A stretch of 64,000 bases of DNA from an uncultured SAR86 cluster bacterium (GTDB taxonomy: Bacteria > Pseudomonadota > Gammaproteobacteria > Magnimaribacterales > D2472), in NCBI GenBank assembly GCA_902631785.1, contig CACOZT010000002.1, positions 82,996 through 146,995 of the forward strand, written 5' to 3'. A program made the translations under genes and the position numbers. Positions 1 through 64,000 of this stretch are shown piece by piece. Position 1 is the first letter of the stretch; every line of letters starts with the position of its first letter. The notes under the pieces were generated by a model. That model had not been told where the DNA came from. It did not search any database and worked only from the letters and a program-made list of their open reading frames with translations.

Positions 1-2
1 GT

Positions 3-176
3 GGGTGGTACATGGGTAATAACTTACTTCTGCTTCCACCAAGTTCTTTTATCATTATCGGTTTATTTATATGGTTAATAAGATCTTTGAGATCTGATCA
101 GATTGAAGAGGATGATTTTTTTGTGTCAAAACATTCAACTAGTCCTGATTTAACAAAAAGAGAAATAAATGTTTGA
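3..176 (+). CDS. nqrD: Na+-translocating NADH:quinone reductase subunit D, C-terminal fragment (truncated by window start)
   Basis: Frame 3 reads [41 protein letters not shown]...; overlaps the start of nqrE; NqrD-like C-terminus. Confidence 0.85.
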
Positions 177-780
177 ACATTATTTAAGTATATTTATAAC
201 AACTGTTTTTATAGAGAATATAGCTTTATCTCTTTTTTTAGGAATGTGTACATTCATTGCTATATCAAAAAAAATTGATGCAGCTTTTGGTTTAGGAATT
301 GCAGTTATAGTAGTCTGCTTAATTACGGTCCCTTTAAATAACTTAATTTATAACTATATATTAAGAGAAGATGCTTTAACTTGGATCGGTATAGAAGGTT
401 CAAATTTAGAATTTGTTGAGCTGATAAGTTATATCGGTGTCATAGCTGCAAGCGTGCAAATTTTAGAAATGTTTTTAGATAAATATGTGCCTGCTTTGTA
501 TAATGCACTTGGTCAATTTTTACCACTTATTACGGTGAATTGTGCAATATTAGGAGCTTCACTGTTCATGGTTGAAAAAGATTTAATGTTTGTAGAAAGC
601 ATAGTATATGGATTTGGTGCTGGTTTTGGATGGGCATTAGCTATTGTTGTATTGGCCGGTATAAGAGAAAAGCTAAAGTACTCTGATATACCTGACGGAT
701 TAAAAGGGCTAGGTACAACTTTTATTATCGTGGGATTAATGAGTTTTGGATTTATGTCATTTGGAGGAATTTCACTTTAG
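169..780 (+). CDS. nqrE: Na+-translocating NADH:quinone reductase subunit E
   Basis: [43 protein letters not shown] is NqrE-like; operon context. Confidence 0.95.
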
Positions 781-781
781 T

Positions 782-2008
782 ATGAGTATTGATTTAATTT
801 TAGGAGTTACAGCTTTTAGTGGAATTATTATTTTACTTGTTCTTGTTATTATTTTTGCAAGATCAAAACTCGTATCAACCGGTAATGTTGCAATTGAAAT
901 TAATGGGGATGCAAATAACCCGATTGTAGTCCCAGCTGGCGCTAAACTTTTACAAACATTAGCTGATAATAATATATTTCTAGCTTCTGCCTGTGGTGGT
1001 GGTGGAACATGTAGTCAGTGTAAGTGCCAAGTCTTTGAAGGAGGAGGGTCTATATTAGCTGCTGAAGAGTCACACTTTAACTCAACACAACAAAAAGATG
1101 GTTGGAGATTGTCATGCCAAGTGCCAGTAAAAAATGACTTAAAAATTGCAGTACCTGAAGATGTTTTTGGTGTTAAAGAATGGGAGTGTGAAGTAATATC
1201 AAATGAGAATGTTGCAACTTTTATCAAAGAATTGGTTCTTAAGTTGCCAGAGGGTGAAAATGTAGATTTTAGAGCAGGTGGATATGTTCAACTCGAAGCG
1301 CCTGCATATGATCTTGATTATAAAGATTTTGATATTGACAAAGAGTATCACGAAGATTGGGATAGATTTAAGATTTGGGACAACAAATCATCTACTAGAG
1401 AACCTGTTATTAGGGCTTACTCAATGGCTAATTATCCTGAAGAAAAAGGTATTATTAAATTTAATATAAGGATTGCTTCGCCACCTCCTGGTCAAGATGT
1501 TCCACCCGGATTAATGTCCTCCTGGACTTTTGGTCTTAAACCAGGAGATAAAGTTAAAGTTTTTGGTCCATTTGGTGAGTTCTTTGCTAAAGAAACCGAT
1601 GCTGAAATGGTTTTTGTCGGTGGTGGAGCAGGCATGGCACCCATGAGATCTCATATATTTGATCAATTACTAAGAATTAATACCAATAGGAAGATTACAT
1701 TCTGGTATGGAGCTAGAAGTCTCAAAGAGATGTTTTATGTAAATGAATTTGATGAATTAGCAAAGAAATATGACAACTTTGAATGGCATGTAGCATTATC
1801 CGACCCACTACCAGAAGATGACTGGGATGGAGAAACTGGTTTTATTCATAATGTTCTATATGAAAATTACCTAAAAAGTCATGATGCTCCTGAAGATTGT
1901 GAATACTATATGTGTGGTCCACCAATGATGAATAAGGCAGTAATTGATATGTTAATTAATTTAGGCGTTGAGCCTGAAAATATTGCTTTAGATGACTTTG
2001 GCGGCTAA
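782..2008 (+). CDS. nqrF: Na+-translocating NADH:quinone reductase subunit F (start corrected from 746 to the in-frame ATG at 782)
   Basis: 2Fe-2S motif [19 protein letters not shown] domain [10 protein letters not shown]-terminal DDFGG; start [14 protein letters not shown]. Confidence 0.95.
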
Positions 2009-2019
2009 TTAAAATTACT

Positions 2020-3009
2020 GTGACTAGATATTTTTTATCAAAAGTATTGGCGCTATTTGCAGGAATAGTTTTAATATTTGTTGCATACAATCATAATTCG
2101 AATTCATTATATGTAATATCAGGTAAAGCTTACGGAACTACCTGGTCTGTATCGTCTCCTGAATACATCGCAGATAATCACAAGGATTCAATAAAAAAAA
2201 TTATTTATGAGGTGGATTATGTAGCCTCAAACTACAAATCTGAATCCGAGATCTCAAAAATTAATATTAATTTTAATGAATATCAATTTGTTTCAGATGA
2301 CCTTTTTAATATTTTAAAAATTGCCAAAAGTGTTGAGTCTGTTTCTGAAGGATATTACAACATAATGTTAGGTAAAATTTCTAGTAATTTAGGATTTGCG
2401 CCAGATTTTGGTATAAATCCACTTCAAAAAAAACCATCAACATATCGACTAGATGAAACAAATAACTCACTTATTAGATACTCTGATAATTGGTTTGACT
2501 TATCATCAATTGCTAAAGGTTATGCTGTACAAAAAATTCATGATTATCTATCTAATAATAATTTAAATAATCATTTAATTGATATTGGAGGAGAATTAAT
2601 AATAAGTGGTAAAAAAAATGGTAAACCATGGAATGTTGGGATACAAAATCCTTTATCCAATGTTAATAGTTCAACCACAACAATTAATAATAAAAATCAT
2701 AATTTTCTTGCTATTGCTACGTCTGGTGAATATAGAAACTTCAAATTAGATAATGACGGAAATAAAATAACACATACTATTAATCCGCAAACACTTTCTT
2801 CAATTGATAACGATATTTTATCGGTTACTGTAATCAATGAAAATTCAGCTACCTATGCTGACGCATATGCAACAGCATTTAATGCAATGGGTAAAAATAA
2901 TGCAATTAGAATTGCTAATAACAACAATATTGCAACAATGATTATTTACAAAAATGACGATGATAAAGATATTGTTTTTTCAGATAAATGGTATGATTTG
3001 TTTTTATGA
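2020..3009 (+). CDS. apbE: FAD:protein FMN transferase (ApbE family), GTG start
   Basis: GTTWSV, WFDLSSIAKGYAVQKI, LIDIGGELIISGKK, ATSGEYRNF, THTINPQT and TYADAYATAFNAMG motifs; follows nqrF. Confidence 0.92.
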   Translation: MTRYFLSKVLALFAGIVLIFVAYNHNSNSLYVISGKAYGTTWSVSSPEYIADNHKDSIKKIIYEVDYVASNYKSESEISKININFNEYQFVSDDLFNILKIAKSVESVSEGYYNIMLGKISSNLGFAPDFGINPLQKKPSTYRLDETNNSLIRYSDNWFDLSSIAKGYAVQKIHDYLSNNNLNNHLIDIGGELIISGKKNGKPWNVGIQNPLSNVNSSTTTINNKNHNFLAIATSGEYRNFKLDNDGNKITHTINPQTLSSIDNDILSVTVINENSATYADAYATAFNAMGKNNAIRIANNNNIATMIIYKNDDDKDIVFSDKWYDLFL

Positions 3010-3182
3010 ATGAGCTAATACTGTCATTTTTAATTATAGCTTTTGCATTTACTGGCCTTGCAGTTGGTCTAATTTTTAAAAATCAACCAATCAAAGGTTC
3101 TTGTGGAGGAATGGCTAATCTTGAAGATGGTTCTACTTGTGAAATATGTGGTAGGTCAGATCTTGAAAATTGTAATGATTAG
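3006..3182 (+). CDS. nqrM: NqrM-like Na+-NQR maturation protein (58 aa; not in the supplied ORF track)
   Basis: MNELILSFLIIAFAFTGLAVGLIFKNQPIKGSCGGMANLEDGSTCEICGRSDLENCND; TM segment plus GSCGG...C..CG cysteines; start overlaps apbE stop. Confidence 0.9.
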   Translation: MNELILSFLIIAFAFTGLAVGLIFKNQPIKGSCGGMANLEDGSTCEICGRSDLENCND

Positions 3183-3196
3183 ATCATTATTAAACG

Positions 3197-4408
3197 ATGC
3201 TTAAAGGTCATTGCGACGAAAAATTCTCCGAACTTAGAAAAATTCTTGATCATCAACTAAATTCTAATTTTGAATTAGGTGCATCTGTTGCAGTGGAGTG
3301 GAAAGGAAAAGAAGTTGTTAATCTTTATGGAGGTTATAAAGATGAAAATAAAAATTCTGAATGGCAAGAAGATACAATTGTTAATGTTTTTTCAGTAACC
3401 AAAGCTGTTTCAGGTATTTGTATTTCTCGATTGATTGATGCTGGACTATTAGATGTAAACCAAAATGTTGGTCATTATTGGCCCGAATATTCTTGTAACG
3501 GTAAAGAAAATACAAAAGTTATTGATTTTTTAACACACAGAGCTGGTATGTTTGGTTTTGAAAATGATATTCCGCAGGCTAGTTGGGGTGATTGGGATAT
3601 TTATGTAAAGGCTTTAGAAAAACAGAAACCTTTTGTTACACCAGGATCTTCTCAAGGATATCATGCAGTTACTTTTGCTTGGTTGGTAGGAGAGCTATTT
3701 AAAAAAATTGATGGAAGAACTATTGGTAAGTATTTTAAGGATGAAATAGCAAATCCATTAGATATTGATTTTCATATTGGACTGAATAATGAGCAAGTAA
3801 AACGATGCGCATCTATAACATCTTTTGATAGATTAGATTCAATTAAACCTCCAATTGATTTTATTAAATATATACCTAATTTTCTTCTTAACGAAGATTT
3901 AGTAAATTTAAAAAAATCTCTTCAATCCAAACATTTTTTAAAAGCTTTTATGCCAGAACCTTTTCAAGAAAATGATGTTAACTCTAATGATTTTAGAATG
4001 GCTGAACTACCTGCTGGAAATGGACATGGGACTGCATCTGGTCTTGCAAAGTTATTTGGAATATTAGCTACCGGTTGCAATAGAAATAATATTAATTTAA
4101 TGAATGAAAGTACATTAGATCAGGCCACTAAAGTTCATACAAGTGGCCCAGATACGGTCTTATTTGGAGTAAAACTTAAATTTGGTTATTGTTTTATGTT
4201 AGATGGTAATAAGAAAACTAATGTACATTTCGCTCCAATATTCTATGAAGGAGCTTTTGGACATGCAGGAATAGGGGGCTCGGTAGCATTTGGTGATAAA
4301 AAAAATGAATTAGGTTATAGCTTTGTTTGTAATAAACAACAAAAGTCATCGAGTTTATACAAAACTTCTAATTTGCTTACTGAAGCACTATATAAAGCAA
4401 TCAATTAA
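3197..4408 (+). CDS. Serine hydrolase of the beta-lactamase / class C esterase family
   Basis: SVTKAVSG (SxxK), SYQ-like GYHAVTFAWL, HGTASGLAKLFGILA and C-terminal GHAGIGGS. Confidence 0.85.
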   Translation: MLKGHCDEKFSELRKILDHQLNSNFELGASVAVEWKGKEVVNLYGGYKDENKNSEWQEDTIVNVFSVTKAVSGICISRLIDAGLLDVNQNVGHYWPEYSCNGKENTKVIDFLTHRAGMFGFENDIPQASWGDWDIYVKALEKQKPFVTPGSSQGYHAVTFAWLVGELFKKIDGRTIGKYFKDEIANPLDIDFHIGLNNEQVKRCASITSFDRLDSIKPPIDFIKYIPNFLLNEDLVNLKKSLQSKHFLKAFMPEPFQENDVNSNDFRMAELPAGNGHGTASGLAKLFGILATGCNRNNINLMNESTLDQATKVHTSGPDTVLFGVKLKFGYCFMLDGNKKTNVHFAPIFYEGAFGHAGIGGSVAFGDKKNELGYSFVCNKQQKSSSLYKTSNLLTEALYKAIN

Positions 4409-5985
4409 AATTGGTTCATAGTATTGTCTTCACCAGCAGCTTTTAAAGCTGCTTCACCAGCAAAATATTCTTTATGATCGTCACCCATATCAGACCCTGA
4501 CATGTTTTGGTGTTTCACACATGCTATTCCCTGACGAATTTCTTTTCTTTGAACATTAGCAACGTATCCAAGCATTCCTTCAGTTCCAAAATATTCTTTA
4601 GCAAGATTATCAGTAGAAAGAGCAGCTGTATGATATGTTGGTAATGTAATTAGATGATGAAATATGCCAGCTTGTTTAGATGCATCTGCTTGAAATGTTC
4701 TAATCTTATCATCAGCTAATTTTGCTAATTCTGTATCGTCATATTTTTCATTCATTAAATCATCTCTATCGTAATCTGAGACATCATCACCAGATTTGCT
4801 CATAGAATCAAAAACTTGTTGTCTGAAATTTAAAGTCCAATTAAAAGAAGGACTATTGTTGTATACCAACTTAGCATTCGGAATAACTTTTTTAATTTCA
4901 TCCATCATTTCAGCAATTTGACCAATATGAGGTTTTTCTGTTTCAATCCAAATTAAATCAGCACCATTTTGTAAACTTGTAATTGAATCAAGTATACATC
5001 TAGCCTCACCAGTACCTTTTCTAAATTGATATAAGTTGGAAGGCAATCTCTTTGGACGAACAACTTTACCGTTTTGGCTGATCATAACATCACCATGTTT
5101 CATATTTTCATCATTGATTTCTTCAACATCTAAAAATGAATTATATTGATCTCCAAGATCACCTTCTTCGTTAGTTATTGCTATTTGTTTTGTTAGGCCT
5201 GCTCCAAGAGAGTCAGTTCTGGCAACAATAATCCCATCATCGACACCTAACTCTAAAAATGCATATCTAACAGCATTAATTTTTGCTAAAAAGTCTGCAT
5301 GAGGGACAGTGACCTTTCCATCTTGATGACCACATTGTTTTTCGTCAGATACCTGGTTTTCTATTTGAATTGCACATGCTCCTGCCTCAATCATCTGTTT
5401 AGCCATAAGGTATGTAGCCTCTTCATTACCAAATCCTGCGTCAATATCGGCGATTATAGGAACAATATGTGTTTCAAAGTTGTCTATCTTCTCTTGAATT
5501 GCAGGCTTGTCCTTTTCAGATGCTTTATCTAATTCTCTAAATAGACCTCCAAGTTCTCTAGCATCAGCTTGTTTTAAAAATGTATAAAGTTCATTTATAA
5601 GACTGGCAACAGAAGTTTTTTCATGCATTGATTGATCGGGTAATGGTCCAAATTGCGATCTTAGTGCAGCAATCATCCACCCTGATAAATATAAATATTT
5701 CTTTTTGTTTGTACCAAAATGTTTCTTAATTGATATTAATTTTTGTTGGCCAATAAATCCATGCCAACATCCAAGAGATTGTGTATAGGCAGAAGGATCT
5801 TTATCATATTCATCCATATCATTACGCATTATGGATGCAGTATATTTTGCAATATCTATACCAGTTTTAAACTGATTCTGAAGCCTCATACGAGCAACAT
5901 AATCAGGACTAATTGAATTCCAATTAGATGTATTCATATCAGTAATTGAAGATGCTTCTTCAATAGAATTTTTGTATTTTGACAT
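4405..5985 (-). CDS. aceA: Isocitrate lyase
   Basis: YLSGWMIAA, IIADIDAGFGN, EKQCGHQDGKVTVP, IIVARTDSLGA, YNNSPSFNW. Confidence 0.95.
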   Translation of the reverse strand: MSKYKNSIEEASSITDMNTSNWNSISPDYVARMRLQNQFKTGIDIAKYTASIMRNDMDEYDKDPSAYTQSLGCWHGFIGQQKLISIKKHFGTNKKKYLYLSGWMIAALRSQFGPLPDQSMHEKTSVASLINELYTFLKQADARELGGLFRELDKASEKDKPAIQEKIDNFETHIVPIIADIDAGFGNEEATYLMAKQMIEAGACAIQIENQVSDEKQCGHQDGKVTVPHADFLAKINAVRYAFLELGVDDGIIVARTDSLGAGLTKQIAITNEEGDLGDQYNSFLDVEEINDENMKHGDVMISQNGKVVRPKRLPSNLYQFRKGTGEARCILDSITSLQNGADLIWIETEKPHIGQIAEMMDEIKKVIPNAKLVYNNSPSFNWTLNFRQQVFDSMSKSGDDVSDYDRDDLMNEKYDDTELAKLADDKIRTFQADASKQAGIFHHLITLPTYHTAALSTDNLAKEYFGTEGMLGYVANVQRKEIRQGIACVKHQNMSGSDMGDDHKEYFAGEAALKAAGEDNTMNQF

Positions 5986-6102
5986 AAGTAACCCCTATTT
6001 ATGTAGTGAAGTAAATATTAATATAATTTAAGTGTCAATATGTGTTAAAAATGTCCATTTTGAAGTATTTTTTAAGTAGTTTTACTACAAAAAATGTTGA
6101 AT

Positions 6103-7449
6103 TCAGACTTTTTTTGCAAGTCCTATATATTTATCAGGACTCAGAGAAAGAAGCTTATTTTTTGATTTTGATGATATATCAAGGCCATTAATAAATTTTA
6201 TATATGATTCCTTATCAAGTTTCTTGCCTCTCGATAAGGTTTTTAATTGCTCATAAGCATCATCAATGCCTTCGTAGCGCATTATGGTTTGAATGGCTTC
6301 TGTTAAAACTTCCCAATTTTTGTTTAACTCATTAAAAATAAAATCTCTATTTGGTTCGACTTTCATCAATCCTTTATTTAACGAACTTATTCCTATCTTT
6401 GAATAACCAAATGACATACCAATATTTCTTAGGACAGTACTATCTGATAAATCTCTTTGAAGGCGTGATCTTGTTAGTTTATTTATAAAATAATCATTTA
6501 GTGAATTCGACATACCGAAATTACCCTCAGAATTTTCAAAATCTATCGGATTTACCTTATGAGGCATAGTAGATGATCCCACTTCATTTTTATTCAATTT
6601 AAGTTTGAAAATTTCATTTGATATGTAAATCCACATATCTTGTGATAGATCAATACAAATATTATTAGTTCTTGTAATTATTTGAAGTAACTCAGCAATC
6701 CAATCATGTGGTTCAATCTGTGTAGTGACAGGATTTTGTTCCACATTAAACGTTTTAATGAATTTTCGTGTGAATAATGGCCAGTTAACTCTACTTTCTG
6801 CAATATCAAAAGCATGATAATTTCCAACTGCGCCACTAAACTTAGCGAGAGGCACTACGGACTGTAATTTATATATTTCTCTATGAATTCTTGTATAGAA
6901 AACTTTAATTTCCTTACCAATAGTTGTTGGTGAGGCAGCCTGACCATGAGTTCGAGAAAGGATAGGGGTATTCAGCCATTTCGATGATAGTTTTTTTAGA
7001 TTTTTGGTAAGAGTCTTTATATCATTTTCATAAACTTTCATGCCTTCCTTAATCATAATTGCATAGGATAATGAGTTGACATCTTCGCTTGTCAAACCAA
7101 AGTGTATTAAATGGGTATATTTAGATAAAACATTGTCTTTTAAGAAAAATTTTTTTATATAGTATTCAACTGCTTTTACATCATGATTAGTTGTCTTTTC
7201 TATTTTTTTTATTTCTAAAACACTCTTATCATTAAATGAGTCACGAAACTTTAAAAGTTTATTTTTTGTTTGTTTGGATATCTTAGAAAAATATTTTGGG
7301 TATTTCTCGCAAAGATATATCAACCAATTAATTTCTATTACGAACCTGGTTTTAATAAGGTTATGTTCTGAAAATATGCCTCGAATGTCTTCAATTTTAG
7401 ATGAGTATCTATTATCTAGTGGTGAAATATTATTATGGTTAAATTTCAT
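6103..7449 (-). CDS. purB: Adenylosuccinate lyase
   Basis: ISPLDNRYSSKI, THLIHFGLTSEDVNSLSYA, GSSTMPHKVNPIDFENSEGN. Confidence 0.96.
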   Translation of the reverse strand: MKFNHNNISPLDNRYSSKIEDIRGIFSEHNLIKTRFVIEINWLIYLCEKYPKYFSKISKQTKNKLLKFRDSFNDKSVLEIKKIEKTTNHDVKAVEYYIKKFFLKDNVLSKYTHLIHFGLTSEDVNSLSYAIMIKEGMKVYENDIKTLTKNLKKLSSKWLNTPILSRTHGQAASPTTIGKEIKVFYTRIHREIYKLQSVVPLAKFSGAVGNYHAFDIAESRVNWPLFTRKFIKTFNVEQNPVTTQIEPHDWIAELLQIITRTNNICIDLSQDMWIYISNEIFKLKLNKNEVGSSTMPHKVNPIDFENSEGNFGMSNSLNDYFINKLTRSRLQRDLSDSTVLRNIGMSFGYSKIGISSLNKGLMKVEPNRDFIFNELNKNWEVLTEAIQTIMRYEGIDDAYEQLKTLSRGKKLDKESYIKFINGLDISSKSKNKLLSLSPDKYIGLAKKV

Positions 7450-7474
7450 GATTAATGTCGATTAGTAGTCACTA

Positions 7475-8560
7475 TTATGCGCTTTTAGAAATAATTCCTC
7501 CACCCAAACAAACATCGTTATCATAAAATACAGCCGATTGGCCAGGAGCTACTCCTCTAATAGATTCTGTAAATTCAACATTATAGATTTCATTTTCATA
7601 AGATATTTCACAGTTTACAGGTGTATGTTGATGTCTTACTTGCACACTACAGCTTTTTGGAAAAGAAAAATCTAAGCTATTAATCCAAGAAATATTATCG
7701 CACTCTAGATACTTGCTAAATAACAATTCGTTATCTATACCCTGACATACATAAACTTCATTCTTACTTATATCTTTTTCAAAAACATACCAAGGTAAAT
7801 CTTCTTTTCCTTTAACACCTCCAATATTTAAACCTTGTCTTTGGCCCTTTGTATAAAGAGTTGCTCCATTATGTATTCCGACCTCGGATCCGTATTCATC
7901 AAAAATAATGCCTTTTTCTAATTTAATAAATCTACCCAAAAAATCTTTAAGATTCCTTTCACCAACAAAACATATTCCAACAGAATCTTTTTTTGAAAAT
8001 ATAGGCAGATTTAAACTCTCAGCAATATCTCTTACCTCATTTTTAAAAAGATTTTCCAATGGAAATATACATTGTTTGAATTCATTTTCTGTAACCTCAT
8101 GAAGGAAATATGTTTGATCTTTTTTCAAATCTTTTGATCTTACTAGGTATTTTTTACTGTTAATATCTCTTAAGGAAGCGTAATGTCCGGTTGCAATATA
8201 ATCAGCACCAATATTTAAAGCATAATCGAGAAATGATTTAAATTTTATTTCACGATTGCACAAAATATCTGGATTTGGTGTTCTGCCTTTTCTATGTTCA
8301 CTCAAAAACTCTTCAAAGACTTTATCCCAGTATTCATCAGAAAAATTTGCTTTATGAAGAGGTATATCCAACATATCACATACTTTTGAAGCATCTTTAA
8401 AATCAATTTCAGAGGTACAAACCTCACCCGGTTCACTTTGCCAATTTTGCATAAATAATCCGACTACTTTAAAGCCTTGTTCTTTTAATAAGTATGCTGA
8501 TACAGATGAATCAACGCCACCTGACATTCCAACAACAACAGTTTTTCTATGATTATTCAT
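7475..8560 (-). CDS. mnmA: tRNA-specific 2-thiouridylase
   Basis: VVVGMSGGVDSSVSAYLLKEQG, GRTPNPDILCNREIKF, DQTYFLHE, SVGICFVGERNLKDFL. Confidence 0.97.
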   Translation of the reverse strand: MNNHRKTVVVGMSGGVDSSVSAYLLKEQGFKVVGLFMQNWQSEPGEVCTSEIDFKDASKVCDMLDIPLHKANFSDEYWDKVFEEFLSEHRKGRTPNPDILCNREIKFKSFLDYALNIGADYIATGHYASLRDINSKKYLVRSKDLKKDQTYFLHEVTENEFKQCIFPLENLFKNEVRDIAESLNLPIFSKKDSVGICFVGERNLKDFLGRFIKLEKGIIFDEYGSEVGIHNGATLYTKGQRQGLNIGGVKGKEDLPWYVFEKDISKNEVYVCQGIDNELLFSKYLECDNISWINSLDFSFPKSCSVQVRHQHTPVNCEISYENEIYNVEFTESIRGVAPGQSAVFYDNDVCLGGGIISKSA

Positions 8561-8651
8561 GTTAGCTAAATGAATTCATTAATTAATATTTTAGGAGTAT
8601 AATTATCACCGATTTTAACTGCAAATAACGAATTAAGAGATCTATTATTCT

Positions 8652-9905
8652 ATGCCTTATAAAAAGATTAAAGTACCAAAAAAGGGAGCAAAAATTTCCA
8701 TTGAAAATGGAAAAATCAATGTCCCAGATAATCCAATTATTCCTTTCATTGAAGGCGATGGTATTGGTGTTGATATAACACCACCAATGATAAACGTTGT
8801 AAATGAAGCTGTAAAAATAGCCTACAAAGGTAAAAAGAAAATTGAATGGATGGAAGTATATTGTGGGGAAAAAGCAACAAAAGTTTATACAAAAGATACA
8901 TGGTTACCAGATGAAACAATTGATGCCCTAAAAGAATTTGTGGTGAGTATCAAGGGTCCTTTAACGACTCCTGTTGGAGGCGGCATTAGATCTCTAAACG
9001 TAACATTAAGACAAGTACTAGATCTGTTTGTTTGTTTGAGGCCAATAAGATATTTTGATGGAGTCCCTTCACCAGTTAAAAGACCTCAGGACGTTGATAT
9101 GGTTATTTTTAGAGAAAATTCTGAAGATATTTATTGCGGTGTTGAGTTTGAAGGAAATTCAAAAGAAGCTAAAAGTTTGATTAAAACCTTAAAAACAAGA
9201 TTTGATGTATCTAAAATTAGATTTGATGAAAATGTAGGCATAGGTGTTAAACCTATTTCTAAAGATGGGACTTCAAGGCTTGTCAAAAAAGCAATAGATT
9301 ATGCGATTGATAATAATCGTTCTTCAGTAACATTAGTTCATAAAGGCAATATCATGAAGTATACCGAAGGTGCATTTAGAGATTGGGGATACGAATTAGC
9401 TAATAAAGAATATGGTGGTGTTGAGATAGACGAGGGGCCTTGGCAAGAAATTACTAATCCAAATAATGGAAAAAAAATTGTCATAAAAGATGTAATTTGT
9501 GACGCATTTCTTCAACAAATATTATTAAGGCCAAGAGAATATGATGTCATTGCAACAATGAATCTAAATGGTGATTACATTTCTGATGCTTTAGCAGCAA
9601 TGGTTGGAGGAATTGGAATTGCTCCAGGTGCAAATATTTCTGATCAATATGCAGTTTTTGAAGCTACTCATGGCACAGCACCAAAATATGCAGGACAAAA
9701 TAAAGTAAATCCTGGAAGTCTGATTCTTTCTGCTGAAATGATGCTAAGACATATGGGATGGTTAGATGCAGCAAATTTAATTATGTCATCAATGGATAGA
9801 GCTATTGGCGCTAAAAAAGTTACTTATGATTTTGCCAGAATGATGAATGATGCTGACCTTGTTACTTCATCAGGATTCGCAGATGAAATGATTAAAAGGA
9901 TGTAA
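8652..9905 (+). CDS. icd: NADP-dependent isocitrate dehydrogenase
   Basis: [73 protein letters not shown]. Confidence 0.97.
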
Positions 9906-10249
9906 TGTATAAGTTATCTCAGGATAATGACAATGATTCAAATTCATCTGATCTTGGCGCAGTTGTTCTTGAAAAAGAACCTGAAGTCAAAGAACCACCG
10001 TCTTACCAAGTAGTTTTAATAAATGATGATTACACTCCAATGGAGTTTGTTGTATTCGTTCTTCAAACTGTTTTTGGACACACTCATCAAAAATCAACAG
10101 AAATAATGATGACTGTTCATACAAAAGGTAAGGGTGTTTGTGGTATATTCTCAAAAGAGATCGCTGAAATGATGTCATACGAGGTCAATACAATGGCAAA
10201 AGATCATGGACATCCTCTTTTGAGCGAAATAGAACCATTAACTGATTAA
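9905..10249 (+). CDS. clpS: ATP-dependent Clp protease adaptor ClpS
   Basis: PSYQVVLINDDYTPMEFVVFVLQTVF; directly upstream of clpA. Confidence 0.96.
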   Translation: MYKLSQDNDNDSNSSDLGAVVLEKEPEVKEPPSYQVVLINDDYTPMEFVVFVLQTVFGHTHQKSTEIMMTVHTKGKGVCGIFSKEIAEMMSYEVNTMAKDHGHPLLSEIEPLTD

Positions 10250-10252
10250 TAA

Positions 10253-12490
10253 ATGTTTAGTAAAGAATTAGAACTTTCCATTGCTGCGTTATTCGATAAA
10301 GCTCATGAAGCTAATATTCAATATATAACCGTTGAACATCTGCTTTTAATGATAATGAGTGATTTTGATGTTAAAGAGTTTTTTAAAACGAAAGGTATAA
10401 GTATTGATTCACTCAAAGATGATTTAAACAATCATTTAAACAAGAACGTTGTATCAAAAATTGATCAGCAAAAACCAGTTCAACCTACCTTAGGTTTTCA
10501 AAGAGTTCTTCAGCGAGCAGTTTTTCATATTCAATCCTCAGGTAAAGGTGTTGTAAAACCTATAAATATTCTTGTTGCAATTTTTTCTGAAAAAGAATCT
10601 CATTCGGTTTTTTTATTAAATAAATATAAGTTAAGTAGGCTTGATGTAGTAACTTACTTATCACATGGACCAAAAAACTCTTCTGAAGATGATAAATCAA
10701 TTGATAAAAATGAAGAAAGCAATAATGAATTATCATCTGAAAACGAGTTCTTAATTAATCTAAATAATTTAGTTTCAAACAATAAAATTGACAAAATTAT
10801 TGGTAGAAAAAAAGAAATTGAAAGATTAGTACAAATTCTATCTAGACGAAATAAAAATAATCCATTATTGGTTGGTGAATCTGGTGTTGGAAAAACAGCT
10901 ATTGCAGAGGGCTTAGCATACCTAATTTCAAAAAAAGAAGTCCCATCAATTATGGAAAATACTATTGTCTATTCATTAGATATAGCTGCATTAATTGCTG
11001 GAACAAAATATAGAGGAGATTTTGAAAAACGTCTAAAACAAGTTTTATCATTTTTATCTAAACAAGATAATCCAATATTATTTATTGACGAAATACATAC
11101 CATTATAGGTGCTGGCTCTGCATCAGGTGGATCATTAGATGTTTCAAATTTACTCAAACCCGCACTTGGAAAAGGGGAAATTAGATGTATTGGATCAACA
11201 ACATTTCAAGAATACAGAGGAATATTTAATCAAAATCAAGCTTTATCAAGAAGATTCCAAAAAATTGATGTAGTTGAGCCTACTTTTGATGAGTGTGAAG
11301 AGATTCTGAATGGCATTAAGGATATTTATGAAGACTACCATGATGTAAAGTATTCGGATGAATCAATTAAATCATCAATTGAACTTTCATCCAAATATAT
11401 AAACGATAGATTCTTACCTGATAAAGCTATAGATGTTATTGATGAAACGGGCGCGTTATTAAATATAAATAGAAAAAATAAAAAAACTATTAAAGTTTCA
11501 AAAAATGATATCGAGATGACAATATCAAAAATTACAAAAATACCAGAACAAACTATTACAACTAGCGACAAAAAAGATCTTAAAAACTTAGAAGAAAATT
11601 TAAAACGTGTTATTTTCGGTCAAAATAAAGCAGTTTCAACACTTTCGAATGCTATTAAATTGTCAAGAGTAGGTCTTAGAGACGAAAATAAAACAATAGG
11701 ATCTTTCTTATTTACTGGTCCAACTGGAGTAGGGAAAACAGAAATATCAAAACAGTTATCTGAAATTCTTGGTATAGATCTTATTAGATTTGATATGAGT
11801 GAATATATGGAGAGACATACTGTTTCCAGATTAATTGGAGCGCCTCCAGGTTATGTTGGATTTGACCAGGGAGGGCTTTTGACAGAAGCAATAGTCAAAT
11901 CGCCACATTGTGTTCTTTTATTAGATGAAATTGAAAAAGCTCATCCAGACATTTTCAATATACTCCTTCAAGTTATGGATGCAGGTCAATTAACTGATAA
12001 TAACGGACGAAAATCAGATTTTAGAAACGTAATATTGATTATGACAACAAATATAGGTGCTGAACTTCTAAGCAAGAGAAATATTGGTTTTGCTGAATCC
12101 TCCAATGAATCAGATGCTATGAACTCACTTAAAAGATTATTTTCACCAGAGTTTAGAAATAGACTTGATGAAACAATACAATTTAATTATTTAGATAAGA
12201 GTGTTATCTTGTCAATTGTTGATAAGTTTCTTACTAAACTTCAGGCACAACTTGATAAAAGAAATGTTGAAATACAAGTTTCTAAAAAAGTTATTGAATG
12301 GATTGCAGATAACGGATATGACAAAGAAATGGGTGCAAGGCCTATGGAAAGATTTATATCACAAAATATAAAAAAACCTCTTGTAGATAAATTACTATTC
12401 GGAAATCTTAAGAGTGGCGGATTAATTAAATTGGATATCGAGAAGGGTGAATTAAAATTTTCTGATTCTAAAACAGAAGTTAAAGCCTAA
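10253..12490 (+). CDS. clpA: ATP-dependent Clp protease ATP-binding subunit ClpA
   Basis: Two Walker A motifs (GESGVGKTAIAEGL, GPTGVGKTEISKQL), IGAPPGYVGFDQGG; Clp N-domain. Confidence 0.97.
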   Translation: MFSKELELSIAALFDKAHEANIQYITVEHLLLMIMSDFDVKEFFKTKGISIDSLKDDLNNHLNKNVVSKIDQQKPVQPTLGFQRVLQRAVFHIQSSGKGVVKPINILVAIFSEKESHSVFLLNKYKLSRLDVVTYLSHGPKNSSEDDKSIDKNEESNNELSSENEFLINLNNLVSNNKIDKIIGRKKEIERLVQILSRRNKNNPLLVGESGVGKTAIAEGLAYLISKKEVPSIMENTIVYSLDIAALIAGTKYRGDFEKRLKQVLSFLSKQDNPILFIDEIHTIIGAGSASGGSLDVSNLLKPALGKGEIRCIGSTTFQEYRGIFNQNQALSRRFQKIDVVEPTFDECEEILNGIKDIYEDYHDVKYSDESIKSSIELSSKYINDRFLPDKAIDVIDETGALLNINRKNKKTIKVSKNDIEMTISKITKIPEQTITTSDKKDLKNLEENLKRVIFGQNKAVSTLSNAIKLSRVGLRDENKTIGSFLFTGPTGVGKTEISKQLSEILGIDLIRFDMSEYMERHTVSRLIGAPPGYVGFDQGGLLTEAIVKSPHCVLLLDEIEKAHPDIFNILLQVMDAGQLTDNNGRKSDFRNVILIMTTNIGAELLSKRNIGFAESSNESDAMNSLKRLFSPEFRNRLDETIQFNYLDKSVILSIVDKFLTKLQAQLDKRNVEIQVSKKVIEWIADNGYDKEMGARPMERFISQNIKKPLVDKLLFGNLKSGGLIKLDIEKGELKFSDSKTEVKA

Positions 12491-12491
12491 A

Positions 12492-12710
12492 TTATCTGCC
12501 TCTGAATGTAATCCTTCCAACTGTTAAATCATAAGGAGTCATTTCTACTTTAACTTTATCACCTGTGAGAATTCTAATGTAATGTTTTCTCATCTTGCCT
12601 GATATGTGAGCTGTGATGATATGGTCGTTTTCTAACTTAACTTTGAATTTTGTATTAGGAAGAGTTTCAATAACTTCTCCTTCAAATTCTAATTGATCTT
12701 CTTTTGACAT
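12492..12710 (-). CDS. infA: Translation initiation factor IF-1
   Basis: 72 aa; [60 protein letters not shown]. Confidence 0.97.
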
Positions 12711-12829
12711 GCCTTATTTTACACTAATTTCTTTGTTCAATTTCTTTTAATATGTGATTTAATAAAAGGATATTACAAATTGAATTATTAAACCATTTAG
12801 CTAGACTTTAATTATAACGAGGAATCAAT

Positions 12830-13138
12830 ATGAGTGATGTAAAAGTTTATATGTTAGCAAACCTTCAAATTCATGATGCCGAAAAATATAGGCTTTATGA
12901 AAAAGGCTTCTTTCCAATATTAAAAAAACATGAAGGTGAATTTATCACCTATGATGACAATATAGTACACATCGAAGGTACTAAACCTATGGAAGGTAGA
13001 GTTATATTATTTTGCTTTCCATCAGAAAAACACGCAGACGATTGGTATTCAGATCCTGAATATCAAGCGATAAGTGAACATCGAAGAAGTGGTACAACAT
13101 CAACAATAACTAGAATTAAAGGTTTGCCACCTAGATAG
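12830..13138 (+). CDS. DUF1330-family protein
   Basis: 102 aa; YRLYEKGFFPILKKHEGEF, ILFCFPSEKHADDWYSDPEYQ. Confidence 0.8.
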   Translation: MSDVKVYMLANLQIHDAEKYRLYEKGFFPILKKHEGEFITYDDNIVHIEGTKPMEGRVILFCFPSEKHADDWYSDPEYQAISEHRRSGTTSTITRIKGLPPR

Positions 13139-13242
13139 ATATCTATAATTTAACATAATATATATTATGCGAAGTTATATATATTAATATGAACTATACC
13201 CTGCCTTAAGAATTGTTAATATAAATTAAAAAAAGTAGGATT

Positions 13243-13683
13243 TTATCCTTTAGGTACCGGCTGGTCTGACCAGTTCCAGTCACTATCAGAGCATTTATCA
13301 ACAAGAAGTACTTGAAGTTCTTCTAGTAAAAGAAGACCGTCTTGAAACTCTACAACAGTTGGATCAACTGCACTAGATTGAAAACCAATAAAATTTGAGC
13401 CTCTCTTGGGATTATTTGTAGTAACACCGGCTGTAAATGAAGCAGTACTTCTATCTGCTTGTTCTGTTACCCTACTCGCGATATCAGATAATTGATTTTG
13501 TACTCTGATAATCTGCTGAGATAACTGAACACAATTTAATGATTCAGGTTCATATGGAAAATGGATTCTTGCAGAAGACGTTTCTTGATAAAGAGGAACA
13601 GTTAAAGCACAGCTTGATGTAATAAGTGCACAAGAAAATAACATTGTTACTTTATTGTTTAAAATAGAACTAATTTTAATCAT
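13243..13683 (-). CDS. Hypothetical exported protein, possible lipoprotein
   Basis: 146 aa ORF; N-terminal hydrophobic segment then SSC (MLFSCALITSSCAL); weak lipobox. Confidence 0.6.
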   Translation of the reverse strand: MIKISSILNNKVTMLFSCALITSSCALTVPLYQETSSARIHFPYEPESLNCVQLSQQIIRVQNQLSDIASRVTEQADRSTASFTAGVTTNNPKRGSNFIGFQSSAVDPTVVEFQDGLLLLEELQVLLVDKCSDSDWNWSDQPVPKG

Positions 13684-13744
13684 AAATATCCCCTAAATTA
13701 AGTACATAATATCATATATTAATCCATTAAAATCAACAACATAG

Positions 13745-14050
13745 CTAAATATCGTAATGTGGTGAACCACAAATTGTTGCTTTTAGTCCTGATGCCCCTC
13801 CTTCCAATAAAGGCTCTAATACATCTAACAATCCAGTTTCTACTCTCCAATTTAAATATTTTGCTTGATGTTCAAGAGTTTCCCAGTCTTCTATTAAATG
13901 AATAGTTTCAGTCGATTGTTCGATAAAAGTTACAACTGAAATACAACCATCAAATGATCGAGTTTCAGGTAATGCTAATTTTAAAGTTTCTTTGAGATTA
14001 TCTAACATTCCTTCTTTAGCAGGGAAAGAAACTATAACTAAATTTTTCAT
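13745..14050 (-). CDS. Antibiotic biosynthesis monooxygenase (ABM)-like dimeric alpha/beta barrel protein
   Basis: VSFPAKEGMLDNLKETLKLALPETRSFDGC, IHLIEDWETLEHQAKYLNWR. Confidence 0.75.
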   Translation of the reverse strand: MKNLVIVSFPAKEGMLDNLKETLKLALPETRSFDGCISVVTFIEQSTETIHLIEDWETLEHQAKYLNWRVETGLLDVLEPLLEGGASGLKATICGSPHYDI

Positions 14051-14121
14051 ATTAACTCCATAAATTTATATTTTTATTATATTATTCAATATAAACATAT
14101 ACATGTTATTAGGGTAATAAA

Positions 14122-16962
14122 ATGCACATAAAAATACTTTCTCTTTTATTAGTTTCATTAAATTTTAATGCTAATACATTAATGGAACCAACATCGAAAT
14201 CAGAAGATTTATATGAGGGTGTTATTTTAGATGGGACATATTCTAGTGATATTGATAGACCATCAGTATATCTAGGATTTGAAGTTGGAGAGCGTGTTGC
14301 TTCGCCCTATCAAATATCTAATGCAGTATTGGCATGGGCAAAACAATCTGACCGAATGATTGTTAAGGAGTATGCAAAAAGTCATGAAGGCCGTCCTCTA
14401 TACGCAATATTTATATCATCACCAGAAAACTTATCTAATTTAGATGAAATTAAAGAAAATATAAATTTACTATCTGATGGAGAAAATACAAATGGAAACA
14501 AAGCTAGATCATTAATTGATAAGTTGCCAGCTATTGCATGGATGGCTTATTCAATTCATGGAAATGAGACGTCTGGTGCAGATGCTGCTTTAGCAGCAAT
14601 ATACCATTTTATAGCCAGTGAAGATTCTGAAACCATTGAGATGCTTGATAAAATGTTGATCATCATTGATCCGATGATGAATCCAGATGGTAGAGCAAGA
14701 TTTGCTAAATCTTTACAGGAATACAGAGGTACATCTCCAAATTATGATGATCAATCTTTGCTACATACAGGTGATTGGCCCTACGGAAGAACAAATCATT
14801 ATTTTTTTGATCTGAATAGAGATTGGATATATTTAACTCAACCTGAAACTCAAGGAAGAGTAAAACTTATTAATGAATGGAATCCACAAATACTCGTCGA
14901 TGCGCATGAGATGGGACCTCAAGATACATTTATGACAGGCCCTCCTAGAGAGCCTATAAATAAAAATATTGATAAAGATTTATTAAAGTGGGGAAATATA
15001 TTTGCACAAGACCAAGGAAATGCATTTGATGATAGAAACTGGCGTTTTTATACTGGCGAATGGCATGAAGATTTGTATCCTGGTTATTCTTTTTATGCTC
15101 AATTTAGCGGTACTTTAGGAATTTTGTATGAACAATCCAGAATGGCTGAAGATGGCGTAAGAAGACCTGAAGGATCAATTCAATCATATAAAGAATCAGT
15201 TCATCATCAGTATGTAAGCACCATGGTTAACCTAAGAACCCTTCTCAATAACTCGAAAGAAATGTATCAAGATTATTGGGAAGGAAGAAAATATAACGTA
15301 TCAAGAGACAGCAAATATGCCAATAAATCTTATGTCATATTGCCAACAAAAAATAATACGAGAATCAATACACTTGCAGAAAAATTAAAATTCCAAGATA
15401 TTAAAATCTATAAAAATAATAAACCTATTCTTGTAAAAAATATTTTAAAACAAACTGGAGATATAGAAGAAAATTTCACTATTCCGCCAGGAAGTATGAT
15501 TATTCCAAATCGCCAAGCTGAAGCCCCTCTTATAGCAGCGATAATGGAATTCGATGCTGAAATAGATGAAGAAGTGCTGATTGAAGAAAAACAAAGCGTT
15601 CTTAGAGACGGCTCCTCAATAATGTATGACACAACGGCATTTAATTTTTCAATGGTATATGGTCTTGAGGCTATCACTGTTTCTGAAAATATAAGTTCAA
15701 ATTTAGATGTTTGGGAATCTTCAGTAACTTCTATCGATGTTAACGAAGACGCTGTAATGTGGGCAACAGAAGGAATAGATGACAATTCAGTAGCTTTTGC
15801 TGCAAGATTGATGGAACAAGATATTCAAGTAAGAATTCTAGATAAGGAAGCTACTTTGTCAGGATATGATCTATCACGAGGAAGTGTTGTAGTTATTAAA
15901 ATGGATAATGCAAAAGTAGATGATTTAAATGGAATTATTAAAAAAGTGGCTTCTGATTTAGATATTTCAATTATTTCACTTGATACAGGTTTTGGGCCTG
16001 AAGAACTTCCTGATTGGGGTGGAAGACATTTTAGATTACTTAAAAAACCTCAAATAGCAATACTGAGCCATGAGGGATTTAACTCATATGACGTTGGAGT
16101 TAGCTGGTGGTCAATTGATCATCATTTAGGGATCAGACATAGTCAGCTTAATACATCTATATTGAATTATGCTGACTTGAGAAGATATAACACGATTATT
16201 GTTCCAAGCGGATGGGCGCTTGATGATATTTCAAAAAAATCATTAAATGACTGGGTTAAACAAGGCGGTACATTAATTGCTCACAATTATGGAACTAGAT
16301 CTTTAATTGGTGAAAATGGCATAGGTAATGTTAAACATTTAAGCGATACATTTGATAACAGTGGGGATTATGATTTTGATTTGCAAAGAGAAATTTACTC
16401 ACTTGAAAACGATATTGATAAAGAAGGAGCTCTTAATAATAAAATTGATCTGGATATTAATTATCCATGGGAGAATGCAGAAAATATATCTGTTGATTTA
16501 AAGAAAAGAGATAAGTGGCAGTCAATATTTATGCCTTCTGGTGCAATGGTCGCTGGACGAACAGATCAAGAACATTGGTTAACATTTGGATCAATTGATA
16601 CGTTGCCAGTCTTATATGGTAACTACCCTATCCTTATGACTAGTGATAATGCACAAGCAGCAGTTAGAATTGGTGAATTGACAAACGATCCGACAAAAGA
16701 AACAGCTAGAGCTATTAATTGGTCAACACTGCCAGCTGGTAAAGACATTAATGTAAGAATGAGCGGCTTAGTTTGGCCTGAAGCATCTCAAAGAATCGCA
16801 AATTCTGCATATTTAACTAGAGAAAAAATTGGCAAAGGACAATTAATATTATTTTCTGGTGAACCAAATTATAGAGGATCAGCACTTGGAACAAATAGAT
16901 TATGGCTAAATGCTGTTGTTTATGGAGCTGGATTAGGAACAAATCAAAAGGTTGTTCTATAA
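14122..16962 (+). CDS. Secreted M14-family zinc carboxypeptidase
   Basis: Signal peptide; YSIHGNETSGADAA (HxxE), DPMMNPDGRARF, VDAHEMGPQD third ligand region. Confidence 0.88.
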   Translation: MHIKILSLLLVSLNFNANTLMEPTSKSEDLYEGVILDGTYSSDIDRPSVYLGFEVGERVASPYQISNAVLAWAKQSDRMIVKEYAKSHEGRPLYAIFISSPENLSNLDEIKENINLLSDGENTNGNKARSLIDKLPAIAWMAYSIHGNETSGADAALAAIYHFIASEDSETIEMLDKMLIIIDPMMNPDGRARFAKSLQEYRGTSPNYDDQSLLHTGDWPYGRTNHYFFDLNRDWIYLTQPETQGRVKLINEWNPQILVDAHEMGPQDTFMTGPPREPINKNIDKDLLKWGNIFAQDQGNAFDDRNWRFYTGEWHEDLYPGYSFYAQFSGTLGILYEQSRMAEDGVRRPEGSIQSYKESVHHQYVSTMVNLRTLLNNSKEMYQDYWEGRKYNVSRDSKYANKSYVILPTKNNTRINTLAEKLKFQDIKIYKNNKPILVKNILKQTGDIEENFTIPPGSMIIPNRQAEAPLIAAIMEFDAEIDEEVLIEEKQSVLRDGSSIMYDTTAFNFSMVYGLEAITVSENISSNLDVWESSVTSIDVNEDAVMWATEGIDDNSVAFAARLMEQDIQVRILDKEATLSGYDLSRGSVVVIKMDNAKVDDLNGIIKKVASDLDISIISLDTGFGPEELPDWGGRHFRLLKKPQIAILSHEGFNSYDVGVSWWSIDHHLGIRHSQLNTSILNYADLRRYNTIIVPSGWALDDISKKSLNDWVKQGGTLIAHNYGTRSLIGENGIGNVKHLSDTFDNSGDYDFDLQREIYSLENDIDKEGALNNKIDLDINYPWENAENISVDLKKRDKWQSIFMPSGAMVAGRTDQEHWLTFGSIDTLPVLYGNYPILMTSDNAQAAVRIGELTNDPTKETARAINWSTLPAGKDINVRMSGLVWPEASQRIANSAYLTREKIGKGQLILFSGEPNYRGSALGTNRLWLNAVVYGAGLGTNQKVVL

Positions 16963-16967
16963 AATAA

Positions 16968-18422
16968 ATGCAGTCCTTAAGAGATTTATGGAAAATTGCA
17001 ACTGCCTATCTTGTTGGAAGTTTTGCTTTAATACAGTTTGTAAATATTGCCCTACCGTATTTTGAAGTTGAATCAATTTTAGGATTGAGTTCTGATATAT
17101 TAATGCGTTTTTTATTTATTGGTCTTCCAATTGGATTACCTTTGGTTCTTGTAATTGGTTTTGCATTAAATAAAAAAGGCTTAATCAATCAAATTTCTTC
17201 AACTGATAATAAGGATAATACTGGTTCTTATAAACAAAAAATTGCTGTTGTTCCATTTACAAACCTAAACAAAGACGAAGATGGTGCTTTTTTAGTTGAT
17301 GGTATTGTTGAAGATCTTATAACAGAATTTTCGATGATTAAGGAAATTGAAATTTTGTCAAGACAATCTTGTTTTGACTTCAGAGAAAAAAATTATTCTT
17401 TAGATGAATTTAGAAAAGATTTTGGTATTGATTATGTAGTCTCCGGAAGTATTCGAATTATCAGTGAGAGAATTAGAATATCTGTTGAACTTTCCGAATT
17501 AAATGAAGGCAAAGTTATTTGGGGAAATAAATATGACAGAGTAAAAGAAGACATTTTTGATATTCAGGATGAGATAGTTAGAAAAATTACTATTTCTTTA
17601 ATTGGTGAAATTGAATTATCAAGTCTTGAAAGAGCAAAAAGAAAACCAACAGAAAATATGAATTCTTATGAGTGTCTGTTGAAAGGAAAGGAATTACATC
17701 ACAAATTTACAAAAGAAGACAATCAAGAATCTATAAAAGCTCTAGATCAGTCAATCAAAGCTGATTCTAATAATTCTCAAGCATTTGCATGGAAGGCATG
17801 TGCTCTTGGCCAAGCTTTTGGGCGAGGATATCGTGAAGATACTGATACTTTGATGAAAGAGATAATGGATAATATTAATAAGGCTGTCGAACTTAATAAT
17901 AATGATTTTGAAGCTCATAGAATGTTAGCTGAAGTTCATCTTTCTCTTCATGATTTTGATAAGGCTATAGATCATGGTGGAAAAGCCTATCAACTTAATC
18001 CAAATGATCCTAGAGTATCTTCAGTTTACGGTGAAATATTAATAAGAACGGGTAATCTAGATGAAGGAATAAAACATCTAGAAAAAGCATATGAGTTAGA
18101 TCCAATACCTCAAGGACAAAATACTTCAGATAGAAGAATTTATGCTCTTTTAACAGGATATTATTTTTTAAATAATATTGAAAAATGCAATGAGTTAATT
18201 AATAAAATCACAGAATTAGATTTTAAATCCTGGTTGTTATCATATGATGTATTCACAAAAAATAATATTGAAGTAAATAATCAAAAATGGTTTGCAAAAG
18301 GTTTGCAAAAATTCTCTAACTTTGACGTTAATATGGAAGTTGACCGATTTCATTTAAATAATAATAACTTACAATCAGAACTTATAAGTACTGCAAAGCA
18401 ACTACTAAACAATGAGCTATAA
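16968..18422 (+). CDS. Membrane-anchored TolB-like / TPR-repeat protein (as in adenylate-cyclase-associated TPR proteins, no cyclase domain seen)
   Basis: N-terminal TM helices; IAVVPFTNLNKDEDGAFLVDGIVEDLITEFS, DYVVSGSIRI; TPR-like repeats toward the C-terminus. Confidence 0.75.
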   Translation: MQSLRDLWKIATAYLVGSFALIQFVNIALPYFEVESILGLSSDILMRFLFIGLPIGLPLVLVIGFALNKKGLINQISSTDNKDNTGSYKQKIAVVPFTNLNKDEDGAFLVDGIVEDLITEFSMIKEIEILSRQSCFDFREKNYSLDEFRKDFGIDYVVSGSIRIISERIRISVELSELNEGKVIWGNKYDRVKEDIFDIQDEIVRKITISLIGEIELSSLERAKRKPTENMNSYECLLKGKELHHKFTKEDNQESIKALDQSIKADSNNSQAFAWKACALGQAFGRGYREDTDTLMKEIMDNINKAVELNNNDFEAHRMLAEVHLSLHDFDKAIDHGGKAYQLNPNDPRVSSVYGEILIRTGNLDEGIKHLEKAYELDPIPQGQNTSDRRIYALLTGYYFLNNIEKCNELINKITELDFKSWLLSYDVFTKNNIEVNNQKWFAKGLQKFSNFDVNMEVDRFHLNNNNLQSELISTAKQLLNNEL

Positions 18423-18425
18423 CAT

Positions 18426-19448
18426 ATGATCTATTCAAATATCCTTGAAACTATTGGAAATACACCGTCCGTAAAGATTAAAAATATCTCTATAAATAAT
18501 ACAAATATTTATGTTAAAGCTGAATACTTTAATCCTGCTAGTTCAGTAAAAGATCGTTTAGCTATAAGCATAATTGAGAATGCAGAAAAAAATGGATCTA
18601 TAGAAAAAGGCCAGACAGTTGTTGAGGCAACTAGCGGTAATACAGGCATCGGTCTTGCTATGGTTTGTGCAGCTAAAAATTATCCTCTAGTAGTAACAAT
18701 GCCAGATAGTGCATCTATTGAAAGACGAAAATTAATGAGATTTCTTGGAGCAAGAGTAATTTTAACTCCTGCATCTGAGGGAGGAACTGGTGCATATGAT
18801 ATTGCAAAAAGATTAGTTCATAAAAACAATTGGTTTTTTGCAAGACAATTTGAAAATGAAGATAACGCAAATATTCACGAAGAAACAACAGGTATTGAAA
18901 TATATAATGACTTCAAAGATATCGGATTAGATTATTGGGTTTCTGGATACGGAACTGGAGGAACTTTCACGGGTGTTTCAAGGACTCTTCGAGAAAAACT
19001 TCCTAATACAAAATTAATATTAACGGAGCCTGATGTAGCCCCGTTAATTGCTAGTGAACATGAACAAAGTAGAAATAGTGATGGTTCGGCTGCTGAGTCT
19101 CACCCAGCTTGGAATCCTCATCCAATTCAAGGATGGACAACTGATTTTATACCTCTCGTTTTACAAGAATCTATTGATAAAGAATACTATGATGAATTAA
19201 TACCAGTTTCTGGTGAAGACGGATTATTTTGGTCACATGAGTTGGCAAAAAAAGAAGGTATTATAACTGGGGTCTCAGGCGGATCAACATTTGCTATAGC
19301 AGTTGAAGTAGCTAAAAAAGCGACAAAAGGTTCAAACATTTTATGTATGCTCCCTGATACCGCAGAAAGGTATATGTCTAGTGTGTTATTTGATTCTATT
19401 GAACCAGAAATGAACGAGGAAGAACAAAAACTTTACAACTCGGTTTAA
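18426..19448 (+). CDS. cysK: Cysteine synthase
   Basis: SSVKDRLA (PLP Lys), EATSGNTGIGLAM, GTGGTFTGV. Confidence 0.9.
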   Translation: MIYSNILETIGNTPSVKIKNISINNTNIYVKAEYFNPASSVKDRLAISIIENAEKNGSIEKGQTVVEATSGNTGIGLAMVCAAKNYPLVVTMPDSASIERRKLMRFLGARVILTPASEGGTGAYDIAKRLVHKNNWFFARQFENEDNANIHEETTGIEIYNDFKDIGLDYWVSGYGTGGTFTGVSRTLREKLPNTKLILTEPDVAPLIASEHEQSRNSDGSAAESHPAWNPHPIQGWTTDFIPLVLQESIDKEYYDELIPVSGEDGLFWSHELAKKEGIITGVSGGSTFAIAVEVAKKATKGSNILCMLPDTAERYMSSVLFDSIEPEMNEEEQKLYNSV

Positions 19449-19451
19449 AAT

Positions 19452-20168
19452 TTAAAGCTTTTTAGCAGGAATTCCAGCTACGGTTGTTTCATCTTCTACA
19501 TCCTTTAGAACAAGACTGCCAGCAGCAACTTTTGCATTTTTACCTATGGTTATATTTCCCAAAATAGTACTAGATGCAAAAATAGAGGCACCAGATTTAA
19601 TTTTTGGATGTCTATCACCAATTTCAAAGCCTTTTCCACCAAGCGTAACTCCCTGATATATGGAAACATTTTCATCGATTTTCGAAGTTTCCCCTATTAC
19701 AACACCAGTAGCATGATCAATCATCACACCACCCTTTATTTTTGCAGCAGGATGAATATCAACACCAAAAACCTCTGATGCCCTATTTTGAAAAAAAAGC
19801 GCCATTGTATGTCTATCGTCATTCCATAAGCAATTTGCAGCTCTGTATGTTGCTAATCCTTGAAAGCCCTTATAAAACAAAATTGGTGTTGAAAAATATT
19901 TACAAGCCGGATCATGGTCTTTGAAAAAAACAATATCATTTATTAAATCTTGTTCTATATGTTCACATTTATGATAGACGTCCAAAATAAAGTCTTTAAT
20001 TTTGTTTGATGATAATGCATCACTATTGAGTTTCGATGCTAGAACAGATGCAACTGAGTTAATTAAATTATCTTGAGATAAAATTAATTTGGTTAAATAA
20101 GGTTCAAGTGAAGGCTCAGCTTCAATTCTTAACTTAACCTCATTTTGAATTTCTTTCCAAATATTCAT
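19452..20168 (-). CDS. cysE: Serine O-acetyltransferase
   Basis: DPACKYFSTPILFYKGFQGLATYR, FGVDIHPAAKIKGGVMIDHATGVVIGET, hexapeptide repeats, GIPAK. Confidence 0.95.
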   Translation of the reverse strand: MNIWKEIQNEVKLRIEAEPSLEPYLTKLILSQDNLINSVASVLASKLNSDALSSNKIKDFILDVYHKCEHIEQDLINDIVFFKDHDPACKYFSTPILFYKGFQGLATYRAANCLWNDDRHTMALFFQNRASEVFGVDIHPAAKIKGGVMIDHATGVVIGETSKIDENVSIYQGVTLGGKGFEIGDRHPKIKSGASIFASSTILGNITIGKNAKVAAGSLVLKDVEDETTVAGIPAKKL

Positions 20169-20197
20169 ATCAATAATTAATGAAAAAATGCATCAGT

Positions 20198-21598
20198 TTA
20201 TTCTATATATAAACCAAAGCCCTCTTGGAGACCTATAATGTCGTTGTGAGTATTTTTATTTGTAGATAGATAAAAGTCCTTAGACTCTTTAGTAAATAAA
20301 ATGTAATTCAAAAGATCAGTATCTTTTTTTGAAAAGTCTTTTATATTGTTTGATTTACAAAATTCTGAGAAATCTTTTCTATATTCACTTATGGTCATAA
20401 TTTCAGAATCATCGTCTGGTATATTTTTATCAATCTTTTTTAGAAGATTTGAATTTACTTTCCCAGGAATTTTTCCATATTTACCATTAACCAGGTCAAC
20501 AAACTCTTTGTTTAAGGTCTTGTATCTTTGACCATCTAAAACATTCATTAATGCCTGCGCTCCTACGATTTGAGATGATGGAGTTACTAGTGGTACGAAA
20601 CCAACGTCCTCTCTAATTCTTGGTATTTCATCAATTAAATCTTTTAATCTATGTTGTTTATTTAGATCTACTAACTGTTTTTCTAGAATACTTAGCATTC
20701 CACCAGGCACTTGATATAAAAGCATATTAATATCAACCCCTCTCATTGAACCCTCATATTGAACATATTTTGGTCTAATCGCCTGAAAATGTTCAGCTAT
20801 ATTTGTTAAGAGATTCATATCAAATGGGTTTTCATCATCTTTATATATCATCGATATAAAGCTTTCCGTTGCAGTATGAGCATATAAATTACTGAATGAT
20901 GATATCGATGTATCGATGTTATCAACTCCAGCCTCATAAGCTTTTAAATTTGTAGCATCAGCCAAGCCAGTTGTAGAGTGAGTATGAAGGTGGATTGGTA
21001 TTTTTAGATTTTTTTTAAGTTTTTTAATAAGCTCGTACCCAACGTTTGGTCTTAAAAGACCTGCCATATCTTTGATTGCTAATGATTTAGCTCCAATATC
21101 TTCAATATCCTTAGCCAATTTTATCCAATACTTCTCATTATGAACTGGGCTAGTTGTGTAACATATGGTGCCTTGAGAATTTTCTTTCTCTTTATTAACA
21201 AATTCTATAGAGGGTTTAATATTATCAATATCATTTAAAGCATCAAAAATTCTAAAAATATTTATGCCCTCTTTTGCTGCATTTTTTATAAATAACTCAA
21301 TAACTGAATTATCATATTCTTTATAGCCAACCAGATTTTTTCCTCTTAAAAGCATCTGAAGTTTAGTTTTTTTAAATTTCTTTTTAAAAACTTTTAATCT
21401 GTCCCACGGATTTTCATTTAAAAATCTTAGGCAGCAGTCATATGTAGCACCGCCCCAAACTTCAAGAGATGAATACCCGACTTTATCAAGCTTTGATAAT
21501 ACTGGTAGCATATCTTCAGTCTTCATCCGTGTTGCAATTAATGATTGCTGACCATCTCTTAGGACTACTTCAGTGATATTGGGTTTATTTACAGGCAT
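20198..21598 (-). CDS. Oxaloacetate decarboxylase alpha / pyruvate carboxylase subunit B-like carboxyltransferase, lacking a C-terminal biotinyl domain
   Basis: EVVLRDGQQSLIATRM, SLEVWGGATYDCCLRFL, LAIKDMAGLL, HLHTHSTTG, EGSMRGVDINMLLYQVPGGM; ends at 466 aa with no MKM-type biotinylation motif. Confidence 0.88.
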   Translation of the reverse strand: MPVNKPNITEVVLRDGQQSLIATRMKTEDMLPVLSKLDKVGYSSLEVWGGATYDCCLRFLNENPWDRLKVFKKKFKKTKLQMLLRGKNLVGYKEYDNSVIELFIKNAAKEGINIFRIFDALNDIDNIKPSIEFVNKEKENSQGTICYTTSPVHNEKYWIKLAKDIEDIGAKSLAIKDMAGLLRPNVGYELIKKLKKNLKIPIHLHTHSTTGLADATNLKAYEAGVDNIDTSISSFSNLYAHTATESFISMIYKDDENPFDMNLLTNIAEHFQAIRPKYVQYEGSMRGVDINMLLYQVPGGMLSILEKQLVDLNKQHRLKDLIDEIPRIREDVGFVPLVTPSSQIVGAQALMNVLDGQRYKTLNKEFVDLVNGKYGKIPGKVNSNLLKKIDKNIPDDDSEIMTISEYRKDFSEFCKSNNIKDFSKKDTDLLNYILFTKESKDFYLSTNKNTHNDIIGLQEGFGLYIE

Positions 21599-21648
21599 AT
21601 ATTTAGTAGATTAATTAATTGTATTTTAATTTATATTGAAAAAAATAT

Positions 21649-21672
21649 AAAACTAGCCATGCGGCTAGTTTT
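21649..21672 (-). terminator. Putative intrinsic terminator / hairpin downstream of the cupin gene
   Basis: Perfect 10-bp inverted repeat AAAACTAGCC-atgc-GGCTAGTTTT with an A-rich run on the + strand at 21639-21650 (T-rich on the - strand). Confidence 0.65.
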
Positions 21673-21686
21673 ATAAAAACGAATTA

Positions 21687-22094
21687 TTAATCAATAAATA
21701 TCGTATGTTCCTTGCCTGATTCAGAGACTCTAATAACTAGTAAATCTGAACAAGAATCTTCCAATTCAGGAGCATCTGATTCACCGCCATGAACCCAATC
21801 AGATCTTTCGAACCAATATTCGTTGTCTGAATATGTCTTCCAGTCACCAGATGATTTTGATTGTGAGAGACCATCTAAAACATATACCAATGTGCCTGAA
21901 GCTGGATGAAAGTGTTTTGGTACTACATCTTGATCACAGGTTTTTCTTCTTTCAACATGCATCTCCATTCCATTTCCCATATCAAAAACTTCTGAAGACA
22001 TTAGACCTGGAAATGACTGTTCTTCGGCATGATTATCAGAAAAAAGATTTAATGAAATTATCATTAATAGTGAAATAAAATAATTTAAAAACAT
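21687..22094 (-). CDS. Secreted cupin-domain protein
   Basis: Signal peptide MFLNYFISLLMIISLNLFSDNHA; KHFHPASGTLVYVLDG cupin motif. Confidence 0.78.
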   Translation of the reverse strand: MFLNYFISLLMIISLNLFSDNHAEEQSFPGLMSSEVFDMGNGMEMHVERRKTCDQDVVPKHFHPASGTLVYVLDGLSQSKSSGDWKTYSDNEYWFERSDWVHGGESDAPELEDSCSDLLVIRVSESGKEHTIFID

Positions 22095-22228
22095 AATATT
22101 TTTCCTCCCCGGAAAACATCATAAAAGTATGTTTATAATGTTTTAATTTATAAATAATTTGTATTGTATCTAACTAAAATCAAATATTTATATTATTATA
22201 AATGTATTCATAAATAAGGGAGAATAAT

Positions 22229-22612
22229 ATGACAAGTGAATATGAAATTTTTAGCATTATGCATATGGGATTCATCCAAAATGCTATGTATTTTGTAGGA
22301 TTCGTTCTATTTACATGGCTAGGATTTAGAATGGCTAATAATATCTATAACAATCCTGATTCAAATATGCTAGGCAGAGTTCTTACTTCTGCATTTGTTG
22401 TTTTAGTTGCATTGTCGATGTATAACCTTCAACAAATTGGTGGAGCAATTCTTGGCACAGCAGTAATGCAATTAGGTGACATAGGTGCTGGATCCGCAGA
22501 AAGAATGCAACAATATGTGGATTCACCATTGAGAGTGGGAGGCACATTACAGACAGTGTTTGTTGTTCTAATATTAGTATTCCAATTAGCGCTTACTTGG
22601 ACTAAGAAGTAA
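22229..22612 (+). CDS. Conserved hypothetical membrane protein
   Basis: 127 aa, three hydrophobic segments; GGGAGA-like RBS upstream (aagggagaataatATG). Confidence 0.8.
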   Translation: MTSEYEIFSIMHMGFIQNAMYFVGFVLFTWLGFRMANNIYNNPDSNMLGRVLTSAFVVLVALSMYNLQQIGGAILGTAVMQLGDIGAGSAERMQQYVDSPLRVGGTLQTVFVVLILVFQLALTWTKK

Positions 22613-22624
22613 GATTGATTCTTT

Positions 22625-22651
22625 AGGGGGTATGAACTACCCCCTTTTTTT
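22625..22651 (+). terminator. Rho-independent terminator
   Basis: GGGGGTA-tgaac-TACCCCC stem followed by TTTTTTT; sits just after the 127-aa membrane protein gene. Confidence 0.88.
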
Positions 22652-23515
22652 ATGATTAAAAATAAATTAACTAGTCAATTGTTATGTGTATTTATATACA
22701 TAGTTTCATTCTATTTATCCTATATTCTTACACCAGAAGCAATTAATGGTATTTGGCTTAAAATTTTGATATGGCATTTATATGCTACATTATTTATATA
22801 TATAGGAAGTGTTATTTTAAATAACTCAAGTCTATATGATCCTTTTTGGTCAGTAGCACCAGTACCAATAGTAATTTATTTAGCACTAGAGTCAGATAAT
22901 TCTATTACATTAGACTTACTGGTTCTCACTCCAATAATATTTTGGGCTGCAAGATTGACCAGAAACTGGATTATTAGTTGGAGAGGTTTTGAACATGAAG
23001 ATTTTAGATATATTGATTTAAAAAATACTAATAGAATAAATGCAGAATTTAGAAATTTTTTTGGGATACATTTATTTCCAACATTAATTGTTAATCTATG
23101 TCTTTATCCACTAATTTTTATATTTTCAAATAACGCATTTGTAACTCCATTTTTATACATAGCATCATTATTTACCTTTATGTCAGTTGTGCTTGAAACT
23201 ATTGCAGATGAGCAAATGAGAGAATTTAGGAAAGATCCTTTGAATAAAGGCAAAACAATGAAATATAAATTATGGAAGTATTCGAGACATCCAAATTATC
23301 TTGGTGAAATTGGTTTTTGGTTTGGTATTTACTTCATGGGTATTAGCTCTGGCTTAGCACCATTTTGGATTGTATTATGCCCCCTTTCTATGTTGGCTCT
23401 TTTTGTATTTGCATCATGCCCTATGATGGATAATAGAAGTTTAGAGAATAGGCCAGACTATAAAGAATATATGGACAAAACATCTCAACTTCTTTTGTTA
23501 CCTCCAAAAAGTTAA
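22652..23515 (+). CDS. DUF1295 / steroid 5-alpha-reductase-like membrane protein (isoprenylcysteine methyltransferase-like fold)
   Basis: SLYDPFWSVAP, AARLTRNWIISWRGFEHEDFRY, GLWKYSRHPNYLGE-like LWKYSRHPNYLGEIGFWFG. Confidence 0.87.
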   Translation: MIKNKLTSQLLCVFIYIVSFYLSYILTPEAINGIWLKILIWHLYATLFIYIGSVILNNSSLYDPFWSVAPVPIVIYLALESDNSITLDLLVLTPIIFWAARLTRNWIISWRGFEHEDFRYIDLKNTNRINAEFRNFFGIHLFPTLIVNLCLYPLIFIFSNNAFVTPFLYIASLFTFMSVVLETIADEQMREFRKDPLNKGKTMKYKLWKYSRHPNYLGEIGFWFGIYFMGISSGLAPFWIVLCPLSMLALFVFASCPMMDNRSLENRPDYKEYMDKTSQLLLLPPKS

Positions 23516-23553
23516 GTTTGAGATAAGATTAATATTATGTAAAATTAAAAAAC

Positions 23554-23976
23554 ATGAATGATTCTAATATTGTACAAAAATTCATATGGTTCTCTGAAAG
23601 AGCTATTTTATTGTCAATTGCACTTGCTACTTTATTTGCAACTGCTTCTGAAATTATAAGAATTATTAATGTTCAAGAAGTTAATCTAAGTGATTTATTT
23701 CTATTATTTATTTATGCTGAAGTATTAGGAATGGTAGCTTCATTTTATGCAAATAATAGAATACCAGTAACATTGCCATTAATTATTGCTATGACTGCCC
23801 TGACAAGAATGATAATACTTCAGAGTAAAGATCTTAATGCTATCAATATTATTTATGAAGCCACTGGGATACTAATTCTAGCAATATCCGCATATATAAT
23901 GACTCTTAAGGACAAAATAAGTCTCAAAAAACTTTTGTTAAGAGAAAAGATAGATGAATCTGACATTCCAGATTAA
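23554..23976 (+). CDS. psiE: PsiE-family (phosphate-starvation-inducible) membrane protein
   Basis: 140 aa; DLFLLFIYAEVLGMVASFYANNRIPVTLPLIIAMTALTRMII. Confidence 0.75.
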   Translation: MNDSNIVQKFIWFSERAILLSIALATLFATASEIIRIINVQEVNLSDLFLLFIYAEVLGMVASFYANNRIPVTLPLIIAMTALTRMIILQSKDLNAINIIYEATGILILAISAYIMTLKDKISLKKLLLREKIDESDIPD

Positions 23977-23985
23977 TTTAAACAA

Positions 23986-24909
23986 CTAAATTTTTAATTC
24001 ACTCATCGAATCACATATCGAATTAAATTCTTTTACTATTTCGTCTATTATCTGTTGTACAGGTTTTATTTCATCGATTAATCCAGATGACTGACCAGAT
24101 AAAGCAGGAGCTGCTTCCATGTCACCTCCAAAATATAAATCTTTGATATTCATTAGAGCTGTCATATCCATTTCACCCTTTTCATCAATGTCTTTAGTTA
24201 AGTCTGTTTTCAGTGCTCTAATCACTGGTTTTGATTTTTTATTTAAGATGTATGTGCCATCAATTCCAGAATTAATAATTTTATTTTTAAAATTATCATG
24301 AACTGGGCTCTCTTGACTTGAAACAAATCTTGTTCCCATTTGAATTCCCTCTGCGCCTGCAGCAAATACAGCAGCCATTCCTGCTCCATCTGCAATACCT
24401 CCTGCGGCAATTATTGGCAAGTCTAAATTTTGTTTTATTGATTGAATTAGAACTAAAAGACCAACCTCAATTGGACTTTTAAATCCTCCACCTTCTGTTC
24501 CCTCAACAACAAGACCATCAACACCAGCATTTGCTGCTTTAATTGCACCTTCTAGACTTGGAACAGCGTGATAGACAGTTATTCCTGCATCTTTTAATGT
24601 TCCAACATATTTTGTAGGATCGCCTGCAGAAGTTGTTACAAATCTAACACCCGATTCAACACAAAAATTAACCATTGAATCATCTTTGAGAAATAATAAA
24701 GGTAAATTAACTCCGAATGGTTTATCAGTTAATTCTGACATCATTTGAATTTCTTTTTTACAATTATCAATTTCACCAGATGAAGTTTCTATTATTCCCA
24801 TTCCACCTGCTTCACAAACTGCTGATGCAAGTCGACTTCTTGCTATCCAACCCATTGGAGCTTGAATAATGGGATATTTTGATCCTGTATGAGCTGTAAC
24901 TCTATTCAT
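23986..24909 (-). CDS. Nitronate monooxygenase / 2-nitropropane dioxygenase-like FMN protein
   Basis: YPIIQAPMGWIARSRLASAVCEAGGMGIIE, PIIAAGGIADGAGMAAVFAAGAEGIQMGTRFV. Confidence 0.88.
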   Translation of the reverse strand: MNRVTAHTGSKYPIIQAPMGWIARSRLASAVCEAGGMGIIETSSGEIDNCKKEIQMMSELTDKPFGVNLPLLFLKDDSMVNFCVESGVRFVTTSAGDPTKYVGTLKDAGITVYHAVPSLEGAIKAANAGVDGLVVEGTEGGGFKSPIEVGLLVLIQSIKQNLDLPIIAAGGIADGAGMAAVFAAGAEGIQMGTRFVSSQESPVHDNFKNKIINSGIDGTYILNKKSKPVIRALKTDLTKDIDEKGEMDMTALMNIKDLYFGGDMEAAPALSGQSSGLIDEIKPVQQIIDEIVKEFNSICDSMSELKI

Positions 24910-24930
24910 TAGATAATTGTATATATAAAT

Positions 24931-26055
24931 TTATAAAATAGAATTCTTATCTAGGACTTTCTTTTCAACGCTAAATCCCTCAGGATTTCCATTAATAAAG
25001 TCAATAATTAGTTGGGCATACTCAGGTCCTGCCTCCTCTTGTACAAAGTGTCCTGGACCATTGATTACAATTTCATTTGCAGTTGGTATTCTCTTTAATA
25101 ACTTAACAATTTCTGGATTATTACCAGTAACTGGATCATTATCTGAGTTTGCAATCAAAAAAGGTTTATTCCATTTTTCTAAGACTTTTCTATATGCCAT
25201 TTCATTTTTTCTAATTTCGCTTGGAATTAAATAAGGAAAAATTTGCGCTCCTGCTTTATAAGATGCATTTGGGTATGGTGCCTCATAAGCATAACTCTCT
25301 TCTTCAGAAACAGATCCAAGAACTCTCATGATACCGCCAATATCAATATTATCTGTATAGGTTGAATATCTAATCCAATTTGTGAATCCATCGCCACCAA
25401 CAAATTCTTCCCAGGTTGCCGGTCCCTGCAACCATATCGTAAATTTAAATATTGGCCATAATATATAACTTCGTAAATCATTTACAAAACCTCTTCCAGT
25501 TGCGGGCAAGCTAGTGTTAGTAGCAATGATCCTATCAAATCTTTCTGGTTCCTCTGCTAAAACTCTTAATCCCACTGGACCACCCCAATCATGAAAATGA
25601 GCAGTAATATTATTTAAATCTAATTCAACAATTAACTGAGTCATTTTGTCTACATGCATTTGATGAGAATAGTCACTTGTTAAGATATATTTATCTGATT
25701 TACCGAATCCAACCATATCCGGTGCAATAACTCTAAACCCTTCGTTGACAAGTGTTGGTATCATCTTTCTAAATAAATAACTCCATGTAGGTTCTCCGTG
25801 GAGTAGATAGACAATCTGACCATCTTTAGGTCCTTCATCAATATAATGGATTCTTGTATCGTCAATAGTTAAATAATTTGCTTTAAACGGATAGTCTTTT
25901 AAGTTTTCAAATCGTTCATCTGGGGTTCTTAATATACCAGGTGAAACTAAATTAAATCTATCATAATTAATTGATGGTTCAGAGTTTCTAATATATAGAA
26001 ATAATCCTATGCATATAACTAAGACAAAAAATAAAATTGAAAAAACTTTATTCAC
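24931..26055 (-). CDS. Membrane-anchored haloalkane dehalogenase-like alpha/beta hydrolase (start revised to GTG at 26055)
   Basis: ILRTPDERFENLKDYPF, HGEPTWSYLFRKM, HDWGG nucleophile elbow, GPGHFVQEE; the GTG start has GGAG upstream and gives VNKVFSILFFVLVICIGLFLYI as an N-terminal TM. Confidence 0.85.
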   Translation of the reverse strand: MNKVFSILFFVLVICIGLFLYIRNSEPSINYDRFNLVSPGILRTPDERFENLKDYPFKANYLTIDDTRIHYIDEGPKDGQIVYLLHGEPTWSYLFRKMIPTLVNEGFRVIAPDMVGFGKSDKYILTSDYSHQMHVDKMTQLIVELDLNNITAHFHDWGGPVGLRVLAEEPERFDRIIATNTSLPATGRGFVNDLRSYILWPIFKFTIWLQGPATWEEFVGGDGFTNWIRYSTYTDNIDIGGIMRVLGSVSEEESYAYEAPYPNASYKAGAQIFPYLIPSEIRKNEMAYRKVLEKWNKPFLIANSDNDPVTGNNPEIVKLLKRIPTANEIVINGPGHFVQEEAGPEYAQLIIDFINGNPEGFSVEKKVLDKNSIL

Positions 26056-26122
26056 TAATATTCTCCAGTAATATAATAAAAGATAATATATTGACGTAAT
26101 ATATGTCAAAGGTGTTTTAGTT

Positions 26123-26527
26123 ATGATAGTTAAAAATAAAGTTATACCAAATGAAGAACAAATAAATGGTTTTTTAGAGAATCCTGAAATTGGTCCAATT
26201 TCAATGGTTAATTTACTTAAATATAAAGATAAAGCTATCTATGAGGACGGACGTGATACCAATCTTACTGGTGAAGAAGCATATAAACTTTATGCGATTG
26301 AAGTTATAAATTTTGTCGAAAAATATGGAGGTGAGTTCATCTTTGCAGGTAAGGTTAGCAGATTGATGTTAGGTGAAGTTGATGATTTGTGGGATGCTGT
26401 TGCAATTGCTAAATATCCAAATAGAAAAGCAATGCTAGATATGACTATGGATCCAGGATATCAAAAGATTCACGTTCATAGAGATGCTGGATTAGAAGGA
26501 CAATTAAACATAGAAACTATTGATTAA
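26123..26527 (+). CDS. DUF1330-family protein
   Basis: GPISMVNLLKYKDKAIYEDG..., AIAKYPNRKAMLDMTMDPGYQKIHVHRDAGLEGQ. Confidence 0.8.
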   Translation: MIVKNKVIPNEEQINGFLENPEIGPISMVNLLKYKDKAIYEDGRDTNLTGEEAYKLYAIEVINFVEKYGGEFIFAGKVSRLMLGEVDDLWDAVAIAKYPNRKAMLDMTMDPGYQKIHVHRDAGLEGQLNIETID

Positions 26528-26533
26528 AAAATT

Positions 26534-27583
26534 ATGAAAAAGTTATTAATACTATTAAGTTCTGTTATTACAATTTATCTAATCGGCCTATTGGCCTTAA
26601 ATTCACATACCGTCCAAGATAGACTCCTAAATATTGGTCTACAAAATATCGTCAATAACGACCAATTTTTAGATAAGGAAGACAGCTTAAAAGTTGTTAT
26701 TTGTGGTTCCAGGTCACCCCTTCCATCTCCTGGACGTGCAGAATCATGTGTTCTTGTAGAAGCTGGTGATGATATATATATTTTTGACATGGGCAATGGG
26801 AGTATTAATAATCTTCAAGAATTTCAGGTTCCATGGACAAATGTTAAAGCAGTCTTAATTACTCATATGCACTCAGATCATATGGCAGATTTACCTGATG
26901 CCCATCTTCAGTCTTGGGTTCAAGGAAGAAATGCACCATTAATGGTATATGGACCAGAAGGAATAAATCTTGTTACCAAAGGATTTGAGTTAGCATACTC
27001 AGCAGATTATCAGTATAGAAATGAACATCATGGTGATGAAATTTTACCAATGAGTGTATCTGGATTTAATGCAGTTGAAATAATTGATAATGAATTAATT
27101 CCAAATGATACACCAGGATTAGAAATATTACCTTTTGTAGTAGATCACCATCCAGTAAATTCAGCTTTTGGTTTTAAAATATCCTACAAAGGAAGAACAG
27201 TTGTTATAAGTGGTGATACTATTAATGATGGGAGTGTCCAAAAGTATTCGCAAGACATAGATTTATTAATTCATTCTGCTATATCAATAGATATTGTTGA
27301 GAGGATGAGAAAAGTTTCCCCAACACCTCAATTAAACAAAATTCTATTAGATATACAGGATTATCACACCAGCATAGAGGAAGCAGGTGTAATTGCTAGA
27401 AGTGCGAATGTAAAACACCTACTTATTTACCATTCCATACCAACACCTCGGAATAATGTTATGGAAAGAGTATTTTTTAGACCTATTGAGAATGTATTTA
27501 AAGACTATACACTTTCTGACGATGGAACAAGAGTTGTTATGCCGGTTGATAGTAGTGAAATTATTATTGATAAAATAAATTAA
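26534..27583 (+). CDS. MBL-fold (RNase Z-like) metallo-hydrolase with N-terminal membrane anchor
   Basis: LITHMHSDHMADLPD (HxHxDH), VVISGDT, YHS; N-terminal TM. Confidence 0.87.
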   Translation: MKKLLILLSSVITIYLIGLLALNSHTVQDRLLNIGLQNIVNNDQFLDKEDSLKVVICGSRSPLPSPGRAESCVLVEAGDDIYIFDMGNGSINNLQEFQVPWTNVKAVLITHMHSDHMADLPDAHLQSWVQGRNAPLMVYGPEGINLVTKGFELAYSADYQYRNEHHGDEILPMSVSGFNAVEIIDNELIPNDTPGLEILPFVVDHHPVNSAFGFKISYKGRTVVISGDTINDGSVQKYSQDIDLLIHSAISIDIVERMRKVSPTPQLNKILLDIQDYHTSIEEAGVIARSANVKHLLIYHSIPTPRNNVMERVFFRPIENVFKDYTLSDDGTRVVMPVDSSEIIIDKIN

Positions 27584-28041
27584 TGGCATTATTTCCAAAT
27601 AAACTAAATAATGAATATCAAGGTTCAAAAATAGCAATTTATGGGCTTTACCCTATTTTTGCTTTATATATATTTAGATCACTTGTACATTTTTTATCAG
27701 AAAATGCAGGTCTTGTTGGAATTGCAACTATAAAAGAACTTCCAATTATAGATACTATAGATCCTAATAATCTAGTTTATTTGTTTGCATCACTTTGGGG
27801 AGCAACACAAGTATCATTAACTTTAATTTTATTAATTTTATTTATTAAATATAAAAGTCTCGTGCCACTAATATATATGATATGTCTTTTAGATCATTGC
27901 TTTAGATTGATTTCAGGCTATCTTCATCCTCTAACTCAAGATTATTATATAAATACACCTCCAGGAGTTATAGGTAATATACCAATACTTATATACTTTA
28001 TGTTAATGTTTTACTTATCTTTAAAAAAAGGAAATAACTAA
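27583..28041 (+). CDS. Hypothetical membrane protein
   Basis: 152 aa ORF with about four hydrophobic segments; translationally coupled to the upstream gene. Confidence 0.65.
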   Translation: MALFPNKLNNEYQGSKIAIYGLYPIFALYIFRSLVHFLSENAGLVGIATIKELPIIDTIDPNNLVYLFASLWGATQVSLTLILLILFIKYKSLVPLIYMICLLDHCFRLISGYLHPLTQDYYINTPPGVIGNIPILIYFMLMFYLSLKKGNN

Positions 28042-28042
28042 C

Positions 28043-28690
28043 GTGATAGATTTGTATTTTTCATATAGGAGTCCATATTCATACCTAATACTACCGAGGA
28101 TGCTTAAGCTAAAGAATAAATATAAGGTAGATATAAATTTTAAAATTGTTTACCCAATAGCGATAAGGATGCCTGAGTGGTTTGATAACAAAAATATATT
28201 CTTTTTTATCCCGTTCATGATGGATTTTAAAAAGAAGGCAAAAAAATTAAATATACCTTTAAATATGCCTTTAAAGCCAGATCCAATTAGGCAAAATACA
28301 TTAACTGGAAAAATATCTGATCACCAGCCATATATATTTGAAGTATGCCATATGGGTCAGCTAATGAGTAACAGAGGTAAAGGAATAGAATTTGCTTATG
28401 AATTATCAACTTTAATTTGGACAGTAAAAGATTGGAATACTGATGATAAATTTAAGAATCTTTTAGCAGATTTTGGTGAAGACTTAGATGAAGTAAGAGA
28501 ATCTATGAAATTAAATGAAAAAAGTTTAGTTGAAGAGATTGAAATGAATCAATTAGATCAAAAGGAAGCTGGCCATCATGGTGTTCCATTGAATGTTTAC
28601 AAAGGTAAATATTATTTTGGTCAAGATGATCCATTTGAGGAATTAATCACTGAATTAATTAATGATGGAGTGATTGCAGATTTTGTATGA
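28043..28690 (+). CDS. DsbA-family / 2-hydroxychromene-2-carboxylate isomerase-like (kappa-GST-like) protein
   Basis: MIDLYFSYRSPYSYL (SPYS in place of CxxC), GVPLNVYKGKYYFGQDDPFEEL; GTG start. Confidence 0.8.
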   Translation: MIDLYFSYRSPYSYLILPRMLKLKNKYKVDINFKIVYPIAIRMPEWFDNKNIFFFIPFMMDFKKKAKKLNIPLNMPLKPDPIRQNTLTGKISDHQPYIFEVCHMGQLMSNRGKGIEFAYELSTLIWTVKDWNTDDKFKNLLADFGEDLDEVRESMKLNEKSLVEEIEMNQLDQKEAGHHGVPLNVYKGKYYFGQDDPFEELITELINDGVIADFV

Positions 28691-29748
28691 AGGTATTAAG
28701 AACGCCTGATAAGTATTTTAAAAATATAAAGGGATATCCTTTTAACCCTATTTATACAAATATTGTTGCCGAAGATGGCACTAAAATAAGAATTCATCAT
28801 ATAGATGAAGGTCCAAGCGATGGTCCAACTTTATTGGCTATGCATGGTCAACCTGTTTGGAGTTATTTATATTCTAAAATGATACCTATTTTAAATGAAT
28901 CGGGTATAAGAGTTATTGCTCCAGACCTTGTTGGATATGGTAAATCGGATAAACCAGCATCAAGAGAGGATTATAGTTATCAAAAACAAGTTGACTGGAT
29001 GAATCAATGGCTTGTTGAAAATGATTTAAATAATTTAATATTTTTTGGTCAAGATTGGGGAGGATTAATTGGTCTAAGAATGATTGTAGATAATCCAGAT
29101 AGATTTATTAAAATATCTATGGGTAATACAGGATTACCATATATGCCTAATACTCCACAAAGTGTGATTGATGAAGTAAAAGAATTTAGGAAATCTAAAC
29201 TTAAACTTACTCCACTAAGTATGTCAAAAGAAGTTAGTATGATGGATTCTGGTAAAACTCATCCTGCTTTAAAATTCATGTATTGGCAAAAGTTTTGTTG
29301 GGATACTAAAAATCTTCCAGTTGGCTTATTGAATTCGTCAATGATGGAAAAAAAGCCAAGGAAAGAAATTAGAAACCATTATATTCTTCATAAACTAGGT
29401 TTATCTAAAATATCACCTTATATGAGTGACTTAATGAAAGCTTATGAAGCGCCATTTCCATCTCCTAAATATAAAATGGCGTGTAGAGCTATGCCAAGTC
29501 ATGTACCAATTATTCCTGATAAATCATTAGAGGCTCAAAAGAAAGCAAGAGAATTCTTTAATAAAACTGAAAAACCATTTTTGTCTGTTTTTGCCGGTAA
29601 TGACCCTATTACAAATAATATGGAACAAGATGTATTAAATATGGTTCCAAATGCTATTAAAGCTGAAAACATTGGTGGAGGTCATTTTTTTCAATGGACT
29701 AAAGCTAAAGAATTATCTAAAGTACTAGTTGATTTTATAAAAGATTAA
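28687..29748 (+). CDS. Haloalkane dehalogenase-like alpha/beta hydrolase
   Basis: [51 protein letters not shown]. Confidence 0.87.
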
Positions 29749-29750
29749 AT

Positions 29751-30434
29751 ATGATTGAATTATATACATCCCCTACTCCAAATGGTCATAAAGTATCTTG
29801 TACATTAGAGGCCATGAACCTTGAATACAATGCAAAACTCGTAAATTTAACAGATGGAGATCAACACAAGCCAGAGTTTTTAAAAATTAGTCCAAATGGA
29901 AGAATTCCTGCAATTATTGATAAAGGAAATAATAACTTACATATGTTTGAATCAGGAGCAATAATGATCTATCTTGCTGAAAAGACTGGGCTTTTAATGT
30001 CAAACGATCCTTTAAAAAAAGCAAAAGTTCTTGAGTGGCTTATGTTTCAAATGGGTGGTGTTGGTCCAATGATGGGTCAGGCAAACGTATTTTTTAGATA
30101 CTTCCCTGAAAAGTTGCAGCCGGCAATAGACAGATATCAAAATGAAAGTAGAAGGCTTTTTGAGGTTCTTGATAAACATCTTAGTGATCACGAATGGTTA
30201 GCAGGAGAATATTCTATAGCTGACATAGCCAATTGGTGCTGGGTAAGAACTCACAATTGGTCTGGAGTATCCACTGATGGTCTAAATAATCTAGATAGAT
30301 GGAAAAATGCTATGTATGATCAACCAGGTATGAAAAAAGGTATAAAGGTCCCTGTTCCAATTGAAAATCTTCTAAAAGATAAAGAAAAACAAAAGGAATT
30401 TGTTAAAAATTCTGGGAAGATTGTTAAAACTTAA
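29751..30434 (+). CDS. Glutathione S-transferase family protein (YfcG/Ure2-like)
   Basis: [59 protein letters not shown]. Confidence 0.9.
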
Positions 30435-30444
30435 GGAGAAGCCT

Positions 30445-31080
30445 ATGATTAAACTATACTTAACACCAGGTACCAGAGCAGGAAGAGTTGCATGGTTACT
30501 TGAAGAGCTTGAAATTGAGTATGAACTAGAAATATTACCTTTTACTAAAGAGGGATTAAAATCACCAGAACACAGAGCAAGGCATTCTTTGGGGAGAGTT
30601 CCAGTAATTGAAGATGGTAATGTTACTATTTTTGAATCTGGAGCAATAATTCAATATATTCTTGATAAATATGGCGAGGGTAGACTCAAACCTGATATAA
30701 ATTCTGATCAATATCCATACTATCTTCAATGGTTTCATTTCTGTGAAGGAATGGTAATGCCTCCAATGAATCAAATTGTGGTTCAAACAGTGCTGCTTCC
30801 ACCTGACAGAAGAGATGAGACAGTTTTAAATCAAGCTAAAAATCTACTTTCTAAATCTTTATTGCCAGTTAACGAATTTTTAGATTGTAAAGATTACTTA
30901 ATTGGTGAATTTTCAGCAGCTGATTGTATGTTAGGACATTCCTGTTTTATGGCAAATAGATTAGGTTGTGTAAGTGAAGATATGGTAAATATAAAAAACT
31001 ATGTTGCTAATATTGAATCTAGGGAGGCTTTTCAAAAAGCAATAAAGCTTGGTGAAGAAACAGGCAATCCAATTGGATAG
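30445..31080 (+). CDS. Glutathione S-transferase family protein (start revised from 30400 to 30445)
   Basis: aaggagaagcctATG RBS; MIKLYLTPGTRAGRVAWLLEELEIEYELEILPF, GRVPVIEDG, FESGAIIQYIL. Confidence 0.9.
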   Translation: MIKLYLTPGTRAGRVAWLLEELEIEYELEILPFTKEGLKSPEHRARHSLGRVPVIEDGNVTIFESGAIIQYILDKYGEGRLKPDINSDQYPYYLQWFHFCEGMVMPPMNQIVVQTVLLPPDRRDETVLNQAKNLLSKSLLPVNEFLDCKDYLIGEFSAADCMLGHSCFMANRLGCVSEDMVNIKNYVANIESREAFQKAIKLGEETGNPIG

Positions 31081-31086
31081 AATTTG

Positions 31087-32196
31087 ATGTCAGATCCCAT
31101 AAAAGTCTTTGGAAATGTTGGATCTCCTTATACTCAAAAAATCTTATCTTTGCTGAGATATAAAAATATTCCCTACACTGTCTCATGGGGTGATGTGGTT
31201 CAAAATTTGTCTTTTTTAGATATTCAACCTCCAAAGCCAGTTTTATTACCAACAATAGTATTAAAAGACAAAAATGGTTCAGACATTTGTAAAACTGATA
31301 CAACACCAATAATAAGATATCTTGAAGATATCTATAAAGATAAGTCTGTAATCCCGAACTCATCTGTTTTACGTTTTCTAAATTATTTACTAGAGGACTT
31401 TGCTGATGAGTGGACTACAAAATACATGTTCCATTACAGATGGTATTTCAATGAAGATGCTGAGAACGCAAAAAAAATGCTAGTTCTTCAACATAAAATT
31501 GATATTGATGATGAATCAATGAACCAATTTAGTGATGTAATTGCAGATAGACAGATTAATAGACTATGGGTTGTAGGATCAAACAATGATACTGCAAATC
31601 TAATTGATCAAAGTTATAAAAGATATTTACTATTGATGGAAAATCATCTTAAGCATTTACCTTTTATGTTTGGACAACGACCCTCATCATCAGATTTTGG
31701 TTTATATGGTCAACTCACACAACTAGTCGGATTTGATCCTACACCAAGAAATATTGCATACAAAAATTCGCCAAGAACAGTTTCATGGGTAAATATAATG
31801 TCTGATTTATCTGGCTTACATGATAGTGGAGGAATAGGTGAATTCTTTGGAGTAAAAGGTAATAAATCAGATAACAAAAGTAAATTAAATTACTTTGATG
31901 ATCATGATTATGGTTGGATTGATATAGATAATATTCCTGATTCACTTATTCAAATATTTAACGAAGTGGGAAAAGTTTATATTCCTTGTCTAATTGCAAA
32001 TGCAAAAGCATATGAAAATGGTGATGAGGTTTGGGAAACGAATATAGATGGTTCAATATGGAAACAAAAAACATTTCCCTATCAAGTAAAGTGTCTCAAT
32101 TGGATAAAGGATGAGTTCAATAAATTATCAGCTAATGATAAAAAAACTACTCTAGATCTAATTGGCGGAAGTGGTTGTGAAGATATTTTAGACTGA
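31087..32196 (+). CDS. Glutathione S-transferase-like protein with extended C-terminus (ORF track start TTG 31084; ATG at 31087)
   Basis: IKVFGNVGSPYTQKILSLLRYKNIPYTVSWGD, LPTIVL..., TTPIIRYLEDIY; RPSSSDFGLYGQL. Confidence 0.8.
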   Translation: MSDPIKVFGNVGSPYTQKILSLLRYKNIPYTVSWGDVVQNLSFLDIQPPKPVLLPTIVLKDKNGSDICKTDTTPIIRYLEDIYKDKSVIPNSSVLRFLNYLLEDFADEWTTKYMFHYRWYFNEDAENAKKMLVLQHKIDIDDESMNQFSDVIADRQINRLWVVGSNNDTANLIDQSYKRYLLLMENHLKHLPFMFGQRPSSSDFGLYGQLTQLVGFDPTPRNIAYKNSPRTVSWVNIMSDLSGLHDSGGIGEFFGVKGNKSDNKSKLNYFDDHDYGWIDIDNIPDSLIQIFNEVGKVYIPCLIANAKAYENGDEVWETNIDGSIWKQKTFPYQVKCLNWIKDEFNKLSANDKKTTLDLIGGSGCEDILD

Positions 32197-33147
32197 TTTT
32201 TCAGATCTGTAGTGATAAAAGAAAAATATTGTAGAAACAGCTGTTAATAAATGCCAGATTCCATGAGCCTGAATAAGAGAATCTGGGTTACAAAATTCTG
32301 AATTCGGATTAATAGTTAAGTTACCTTGAAGCCATATTAACCAAGCAGCAATGTATGCAGTCATTCCAGCAAAGTACCATATGTATGTTCTTTTTCCAGT
32401 TGGTTTTTTGTTAGCTATAAGACCAGGTAACCAAAAAAATATAATCCACCAATACTCACCAATATTTTCAAATACATCAATTGGAAATATTCCAAAAATC
32501 ATTAGCACTAAAAAGCCTAAAAAACCTGAAAAAAATCTCATCCCTGGAGACCAAAATCTATATAAAAACTCACTTATAACCCATAATCCTATTGATACTC
32601 CAAATAAATCTAAACCAATCCCCATACCATAGCCAAATAACCCTCTTAGTAATGCATAGAAAATAACAATGGAGAAGTATGTGGTTAAGAGCGTATTTAC
32701 AGACCAATTAGACATTTTGTAACAGTTATAGAGCCAGGGAAGAATTATGTACATAACCATACTCAAATTATCAGCCCAGCCGCCCCACTCAGTGTTTGTT
32801 CCATGCATCATCATTGATCCAGGTCCCAAATAAACAACAGCGACACCATAAAGAATTGTTATTTTATTTAAACCAGAAAATTCATTAAAAGATGTTTCAT
32901 TTGTAAGCTTATGTAAGATATATAGTCCGGCTACCATAAAACCAAGATTGGTTAATGTATTTATAGGTTCTCTAAAAACACCTCCACTAACTCTTTCACA
33001 CCACCTTGATGCTTCTCCAATGAGAGCTAATGATTCAGTTGATTGAATTAATTGAAAATAGCTTAGGATATAAAAAACTAATAAGAAAATAATACTTATT
33101 ATCAATGTAATAGCAAATGCATTTTCTTTTACAAATAAATTATTCAT
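32188..33147 (-). CDS. Ceramidase / CREST-superfamily-like multi-pass membrane protein
   Basis: RWCERVSGGVFREPINTLTNLGFMVAG, GSMMMHGTNTEWGGWADNLSM, HGIWHLLTAVSTIFFFYHY. Confidence 0.8.
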   Translation of the reverse strand: MNNLFVKENAFAITLIISIIFLLVFYILSYFQLIQSTESLALIGEASRWCERVSGGVFREPINTLTNLGFMVAGLYILHKLTNETSFNEFSGLNKITILYGVAVVYLGPGSMMMHGTNTEWGGWADNLSMVMYIILPWLYNCYKMSNWSVNTLLTTYFSIVIFYALLRGLFGYGMGIGLDLFGVSIGLWVISEFLYRFWSPGMRFFSGFLGFLVLMIFGIFPIDVFENIGEYWWIIFFWLPGLIANKKPTGKRTYIWYFAGMTAYIAAWLIWLQGNLTINPNSEFCNPDSLIQAHGIWHLLTAVSTIFFFYHYRSEKSV

Positions 33148-34420
33148 TGATGTTATTAAAAAAGACCATACCCTCTTTCATTACAAAAATGACATTTTCC
33201 ATATTATTTATGTCTTCTAGAGGATTTCCAGAAATAGCTATTATGTCAGCGATCTTTCCTACAGAAATAGAACCTAGATTATCTGATTCGCCAAGGAGAT
33301 CAGCTGTAGTTATAGTTGCTGACACTAAAGCATCCATTGGGTTCATTCCATATTTGACCATATATACAAATTCTTCCCAGTTTGTACCATGTGCTTGAAC
33401 CCCAACATCTGTCCCAAAAGCAATTTTTACACCTTTTTTATGTGCTTTTTCAAATGTTGAACCAATTTTAGGACCTACAGACGCCGCCTTAGGTCTTACA
33501 ATTTCTGGAAAATAATTATCAATTTTAGATTTTTTTGCAACAAATTCACCAGCAGAAATTGTTGGCACATAATATGTTCCTCTTTCGATCATTAAATCCA
33601 TAACTTCTTCAGTCATAAAGGTTCCATGTTCAACTGAGTCTACTCCAGCAAGTACTGCTCTTTTCATTCCTTCTGCACCATGGGCATGAACAGCTACCCA
33701 CATACCATAATCCTTTGCAGCTGATACGACTGCTTTAACCTCATCTTCTGTAAATTGAGGATTATCTCCTGATTTAGCAACACTCAATACGCCCCCGGTA
33801 ACAGTAAGTTTTATTCCATCAGCACCATCTTTATATCTTTGTCTGACGGCTGTATAAGCTTCATAAGGTCCGTTTATTACTCCTTGCTCCGGTGACGGAA
33901 AATCATAATCATCAATTGATTTACCGTTTGTTGGATCAGCATGACCGCCTGTTGTTGCAATACTTTTTCCAGATGTAAAAATTCTAGGCCCTATAACATG
34001 ATTAGCTGCTATTGCATCTCTTAAAGATATTGAAACAAATCCACTATCTCCAACTTGTCTAACAGTTGTGAAACCAGCTTTAAGAGTCTTTGCTGCATGA
34101 GCAGTTGCTAAAATTGCTTCTGTTTCTCTTTCTATTTTTATAGGTCTTTCTGCTTTTGACTGATATTCTTGACCTAAATGGACATGCATATCCATTAGAC
34201 CAGGCATCACAAATAGATTTCTTAAATCATAAAGTACATCATCTTTTTCTAATTCGACGAAGCCTTTTTTAATTGCAGTAATACGATTACCATCAACAAT
34301 AATTGAAGATTTATTTATAATCTTTGAATTTTCAACATCAAGATAACTTGATACATAAATTACGGACGAAGCTTTTAAAAGTCCAGCAGATAATAATAAA
34401 AATAAATATATCTTACGCAT
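33140..34420 (-). CDS. Secreted amidohydrolase (imidazolonepropionase/prolidase-like)
   Basis: Signal peptide; GLMDMHVHLG, VAVHAHGAEGMKRAVLAGVDSVEHGT, IAFGTDVGVQAHG. Confidence 0.88.
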   Translation of the reverse strand: MRKIYLFLLLSAGLLKASSVIYVSSYLDVENSKIINKSSIIVDGNRITAIKKGFVELEKDDVLYDLRNLFVMPGLMDMHVHLGQEYQSKAERPIKIERETEAILATAHAAKTLKAGFTTVRQVGDSGFVSISLRDAIAANHVIGPRIFTSGKSIATTGGHADPTNGKSIDDYDFPSPEQGVINGPYEAYTAVRQRYKDGADGIKLTVTGGVLSVAKSGDNPQFTEDEVKAVVSAAKDYGMWVAVHAHGAEGMKRAVLAGVDSVEHGTFMTEEVMDLMIERGTYYVPTISAGEFVAKKSKIDNYFPEIVRPKAASVGPKIGSTFEKAHKKGVKIAFGTDVGVQAHGTNWEEFVYMVKYGMNPMDALVSATITTADLLGESDNLGSISVGKIADIIAISGNPLEDINNMENVIFVMKEGMVFFNNINE

Positions 34421-34451
34421 ATACTTATTTTAACTTAAATTTAGTGAAATT

Positions 34452-35381
34452 TTATAAGGCCCCTTCAAGCTCAGGTAAAGCATTAAATAAATCTGCAACT
34501 AAACCATAGTCAGCGACTTGGAATATTGGAGCATCTTCATCTTTGTTGATTGCAACTATAACCTTAGAATCTTTCATGCCGGCAAGATGTTGAATGGCTC
34601 CTGAAATACCAACCGCAATATAAAGATCTGGAGCAACTATTTTTCCTGTTTGACCTACTTGATAATCATTTGGAACGAAGCCAGCATCAACTGCCGCTCT
34701 TGATGCACCAACAGCTGCGCCAAGTTTATCAGCAATAGAATCTAATAAATGGAAATTATCTCCAGACTGCATACCTCTTCCACCAGAAATTACAATATTT
34801 GCTGCAGTTAATTCTGGTCTATCACTTTGAGCTAATTCTTCACCAACAAATTTACTAATATTTGATGAGCCTTCATCATTTATTTCTTGAACCTCAATCC
34901 CGGAATTATTTGTTCCAACAGGATCAAAGGCTGTAGACCTGACTGTTATTACTTTTACACTATCATTTGATTTTACTGTTGCAATACAACTACCAGCATA
35001 AATAGGTCTTTTAAAAGTGTCGTCAGATTCAACAGATATAATATCTGAAATCTGTTGCGAATCTAATTTTGCAGAAACTCGTGGCATAAGATTTTTTCCA
35101 AATGTTGTTGCGGGTGCAAGAATATGTGTAAATCCGTCACAATTTGCAAGAACCAGTGCAGAAACATCCTCTGCTATTAAATTTGAGTATGTCTCACTAT
35201 CACATTTTAAAACTTTAGATACGTTATCAAGTGACTGACATTCACTAATAACATCATCAATATTTGAACCAGCAACTAATATAGATATGTCTCCAGAAAG
35301 AGAATTAGCAGCTGCAACTGTATTAAAAGTTGAGCCTTTTAAGGAATTATTATCATGTTCTGCTATAACTAAAATACTCAT
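34452..35381 (-). CDS. etfA: Electron transfer flavoprotein alpha subunit
   Basis: [69 protein letters not shown]. Confidence 0.96.
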
Positions 35382-36130
35382 TGAATCACCTTTGCTTCGT
35401 TTTTTAACTTATCAACTAAATCATCTACTGTTTCAACCATAATGCCTGCTTCCCTTGATGGTGGTAACTCTACAGACAACAATTCAGTTCTAGAACCTAA
35501 GTCAAGACCAAGATCTGATGCTGGTATAACGTTTAATTCCTTCTTTTTAGCCTTCATAATGTTTGGTAATGATGCATATCTCGGCTCATTTAATCTAAGA
35601 TCTGTTGTTATTATAGAAGGTATAGTTAATTCAAGTGTTTGAAGACCACCATCAATCTCTCTTGTTACAGTAACTGATGAATCATTTATTTTAACTTCTG
35701 ATGCATTGGTTGCTTGAGGGTAATCAAGCAATGCACCAAGCATTTGTCCAGTCTGATTATTATCACCATCGATAGCTTGCTTGCCTAGTATTATTAAATC
35801 AGGTTTTTCATCTTCAATAATTTTCTGAAGAACTTTGGCTATTGCTAAGGGCTCTAGCAAAGATTCAGTCTCAACTAAAGTAGCTCTATCAGCTCCAAGA
35901 GCTAATGCTGTTCTTAATTGTTCTTGAGAATCTGATTGTCCCACACTTACAGCAATAACTTCAGATGCTGTTCCAGACTCTTTTAATCTTACAGCCTCTT
36001 CTAATGCAATTTCACAAAATGGGTTAACTGCCATTTTAACATTATTCAAATCAACATTTGTGTTGTCGGATAAAGGTCTTACTTTAACGTTATAATCAAC
36101 AACTCTTTTTATTGGAACTAAAATTTTCAT
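35378..36130 (-). CDS. etfB: Electron transfer flavoprotein beta subunit
   Basis: [61 protein letters not shown]. Confidence 0.96.
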
Positions 36131-36288
36131 AATTAATATTTCTTATAAATTAACTTGTAAATTGTACTTATTTATATGTATATTTAATATAAGTTTTGAT
36201 TATTTTTAAATATTTTTAATATAAATACTATTTATAATATAGTATAATTATAATGTATTTTTATTTACTAATACAACACTAAAATCTT

Positions 36289-37914
36289 ATGCACAGAGAA
36301 GTAATGGAATACGACGTTGTCATAGTTGGAGGCGGTCCTTCAGGACTTGCTGCGGCCATCAAATTCGCACAGCTTAATCAACAAAATAATACAGATCATT
36401 CTATATGTCTTCTCGAAAAAGGTTCAGAAATAGGAGCACACATACTTTCTGGAAATGTATTTCAACCAAACGCATTAGATGAGTTAATACCTAACTGGAA
36501 AGATCTTAATGCTCCTCTTAACGTTCCAGTAAAAAAAGATAAATTATTATTTCTTTTGGAGAAAATTGGCATACCAGTACCCTCTTTTGTAATGCCTCCA
36601 ATGAATAATCATGGTAATTACGTCATTAGTCTCGGTAATTTATGTAGGTGGCTTGGAGAACAAGCTGAACAAATGGGAGTAGAAATATTTCCTGGATTTC
36701 CTGCCAGTAAAATTTTAATAGAGGATGATAGAGTTGTTGGCGTTCAAACAGGTGATATGGGGATTTCTGAATCTGGAGAAGTAAAGCCGGGTCATGAGCC
36801 TGGTATCGAAATTAGAGCCAAATATACAATTTTGGGAGAAGGATGTAGAGGTCATCTTGGAAAACAAGTAATTCAAAAATTTAATTTGTCTAATGGAAAA
36901 GATCCACAGCACTATGGAATTGGTTTCAAAGAAGTATGGAAAATTAAACCCGAGATGCATGAAGAAGGTTTAGTTGTTCATACAAATGGTTGGCCAACAC
37001 CTTTTGATACACCATCCGGTTCATATTTATATCATGGTGAAAATAATGAAGTTTATCTTGGTTACGTAATACCCTTAGATTATAAAAATCCTCATCTCAG
37101 TCCATTTGATGAGTTTCAAAAATGGAAAACACATCCATCAATAAAAAAATATCTTAATGGTGGTGAAAGATTAACCTATGGTGCCAGAGCTTTAATAAAA
37201 GGTGGATTACAGTCTCTACCAAAAATGGAATTTCCTGGCGGACTGCTTATTGGATGTAATGCTGGTACTCTTGTTTTTTCAAAAATTAAAGGCTCTCATA
37301 CTGCAATGAAATCAGGCGAGATTGCCGGTCAACATATATATGAAGAGCTACAAGATTCATCTAATGAGTCTTATGACTCAAGAATTGAAAATTCATGGAT
37401 TTATGATGAACTATACAAATCAAGAAATTTTGGTCCTTTCTTCCACAAATATGGAGCCCTAATAGGAGCCGCATTTAATGCGATTGATCAATTTATTTTT
37501 AGAGGTAAACTACCATTTACTCTAAATCACCCTACTCCTGATTATGCATGTTTAAAGACAGCTGAAGAAATGCCAAAGATTGAGTACTCAAAACCAGATG
37601 GTATATATTCCTTTGATAAGTTATCTTCAGTTTATCTATCAAATACAAATCACGAAGAAGATCAGCCATGCCATCTTCAGTTAAAAGATTCATCAATTCC
37701 AATAAGTGTTAATCTTCCAATGTATGATGAGCCAGCACAAAGGTACTGTCCTGCAGGTGTTTATGAAGTTGTAGAAAAAGACAACCAAAAAAAGTTTGTG
37801 ATTAATGCCCAAAACTGTGTGCACTGTAAGACTTGTGATATAAAAGATCCATCACAGAATATTAATTGGGTCTCGCCTGAGGGTCCTGGCGGACCTAATT
37901 ATCCGAATATGTAA
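36289..37914 (+). CDS. Electron transfer flavoprotein-ubiquinone oxidoreductase (alternative ATG at 36304)
   Basis: YDVVIVGGGPSGLAAAIKF, GAHILSGNVFQPNALDEL, CPAGVYEV...NAQNCVHCKTCDIKDPSQNINWVSPEGPGGPNYPNM. Confidence 0.96.
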   Translation: MHREVMEYDVVIVGGGPSGLAAAIKFAQLNQQNNTDHSICLLEKGSEIGAHILSGNVFQPNALDELIPNWKDLNAPLNVPVKKDKLLFLLEKIGIPVPSFVMPPMNNHGNYVISLGNLCRWLGEQAEQMGVEIFPGFPASKILIEDDRVVGVQTGDMGISESGEVKPGHEPGIEIRAKYTILGEGCRGHLGKQVIQKFNLSNGKDPQHYGIGFKEVWKIKPEMHEEGLVVHTNGWPTPFDTPSGSYLYHGENNEVYLGYVIPLDYKNPHLSPFDEFQKWKTHPSIKKYLNGGERLTYGARALIKGGLQSLPKMEFPGGLLIGCNAGTLVFSKIKGSHTAMKSGEIAGQHIYEELQDSSNESYDSRIENSWIYDELYKSRNFGPFFHKYGALIGAAFNAIDQFIFRGKLPFTLNHPTPDYACLKTAEEMPKIEYSKPDGIYSFDKLSSVYLSNTNHEEDQPCHLQLKDSSIPISVNLPMYDEPAQRYCPAGVYEVVEKDNQKKFVINAQNCVHCKTCDIKDPSQNINWVSPEGPGGPNYPNM

Positions 37915-37916
37915 TT

Positions 37917-39695
37917 ATGAAAAATTATCTGTATCCAATTTTATCAATAACATTACTTTCGTGTTCATCTGTTGAAGTACAGGAAATAAATGATGATATT
38001 GTTGAGATAGATGAAAATATTAAATTTATTAGTTATCTTGAAAATGATTGGGAAAAAAATTTAGATGAAAATCCTTTATTTGCATCATACGTTGGAGACA
38101 AAAGAGCAAATGATAAGATTAATTCTAATAGTATTAGTCAATTTAATGAAGAAAGACAGTCAGAAATAGATTCACTCAATGAGCTATATGAAATTGATCA
38201 ATCTAAGTTAAATGAGGAAAACAAACTTAACTTCAAATTAAAAGAATTTGGGCATAAAAGCAGCATTGGTCTAACAGATTTTCCGATTTATTATCTTAGA
38301 TTGAATCAACGTGGAGGTATACAAAGCTTTTATGAAACGGGAAATAGATTAGTCTATAACACAAAAGATGATTATTTTGATTGGTTATCAAGATTAAAAC
38401 AGTTTCCAGCTAATATTATTAACTCTCTTGAAATTAACAAAGAAGGTCTGTCTAAAGGTATAACTCAACCAAAATTAATCACACAAGGTGTTGTAACTCA
38501 AATCGATGCAATATTGAATAGCAATATTGAAAACAATCCATATTTAAAAGTATTTTTAGAAGCTGATGAATCAATAGTTTCTGTAGATGAAAAAAATCAA
38601 TTAATTCAGGAAGCCAAAGATCTCATTATTAACGAAATTAATCCAGCATACGAAGAATTAAATTTATTTTTAAAAAATGAATATTTAACTAAATCAAGAG
38701 ATTCCATTGGAATTGGTGATGTTCCTGGTGGAAGAAAACATTATGAGTATCTTGCTAAGTATTTTACAACTACCAATCTAACACCTGATGAAATACATCA
38801 AATTGGTTTGGATGAGATTGAAAGAATTCGCTCAGAAATGAATGAAATTATTAAGCAAGTTAATTGGGATGGAGATTTTAATTCCTTTTTGGATTATTTA
38901 AGAACTAGTCCAAGATTTTATTATGATAATTCTGAGGATTTATTTAATGCATATCTAATAATGTCAAAAACAATTGATCCATTATTAACAAAAATCTTTA
39001 AAGTTTTTCCTAGAGCGCCATACGGTGTAATACCTATCCCTGACGAATCTGCTCCCTTCACTACTACTGCTTACTACAATAGTCCAAGCCCAGGTAGACC
39101 AGGATATTTTTATGCAAATTTATATAAACCTGAATCCAGACCTAAATATGAAATCCCTGTATTAACAGTTCATGAAGCAGTACCAGGTCATCATTTTCAA
39201 ATTTCAATTGCACAGGAATTAGAAAATGTTCCTTCATTCAGGAAATATCAAGGAATTACCGCTTTTGTTGAAGGATGGGGTTTATATAGTGAAGAACTAG
39301 GCGAATTTATGGGTATCTATGATGATCCGTATGATAAATTTGGACAGTTAACCTATGATATGTGGAGAGCTATAAGACTAGTTGTTGATACTGGTATGCA
39401 CTATAAAGGTTGGTCAAGAGAGGAAGCAATAAATTTATTTATAGAAAATTCAGCTAAATCTATATTAGATATAAACAATGAAGTTGATAGATATATTGCA
39501 TGGCCGGGTCAAGCATTGGCATACAAAATTGGTCAATTAAAAATCTTAGAACTAAGAAATAGAGCTGAAAGATTATTAGGTGAAAAGTATGACATTAAAG
39601 ATTTTCATCACGAAGTGCTTAAAAGAGGTTCTCTTCCTTTGGATTTGCTCGAGTATTATATCGATGAGTGGATTGCTAAAACCTTGAGCTCTTAG
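37917..39695 (+). CDS. DUF885-family predicted metallopeptidase lipoprotein
   Basis: Lipobox [23 protein letters not shown] (HExxxGHH), [13 protein letters not shown]. Confidence 0.88.
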
Positions 39696-39819
39696 TTCTT
39701 CTACATCTCTCACTGCAATAGACTACATTTGCCCAATTTTTTTCCCATTTCTTTCTCCAAGAAAATGGTTTTTTACATACTGGGCAAATTTTCTTTTCTA
39801 ATTTAAGTTTTTTATGCAA
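39676..39819 (-). CDS. DUF2256-like small zinc-ribbon protein (47 aa, TTG start; not in ORF track)
   Basis: [53 protein letters not shown] 4 nt before TTG; CxxC...CxxxC. Confidence 0.8.
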
Positions 39820-40342
39820 TGTTTCCTATCTTATGTTTAAGGTTTTCACTCAGAACATATAGTGATTTATTTTCTATATAATTGTTTTCCAAAGCGAGAT
39901 CAACAAACTTATAGTATATATTTCTATCAAAAAAACCTTCAATATGATTTCTTACATGCACTAAAGGTATCTCCGAATTATTATATTTAATTAATCTAGT
40001 AGTATTTAATTCATTAAGTACAAATTCATAGTCCATATTTGTGACTAGTTTTATATTATTATCGGTTATTTCAAAATCAATAATTTTATATGGTGCTAAC
40101 TCAACCTTCACAGGAACTTTTTCAACTGGAGTTACCAAAAAATAATTATCATCATCTTTTCTAATTACAGTTGAGAATAAGTTAATAAGTTTTTTATTCT
40201 TTATTGGAGAATCGTTATGAAACCAATTACCCTCTCGATCAATAAAAAATTCTTGCCCTTCGCATAATTCAGGATTCCATTTATCCACCGGTGGAAAATC
40301 TTTTTGTCCTTCAAGATCTTTTTTTATTTTAGAAATATTCAT
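39812..40342 (-). CDS. DUF1285-family protein
   Basis: [65 protein letters not shown]. Confidence 0.85.
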
Positions 40343-40940
40343 TTACAGCTGTTACTAAAACATATGATCCAATGAAGCATAGGATCAATGACATGATTGA
40401 TAATATATATTTATTTTTATAAATATTAAAATTTTTATACTTCGAATTTGTTAAGACGTAACTTAAAAAAATAAACCATAATGCAGATGTGATAGAAAAG
40501 TATATTGGATATAAATATAAATAAATACCAATGAGACTGTCTATTAAAATGCTAAATAGTGAAACAAAAAATAAAAATGCTTTTATGTTAAAAATGTTTG
40601 TAATTAATCCGATGTAAAAACTATTATTTTTAGATGTTATAGGACTAGCATTGTCTGATGATTGAGTATCACCTGATAAATACATAGTTAATCCTAGATA
40701 AAGAATATATATACCACCAACTAAACTTATTACAAATTTATAAAGATCGTTAGCTAAAATTATTAAAGAAATGCCACTGATAGCCAGAATACAATGAATC
40801 AATATTCCAAAACCAATACCTAGAGATGTTTTAATACCTTCCAATCTTCCATGAATAGAAACTTGTCTTATAACTATAGCGGTATCAGGTCCTGGACTTG
40901 TTAATGCAATCAAATGAGCAAAGGCTGACCAAATAAACAT
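40329..40940 (-). CDS. LysE/RhtB-family amino-acid exporter
   Basis: HLIALTSPGPDTAIVIRQVSIHGRLEGIKTSLGIGFGILIH; multi-TM. Confidence 0.87.
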   Translation of the reverse strand: MFIWSAFAHLIALTSPGPDTAIVIRQVSIHGRLEGIKTSLGIGFGILIHCILAISGISLIILANDLYKFVISLVGGIYILYLGLTMYLSGDTQSSDNASPITSKNNSFYIGLITNIFNIKAFLFFVSLFSILIDSLIGIYLYLYPIYFSITSALWFIFLSYVLTNSKYKNFNIYKNKYILSIMSLILCFIGSYVLVTAVNEYF

Positions 40941-40942
40941 AA

Positions 40943-41947
40943 CTAACTTAAAACAATTGAGGGTTCAATTTCTAGGCTTACATTAAAAGTATCAAAAACT
41001 TGCTGCTTTATATGATCTGCGAAATCTATAACATTATGTTGACTAGCATTTTTATTTGTAACTATTACAAGAGAATGATTTTTATATATCTCAACGTTGT
41101 CAAATTTTTTTAAATCATTTTTAATTAATTCAATAAGCCTTGCTGATCCAACTTTAACTTTAGAAGAATCGATCTCCCATAGAACCAAATCATCAAATGA
41201 AAATTTATTTGTCTTAATATTTTTTTTATTCATAACAGTATTTTTAAAAAAGCTACCTACATTTGGCACTACCGATGGATCGGGTAAGGTAAAAGACCTA
41301 ATACTTGTTATCATCTTTGATACATCATGCGTGGTCATATTTTTTGGATTTATATTGTTATTGGTCATGTATTTTTTAACTGACTCATAAGTTAGGTTAT
41401 GTTCTTGACATATGTCTGTATGAAAATCTATGTTATATATCACAAAATTATTATCTTTAAATATTGAATGCCTATAGGAAAAATAACAATCGTCTTTACT
41501 TAAAGTACTGAATTTATTGTTGATGTAATCATAGCAGTCAACACTCTTGATTAAATTTGAAACCTCCTGGCCGTAAGCTCCTATATTTTGAATAGGTGCA
41601 GCTCCAACACTACCAGGAATAGAGGATAAATTTTCAAATCCCATGATATTGTTATTAATTGTAAAATTTACAAACTCATGCCAATTAACCGAAGAGCCAG
41701 CTGAGATAGTATTATCTGTTTTATTAATATTAATATTTGTAAAGTTGGGTTTTACAACAATACCTTGATAAAAGTCTGGTAAGACAACGTTTGTTCCTTC
41801 ACCTATAACAAGCACAGGTGCGTCCTTAGATTTTACAAATTTATGAAATTCAATAAAATCATCCTTATCATTTAGTTCGATGTAGCAATCTGCAATAGAG
41901 TTTATTTGTAATGAATTACTGATTAATTTTTTATTATAAATTTTCAT
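40943..41947 (-). CDS. murB: UDP-N-acetylenolpyruvoylglucosamine reductase
   Basis: VLVIGEGTNVVLPDFYQGIVV, GFENLSSIPGSVGAAPIQNIGAYGQE, YRHSIFKD, VPNVGSFFKNT. Confidence 0.95.
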   Translation of the reverse strand: MKIYNKKLISNSLQINSIADCYIELNDKDDFIEFHKFVKSKDAPVLVIGEGTNVVLPDFYQGIVVKPNFTNININKTDNTISAGSSVNWHEFVNFTINNNIMGFENLSSIPGSVGAAPIQNIGAYGQEVSNLIKSVDCYDYINNKFSTLSKDDCYFSYRHSIFKDNNFVIYNIDFHTDICQEHNLTYESVKKYMTNNNINPKNMTTHDVSKMITSIRSFTLPDPSVVPNVGSFFKNTVMNKKNIKTNKFSFDDLVLWEIDSSKVKVGSARLIELIKNDLKKFDNVEIYKNHSLVIVTNKNASQHNVIDFADHIKQQVFDTFNVSLEIEPSIVLS

Positions 41948-42653
41948 TTTTTAAAAAATTAAGAGCATTTTCAACATCCTCTTGAGTGTCAATACCATTA
42001 GGAATTTGTTCGTCATATTCAGATACATATATAGAATAATTATTTTCAAGAAATCTTAGCTGCTCTAGCTTTAAAGACAATTCGCTTTTAGTTGGTTTTA
42101 ATTTTACTAATTCATTTAATGTTTTGAATGAATATCCATAAATGCCTATATGTCGTTTTGGATCTTCTATGTTGCCAGTTCTTACAAAATTTGTTGCATA
42201 ACCGTTCATATCGGTTTCGACTAAAACACAATTTTGGTTTGTTAGTTCATAATCTGATTTTATTAATGTTGAAACTGTAATCACATCACACTGATTTTTG
42301 TGATATTCATTTATTACTTTAATTACTAGATCACTTGGTATAAATGGCTCATCACCCTGAAGATTGAGAATTAATGTGTCCTCATCTAAATCTAACTTTG
42401 TAGCTGCTTCACAAATTCTATCTGTACCAGAAATGTGTTCAGATGATGTCATTATCACATTCTTTGAAATCTCAAATACATTTTGCTTAATTAAATTTGA
42501 ATCAGTTGCAACATAAGTATTTTCAGTGATACTTAATGCATTCAAAACTGCTCTTTGGATTATTGATTTGCCTTGAAGGTCTATCAAAGGTTTATTTTTT
42601 AATCTGGTAGAGCCAATTCTTGAAGGAATTAGAATAAACGTATTTTTGATCAT
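41934..42653 (-). CDS. kdsB: 3-deoxy-manno-octulosonate cytidylyltransferase
   Basis: FILIPSRIGSTRLKNKPLIDLQGKSIIQRA, LILNLQGDEPFIP, RHIGIYGYSF, KLEQLRFLENN. Confidence 0.95.
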   Translation of the reverse strand: MIKNTFILIPSRIGSTRLKNKPLIDLQGKSIIQRAVLNALSITENTYVATDSNLIKQNVFEISKNVIMTSSEHISGTDRICEAATKLDLDEDTLILNLQGDEPFIPSDLVIKVINEYHKNQCDVITVSTLIKSDYELTNQNCVLVETDMNGYATNFVRTGNIEDPKRHIGIYGYSFKTLNELVKLKPTKSELSLKLEQLRFLENNYSIYVSEYDEQIPNGIDTQEDVENALNFLKNENL

Positions 42654-42654
42654 A

Positions 42655-45414
42655 TTATGAAATCAATTTAAGTTTTTTATCTAAACTATCAATAAATTTA
42701 CTATTTAAGTCTGCATCAATTTTTAAATACCAAATTTTATTATTATCAAAATCTTTACATTTCGAAGCATCTTTTTCTGTCATAACTATTGGTAAATGAT
42801 CTAAATAAAAAATGTCACTAGATAAGAAATTATGATGATCAGGAAAAGGATGACGAATTATGTCAAATCCTAACTTATCTAAAAGGTCAAAAAACCTTCC
42901 AGGATTACCAAGTCCAGCAACAGCATGAACTTGCTTATGCATTGGCCAATTCTCTATAGAATATGATTTTCCAGATTTCAAATGAACAAACTTTGTTGGA
43001 CTAATATTCATTAAATACTCACCCTCTTCTGTTGGCCCACTATTATTTACAATAAAATCAACAGTATCTATTCTTTTAGATGATTCTCTTAATGGTCCAG
43101 CAGGAAAAGTTAAATTATTTCCAAATCGTCTTTTTCCATCAATAACCGCAATTTCAACTTGTCGACCCATTTTATAATGCTGAAGTCCATCATCCGAAAT
43201 AATTACGTCACAGTCATGGTTTTTCGAGAGTTTTTTTACAGCTCTGACTCTATTTTTATCAATATAAAAAGGGACATCTAACTTAGCTAAAATCTGAGCC
43301 TCATCTCCAGTATGTTTTACAGGAGTTTCACTTGTTACTTGAAGAGTTTCTTTAAATTTACCTCCATATCCCCTGCTTACAATTCCAGGTTTATAACCTT
43401 TATTTTTTAATTCAGTGACAATATATTTAACTAGTGGAGTTTTTCCAGTTCCTCCAATTGTTAAATTTCCAACAACTACAATTGGAACCTCAGATTTAAA
43501 GGATGTAATTTTATTAGTAAGAAACCTTTTTCTTCTGAGAGAGGTTAAATATGAAAAAATGAGAGAAAAAGGATAAAGAAGATATAGCCATAAACTTTTT
43601 TTATACCAACTATCAACTACAAAGCTTGTTGAATCATCATCTACATATTCAGGCATGAAAAGTTGAACAGATTTTGAGGTTCTGCTTTTTGTAACTGGCG
43701 AGTCTTCAAATTTATTTTTATAAAGTGAATGATAGACTGCTTTATTTTCGATTAATTCTTTATGAGTGCCTGTTTCTACGATTGAACCATTATCAAGAAC
43801 AATAATTTTTGAGGCATTTTCAATGGTTGATAATCTATGCGCAATAACAATTGTTGTTCTATCAGTAATTAACTTTTCCAAAGCCTCTTGAACAATTAAT
43901 TCTGATTCTGTATCTAATGCAGAAGTTGCCTCATCCAGTATGATTATTGGTGAATCTTTGTAAAATGCTCTTGCTATAGCAAGCCTTTGTCTTTGTCCAC
44001 CTGATAACAAAACACCATCATCACCAATTTCGGACTCATAGCCTTCAGGTAGATTTTCAATAAATTCAGAGCAACCTGATAATCTTGCTGATTCCTTTAA
44101 TTTTTCTACATCAATTTCGTCATCACCATATGCAATATTTTTTGAGATTGTGTCATTAAATAATGAGGGAGATTGATTAACAATTGATATTTGAGATCTT
44201 AGATGATCTAAAGAAAAATCATTTACTGAAATTCCATCAATTAAAATTTCGCCTGATGAGTGGTTGTAAAATCTAGGTATCAAATTAGCAATTGTTGATT
44301 TACCAGAACCAGATTTACCAACAATCGCAACTGTTTCATTTTTATTTATTGAAAGATTTATATCGTTAAGAATTTGTCCACCAGTTTCATAAGAAAAACT
44401 TACATTGTTAAATTCAATATTTCCTTCAATTTTATCTTTGATTTCACCAAGATCAGTTTCAATATCTTGATCAAGTTGTTCAAAAATTTCATTAGCTGCT
44501 GCTAAACCCTTTTGAACGATGATATTAATATTTGATAATTGCCTAATTGGTTTTGCCATTAAGCCTGCAGCTGTAAAAAATGCAACAAAAGTCTCTGCAT
44601 CGAGTGAAATACCTAACTGAGCTCCCAATGCAAAATAAGCAACTATTGATAGAGAAATAGATACAAGCACCTGAATTATAGGAGTTGCCATATTTCCGGT
44701 AGCTTCAAGCTTAAGATTTTGATTTTTGTTTGATGTATTTGCCTCTAAAAATCTTGAATTTTCATAATCCTGCGCATTAAAACTTTTAATTTCAACATGT
44801 CCGTCTACTGCCTCAGAGGCTATATGCGTGACATCTCCCATGGCTGTTTGTATTTTCTTTGCAAGTTTTTTTAATCTCTTGCCTGCAACATATACTATCA
44901 ATGCTATTAATGGAGCCGTACCAATTAATAAAAGAGTGAGTTTAAAATTTAAAATCATTAAATATATAAATAATCCAATTAATAAAAAACCCTCTCTGAT
45001 TAGTGTCTTAACTGCATTTGAAGCTGCGCCAGAAACTTGTGTAGTTGTAAATGTAATTCTGTTAATGAGTTGTCCTGACTGATTTGCATCAAAATATGAT
45101 TTTGGAAGATCATGAAGTTTTTGAAATAATTCTGCACGTAAATCATGTACGATACCGAAACCAACTCTGGACATGAAGTAATTTCCAACAAAAAATCCAA
45201 CCCCTCTTCCTAGTGCAATTAATATAAGAGAAAGTGCAAGGAAAGAGCTAAAGTTTTCTTCTTCTGAATTAATGAAGCCGATAATTCTTCTTATCCATTC
45301 AACAGCTGCAATATCAGCAAAAGCAAAGCTTATAAATCCAATAACACTTATAAAGAAAGACCATTTATATCTAAATGTATAACCAAGTAGCCTTTTTAAA
45401 CTTCCAGTTTTCAT
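42655..45414 (-). CDS. msbA-lpxK: Single-ORF fusion: lipid A export ABC transporter MsbA (N-terminal) + tetraacyldisaccharide 4'-kinase LpxK (C-terminal)
   Basis: 919 aa; MsbA TM domain plus VAIVGKSGSGKSTIANLIPRFY Walker A and LLSGGQRQRLAIARAF signature; then LpxK SWYKKSLWLYLLYPFSLIFSYLTSLRR, VVVGNLTIGGTGKTPLVKYIV, HHNFLSSDI, MTEKDASKC; no in-frame stop between. Confidence 0.93.
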   Translation of the reverse strand: MKTGSLKRLLGYTFRYKWSFFISVIGFISFAFADIAAVEWIRRIIGFINSEEENFSSFLALSLILIALGRGVGFFVGNYFMSRVGFGIVHDLRAELFQKLHDLPKSYFDANQSGQLINRITFTTTQVSGAASNAVKTLIREGFLLIGLFIYLMILNFKLTLLLIGTAPLIALIVYVAGKRLKKLAKKIQTAMGDVTHIASEAVDGHVEIKSFNAQDYENSRFLEANTSNKNQNLKLEATGNMATPIIQVLVSISLSIVAYFALGAQLGISLDAETFVAFFTAAGLMAKPIRQLSNINIIVQKGLAAANEIFEQLDQDIETDLGEIKDKIEGNIEFNNVSFSYETGGQILNDINLSINKNETVAIVGKSGSGKSTIANLIPRFYNHSSGEILIDGISVNDFSLDHLRSQISIVNQSPSLFNDTISKNIAYGDDEIDVEKLKESARLSGCSEFIENLPEGYESEIGDDGVLLSGGQRQRLAIARAFYKDSPIIILDEATSALDTESELIVQEALEKLITDRTTIVIAHRLSTIENASKIIVLDNGSIVETGTHKELIENKAVYHSLYKNKFEDSPVTKSRTSKSVQLFMPEYVDDDSTSFVVDSWYKKSLWLYLLYPFSLIFSYLTSLRRKRFLTNKITSFKSEVPIVVVGNLTIGGTGKTPLVKYIVTELKNKGYKPGIVSRGYGGKFKETLQVTSETPVKHTGDEAQILAKLDVPFYIDKNRVRAVKKLSKNHDCDVIISDDGLQHYKMGRQVEIAVIDGKRRFGNNLTFPAGPLRESSKRIDTVDFIVNNSGPTEEGEYLMNISPTKFVHLKSGKSYSIENWPMHKQVHAVAGLGNPGRFFDLLDKLGFDIIRHPFPDHHNFLSSDIFYLDHLPIVMTEKDASKCKDFDNNKIWYLKIDADLNSKFIDSLDKKLKLIS

Positions 45415-45815
45415 TTTTCAATAGTTCTTATTTGAACTTCACTAAATCCATATTTATTTAATATATCCATCACTGTAACAACCCATATATGCAAACTATC
45501 AGATTCAGCACTCAGAATTAATGCATCACCATTATTTTCTAATTCAAAAATAGCTTGCTCTAAATCATCAATATTATCTATATTAAAAACTTTATTATTA
45601 ATAAATATAGATCCGTTATTAATTATTACAATCTCATTAGAGCTTTGGACAGTTTTATATTGAAATGATTCAGTTTTTGGAAGTTCCAAAGAAAGAAATT
45701 GAGAATCACCAACTTTTGAAGTGACTACAAAAAATATTACTAATAGAAATACTATATCAATTAAAGGCGTTATTTCTATTGAAAATGATGATTTGTTATC
45801 TGAAATAAATTTCAT
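45411..45815 (-). CDS. exbD: ExbD/TolR-family biopolymer transport protein
   Basis: SIEITPLIDIVFLLVIFFVVTSK. Confidence 0.92.
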   Translation of the reverse strand: MKFISDNKSSFSIEITPLIDIVFLLVIFFVVTSKVGDSQFLSLELPKTESFQYKTVQSSNEIVIINNGSIFINNKVFNIDNIDDLEQAIFELENNGDALILSAESDSLHIWVVTVMDILNKYGFSEVQIRTIEK

Positions 45816-46411
45816 TTGTTTATTACATCAATAAAACCAGATACTTCTTTTTGAAGATTTATTAACAAGTATTTAATTTTTTGTTCAAAGTATTTATGAA
45901 GCACTAATCCAGGAACGGCAATTAGTAATCCAAATGCAGTAGTAATTAATGCTTGCGAAATACCTGCAGCCAGTAAATCAGGATTTGCACCTGAGGTTTC
46001 TGTTAACCCAGTAAATGCTTTAATCATACCTACAACAGTACCTAATAATCCTAAAAGAGGACTTATTGTTGCAAGAGTGCCTAGCATTGTAAGATTTCTT
46101 TCTAAACTATATTTAACTTCTATTGCTTTTTCTTCTATTTTTGACTCTAAGTTTTCTCGCTGAAGATCTTTATACTTTAAGCAATTTATCAACAAAAAAC
46201 CAAGAGATGAGAGACTAGAAATTTCTAAAGCTTGTTTTTTTGACATTAAGTCATTTTTTACTAAATTCATAATTTGATTTGAGAGACCTTTTGGTGAAAC
46301 TAATCTATTTTGCAGAAACCAAGATCTCTCTATTGAAATTGTAATTATCAGCACGCTACATGCTAATAATGGCCACATGAAAGGCCCACCAGCAGTTATA
46401 AATTCATTCAT
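45812..46411 (-). CDS. exbB: MotA/TolQ/ExbB proton channel family protein
   Basis: LTMLGTLATISPLLGLLGTVVGMIKAF, ISQALITTAFGLLIAVPGLVLHKYF. Confidence 0.93.
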   Translation of the reverse strand: MNEFITAGGPFMWPLLACSVLIITISIERSWFLQNRLVSPKGLSNQIMNLVKNDLMSKKQALEISSLSSLGFLLINCLKYKDLQRENLESKIEEKAIEVKYSLERNLTMLGTLATISPLLGLLGTVVGMIKAFTGLTETSGANPDLLAAGISQALITTAFGLLIAVPGLVLHKYFEQKIKYLLINLQKEVSGFIDVINK

Positions 46412-47084
46412 TGTTAATACTCAAATTAGAATTTTCTAATGTATATACTTTATCAAATAATTTAATAAACTCATTATCGTGAGTCGCTGTGATTAAAGCA
46501 ACATCATATTTTTTTGATATATCAAAAATTAGGTTTTGAATATTAGCTGAATTTTCTATATCAAGATTTCCTGTTGGTTCATCTAAAAACAAAAATTTTG
46601 GATTATTGATTATAGCTCTTGCAATGGCTGCTCTTTGTTTTTCTCCGCCAGACAATTTCCACGGTAAGTGATCTTTTCTTTTGTAAATATCTATTGATTT
46701 CATTAAGTCTTTTGCAATAGCCTTACTTGAAGCATTCAAAGATTTTTTTAATATAAGCGGCATGTGAATATTCTCTTCAATAGTTAAATCATCTAATAAG
46801 TGATGAAATTGATAAACAAAACCAAAGTTGTTTAATCTTATTTTACTAAGATCATTTTTAGATAATTCTGTAAAATTTTGATGGTCTAGTGAAATTTCTC
46901 CTGAAGTAGGTTTGTCTAATCCAGCAAGTATGTGAAGTAAAGAAGACTTGCCAGCTCCTGAAATACCTGTAATGGCAATAGTATCAGTCTGATTAACAGT
47001 TAAATTAATATTGTTTAAAACATTCAAAACATCATCACCAATTTCAAAAGATTTAGTAATATTGTTACAAGTTAGTTTACTCAT
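46404..47084 (-). CDS. lolD: Lipoprotein-releasing ABC transporter ATP-binding protein
   Basis: ITGISGAGKSSLLHILAGLDKPTSGEI, LNNFGFVYQFHHLLDDLTIEENI, LSGGEKQRAAIARAI. Confidence 0.95.
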   Translation of the reverse strand: MSKLTCNNITKSFEIGDDVLNVLNNINLTVNQTDTIAITGISGAGKSSLLHILAGLDKPTSGEISLDHQNFTELSKNDLSKIRLNNFGFVYQFHHLLDDLTIEENIHMPLILKKSLNASSKAIAKDLMKSIDIYKRKDHLPWKLSGGEKQRAAIARAIINNPKFLFLDEPTGNLDIENSANIQNLIFDISKKYDVALITATHDNEFIKLFDKVYTLENSNLSINNE

Positions 47085-48309
47085 GTCTTAAAATTTCTAC
47101 AGGATTGAGTCGTACCGCTCTTAAAGATGGAATTAATGATGAAATGATACTTATTAAAAATGAAACTAGGCAAATCAAAAATATCTGAGCAGTGTTTATA
47201 TAATATGGAAAATAATTAATAAAATATGCTTCAAGGAGATTTCTATCAAGAATAGTTTCTATAATAGAAATAAAGTTGTTCAGGTTATATATCAAAATAA
47301 ATCCTAATAATATACCCATAAAAATACCTATAAAACTAACCATTATTCCCTGAGTAAAAAATATTAATATTATTTGCTTATTGCTTGCGCCAAGGGTTAA
47401 AAGAATTCCAATCTCTCTTTCTTTCGACTTTACCGTCATTACAACAGTAGATAAAACAAGTATTGAAGCAACAGCAACGATTAGAAATAACATTAAACTT
47501 ATTAATAATTTCTCAAACTTAATTGCCTCAAAAAGGGTTCCATGGGTCTTCTTCCACGAAGTATAAGTTAAATTATTATCATTAATATCATTCAATGCAT
47601 TTTGAGTAATAAGATCTGCACTGAATAAATTATTGGTTTTTATTCTAATACTAGTTGTTTGGAATGAGTTTAGATTTTTTATTTTTTGAGCAGTTGAGTG
47701 TGAAATCAATGTTAAATATTGATCTATTTCAGTTTTTAACTCATATATACCAACTATCTCTAAGCTTACTGATCTTGGAAAAGATCCAATTAAAGTTGTT
47801 TTAATATCTGCAGTAGTGATATTAATTTCATCACCAACATATGCGCCTATTTGTGCTGCAAGCAATGAACCAATAATAATTGAATTATCTTTATTAAGAT
47901 CATTTAAACTACCAAGAAGCATATACTCTGGAATAATCGATAAATATTTTTCTTTAGACGGATCAACCCCGATTATCGAAACACCCTTAGTTTCGTAGGC
48001 AGATGAAATTATTCCTTCTATATTTATATATGCTGATGCTTCAAGTACATCTGAATTTTTTTTTACATTGATAATTAGATTTTCATAATTATCAATTGGC
48101 TCAACTGATGTAATTACTGAGTGAGGAATAACGCCAAGAATCCTGTCTTCAAGCTCTTTTTCAAACCCATTCATGACAGAAGTGACAACTATTAAGCTTG
48201 AAATACCTATTGAAAGGCCAATTATTGCCAATAAGGTTGTAAAAGAAAATGTACCTCCTCTATTAGATCTAAGGTATTTATAACCTAATTTCAGAGATAT
48301 AGAAGACAC
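47077..48309 (-). CDS. Lipoprotein-releasing ABC transporter permease (LolC/LolE family)
   Basis: LGYKYLRSNRGGTFSFTTLLAIIGLSIGISSLIVVTSVMNGFEKELEDRILG; RLNPVEILRHE C-terminus. Confidence 0.93.
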   Translation of the reverse strand: MSSISLKLGYKYLRSNRGGTFSFTTLLAIIGLSIGISSLIVVTSVMNGFEKELEDRILGVIPHSVITSVEPIDNYENLIINVKKNSDVLEASAYINIEGIISSAYETKGVSIIGVDPSKEKYLSIIPEYMLLGSLNDLNKDNSIIIGSLLAAQIGAYVGDEINITTADIKTTLIGSFPRSVSLEIVGIYELKTEIDQYLTLISHSTAQKIKNLNSFQTTSIRIKTNNLFSADLITQNALNDINDNNLTYTSWKKTHGTLFEAIKFEKLLISLMLFLIVAVASILVLSTVVMTVKSKEREIGILLTLGASNKQIILIFFTQGIMVSFIGIFMGILLGFILIYNLNNFISIIETILDRNLLEAYFINYFPYYINTAQIFLICLVSFLISIISSLIPSLRAVRLNPVEILRHE

Positions 48310-48312
48310 AAC

Positions 48313-49740
48313 TTATTTCATCAGTTGTTGTAAAACTTTCTCAATATTTCCTTTATATGGCGGTCTTACTGCATCAAAAAATTTATCTAGTTTGTAACTT
48401 ACATCCTTGAAATATGCACGAGGATTTGAGAAATTTTTAAAACCGTCAAATGATTTATATCTTCCCATTCCTGAGGGACCAACACCGCCAAAGGAAAGAT
48501 CATTTTGTTGTAAATGACTAATTACATTATTTACTGTAACGCCGCCTGATGATGTATTGTTTAAAATATTATCTTCTTCAGATTTGTCAGTTCCAAAATA
48601 ATATAGTCCTAGTGGTCTATCTTTCGAATTTATTAATTTTGTTGCTTCATCGATTTCTTCGTATTCAACAACAGGAAGTAATGGTCCGAAAATTTCTTCT
48701 TGCATAATTTTCATATCATCAGTCGTGTTAGTTACGATTGTTGGAGGCATTTTGAAAAACTCCTGTTGAGTAAAGTCTTCGTTTGCTGGATTGATTTCAT
48801 CAACTTGAGCACCTTTTTCAATAGCATCGTCAAGTAAGTCCTTTAATCTATCATAATGTTTTTCATTAATTATTGATGTGTAATCATCATTGTTTTTTAT
48901 ATCTGGGAAATATTCAGATACTGCATCTTTTGTTTCTTTGATAAATTCATCTTTTTTGTCTTTGTGGACGATAACATAATCAGGCGCTAGACAAATTTGA
49001 CCTGCATTCATAGTTTTTCCAAACATAATTCTTTTTGCTGAAGTTTTTAAATCAGCAGATTTGCCTATGACTACAGGTGACTTACCTCCAAGCTCAAGAG
49101 TGCATGGAACTAGGTTCTGTGATGCTGCATTCATAACATGCTTTGCTACTGCACCACCCCCAGTGTATAAAAGATGATCGAAATTTAATCTTGTAAATGC
49201 TTCGCCAACCTCAGGACCTCCTAAAAAAGTAGCAAATTCGTTTTGATCAAAAGATTTATCACATAGATCTTTTAACAAAGCCGACGTAACTGGTGTGTGT
49301 TCACTAGGTTTATGCATTACCTGATTGCCAGCAGCAAAAATGGACACCAAAGGTACAAATGTTAGGTTTACAGGAAAGTTCCATGGTGAGATCATACCTA
49401 CGGTACCCAGAGGTTCATATTTGATATATGATTTAGCTCCCAAAAAACCAAAAGGAAAATTTGATGATTTTTTTTCTGGTTTACTCCATTTTTTAACATT
49501 CTTAATTGCTAAATTGATGGCGGGCATTATTCCATAAACATCTGAGAGCATTGATGCATTTGTAGACCTATTTCCAAAGTCTGTATTTAAAGCATCAACA
49601 AAATCATACCTATTATCCATTATCAGAGTTTTTAATCTTTCCAATCTATCTATACGTAAATCAGTAGATGGAGATCCATTTTTAATAAAAAATTCTTTTT
49701 GTTCGTTTAGAACTTTATTCATTTCATCAAAATTACTCAT
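48313..49740 (-). CDS. Aldehyde dehydrogenase (coniferyl aldehyde dehydrogenase-like)
   Basis: GMISPWNFPVNLTFVPLVSIFAAGN, LELGGKSPVVIG, NAGQICLAPDYV, EEIFGPLLPVVEY. Confidence 0.92.
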   Translation of the reverse strand: MSNFDEMNKVLNEQKEFFIKNGSPSTDLRIDRLERLKTLIMDNRYDFVDALNTDFGNRSTNASMLSDVYGIMPAINLAIKNVKKWSKPEKKSSNFPFGFLGAKSYIKYEPLGTVGMISPWNFPVNLTFVPLVSIFAAGNQVMHKPSEHTPVTSALLKDLCDKSFDQNEFATFLGGPEVGEAFTRLNFDHLLYTGGGAVAKHVMNAASQNLVPCTLELGGKSPVVIGKSADLKTSAKRIMFGKTMNAGQICLAPDYVIVHKDKKDEFIKETKDAVSEYFPDIKNNDDYTSIINEKHYDRLKDLLDDAIEKGAQVDEINPANEDFTQQEFFKMPPTIVTNTTDDMKIMQEEIFGPLLPVVEYEEIDEATKLINSKDRPLGLYYFGTDKSEEDNILNNTSSGGVTVNNVISHLQQNDLSFGGVGPSGMGRYKSFDGFKNFSNPRAYFKDVSYKLDKFFDAVRPPYKGNIEKVLQQLMK

Positions 49741-49753
49741 AATCTAACTCCTA

Positions 49754-50626
49754 TTAACTTCTATCCGCTTTATCTTTATTGTTTGCATCTCTTATTAATT
49801 TTCTCATATTTTCCCAATCATCGTCACTTAGCTTATCTAGTTGAGAGAAAGTACCACCCCCAGTTAAGTATTGAGCTCCGTCTATGGCAATTGTTTGACC
49901 AGTTAGATAGTCACAACCATCAGCCATGAGAAAAGTAGCCAAGTTTTGCAACTCGCTCATTTGTCCAACTCTTCCAAGAGGAACTGTACTCATCATACCA
50001 TCATCCTGATTATTACCTGGATTGAGTCTCTCCCATGCTCCTTTAGTTGGAAATGGACCTGGAGCAATTCCATTAACTTTAATACCATATTTACCCCACT
50101 CTGCAGCCAAAGATTGTGTCATAGCATTAATACCAGATTTTGACATTGCAGAAGGAACAACATATGGTGAACCGGTCCAAATCCATGTTGTCAAAATATT
50201 AATGATCGAACCCTTTGTAGATGTTTCAATCCATCTCTTTCCAACAGAATGGGTCATATAAAAAGTTCCATGGAATACAATATTTGCTATCGCATCAAAA
50301 CCTTTATGAGATAAATCCTTGGTAGGTGAAATAAAATTTCCAGCAGCATTATTGACCAAACCATCTAGAGGACTTTCATCAAAAATTGATTGAACATAAT
50401 CATCTACATCTTTCGAAGCTCTAATATCGAGTGTTTGATAATTTACTTTTCTATTAAATTTTTCACTAATTTCATCGGCTGTTTCTTTTAAAACATTTTC
50501 TCTTCTTCCACATATGAACAAATCAGCACCATGTTCAGCAAAATGATTGGCCATCTCCTTTCCAAGACCAGTACCACCGCCAGTTATTAGAATTCTTTTA
50601 TTTTGTAATAAATCTTTTTTAAACAT
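49754..50626 (-). CDS. SDR-family oxidoreductase (2,4-dienoyl-CoA reductase-like)
   Basis: ILITGGGTGLGKEMA, VNNAAGNFISP, YVVPSAMSKSGINAMTQSLAAEWGKYGIKVNGIAPGPF. Confidence 0.9.
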   Translation of the reverse strand: MFKKDLLQNKRILITGGGTGLGKEMANHFAEHGADLFICGRRENVLKETADEISEKFNRKVNYQTLDIRASKDVDDYVQSIFDESPLDGLVNNAAGNFISPTKDLSHKGFDAIANIVFHGTFYMTHSVGKRWIETSTKGSIINILTTWIWTGSPYVVPSAMSKSGINAMTQSLAAEWGKYGIKVNGIAPGPFPTKGAWERLNPGNNQDDGMMSTVPLGRVGQMSELQNLATFLMADGCDYLTGQTIAIDGAQYLTGGGTFSQLDKLSDDDWENMRKLIRDANNKDKADRS

Positions 50627-50637
50627 TTGTAAATTCC

Positions 50638-51636
50638 CTATTTAATAATATCAATAATAGCATCTGCCCATAAATCTGAGTAATTTAATGACTCAACATA
50701 ATCTAAATTTTTTCCACCTGACTCTTCAAATAACTCCTTATATTCATCGCCAATTTCGATAATTGTTTCTAAGCAATCTGCTGTAAATGCTGGAGAAAAT
50801 ACTAGAACATTTTTTTTGTCATCTTTGGGAAGAGACTCCAAGACTTCATCTGTGAAAGGACTTAACCATTTATTAGTCAAACGAGATTGATAAGTAACAA
50901 TATATTTATCATCTGGAATGTTTAGCCTTTCAGCTAAAATTTTAGTAGTTTCATATGTTGTTGCTTTATAACAAAACTTATTATTTTCAGTAATTGCAAT
51001 TTCACAATTGTGATCAGTACAAGCTGAATCTTGATATACATTATCGACATGACTATTAGGAATTCCATGATAACTAAAAATGACTTTATCATAAGATTCT
51101 GTATCAAATTTTGAAGCTTTATCAATCCATGCATCAATAAATTTTTCATTGTCATAAAATTGATTTATAAATTTAATTTTTGGAACTACCCATCGCTTTG
51201 ATAACAATCTTGATACTTCCTCATAAACCGAACCAGTTGTTGCAGCTGCATAGTGTGGAAAGAGCGGAAGTATTATCAGTTCGTCTGGATTTTTACTTAA
51301 AATATTATCTAACGCTTTTTCAATAGATGGATTTTGATAACGCATAGCAAAATGAACATCATAATCTGGTAATTTTGATTTAATTTTCTTTGTTAATTCT
51401 TGAGTATTATGCAATAAAGGTGAGCCAGTTTCTGAATCCCATACTTCTTTGTATATCTTAGTTGAAGAAAATGAGCGAATTGGACAGATTATAAAATTGA
51501 CCAGTATATATCTTAAAATAGGATTAATATTTATAACCCTTCCGTCCATTAAAAACTGTCTTAAATATTTAAAAACACTAAAATATGTAGGTTTATCTGG
51601 TGTTCCCAAATTTATTAACAATAACGATTTATTCAT
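50638..51636 (-). CDS. hemH: Ferrochelatase
   Basis: LLINLGTPDKPTYFSVFKYLRQFLMDGRVI, LFPHYAAATTGS, SYHGIP, TYQSRLTNKWLSPFTDE, FSPAFTADCLETIIEI. Confidence 0.96.
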   Translation of the reverse strand: MNKSLLLINLGTPDKPTYFSVFKYLRQFLMDGRVININPILRYILVNFIICPIRSFSSTKIYKEVWDSETGSPLLHNTQELTKKIKSKLPDYDVHFAMRYQNPSIEKALDNILSKNPDELIILPLFPHYAAATTGSVYEEVSRLLSKRWVVPKIKFINQFYDNEKFIDAWIDKASKFDTESYDKVIFSYHGIPNSHVDNVYQDSACTDHNCEIAITENNKFCYKATTYETTKILAERLNIPDDKYIVTYQSRLTNKWLSPFTDEVLESLPKDDKKNVLVFSPAFTADCLETIIEIGDEYKELFEESGGKNLDYVESLNYSDLWADAIIDIIK

Positions 51637-52822
51637 AATTTCTAGTATTTTTTATCATTGGATTGGATATTATAAATAGTATTAATCCTATACATAAGAT
51701 TGAACTGAAATAATACAAGTATGATGGGTTAATTGCATATATTGGCATAGCTATAAAAGGAGTTGTCATATGTCCAATAGGAATAACTGAGCCTAGATAT
51801 CCTGCTGCAGAACCTTGATTTTCTGGTGATTGTGCTAATGAAAGAGATGATGATAAAGCAGGTCTTGTCATACCAAAACCAAATCCTAAAACAATAACAG
51901 ACAAATAGTATATAGATATAGTTGGATAAAATGCCATTGTAAAGTAGGAAAAAACGAGAAGCATTGAGCCAATTAATAATAGATAGTAGTTATTTAATGG
52001 AAATGCGTCTGTGAAAATATATTGACTGAAAATAGTTGATATTGATAATAATCCAAAAGTCATGCTAATCAGTGTTGGTAAATTTTCTAAATCTCCAAAA
52101 AAATCAGTTATGTAAAAGCCTATAGACTGTAATAAAGATGCTTGGCATAGACTCAATACAGATGCGAATAAAAGAAAAGGAAGGATAGATTTCGAATACC
52201 ATTTAATCTTTGATGAGGTTTCAGATTTTTTAACAATATTATTTGATGAATCTAATGTCTTATAAATTCCAATAGCTGCGATTAAAGCACAAAAAGAAAA
52301 TACATAAAATGGCGTTTCATTAGTAATCAAAAATAAAAAACCTCCAATCAAAGGTCCTGCAACAGTTCCCAAAAGAAAGCTTGATTCTAATCTAGCAAAC
52401 TTTACTGTTCTTTTTTCTCTTGGTGTTGTATCAGCTATATAAGCAAATGAAGCTGGTCTAGTGGCAGAACCAACTAATCCATTTATTAATCTACCCAATA
52501 CTAGAGCTGGAAATAGCAAACTTAAACTAAGAATATTTCGCTGAACCAAAAATAATGGGGTAATTAACGCAATTAGTGAAATTCCGTAGCCAAGCAAACC
52601 TAAAATTGCAATATTTCTTCTACCAAATTTATCACTAGCCCTCCCCCAAAAAGCACTTGTTAATGCCCAGCCTACTGCGGAAATTGCAAAAATTGATGAA
52701 GTTTGAATTTCTGTTAAACCTAAATCTCTAGCTAATGGAGGAACCAATACAAATACAAAAGATTGTCCCAATCCTACGGTAAATAGGCCAAATTTTAGCC
52801 ATGAAGACCCAGATAAATACAT
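51629..52822 (-). CDS. Major facilitator superfamily transporter
   Basis: 397 aa, multi-TM; AFWGRASDKFGRRNIAILGLLGYG, GRLINGLVGSATRPASFAYIADTTPREKR. Confidence 0.9.
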   Translation of the reverse strand: MYLSGSSWLKFGLFTVGLGQSFVFVLVPPLARDLGLTEIQTSSIFAISAVGWALTSAFWGRASDKFGRRNIAILGLLGYGISLIALITPLFLVQRNILSLSLLFPALVLGRLINGLVGSATRPASFAYIADTTPREKRTVKFARLESSFLLGTVAGPLIGGFLFLITNETPFYVFSFCALIAAIGIYKTLDSSNNIVKKSETSSKIKWYSKSILPFLLFASVLSLCQASLLQSIGFYITDFFGDLENLPTLISMTFGLLSISTIFSQYIFTDAFPLNNYYLLLIGSMLLVFSYFTMAFYPTISIYYLSVIVLGFGFGMTRPALSSSLSLAQSPENQGSAAGYLGSVIPIGHMTTPFIAMPIYAINPSYLYYFSSILCIGLILFIISNPMIKNTRNYE

Positions 52823-53814
52823 TAGGATATTTGAGTTATACCTATAACTTCTTTAATTTGAGATATTTTATCTTTTGCAATTATTCTTGCTTTTTTTGCG
52901 CCATCACTTAATAAGTCATTAATGAAATCATTATCCTCTTTAAGCTCCTCTAATTTAGATCTAACCGGCTCAAGTTCAGTGTTTATAACATTAAAAAGTA
53001 ATTGTTTAGCTTCACCCCAAGCAATTCCATCATCATATGCTTTTTGCAATGATTTAATTTCTGTTTCTTCAGCAAAATTTTTATATAAATTAAATATGGT
53101 GCAATCTTTTGAGTCCTTAGGATCACCCGGTTCTAAAGAATTTGTAACAATTTTCATAATTGATTTTTTTAATATGCTCTCACTTTCAAGAAGAGGTATA
53201 ACATTTCCGTAAGATTTGCTCATTTTTCTGCCATCTAATCCAGGAACCACATTTTCTTTATCTTGAATAATTGGCTCTGGTAGAGTTAAAAGTGGTTTAT
53301 ATAGATGATTAAAACGGGCAGCAATATCTCTTGTCATTTCAAGGTGTTGTACCTGATCTGATCCAACTGGTACATGAGTCGAATCAAACATTAGAATATC
53401 TGCAGCCATTAAAACTGGATATGAAAATAATCCCATTGTTATGCCTTTGTCAGGATCATTTTCATTATTAGATGTTGCTGCTTTATAAGCATGCGCTCTA
53501 TTCATAAGTCCTTTAGCTGTTACACAATTTAGAATCCAACATAACTCAATAATTTCTGGAACATCAGATTGTTTATAAAAGTATGATTTTTTTGGATCAA
53601 GACCAGATGAAAGCCATGCTAGTGCAATATTTTTAACTGAATCTTTTATAGAATCAGGATCTTGATTCTTAATAATGGAGTGATAATCTGCTAAAAAAAA
53701 GAATGATTCATCAGAATTCTTTGTCATTTCAATTGCAGGACGAATAGCGCCGATATAATTTCCAATATGAGGTATACCGGTTGTTGTTATTCCTGTTAGA
53801 ATTCGCTTTTTCAT
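52822..53814 (-). CDS. trpS: Tryptophanyl-tRNA synthetase
   Basis: RILTGITTTGIPHIGNYIGAIRP, FFLADYHSI, PVGSDQVQHLEMTRDIA, GLDGRKMSKSYGN. Confidence 0.96.
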   Translation of the reverse strand: MKKRILTGITTTGIPHIGNYIGAIRPAIEMTKNSDESFFFLADYHSIIKNQDPDSIKDSVKNIALAWLSSGLDPKKSYFYKQSDVPEIIELCWILNCVTAKGLMNRAHAYKAATSNNENDPDKGITMGLFSYPVLMAADILMFDSTHVPVGSDQVQHLEMTRDIAARFNHLYKPLLTLPEPIIQDKENVVPGLDGRKMSKSYGNVIPLLESESILKKSIMKIVTNSLEPGDPKDSKDCTIFNLYKNFAEETEIKSLQKAYDDGIAWGEAKQLLFNVINTELEPVRSKLEELKEDNDFINDLLSDGAKKARIIAKDKISQIKEVIGITQIS

Positions 53815-53847
53815 TTAGTATAATTATAAACATCATATGTAAATATT

Positions 53848-55275
53848 GTGGAAACTAATCAACATTTATTTAAAGAACTTGAGGCTGCTGAAAAATTATT
53901 TTCTGAGGGCTCTATCAAAAATGCTCAGAAGAAACTTAGAGGTGTTCTTAAAGATTCTAAATCATTAAAAAAAATACCTAACAAACTAAGACATAAAATT
54001 AATTCAGCTATTAGTAAATCAAGATATTTTGATGAGATATCATCTTTTGCAACTAATCCAAAAAGAAATGAACTACTAAATAAATTGGATATCCTAATTA
54101 AAAAACCTCTAGAAAATCCAAGAAAGCATGCTCATGCAATTCATGATATTCAAACTCAATGGCAGTTGTTAGATTTATCAAGTAAACCAGCCTCTAAGTC
54201 ACAATGGTTAAACTTTAATGATTTAACAAATAAAGCCTGGGAGCCTTGCAAAGAGTATTTTGATGAAATAAAGCAAATAAAAATTAATAATGCCAATGAG
54301 AGAATAAATATAATTAATAATATTAATAAATTTGTTTCTGAAAATGAACAAAAATGGCCTGACTCAAAAAAACTAATAGTATTTCTTCAAACAAAATTTA
54401 AGGAATGGCAGAAATTTGCACCTGTATTAGAGGAAGATTTAGATAACTTAAAAAAAATGTATTTTGAAGCAAGAAAGCCTATAAACGATGAAATAAGTAA
54501 TCAAGAAAATACAAATAAAGAAAAAAAACTAATACTTATTAAAAAAGTAAGTGAAATATCTAATGATGATAATGAGATAAACATACAAGAATTTAAAAAA
54601 TTGAAGGATGAGTGGGCAAAATTAGGTCCGGTTGGAAGAAAATTTGAAAAAAAAATGTGGGATGAATTTAATAAAAATGCAGATAGATTTTTCATAGAAA
54701 GAAATCAAAAGATTCAGGACGATATTGATATCGTTAAAAATTTAAATGAAAAACTAAATAATGATGAAATATCAATAAGGGAAATTAAGAATTCATTAAA
54801 CGAAATAAAGAATATAAAAAATACAAAGGAATTTAAAAAGATTAATAAAGATTTAAAATCAAAAATTAGTGAATTAAATAAAATTAAGAAAGAAGCTAAA
54901 GTTAATTCATATGTAAGTATTTATGATGCTCTTATGAAACTAACTGATATTGAAAATATACCTCTCATTTTTAAAGATTCAATTGAAAAGTCTTTTGAAA
55001 ATAACAACTCAAACGATGATGAATTGAGATATGTTTGTATTAAACTTGAGATTCTTTCAGGAAATACAACTTTAAAGAAAGATCAAGAATTAAGAAATAA
55101 TATACAACTTGAATTATTGAGTAACAAATTTAACAAAAGCAGCGAATCTAATCTAAATGATTTAGATTCACTTATTAATCATTTCATATTAAATTTTTCT
55201 AAAAATGATGCAAAAACAACTCATGCAAATTATTGGAAAAGAATAGTTAAATGCATTAATGATCTAATTTCTTAA
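53848..55275 (+). CDS. DUF349-family coiled-coil protein (GTG start)
   Basis: Repeated W..L..PVxRKFEKKMWDEFNKNADRFF-like units (e.g. LKDEWAKLGPVGRKFEKKMWDEFNKNADRFF). Confidence 0.82.
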   Translation: METNQHLFKELEAAEKLFSEGSIKNAQKKLRGVLKDSKSLKKIPNKLRHKINSAISKSRYFDEISSFATNPKRNELLNKLDILIKKPLENPRKHAHAIHDIQTQWQLLDLSSKPASKSQWLNFNDLTNKAWEPCKEYFDEIKQIKINNANERINIINNINKFVSENEQKWPDSKKLIVFLQTKFKEWQKFAPVLEEDLDNLKKMYFEARKPINDEISNQENTNKEKKLILIKKVSEISNDDNEINIQEFKKLKDEWAKLGPVGRKFEKKMWDEFNKNADRFFIERNQKIQDDIDIVKNLNEKLNNDEISIREIKNSLNEIKNIKNTKEFKKINKDLKSKISELNKIKKEAKVNSYVSIYDALMKLTDIENIPLIFKDSIEKSFENNNSNDDELRYVCIKLEILSGNTTLKKDQELRNNIQLELLSNKFNKSSESNLNDLDSLINHFILNFSKNDAKTTHANYWKRIVKCINDLIS

Positions 55276-56658
55276 CTTCAAAAGCTCAATTATTTCTTGA
55301 TGGCGTTTAGCAGATAAAGAGTAAAAACTAAAAATAATAAGCGGAACAATCATAAGAAGTGTTGTAACGGGTCCTTGAACAAATGCCAAGGTATATGCCT
55401 GTTCTGCAGTATGATTTGTTCTGTCAAAATTTATAAAATTAAGTACTTGCCCTGCGAAAAATGTTCCTAAGCCAGCATTTAATTTTTGCATAAATCCAAC
55501 AGCTGCAAATAGAATACCTTCTTGCCTTTTGCCACTATATAACTCCACTTCATCAGCAATATCACCAATCATAGAGTCACGAACCATAATACCAACAATA
55601 TTAAAAGTGATTAAAACCAATAGAAAAGTGCTTATAAAGAAAACTAGCTCAAGGGTTCCATTTTCTGGTGTAAGACCTAGATTATAAAAAATAAATGCCG
55701 CTGGCGATAAAAGACCAACAACAGATATGCAAATTAGAACTATTTTTCTTTTATCATAAAGATTCACCATTCTAGGTGTTATGTAGAATGCTAACAATGT
55801 TCCAATTAGATAAATCGGTAAAAAATACTTTATCTGCGTTGCTTCAAATTTCCAAAAATAGGTATTTACAAAAAGTGTAAGCGTATTTGCCAACCCCCAG
55901 GCAAGCGAAAGGAAAAGATTTCCAAAGAAAAAAATTAAAAATGCTTTATTGCCAAGAGCGATTTTTAACTCGCTAAAAATATCAGTCAATGAGATTGCTC
56001 CAGACCACGATGATAATGATTTAATTTCATTTTTTGTTGAAATAGATGAGTACAGGACACTCAAAATCATAATAATTGCTCCCGTCAGAGCAAATGGAAA
56101 CCACGCATCAGGATTAAGCTGGCCTTGAGGAAATTCTGGAGTTGACGCAAAAAATATTCCATATCCTAAAAAAGCATTACTTAATCCAGCAATCCATCCA
56201 AACATTTCTCGCCAAGACATAAGCAATGTTCTTTCTTGGTAGTTTTTTGTAACCTCGCCTCCAAATGCTCGATGAGGGATATCAAATAATGTCATTCCAA
56301 TTCTTGTTATAACTGTAAATATTGTCATCCACAGAAAAAGATCGCTTTGAGATAAATCCCAGTCTTGTCTCGGAGCAAATAAAAGCACGTAACCAAGTGA
56401 CATTGGTATAAAAGAAACAAACATAAAAGGATGTCTTCTACCAAAAGATGTATTTGTTCTATCAGATATTGTTCCCATTAATGGGTCTGTAAAAGCATCA
56501 ACACATAGGGCTATAAAAATTGCTGATCCTGCAAGAGCTGGATTTAAACCAATGATATTGCTATAAAAAAACAACAAAAAGAATGTAAAGGTATCTGTCT
56601 TAACCCCATTTGCAACCGCACCAATAGAGTAATTAATTTTAAAATTAGTTGATAACAT
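55264..56658 (-). CDS. GPH/MelB-family cation symporter (MFS)
   Basis: FKINYSIGAVANGVKTDTFTFFLLFFYSNIIGL, DAFTDPLMGTISDRTNTSFGRRHPFMF. Confidence 0.9.
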   Translation of the reverse strand: MLSTNFKINYSIGAVANGVKTDTFTFFLLFFYSNIIGLNPALAGSAIFIALCVDAFTDPLMGTISDRTNTSFGRRHPFMFVSFIPMSLGYVLLFAPRQDWDLSQSDLFLWMTIFTVITRIGMTLFDIPHRAFGGEVTKNYQERTLLMSWREMFGWIAGLSNAFLGYGIFFASTPEFPQGQLNPDAWFPFALTGAIIMILSVLYSSISTKNEIKSLSSWSGAISLTDIFSELKIALGNKAFLIFFFGNLFLSLAWGLANTLTLFVNTYFWKFEATQIKYFLPIYLIGTLLAFYITPRMVNLYDKRKIVLICISVVGLLSPAAFIFYNLGLTPENGTLELVFFISTFLLVLITFNIVGIMVRDSMIGDIADEVELYSGKRQEGILFAAVGFMQKLNAGLGTFFAGQVLNFINFDRTNHTAEQAYTLAFVQGPVTTLLMIVPLIIFSFYSLSAKRHQEIIELLKLRN

Positions 56659-56671
56659 TTTGATTTAAATT

Positions 56672-57655
56672 TTAACTATTTAGATGTTTAAGGAGTTCAT
56701 TTTTAAATTGATCAAATACCGGTATCTCTATTAAATGTCTCATATCAGATATTATTATCAACTTACTATTATCAATCAGTTTTTTTGTTTTGTAAGCATT
56801 TTTAACCCTTATCAACGGATCTTCCTTACCGTGAATAATTAAAGTTTGCGCTTTTATAGCTTTTACTTTATCTAATCTATTTTCGGAGCCTAAAATTGCT
56901 GTAAGCTGTCTTCCAAAACCCGTATCGTCTTTCCCACCCCTTTCGATAGAGCTTGAAATATCATTATAAAATTCGTCTGTATTAAGATCTATTCCTTGAT
57001 AGCCGATCTCAGAAAATATTCTCCTTGTCCTATTAACTCTTTCATCTACAGAAGAATTAGGATTATTTGTTCTTTCCATTAAAAGCTTTCTAACTTTTCT
57101 TGTTGGGCCATTAAAGGGTGATGGTGTTGATGCAGTTGAGGCAATCAGTGTAAAAGTTTTTGTTCTTTCAGAATAATTTGAAGCTATGATTTGCGCAATC
57201 ATACCACCCATTGAAATTCCCAAGATATGCGCGTTTTCAATATTTAACTCATCCAGAACAGATATTGCATCATCAGCCATATCATCGATGGTATATTCGG
57301 ATTCGATTGGTAATCTCAAATAATATCTAATATAACTTTTAACAATCGTATTAGTTCTTTTGTCATCATCAAATTTATCACTTTCAATTCTTGAAGAAAG
57401 TCCTGTATCCCTATTATCGTAAACTATTGGTCTAAAATTATTATCAATTAAAAATTGAATTAAATGCTGTGGCCAATTAATTAATTGCCCTCCCAATCCT
57501 TGAACTAACAGGATTGGCTCGGCATCAATTGGCCCATAGTCACGATAATATATACTGACTCCATTATTGGTAGCAGTACCCTCTTCGAACGAAAATAAAT
57601 TCGAGTTTGTGAACATAAATAAAAAAATTAATATAAATTTACATAAAGGCATCAA
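56672..57655 (-). CDS. Secreted alpha/beta hydrolase
   Basis: Signal peptide; PILLVQGLGGQLINWP, AHILGISMGGMIAQIIAS, IHGKEDPLI. Confidence 0.9.
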   Translation of the reverse strand: MMPLCKFILIFLFMFTNSNLFSFEEGTATNNGVSIYYRDYGPIDAEPILLVQGLGGQLINWPQHLIQFLIDNNFRPIVYDNRDTGLSSRIESDKFDDDKRTNTIVKSYIRYYLRLPIESEYTIDDMADDAISVLDELNIENAHILGISMGGMIAQIIASNYSERTKTFTLIASTASTPSPFNGPTRKVRKLLMERTNNPNSSVDERVNRTRRIFSEIGYQGIDLNTDEFYNDISSSIERGGKDDTGFGRQLTAILGSENRLDKVKAIKAQTLIIHGKEDPLIRVKNAYKTKKLIDNSKLIIISDMRHLIEIPVFDQFKNELLKHLNS

Positions 57656-58727
57656 TTCTGTCTTTAATATTTTGCCTTAAAGATCCCCAGAAAAGCATCA
57701 TATCAAATGAATGAAGATCCCCATTAAAAAGCTTCATTTTACCAATGTTATCAATTAAAGGTCCTTTAGCTTCAACCAATCCTGTATTTTCATTTAACAT
57801 AGCACTGAATCCTTGAATTCTAGTTAAGCCAATTGATTTCTTTGTACCAGTATGCTCAGTGCTTATTCTGTCAACAAAATTATAATCAACGGCTTTGTTG
57901 ATAATTGATACGTTCTTATCATCTGAGTGCCATAATGAATCATTAGTCCATGAAAAAGGATTCGTTGAAACTATTTTTTGAGTCATTGATTCAACAGACC
58001 ATCCATCAGGCTTCCAGAATAATGTTTTTTCTCTATTTCTTTTGAAGCCCTCAACAACAGTTGACCAAGAAATAATGCAATTAATATCATCAAAATTTTC
58101 TGATTTTTTGATATTTGGAAATATCTCATCATAAAGTTTATCTGGAATCATATAACCGATAGAATATGCGCAAATAAATCTATCCTGCAGATTTGTGTTA
58201 TAAATTTTATTGTAAATTAATCTATGTGAATGAAGAGCGCCCTGACTGTGTCCTGCGATAATAAAGGGCCTATCATCATTTAAATAATCAATAAAATAAT
58301 CAAAGGCGTTTTCAACATCTTCATAGGCTAAATCCAGAGATTTTTGACCGTCATTTCCTTTGTCAAAAAAAGAGTAATAGTTTGCCTGTCTATATTCTGG
58401 AGCAAAAATATTACATGTACTATTAAACGCCGAGGCTTGATTGCCTAACATAATCTCTGTTCGCTCATATGCAGATCTTTTTTTATCCATATTGGAATTC
58501 CATTCAGTCTCAAAGAATCCAGTAGGATGAATATAAAACACATCGATATCATTATTTTTACTAACTGTATATTTTGGATCAGGAACATAAAATTGCTGGC
58601 CTTCTATTGATGGTGTTGCTGCCCAATTATAAATATCAGAATAATCAGGTTTACTAGGTGGTTTAGTATCATCAAATGATTTTGAAGGTTTTATAAGTTC
58701 TAAGAACTTCGATGAATATTCAGACAT
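57639..58727 (-). CDS. DUF3089-family alpha/beta hydrolase
   Basis: DVFYIHPTGFFETEWNSNMD, FIIAGHSQGALHSHRL, NIFAPEYRQANYYSF. Confidence 0.85.
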   Translation of the reverse strand: MSEYSSKFLELIKPSKSFDDTKPPSKPDYSDIYNWAATPSIEGQQFYVPDPKYTVSKNNDIDVFYIHPTGFFETEWNSNMDKKRSAYERTEIMLGNQASAFNSTCNIFAPEYRQANYYSFFDKGNDGQKSLDLAYEDVENAFDYFIDYLNDDRPFIIAGHSQGALHSHRLIYNKIYNTNLQDRFICAYSIGYMIPDKLYDEIFPNIKKSENFDDINCIISWSTVVEGFKRNREKTLFWKPDGWSVESMTQKIVSTNPFSWTNDSLWHSDDKNVSIINKAVDYNFVDRISTEHTGTKKSIGLTRIQGFSAMLNENTGLVEAKGPLIDNIGKMKLFNGDLHSFDMMLFWGSLRQNIKDRIDAFM

Positions 58728-59300
58728 TTATGGCTGAAGATAAATAGATCTTTTAGGCCGTTTAAAAAGATTTTTAACCATAGGGATAAAGAATTCGAGT
58801 TCAAGTGTATCGTAATCTGGATCAAAACTATTCTGATCATATTTTTCACAAAATTCTCTACAACTTTCATAATAAGGATTGTCAATAAATTTTTCTCTCA
58901 TATTTTTATCTAAACCTAAAAATTCAAAAAAATAATATCCCTGAAAAATTCCGTGATGTTTTACAATCCAGTAATTTTCTTCAGAAACAAATGGTTGAAG
59001 AATAGTAGCAGCAAACTCTGCATGATTTGCAGGAGCTAGATTGTCTCCAATATCATGAATAAGAGCGCAAACAACATATTCTTCATCTCTTCCATCCCTG
59101 TATGCTCTTGTTGCAGTCTGCAAAGAATGTGTAAGTCTATCAACCTGGAATCCACCATAGTCTTCTCTTAGCATCTCTAAATGAGTTAGAACTTTGTCAG
59201 CTAAATGATCGTAATCTTTTGCATTACTTTTGGCTATGATGGAATAATCTTCAGCATCTCCATCTTTCATTTGAGTAAATTTAGCTCTTTGTTCGGTCAT
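58728..59300 (-). CDS. HD-domain protein (PhnZ/MIOX-like oxygenase subgroup suspected)
   Basis: RLTHSLQTATRAYRDGRDEEYVVCALIHDIGDNLAPANHAEFAATILQPFVSEENYWIVKHH. Confidence 0.8.
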   Translation of the reverse strand: MTEQRAKFTQMKDGDAEDYSIIAKSNAKDYDHLADKVLTHLEMLREDYGGFQVDRLTHSLQTATRAYRDGRDEEYVVCALIHDIGDNLAPANHAEFAATILQPFVSEENYWIVKHHGIFQGYYFFEFLGLDKNMREKFIDNPYYESCREFCEKYDQNSFDPDYDTLELEFFIPMVKNLFKRPKRSIYLQP

Positions 59301-59321
59301 ACAAAAATTATAGCCTAAAAA

Positions 59322-59732
59322 CTATAAAACTATAATCTTATTTGTTGCAGTTGCTATAGCAATTAACTTGTTATTTTGATAGATTTCACCGGAAGTAAAA
59401 ACTACTGATTTTCCCTTTCTAACAATTCTGCCAGTAGACTTAACTAAAACATCTGGAACACATGGCTTCAAGAATTTCACATCTAGATCTAGCGTTAATG
59501 GAAGTTCTTTACCTTCTGATAAATAAATTAAAAATTGTGACATTGCTGAATCAACCATCCCAGAAACAAATCCACCTTGAACAACTGTTCCATTCGAGTG
59601 AGTAAGATTAACTGATGGTAAATATTCAACCACCCATTCATCTTTTTCTTTATCATGATAACAGTCTTGATATCCTAAAATAGCAAGAAATTCAGGTACT
59701 TCATCGAATATTTTTAAAAGATTTATACTCAT
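59322..59732 (-). CDS. PaaI-like hotdog-fold thioesterase (start revised from 59771 to 59732)
   Basis: THSNGTVVQGGFVSGMVDSAMSQFLIYL, LTLDLDVKFLKPCVPDVLVKSTGRIVRKGKSVVFTSGEIYQ; upstream extension MGSNPTPSA is tRNA-derived. Confidence 0.85.
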   Translation of the reverse strand: MSINLLKIFDEVPEFLAILGYQDCYHDKEKDEWVVEYLPSVNLTHSNGTVVQGGFVSGMVDSAMSQFLIYLSEGKELPLTLDLDVKFLKPCVPDVLVKSTGRIVRKGKSVVFTSGEIYQNNKLIAIATATNKIIVL

Positions 59733-59743
59733 AACAATTATAT

Positions 59744-59835
59744 TGGCGGAGGGAGTGGGATTCGAACCCACGGTGCCGATGAAGGCACGACGGTTTTCAA
59801 GACCGCTACAATAAACCAGACTCTGCCATCCCTCC
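59744..59835 (-). tRNA. tRNA-Ser (anticodon TGA), CCA encoded
   Basis: Reverse complement GGAGGGATGGCAGAGTCTGGTTTATTGTAGCGGTCTTGAAAACCGTCGTGCCTTCATCGGCACCGTGGGTTCGAATCCCACTCCCTCCGCCA; 7-bp acceptor stem, long variable arm, TTCGAAT T-loop. Confidence 0.96.
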
Positions 59836-60014
59836 TGATTTGAAGCCCTATTCTAAAGGGTTTCCGTTAAATTACAATCCGTTTCAATTTGACCTAAATG
59901 GTTAAAAGTAGAAGTAATTTTTTCTTCATAAACCTATCATACAGGGCTCAGTTGCTTTTTAAATAGCTTTAAATATACTGAATCTAAATTATTTTTTACA
60001 CAAGGAGAAGTAAA

Positions 60015-60386
60015 ATGGAAATAAGCAATCCTGATGGTACTGGTAATCTAACTATTACTAAAATGTCAATTGAGTCAGATTCTGTTTCATTTGATTTTGA
60101 GGGTAAAGTTGAAGGTTATGGATCTGTATTTTGCTCTCATGTAATGTCAGCAGTTGATGGTGACAGGACTCGAGGAGTTATGAGCGGAGAGGCTAGAACT
60201 TTCTTAGAAGACGGTACTTTTATTACTAGCCCTCACAGAGGCACATTTAAAAGAGATGGATCTAATATAAAATTATTTTTTACTGATGCCGTTAATAATG
60301 GAGCCGTTAATTTTGTTATTTGGGATATAGATATTTTGTCTAAAGCTGTGGCAGTTAGTTATTGGGAAATAGATAAAGCTGATTAG
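60015..60386 (+). CDS. Hypothetical protein
   Basis: 123 aa ORF with AAGGAG RBS (acaaggagaagtaaaATG). Confidence 0.7.
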   Translation: MEISNPDGTGNLTITKMSIESDSVSFDFEGKVEGYGSVFCSHVMSAVDGDRTRGVMSGEARTFLEDGTFITSPHRGTFKRDGSNIKLFFTDAVNNGAVNFVIWDIDILSKAVAVSYWEIDKAD

Positions 60387-60487
60387 ATCTATACTTAAAT
60401 ATATTTTCATACGAACAACTAGTTGATTTAAATTTATAGTTAAAATGTTATTGGATGGATTGATCTGGTTGTTTGTATAATTGATAT

Positions 60488-60571
60488 ATGAATAATTGGG
60501 TTAACTGGGTTATCTTTGGATGTTTGGCAGTTGTCTTATTTATGTATGTTGTAAGACTGGCTTATAGCTAA
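60488..60571 (+). CDS. Candidate 27-aa single-TM microprotein (not in ORF track)
   Basis: MNNWVNWVIFGCLAVVLFMYVVRLAYS; hydrophobic helix; lies between 60386 and 60587; no strong RBS seen. Confidence 0.4.
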   Translation: MNNWVNWVIFGCLAVVLFMYVVRLAYS

Positions 60572-60586
60572 AGAAGTTCTTATTGA

Positions 60587-61318
60587 ATGAAGATTATTAA
60601 AGCTGACAATTATCAAACTTGGTATTTGGAACATAATAATAATGCTATTTTAATTGATCCATGGTTAACAAATACCCTTCAACCAGAAGGGAGTTTCTTT
60701 ATTCAAAGAAAAAAAAATAATTCATCATGTTTATCCAAAGTTGAAATTGGTAAGGTAAATGGGATTATCATTACTGCTCCATTTGAAGATCATTTACACT
60801 TGGAATCAATTAATATGTTAGCGGACATACCTATATACACTTCAAATATAGTTAAAAAGCAATTAATTAAAAACAACATACAAAATAAGATATATATTCT
60901 TTCTGAGCAAACCACCAAAGTGAATGATTTAAATATTAAAGCTCTTCCCACAAGCTATCCATACTATAGAACTACATTTTCTTTGCTTATAGAAGACAAC
61001 AAGGGAAATAGTGTTTTCCATGAAGGTCATAGAGTAAATTTTAAATACTTAAATGAAAATAATATAAAAGCAGAAATTGCTATCTTGACCGCAGAAGAAA
61101 CTAAATTATTTGGATTTATACAACTAGGAATGAATTACAGAAATACATTAAAAGCTGCAAACATGCTAGGATCAAGCCAACTATTTATTACAGGAAATAA
61201 TCCGGAACAAACGCAGGGTTTTATAAAGAATTTTTTGAAAACAAAATCTTTTAATATTGATGATTTATCAAAAGAAATTAATGTTTATAAAAATGAAGGT
61301 GATTTTTATGAATTTTAA
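60587..61318 (+). CDS. MBL-fold (UlaG-like) protein with degenerate metal-binding motif
   Basis: AILIDPWLTNTLQPEG, GIIITAPFEDHLHLESI in the position of the HxHxDH loop, SVFHEGHRV. Confidence 0.7.
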   Translation: MKIIKADNYQTWYLEHNNNAILIDPWLTNTLQPEGSFFIQRKKNNSSCLSKVEIGKVNGIIITAPFEDHLHLESINMLADIPIYTSNIVKKQLIKNNIQNKIYILSEQTTKVNDLNIKALPTSYPYYRTTFSLLIEDNKGNSVFHEGHRVNFKYLNENNIKAEIAILTAEETKLFGFIQLGMNYRNTLKAANMLGSSQLFITGNNPEQTQGFIKNFLKTKSFNIDDLSKEINVYKNEGDFYEF

Positions 61319-62430
61319 ATTACTTCTGCAAGAGAATTTAAACAATATTCGATATTCTTTTTATTAGAAGACTGTCCCATAAGTCCAATTCGCCATACTT
61401 TACCTGCAAGAACTCCAAGACCAGCTCCAATTTCGAGATTAAATTCGTTTAAAAGTTTTTGTCTTGATTCTAGATCATTAACACCGTCAGGAATGTAAAT
61501 GGCATTTAATTGAGGTAATCTGTCCTCTTCTTTTACTAAAAATTCTATGTTCAATTTTTCTAGGCCTTCTCTGAGTTGAAGATGATTTTCTTTATGTCTT
61601 TTCCATGAATTTTCAAGACCTTCTTCACTTAGCATTACCAAAGCTTCATGCAATCCATATAACGCGTTTATTGGAGCAGTATGATGATAGGATCTCCCCC
61701 CTTCTCCTTCCCAATATGACATGATTAAATTTAAATCAAGGAACCAACTCTTTACTTTTGATTTTCTGTTTTTAATCTTTTCCTTTGCAGCATTACTAAA
61801 ACTAATTGGGGACAAGCCAGGAGAAGCAGACAAACACTTTTGTGTTCCTGAATAAATTGCATCTATGCCCCACTCGTCAACTTTTAAAGGAACTCCAACC
61901 AAACCGGTAACAGTGTCTACAATTGATAAACATCCATGATCATGAGCTAATTTGGTTATTGATTCTGGATCTGTAAGAGCCCCAGTTGATGTTTCAGCAT
62001 GAACTGAAGCAACAATCTTTGTATCTTTATGTTCATTTAATGCGGATTCAATCTTATTTAAATCAACTTTTGTTCCCCATTCGTCATCGATTACAATTGG
62101 TACGCCTCCAAATCTCTCGACATTTTCTTTCATTCTTTCACCAAAAAACCCGTTTTTAGCAATAATGACTTTATCTCCAGGCTCGACAAGATTTGCAAAG
62201 CAACATTCCATTCCCGCCATACCAGGTGCTGAAACAGCAAAAGTTAATTCATTTTGCGTTTGAAATGCGTATTGAAGCAACTGTTTTGTTTCATCCATCA
62301 TTTTTATAAATATTGGATCGAGATGACCAATAGTTGGTCTAGCCATCGCCTCTAAAACTCTTTCACAGACATCAGATGGGCCAGGACCCATTAAAATTCT
62401 GTTAGGTGGTATAAATGAATTTGCTTCCAT
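61315..62430 (-). CDS. Class V aminotransferase (alanine/serine-glyoxylate aminotransferase-like)
   Basis: RILMGPGPSDVCERVLEAMARPTIGHLDP, ASVHAETSTGALTDP, AIYSGTQKCLSASPGLSP. Confidence 0.93.
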   Translation of the reverse strand: MEANSFIPPNRILMGPGPSDVCERVLEAMARPTIGHLDPIFIKMMDETKQLLQYAFQTQNELTFAVSAPGMAGMECCFANLVEPGDKVIIAKNGFFGERMKENVERFGGVPIVIDDEWGTKVDLNKIESALNEHKDTKIVASVHAETSTGALTDPESITKLAHDHGCLSIVDTVTGLVGVPLKVDEWGIDAIYSGTQKCLSASPGLSPISFSNAAKEKIKNRKSKVKSWFLDLNLIMSYWEGEGGRSYHHTAPINALYGLHEALVMLSEEGLENSWKRHKENHLQLREGLEKLNIEFLVKEEDRLPQLNAIYIPDGVNDLESRQKLLNEFNLEIGAGLGVLAGKVWRIGLMGQSSNKKNIEYCLNSLAEVI

Positions 62431-62461
62431 GACGATATGATACTAGATAAATCTTTAATAA

Positions 62462-64000
62462 TTAATACCCTGATGCATGTCCATCTTTTCTGCTCTCTGA
62501 CGCTCCATACAATACACCATTCTTTTTCATTATTGCTTGATATCCACCAAAAGCTCCTTTCATATAATTTTCTTCATTTTCATTCACAACCTTATGTCCA
62601 ATTTCTTTAATTTTGGTAATTTCATTTATATCAAAACCGCTTTCAAATATTATGTAACCTCCATCTGTCATTTGCTCACCAGTGGGCTGAGATGATCCCA
62701 CATGCCTAAATCTTGGTGCGTCACCTGCCTCTTGAAGATTCATATCAAAATCAATTAAGTTTATTACTATTTGTGCATGACCAAGAGGTTGCATAGCTCC
62801 TCCCATAACACCAAAACTTACAAATGGTTCGCCATTTTTTGTAATAAAAGCTGGAATAATTGTATGGAAAGGCCTTTTTCCTCCAACTAAAGAGTTTCTA
62901 TGGGTTGGATCAAGATTGAACATCTCACCTCTATCTTGAAGCATAAAACCAGAGTTATTAGGGATGACTCCTGAGCCCATACCTCTGTAGTTACTTTGAA
63001 TGAGTGACACCATATTCCCAAACTTATCAGCTACTGTTAAGTAAATAGTGTCTCCATCTTCAAGGTTGCTTGAATCAATAGATTTTAATACCTTATCAGA
63101 ACTAATAAGATTATTTCTGCTATTTGCATATTCCTTTGATATTAAATAACTTACTGGCACTTTAGCAAAACTCATATCTGCATAATATTTAGCTCTATCT
63201 TCAAAGGCTAATTTTTTAGCTTCAGTAAAAAGATGAATATATTCTGCGCTATTAAAACCTAGCTTTTTAATATCATAATTTTCTAATATATTTAATATTT
63301 GTAACGCTGCAATACCTTGCCCATTTGGGGGAAGTTCCCAAACATCATATCCTCTATAATTTGAAGAAACAGGATCTATCCATTCTGGTTCAAATTCAGA
63401 TAGGTCTCTCAAAGTGAAGTAGCCACCTTGTTGATTTACAGTTTCAACAATATTTTTTGCAATCTTACCTTTATAAAAGTCTTTTCCATAAGTTTTTGCT
63501 ATTAGCCTATAGTCATTAGCTAATAATTGATTTTTAAAAATCTCACCTTTATTTGGTGTTTTACCATTTGGCATCCAGATAGTCTTAAAATTTGGATAAT
63601 CTTTAAATAACTCTGATGATCTATTTAAGTAATATGCTATTAATTCAGAAACTGGAAATCCATTTTCAGCATAATTGATTGCGTCATCGAATAATAATTT
63701 AAAATCTAAAATTCCAAACTTTGAATGAAGAGCATTCCATCCTGCAACAGCACCTGGAACAGTAATAGGTAAAGCTCCATAGGGAGGTATCTTATTCATA
63801 CCTTTATCTTTTATTTTATCAATAGATATATTTTTTGGAGCAGGTCCTGAAGAATTTAAACCATAAAGTTTTTTATCATCTGCACTCCAAACTATTGCAA
63901 ATAAATCTCCTCCAATGCCACAACCAGTTGGCTCTACAAGCCCTAAAACAGCATTTGCTGCAATCGCAGCATCAATTGCATTGCCTCCAGCTTTGAGAAT
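62462..64000 (-). CDS. ggt: Gamma-glutamyltransferase, 5' end beyond window
   Basis: Frame continues upstream of 63799 to the window edge: ILKAGGNAIDAAIAANAVLGLVEPTGCGIGGDLFAIVW; YELPPNGQGIAALQILNIL-like, DTIYLTVADKFGNMVSLIQSN, GKRPFHTIIPA. Confidence 0.93.
   Translation of the reverse strand: MLKAGGNAIDAAIAANAVLGLVEPTGCGIGGDLFAIVWSADDKKLYGLNSSGPAPKNISIDKIKDKGMNKIPPYGALPITVPGAVAGWNALHSKFGILDFKLLFDDAINYAENGFPVSELIAYYLNRSSELFKDYPNFKTIWMPNGKTPNKGEIFKNQLLANDYRLIAKTYGKDFYKGKIAKNIVETVNQQGGYFTLRDLSEFEPEWIDPVSSNYRGYDVWELPPNGQGIAALQILNILENYDIKKLGFNSAEYIHLFTEAKKLAFEDRAKYYADMSFAKVPVSYLISKEYANSRNNLISSDKVLKSIDSSNLEDGDTIYLTVADKFGNMVSLIQSNYRGMGSGVIPNNSGFMLQDRGEMFNLDPTHRNSLVGGKRPFHTIIPAFITKNGEPFVSFGVMGGAMQPLGHAQIVINLIDFDMNLQEAGDAPRFRHVGSSQPTGEQMTDGGYIIFESGFDINEITKIKEIGHKVVNENEENYMKGAFGGYQAIMKKNGVLYGASESRKDGHASGY

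Follow-up and report, generated by a model that had tools for sequence, protein, structure and literature searches.

MsbA is established, across its family, as a homodimeric flippase. How the synthesis of lipid A is matched to its export is a long-standing question, as a shortage and a build-up of intermediates are both harmful. In E. coli, msbA and lpxK are adjacent in the operon ycaI-msbA-lpxK-ycaQ, but they are separate genes with a 4-base overlap. The two genes are co-transcribed (PMC10328246). LpxK is a membrane-surface kinase with its substrate site facing the membrane, and its product, lipid IVA, is modified by WaaA, LpxL/LpxM and core transferases before MsbA flips it (PMC6286764). Modelling of the E. 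coli pathway assigns flux control to LpxK when feedback is taken into account, and the substrate of LpxK is the signal for degradation of LpxC; the copies per cell are estimated at 206 for MsbA and, by assumption, about 432 for LpxK (PMC4412817).

In the SAR86 locus studied here, msbA and lpxK have the same order as in E. coli, but they are joined into one gene. The window is the whole stretch of DNA that was analysed, 64,000 nucleotides, and its features at this locus are as follows.

47077 to 48309, minus strand, LolC/LolE-like permease gene
46404 to 47084, minus strand, LolD-like ABC ATPase gene
45812 to 46411, minus strand, ExbB/TolQ-like gene
45411 to 45815, minus strand, ExbD/TolR-like gene, with a 4-base overlap with the ATG of the fused gene
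42655 to 45414, minus strand, fused msbA-lpxK gene, 919 codons and a stop in a single frame, from the ATG at 45414 to the last base of the stop at 42655
43702 to 45414, minus strand, MsbA part, residues 1-571, an ABC exporter half-transporter (by TIGR02203 and by mapping its residues onto MsbA of E. coli K-12)
43624 to 43701, minus strand, linker, residues 572-597, coding, outside both E. coli proteins and under purifying selection
43654 to 43656, minus strand, candidate internal start, in-frame ATG at residue 587, not conserved by the conservation count
42658 to 43623, minus strand, LpxK part, residues 598-919 (by PF02606, TIGR00682 and alignments to 4ehx and E. coli)
41934 to 42653, minus strand, kdsB (CMP-Kdo synthetase)
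40943 to 41947, minus strand, murB

No stop or change of frame lies between the two halves, i.e., MsbA and LpxK are not separate reading frames. The open reading frame and the family profile matches thus agree with the original prediction of a single continuous MsbA-LpxK frame of 919 residues; its frame and coordinates were right, while the minus strand was left unstated. It had also placed the fusion point at the lengths expected of the separate proteins. This is what the alignment to E. coli K-12 gives, as the last residue of MsbA aligns to residue 571 and the first residue of LpxK to residue 598, with a linker of 26 residues between them. Judged by these profiles and alignments, the gene is a fusion of a complete MsbA and a complete LpxK, both at normal lengths. 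It is the only full-length msbA-lpxK copy in the source genome.

The MsbA half (residues 7-570) matches the MsbA model TIGR02203 over positions 3-571 of 572, with 634.7 bits against a cut-off of 602, while the threshold of the narrower enterobacterial model NF008381 is missed (534.9 vs 867). Mapping to the E. coli K-12 protein shows that the ATPase residues are present (Walker A K372, Q414, Walker B E495 and the H-loop H526). R70, R140 and R291 correspond to R78, R148 and K299 of E. coli MsbA, which we take to be the basic ring that holds the lipid A phosphates. The MsbA half is thus similar over its full length to E. coli MsbA (PDB 9bd6, 5tv4 and others), and transport of core-lipid A is its predicted function. 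The difference is at the end of the protein: a separate MsbA would end at about residue 571-582, whereas the C-terminus of the SAR86 protein continues into LpxK. Two more ABC exporter half-transporters adjoin on opposite strands in contig G002:C14 (L035, L036), with 32-33% identity to this MsbA.

The LpxK half (residues 611-915) matches PF02606 with 316.8 bits against a cut-off of 27, and it also exceeds the cut-off of TIGR00682 (241.6 vs 91.95 bits). All the catalytic residues are kept. In the alignment to LpxK of A. aeolicus (PDB 4ehx), K658, T659, D704, E705, D741, D742, H746 and H860 correspond to K51, T52, D99, E100, D138, D139, H143 and H261, residues that have been shown to matter in that enzyme (PMC6286764). 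The similarity to 4ehx covers the full length, with the Walker A, GDE, DDGLQH and PDH motifs conserved; however, the SAR86 LpxK has no start of its own and is joined to MsbA via the linker. At its N-terminus, the alignment with E. coli LpxK begins at W6, which corresponds to W603. The key residues are intact in both halves, and the two are probably active. The topology of the fusion is supported as consistent, since the end of MsbA and the start of LpxK are both cytoplasmic. An AlphaFold model of the fused protein has a mean pLDDT of 53, being built on an alignment of 23 close relatives; it is poor because the alignment held close relatives only, and it is too weak for domain contacts. This low-confidence model is compatible with coil in the linker and with a long helix at the N-terminus of LpxK, a predicted membrane helix at about residues 608-633.

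A search of related genomes found the same fusion, as an unbroken frame, in essentially every SAR86 genome with a complete gene, well outside what chance would give. The LpxK part is carried by 159 of the 203 genomes of the order, and the genomes that lack a match are mostly incomplete drafts. Among the 150 matches listed for the order, 145 are, by a manual count, in open frames of 892-966 codons. The five shorter frames are at contig ends (G030, G033, G101, G138) or, in G077, contain several frame breaks; another apparent exception, G066, is also at a contig end. The fusion spans four families and 22 genera of SAR86. At the genus level, every complete copy is one frame. At the family level there is a match in all 10 genera, and all complete copies are one frame except the broken G077. 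Almost all the named relatives, which share 62-91% identity in LpxK, are genomes of the SAR86 cluster, and this assigns the window to SAR86, an order of streamlined marine Gammaproteobacteria that is abundant in the ocean.

An in-frame stop or a frameshift in relatives would have spoken against the fusion. The junction contains none in 55 SAR86 genes, and the sole broken complete copy, G077, has its breaks within MsbA and not at the junction. An assembly or sequencing artefact is a general possibility for uncultured genomes, but the same frame is found in about 150 independently assembled SAR86 genomes and in 27 named records, and single-cell, metagenome and closed assemblies concur. This rules out such an artefact for practical purposes, and we give it a negligible probability.

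The linker is also conserved as protein. Over the linker region (residues 566-612), in-frame stops occur in none of the 55 distinct SAR86 genes, compared with 45/55 and 55/55 for the other two frames. The dN/dS pooled over 12 close pairs is 0.14 for the linker, 0.04 for MsbA and 0.07 for LpxK. The linker is therefore translated, with selection acting on its amino acid sequence. The fusion has been kept in SAR86 by selection that acts on the protein and extends to the linker. In the tree of both parts together the fusions of SAR86 group as a single clade (SH-aLRT 99); this phylogeny places a single fusion event in the ancestor of the order, i.e., the fusion is ancestral to SAR86.

The gene order lolC-lolD-exbB-exbD-[msbA-lpxK]-kdsB-murB is conserved across SAR86 except for exbB-exbD, which is present in some lineages only. 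In some SAR86 families (L139, L140, L142-L145), exbB-exbD is not detectable between lolD and msbA-lpxK, unlike in the source family. The fusion is specific to one pair of this operon. msbA and lpxK are in one frame in 77 of 77 SAR86 loci, while for the pairs lolC-lolD, lolD-exbB, exbB-exbD, exbD-msbA, lpxK-kdsB and kdsB-murB a shared frame is never seen in the 46-78 SAR86 loci that hold both members; some of the loci in these pair counts represent one genome that occurs in two collections. As none of the other tested pairs is ever fused, general gene packing alone does not explain the fusion.

The fusion is not confined to SAR86. Among 370 sampled Gammaproteobacteria, an unbroken fused frame was found in six non-SAR86 genomes (G264, G284, G543, G455, G245 and G374), of which G264 was left out as proof, having ambiguous bases, one of them in the linker. 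The genus g233 carries the fusion in 27 genomes (25 complete and two partial copies), the family f160 in six of six genomes and the family f86 in three of four. There are thus several other fused lineages besides SAR86, at least three of them with the fusion in multiple genomes. In g169, the sister genus of g233, the stop between msbA and lpxK is retained. No further fused cases were found in a phylum sample of 299 at a strict threshold, by which divergent cases could be missed.

The original prediction had proposed to compare the phylogenies of each domain, and either half gives the same fused groupings. In the trees of MsbA alone and of LpxK alone, the fusions of SAR86, g233, f160 and f86 each form one group, and the two halves have therefore travelled together. 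In the tree of both parts, five changes are needed for the fusion. One shared origin of all fusions is rejected by the AU test (p-AU 2.3e-5). However, f86 and f160 may share one event (p-AU 0.45), and G245 (family f47) lies next to SAR86 (SH-aLRT 87) and may share its event. It is safe to state that these trees imply at least three origins, probably four or five. The fusion of two complete proteins is real, conserved and recurrent.

Independently recurring and fixed gene fusions are classic evidence of two proteins working together, and separate fusions in several bacterial groups point to a real advantage in keeping this pair together. The main rival is a neutral or streamlining fusion, in which loss of the msbA stop was tolerated, went to fixation a single time, in the ancestor of SAR86, and is now hard to revert, while the halves work as if separate. 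Many Gammaproteobacteria without the fusion (L168, L169, L175-L184) have just one stop codon between msbA and lpxK, which share a frame, and the open frame of lpxK starts directly after this msbA stop. The mutational step to fusion is therefore short, as one point mutation is enough, and the recurrence may partly reflect this opportunity. SAR86 genomes are also small with a tightly packed operon, both parts retain their normal lengths, and in SAR86 alone a single fixed ancestral event followed by ordinary purifying selection would look identical. The other packed pairs of the operon, however, never fused, the linker is constrained, and the fusion was fixed independently in lineages with genomes of 2-5 Mb, so not in streamlined ones alone. 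We therefore regard a neutral origin as possible but doubtful.

It can also be asked whether LpxK passes its 4'-phosphorylated precursor straight to the attached flippase, as the original prediction suggested. The two are physically tethered, both active sites are cytoplasmic and the lipid site of LpxK faces the membrane (PMC6286764). However, the known pathway has WaaA, LpxL/LpxM and the core transferases working after LpxK and ahead of MsbA, and MsbA is poor on early intermediates (PMC6286764). Kdo addition is expected in SAR86 as well: the fused gene is adjoined by kdsB, whose product supplies the Kdo donor used in the following step, and this suggests that Kdo is produced. In the loci examined, there are no matches to waaA, waaC, lpxL, lpxM, lpxA, lpxB or lpxD near msbA-lpxK. 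The objection is reasoned from the characterised pathway; a direct hand-over to export is poorly supported and appears very unlikely.

A mixture of products, where free LpxK also arises from a translation start near residue 587 or by proteolytic cleavage in the linker, is considered highly improbable. The ATG at 43656 is indeed residue 587 and would yield the predicted free LpxK of 333 aa, and the low-confidence model predicts coil for the linker. Yet the codon aligned to this ATG is ATG in only 21 of the 55 SAR86 genes, and 17 of the 55 have no ATG, GTG or TTG at all within residues 566-612. For this reason a conserved free LpxK from this start is unlikely, and the expected product does not stand as a conserved one. 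None of the internal starts of the fused gene has a Shine-Dalgarno motif. This was dropped as an argument against internal starts after a survey of the 64-kb window, where a Shine-Dalgarno-like motif precedes the start of only one of 42 ATG-started open reading frames. As the other 41 also lack it, its absence is uninformative and no evidence against mixed products; in the source SAR86 lineage, translation seems to be initiated mostly without such a motif.

We suggest, with a probability of about 0.55, that the benefit of the fusion is an obligate 1:1 ratio and a shared location of the flux-setting kinase and the export pump; the fixed 1:1 ratio is the property that we infer to be selected. 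The product would be one bifunctional membrane-bound polypeptide, in which the cytoplasmic C-terminus of a flippase half-transporter leads through a flexible linker to the LpxK 4'-kinase. The dimeric flippase would then carry two kinases, and the proposed two LpxK per transporter is supported if MsbA dimerises as usual. The fusion would set the ratio of kinase to pump at 1:1, with both at the same spot of the inner membrane. Supply of the lipid A precursor could then not outrun export, entry of the precursor would be tied to export capacity, and separate control of two genes would be unneeded. Co-production and co-location of this kind would not require a direct hand-over from kinase to flippase, as other enzymes are expected in between. 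For E. coli, this predicts that MsbA and LpxK, although separate, work close together or at a fixed ratio.

It can be speculated further that lipid A synthesis and export form one physical unit, with the fusion as its visible core, where LpxK activity and the MsbA transport cycle sense each other, although we consider this unlikely. If it were true, the kinase might for example stay off until the pump is free, and Gammaproteobacteria would have repeatedly hard-wired a coupling that is merely transient in E. coli.

MsbA and LpxK are known families. In the open literature searched, no published description of an MsbA-LpxK fusion was found, nor of its order-wide fixation or repeated origin, and the paper on SAR86 isolates (PMC11582366) mentions neither msbA nor lpxK; as a domain architecture, the fusion may already be catalogued elsewhere. 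For annotation, it should be considered that the fused gene can be labelled as one half only. Another possible fusion, of exbB and exbD, is seen in the non-SAR86 genome G401 (L133), where matches to ExbB and ExbD are in one open frame.
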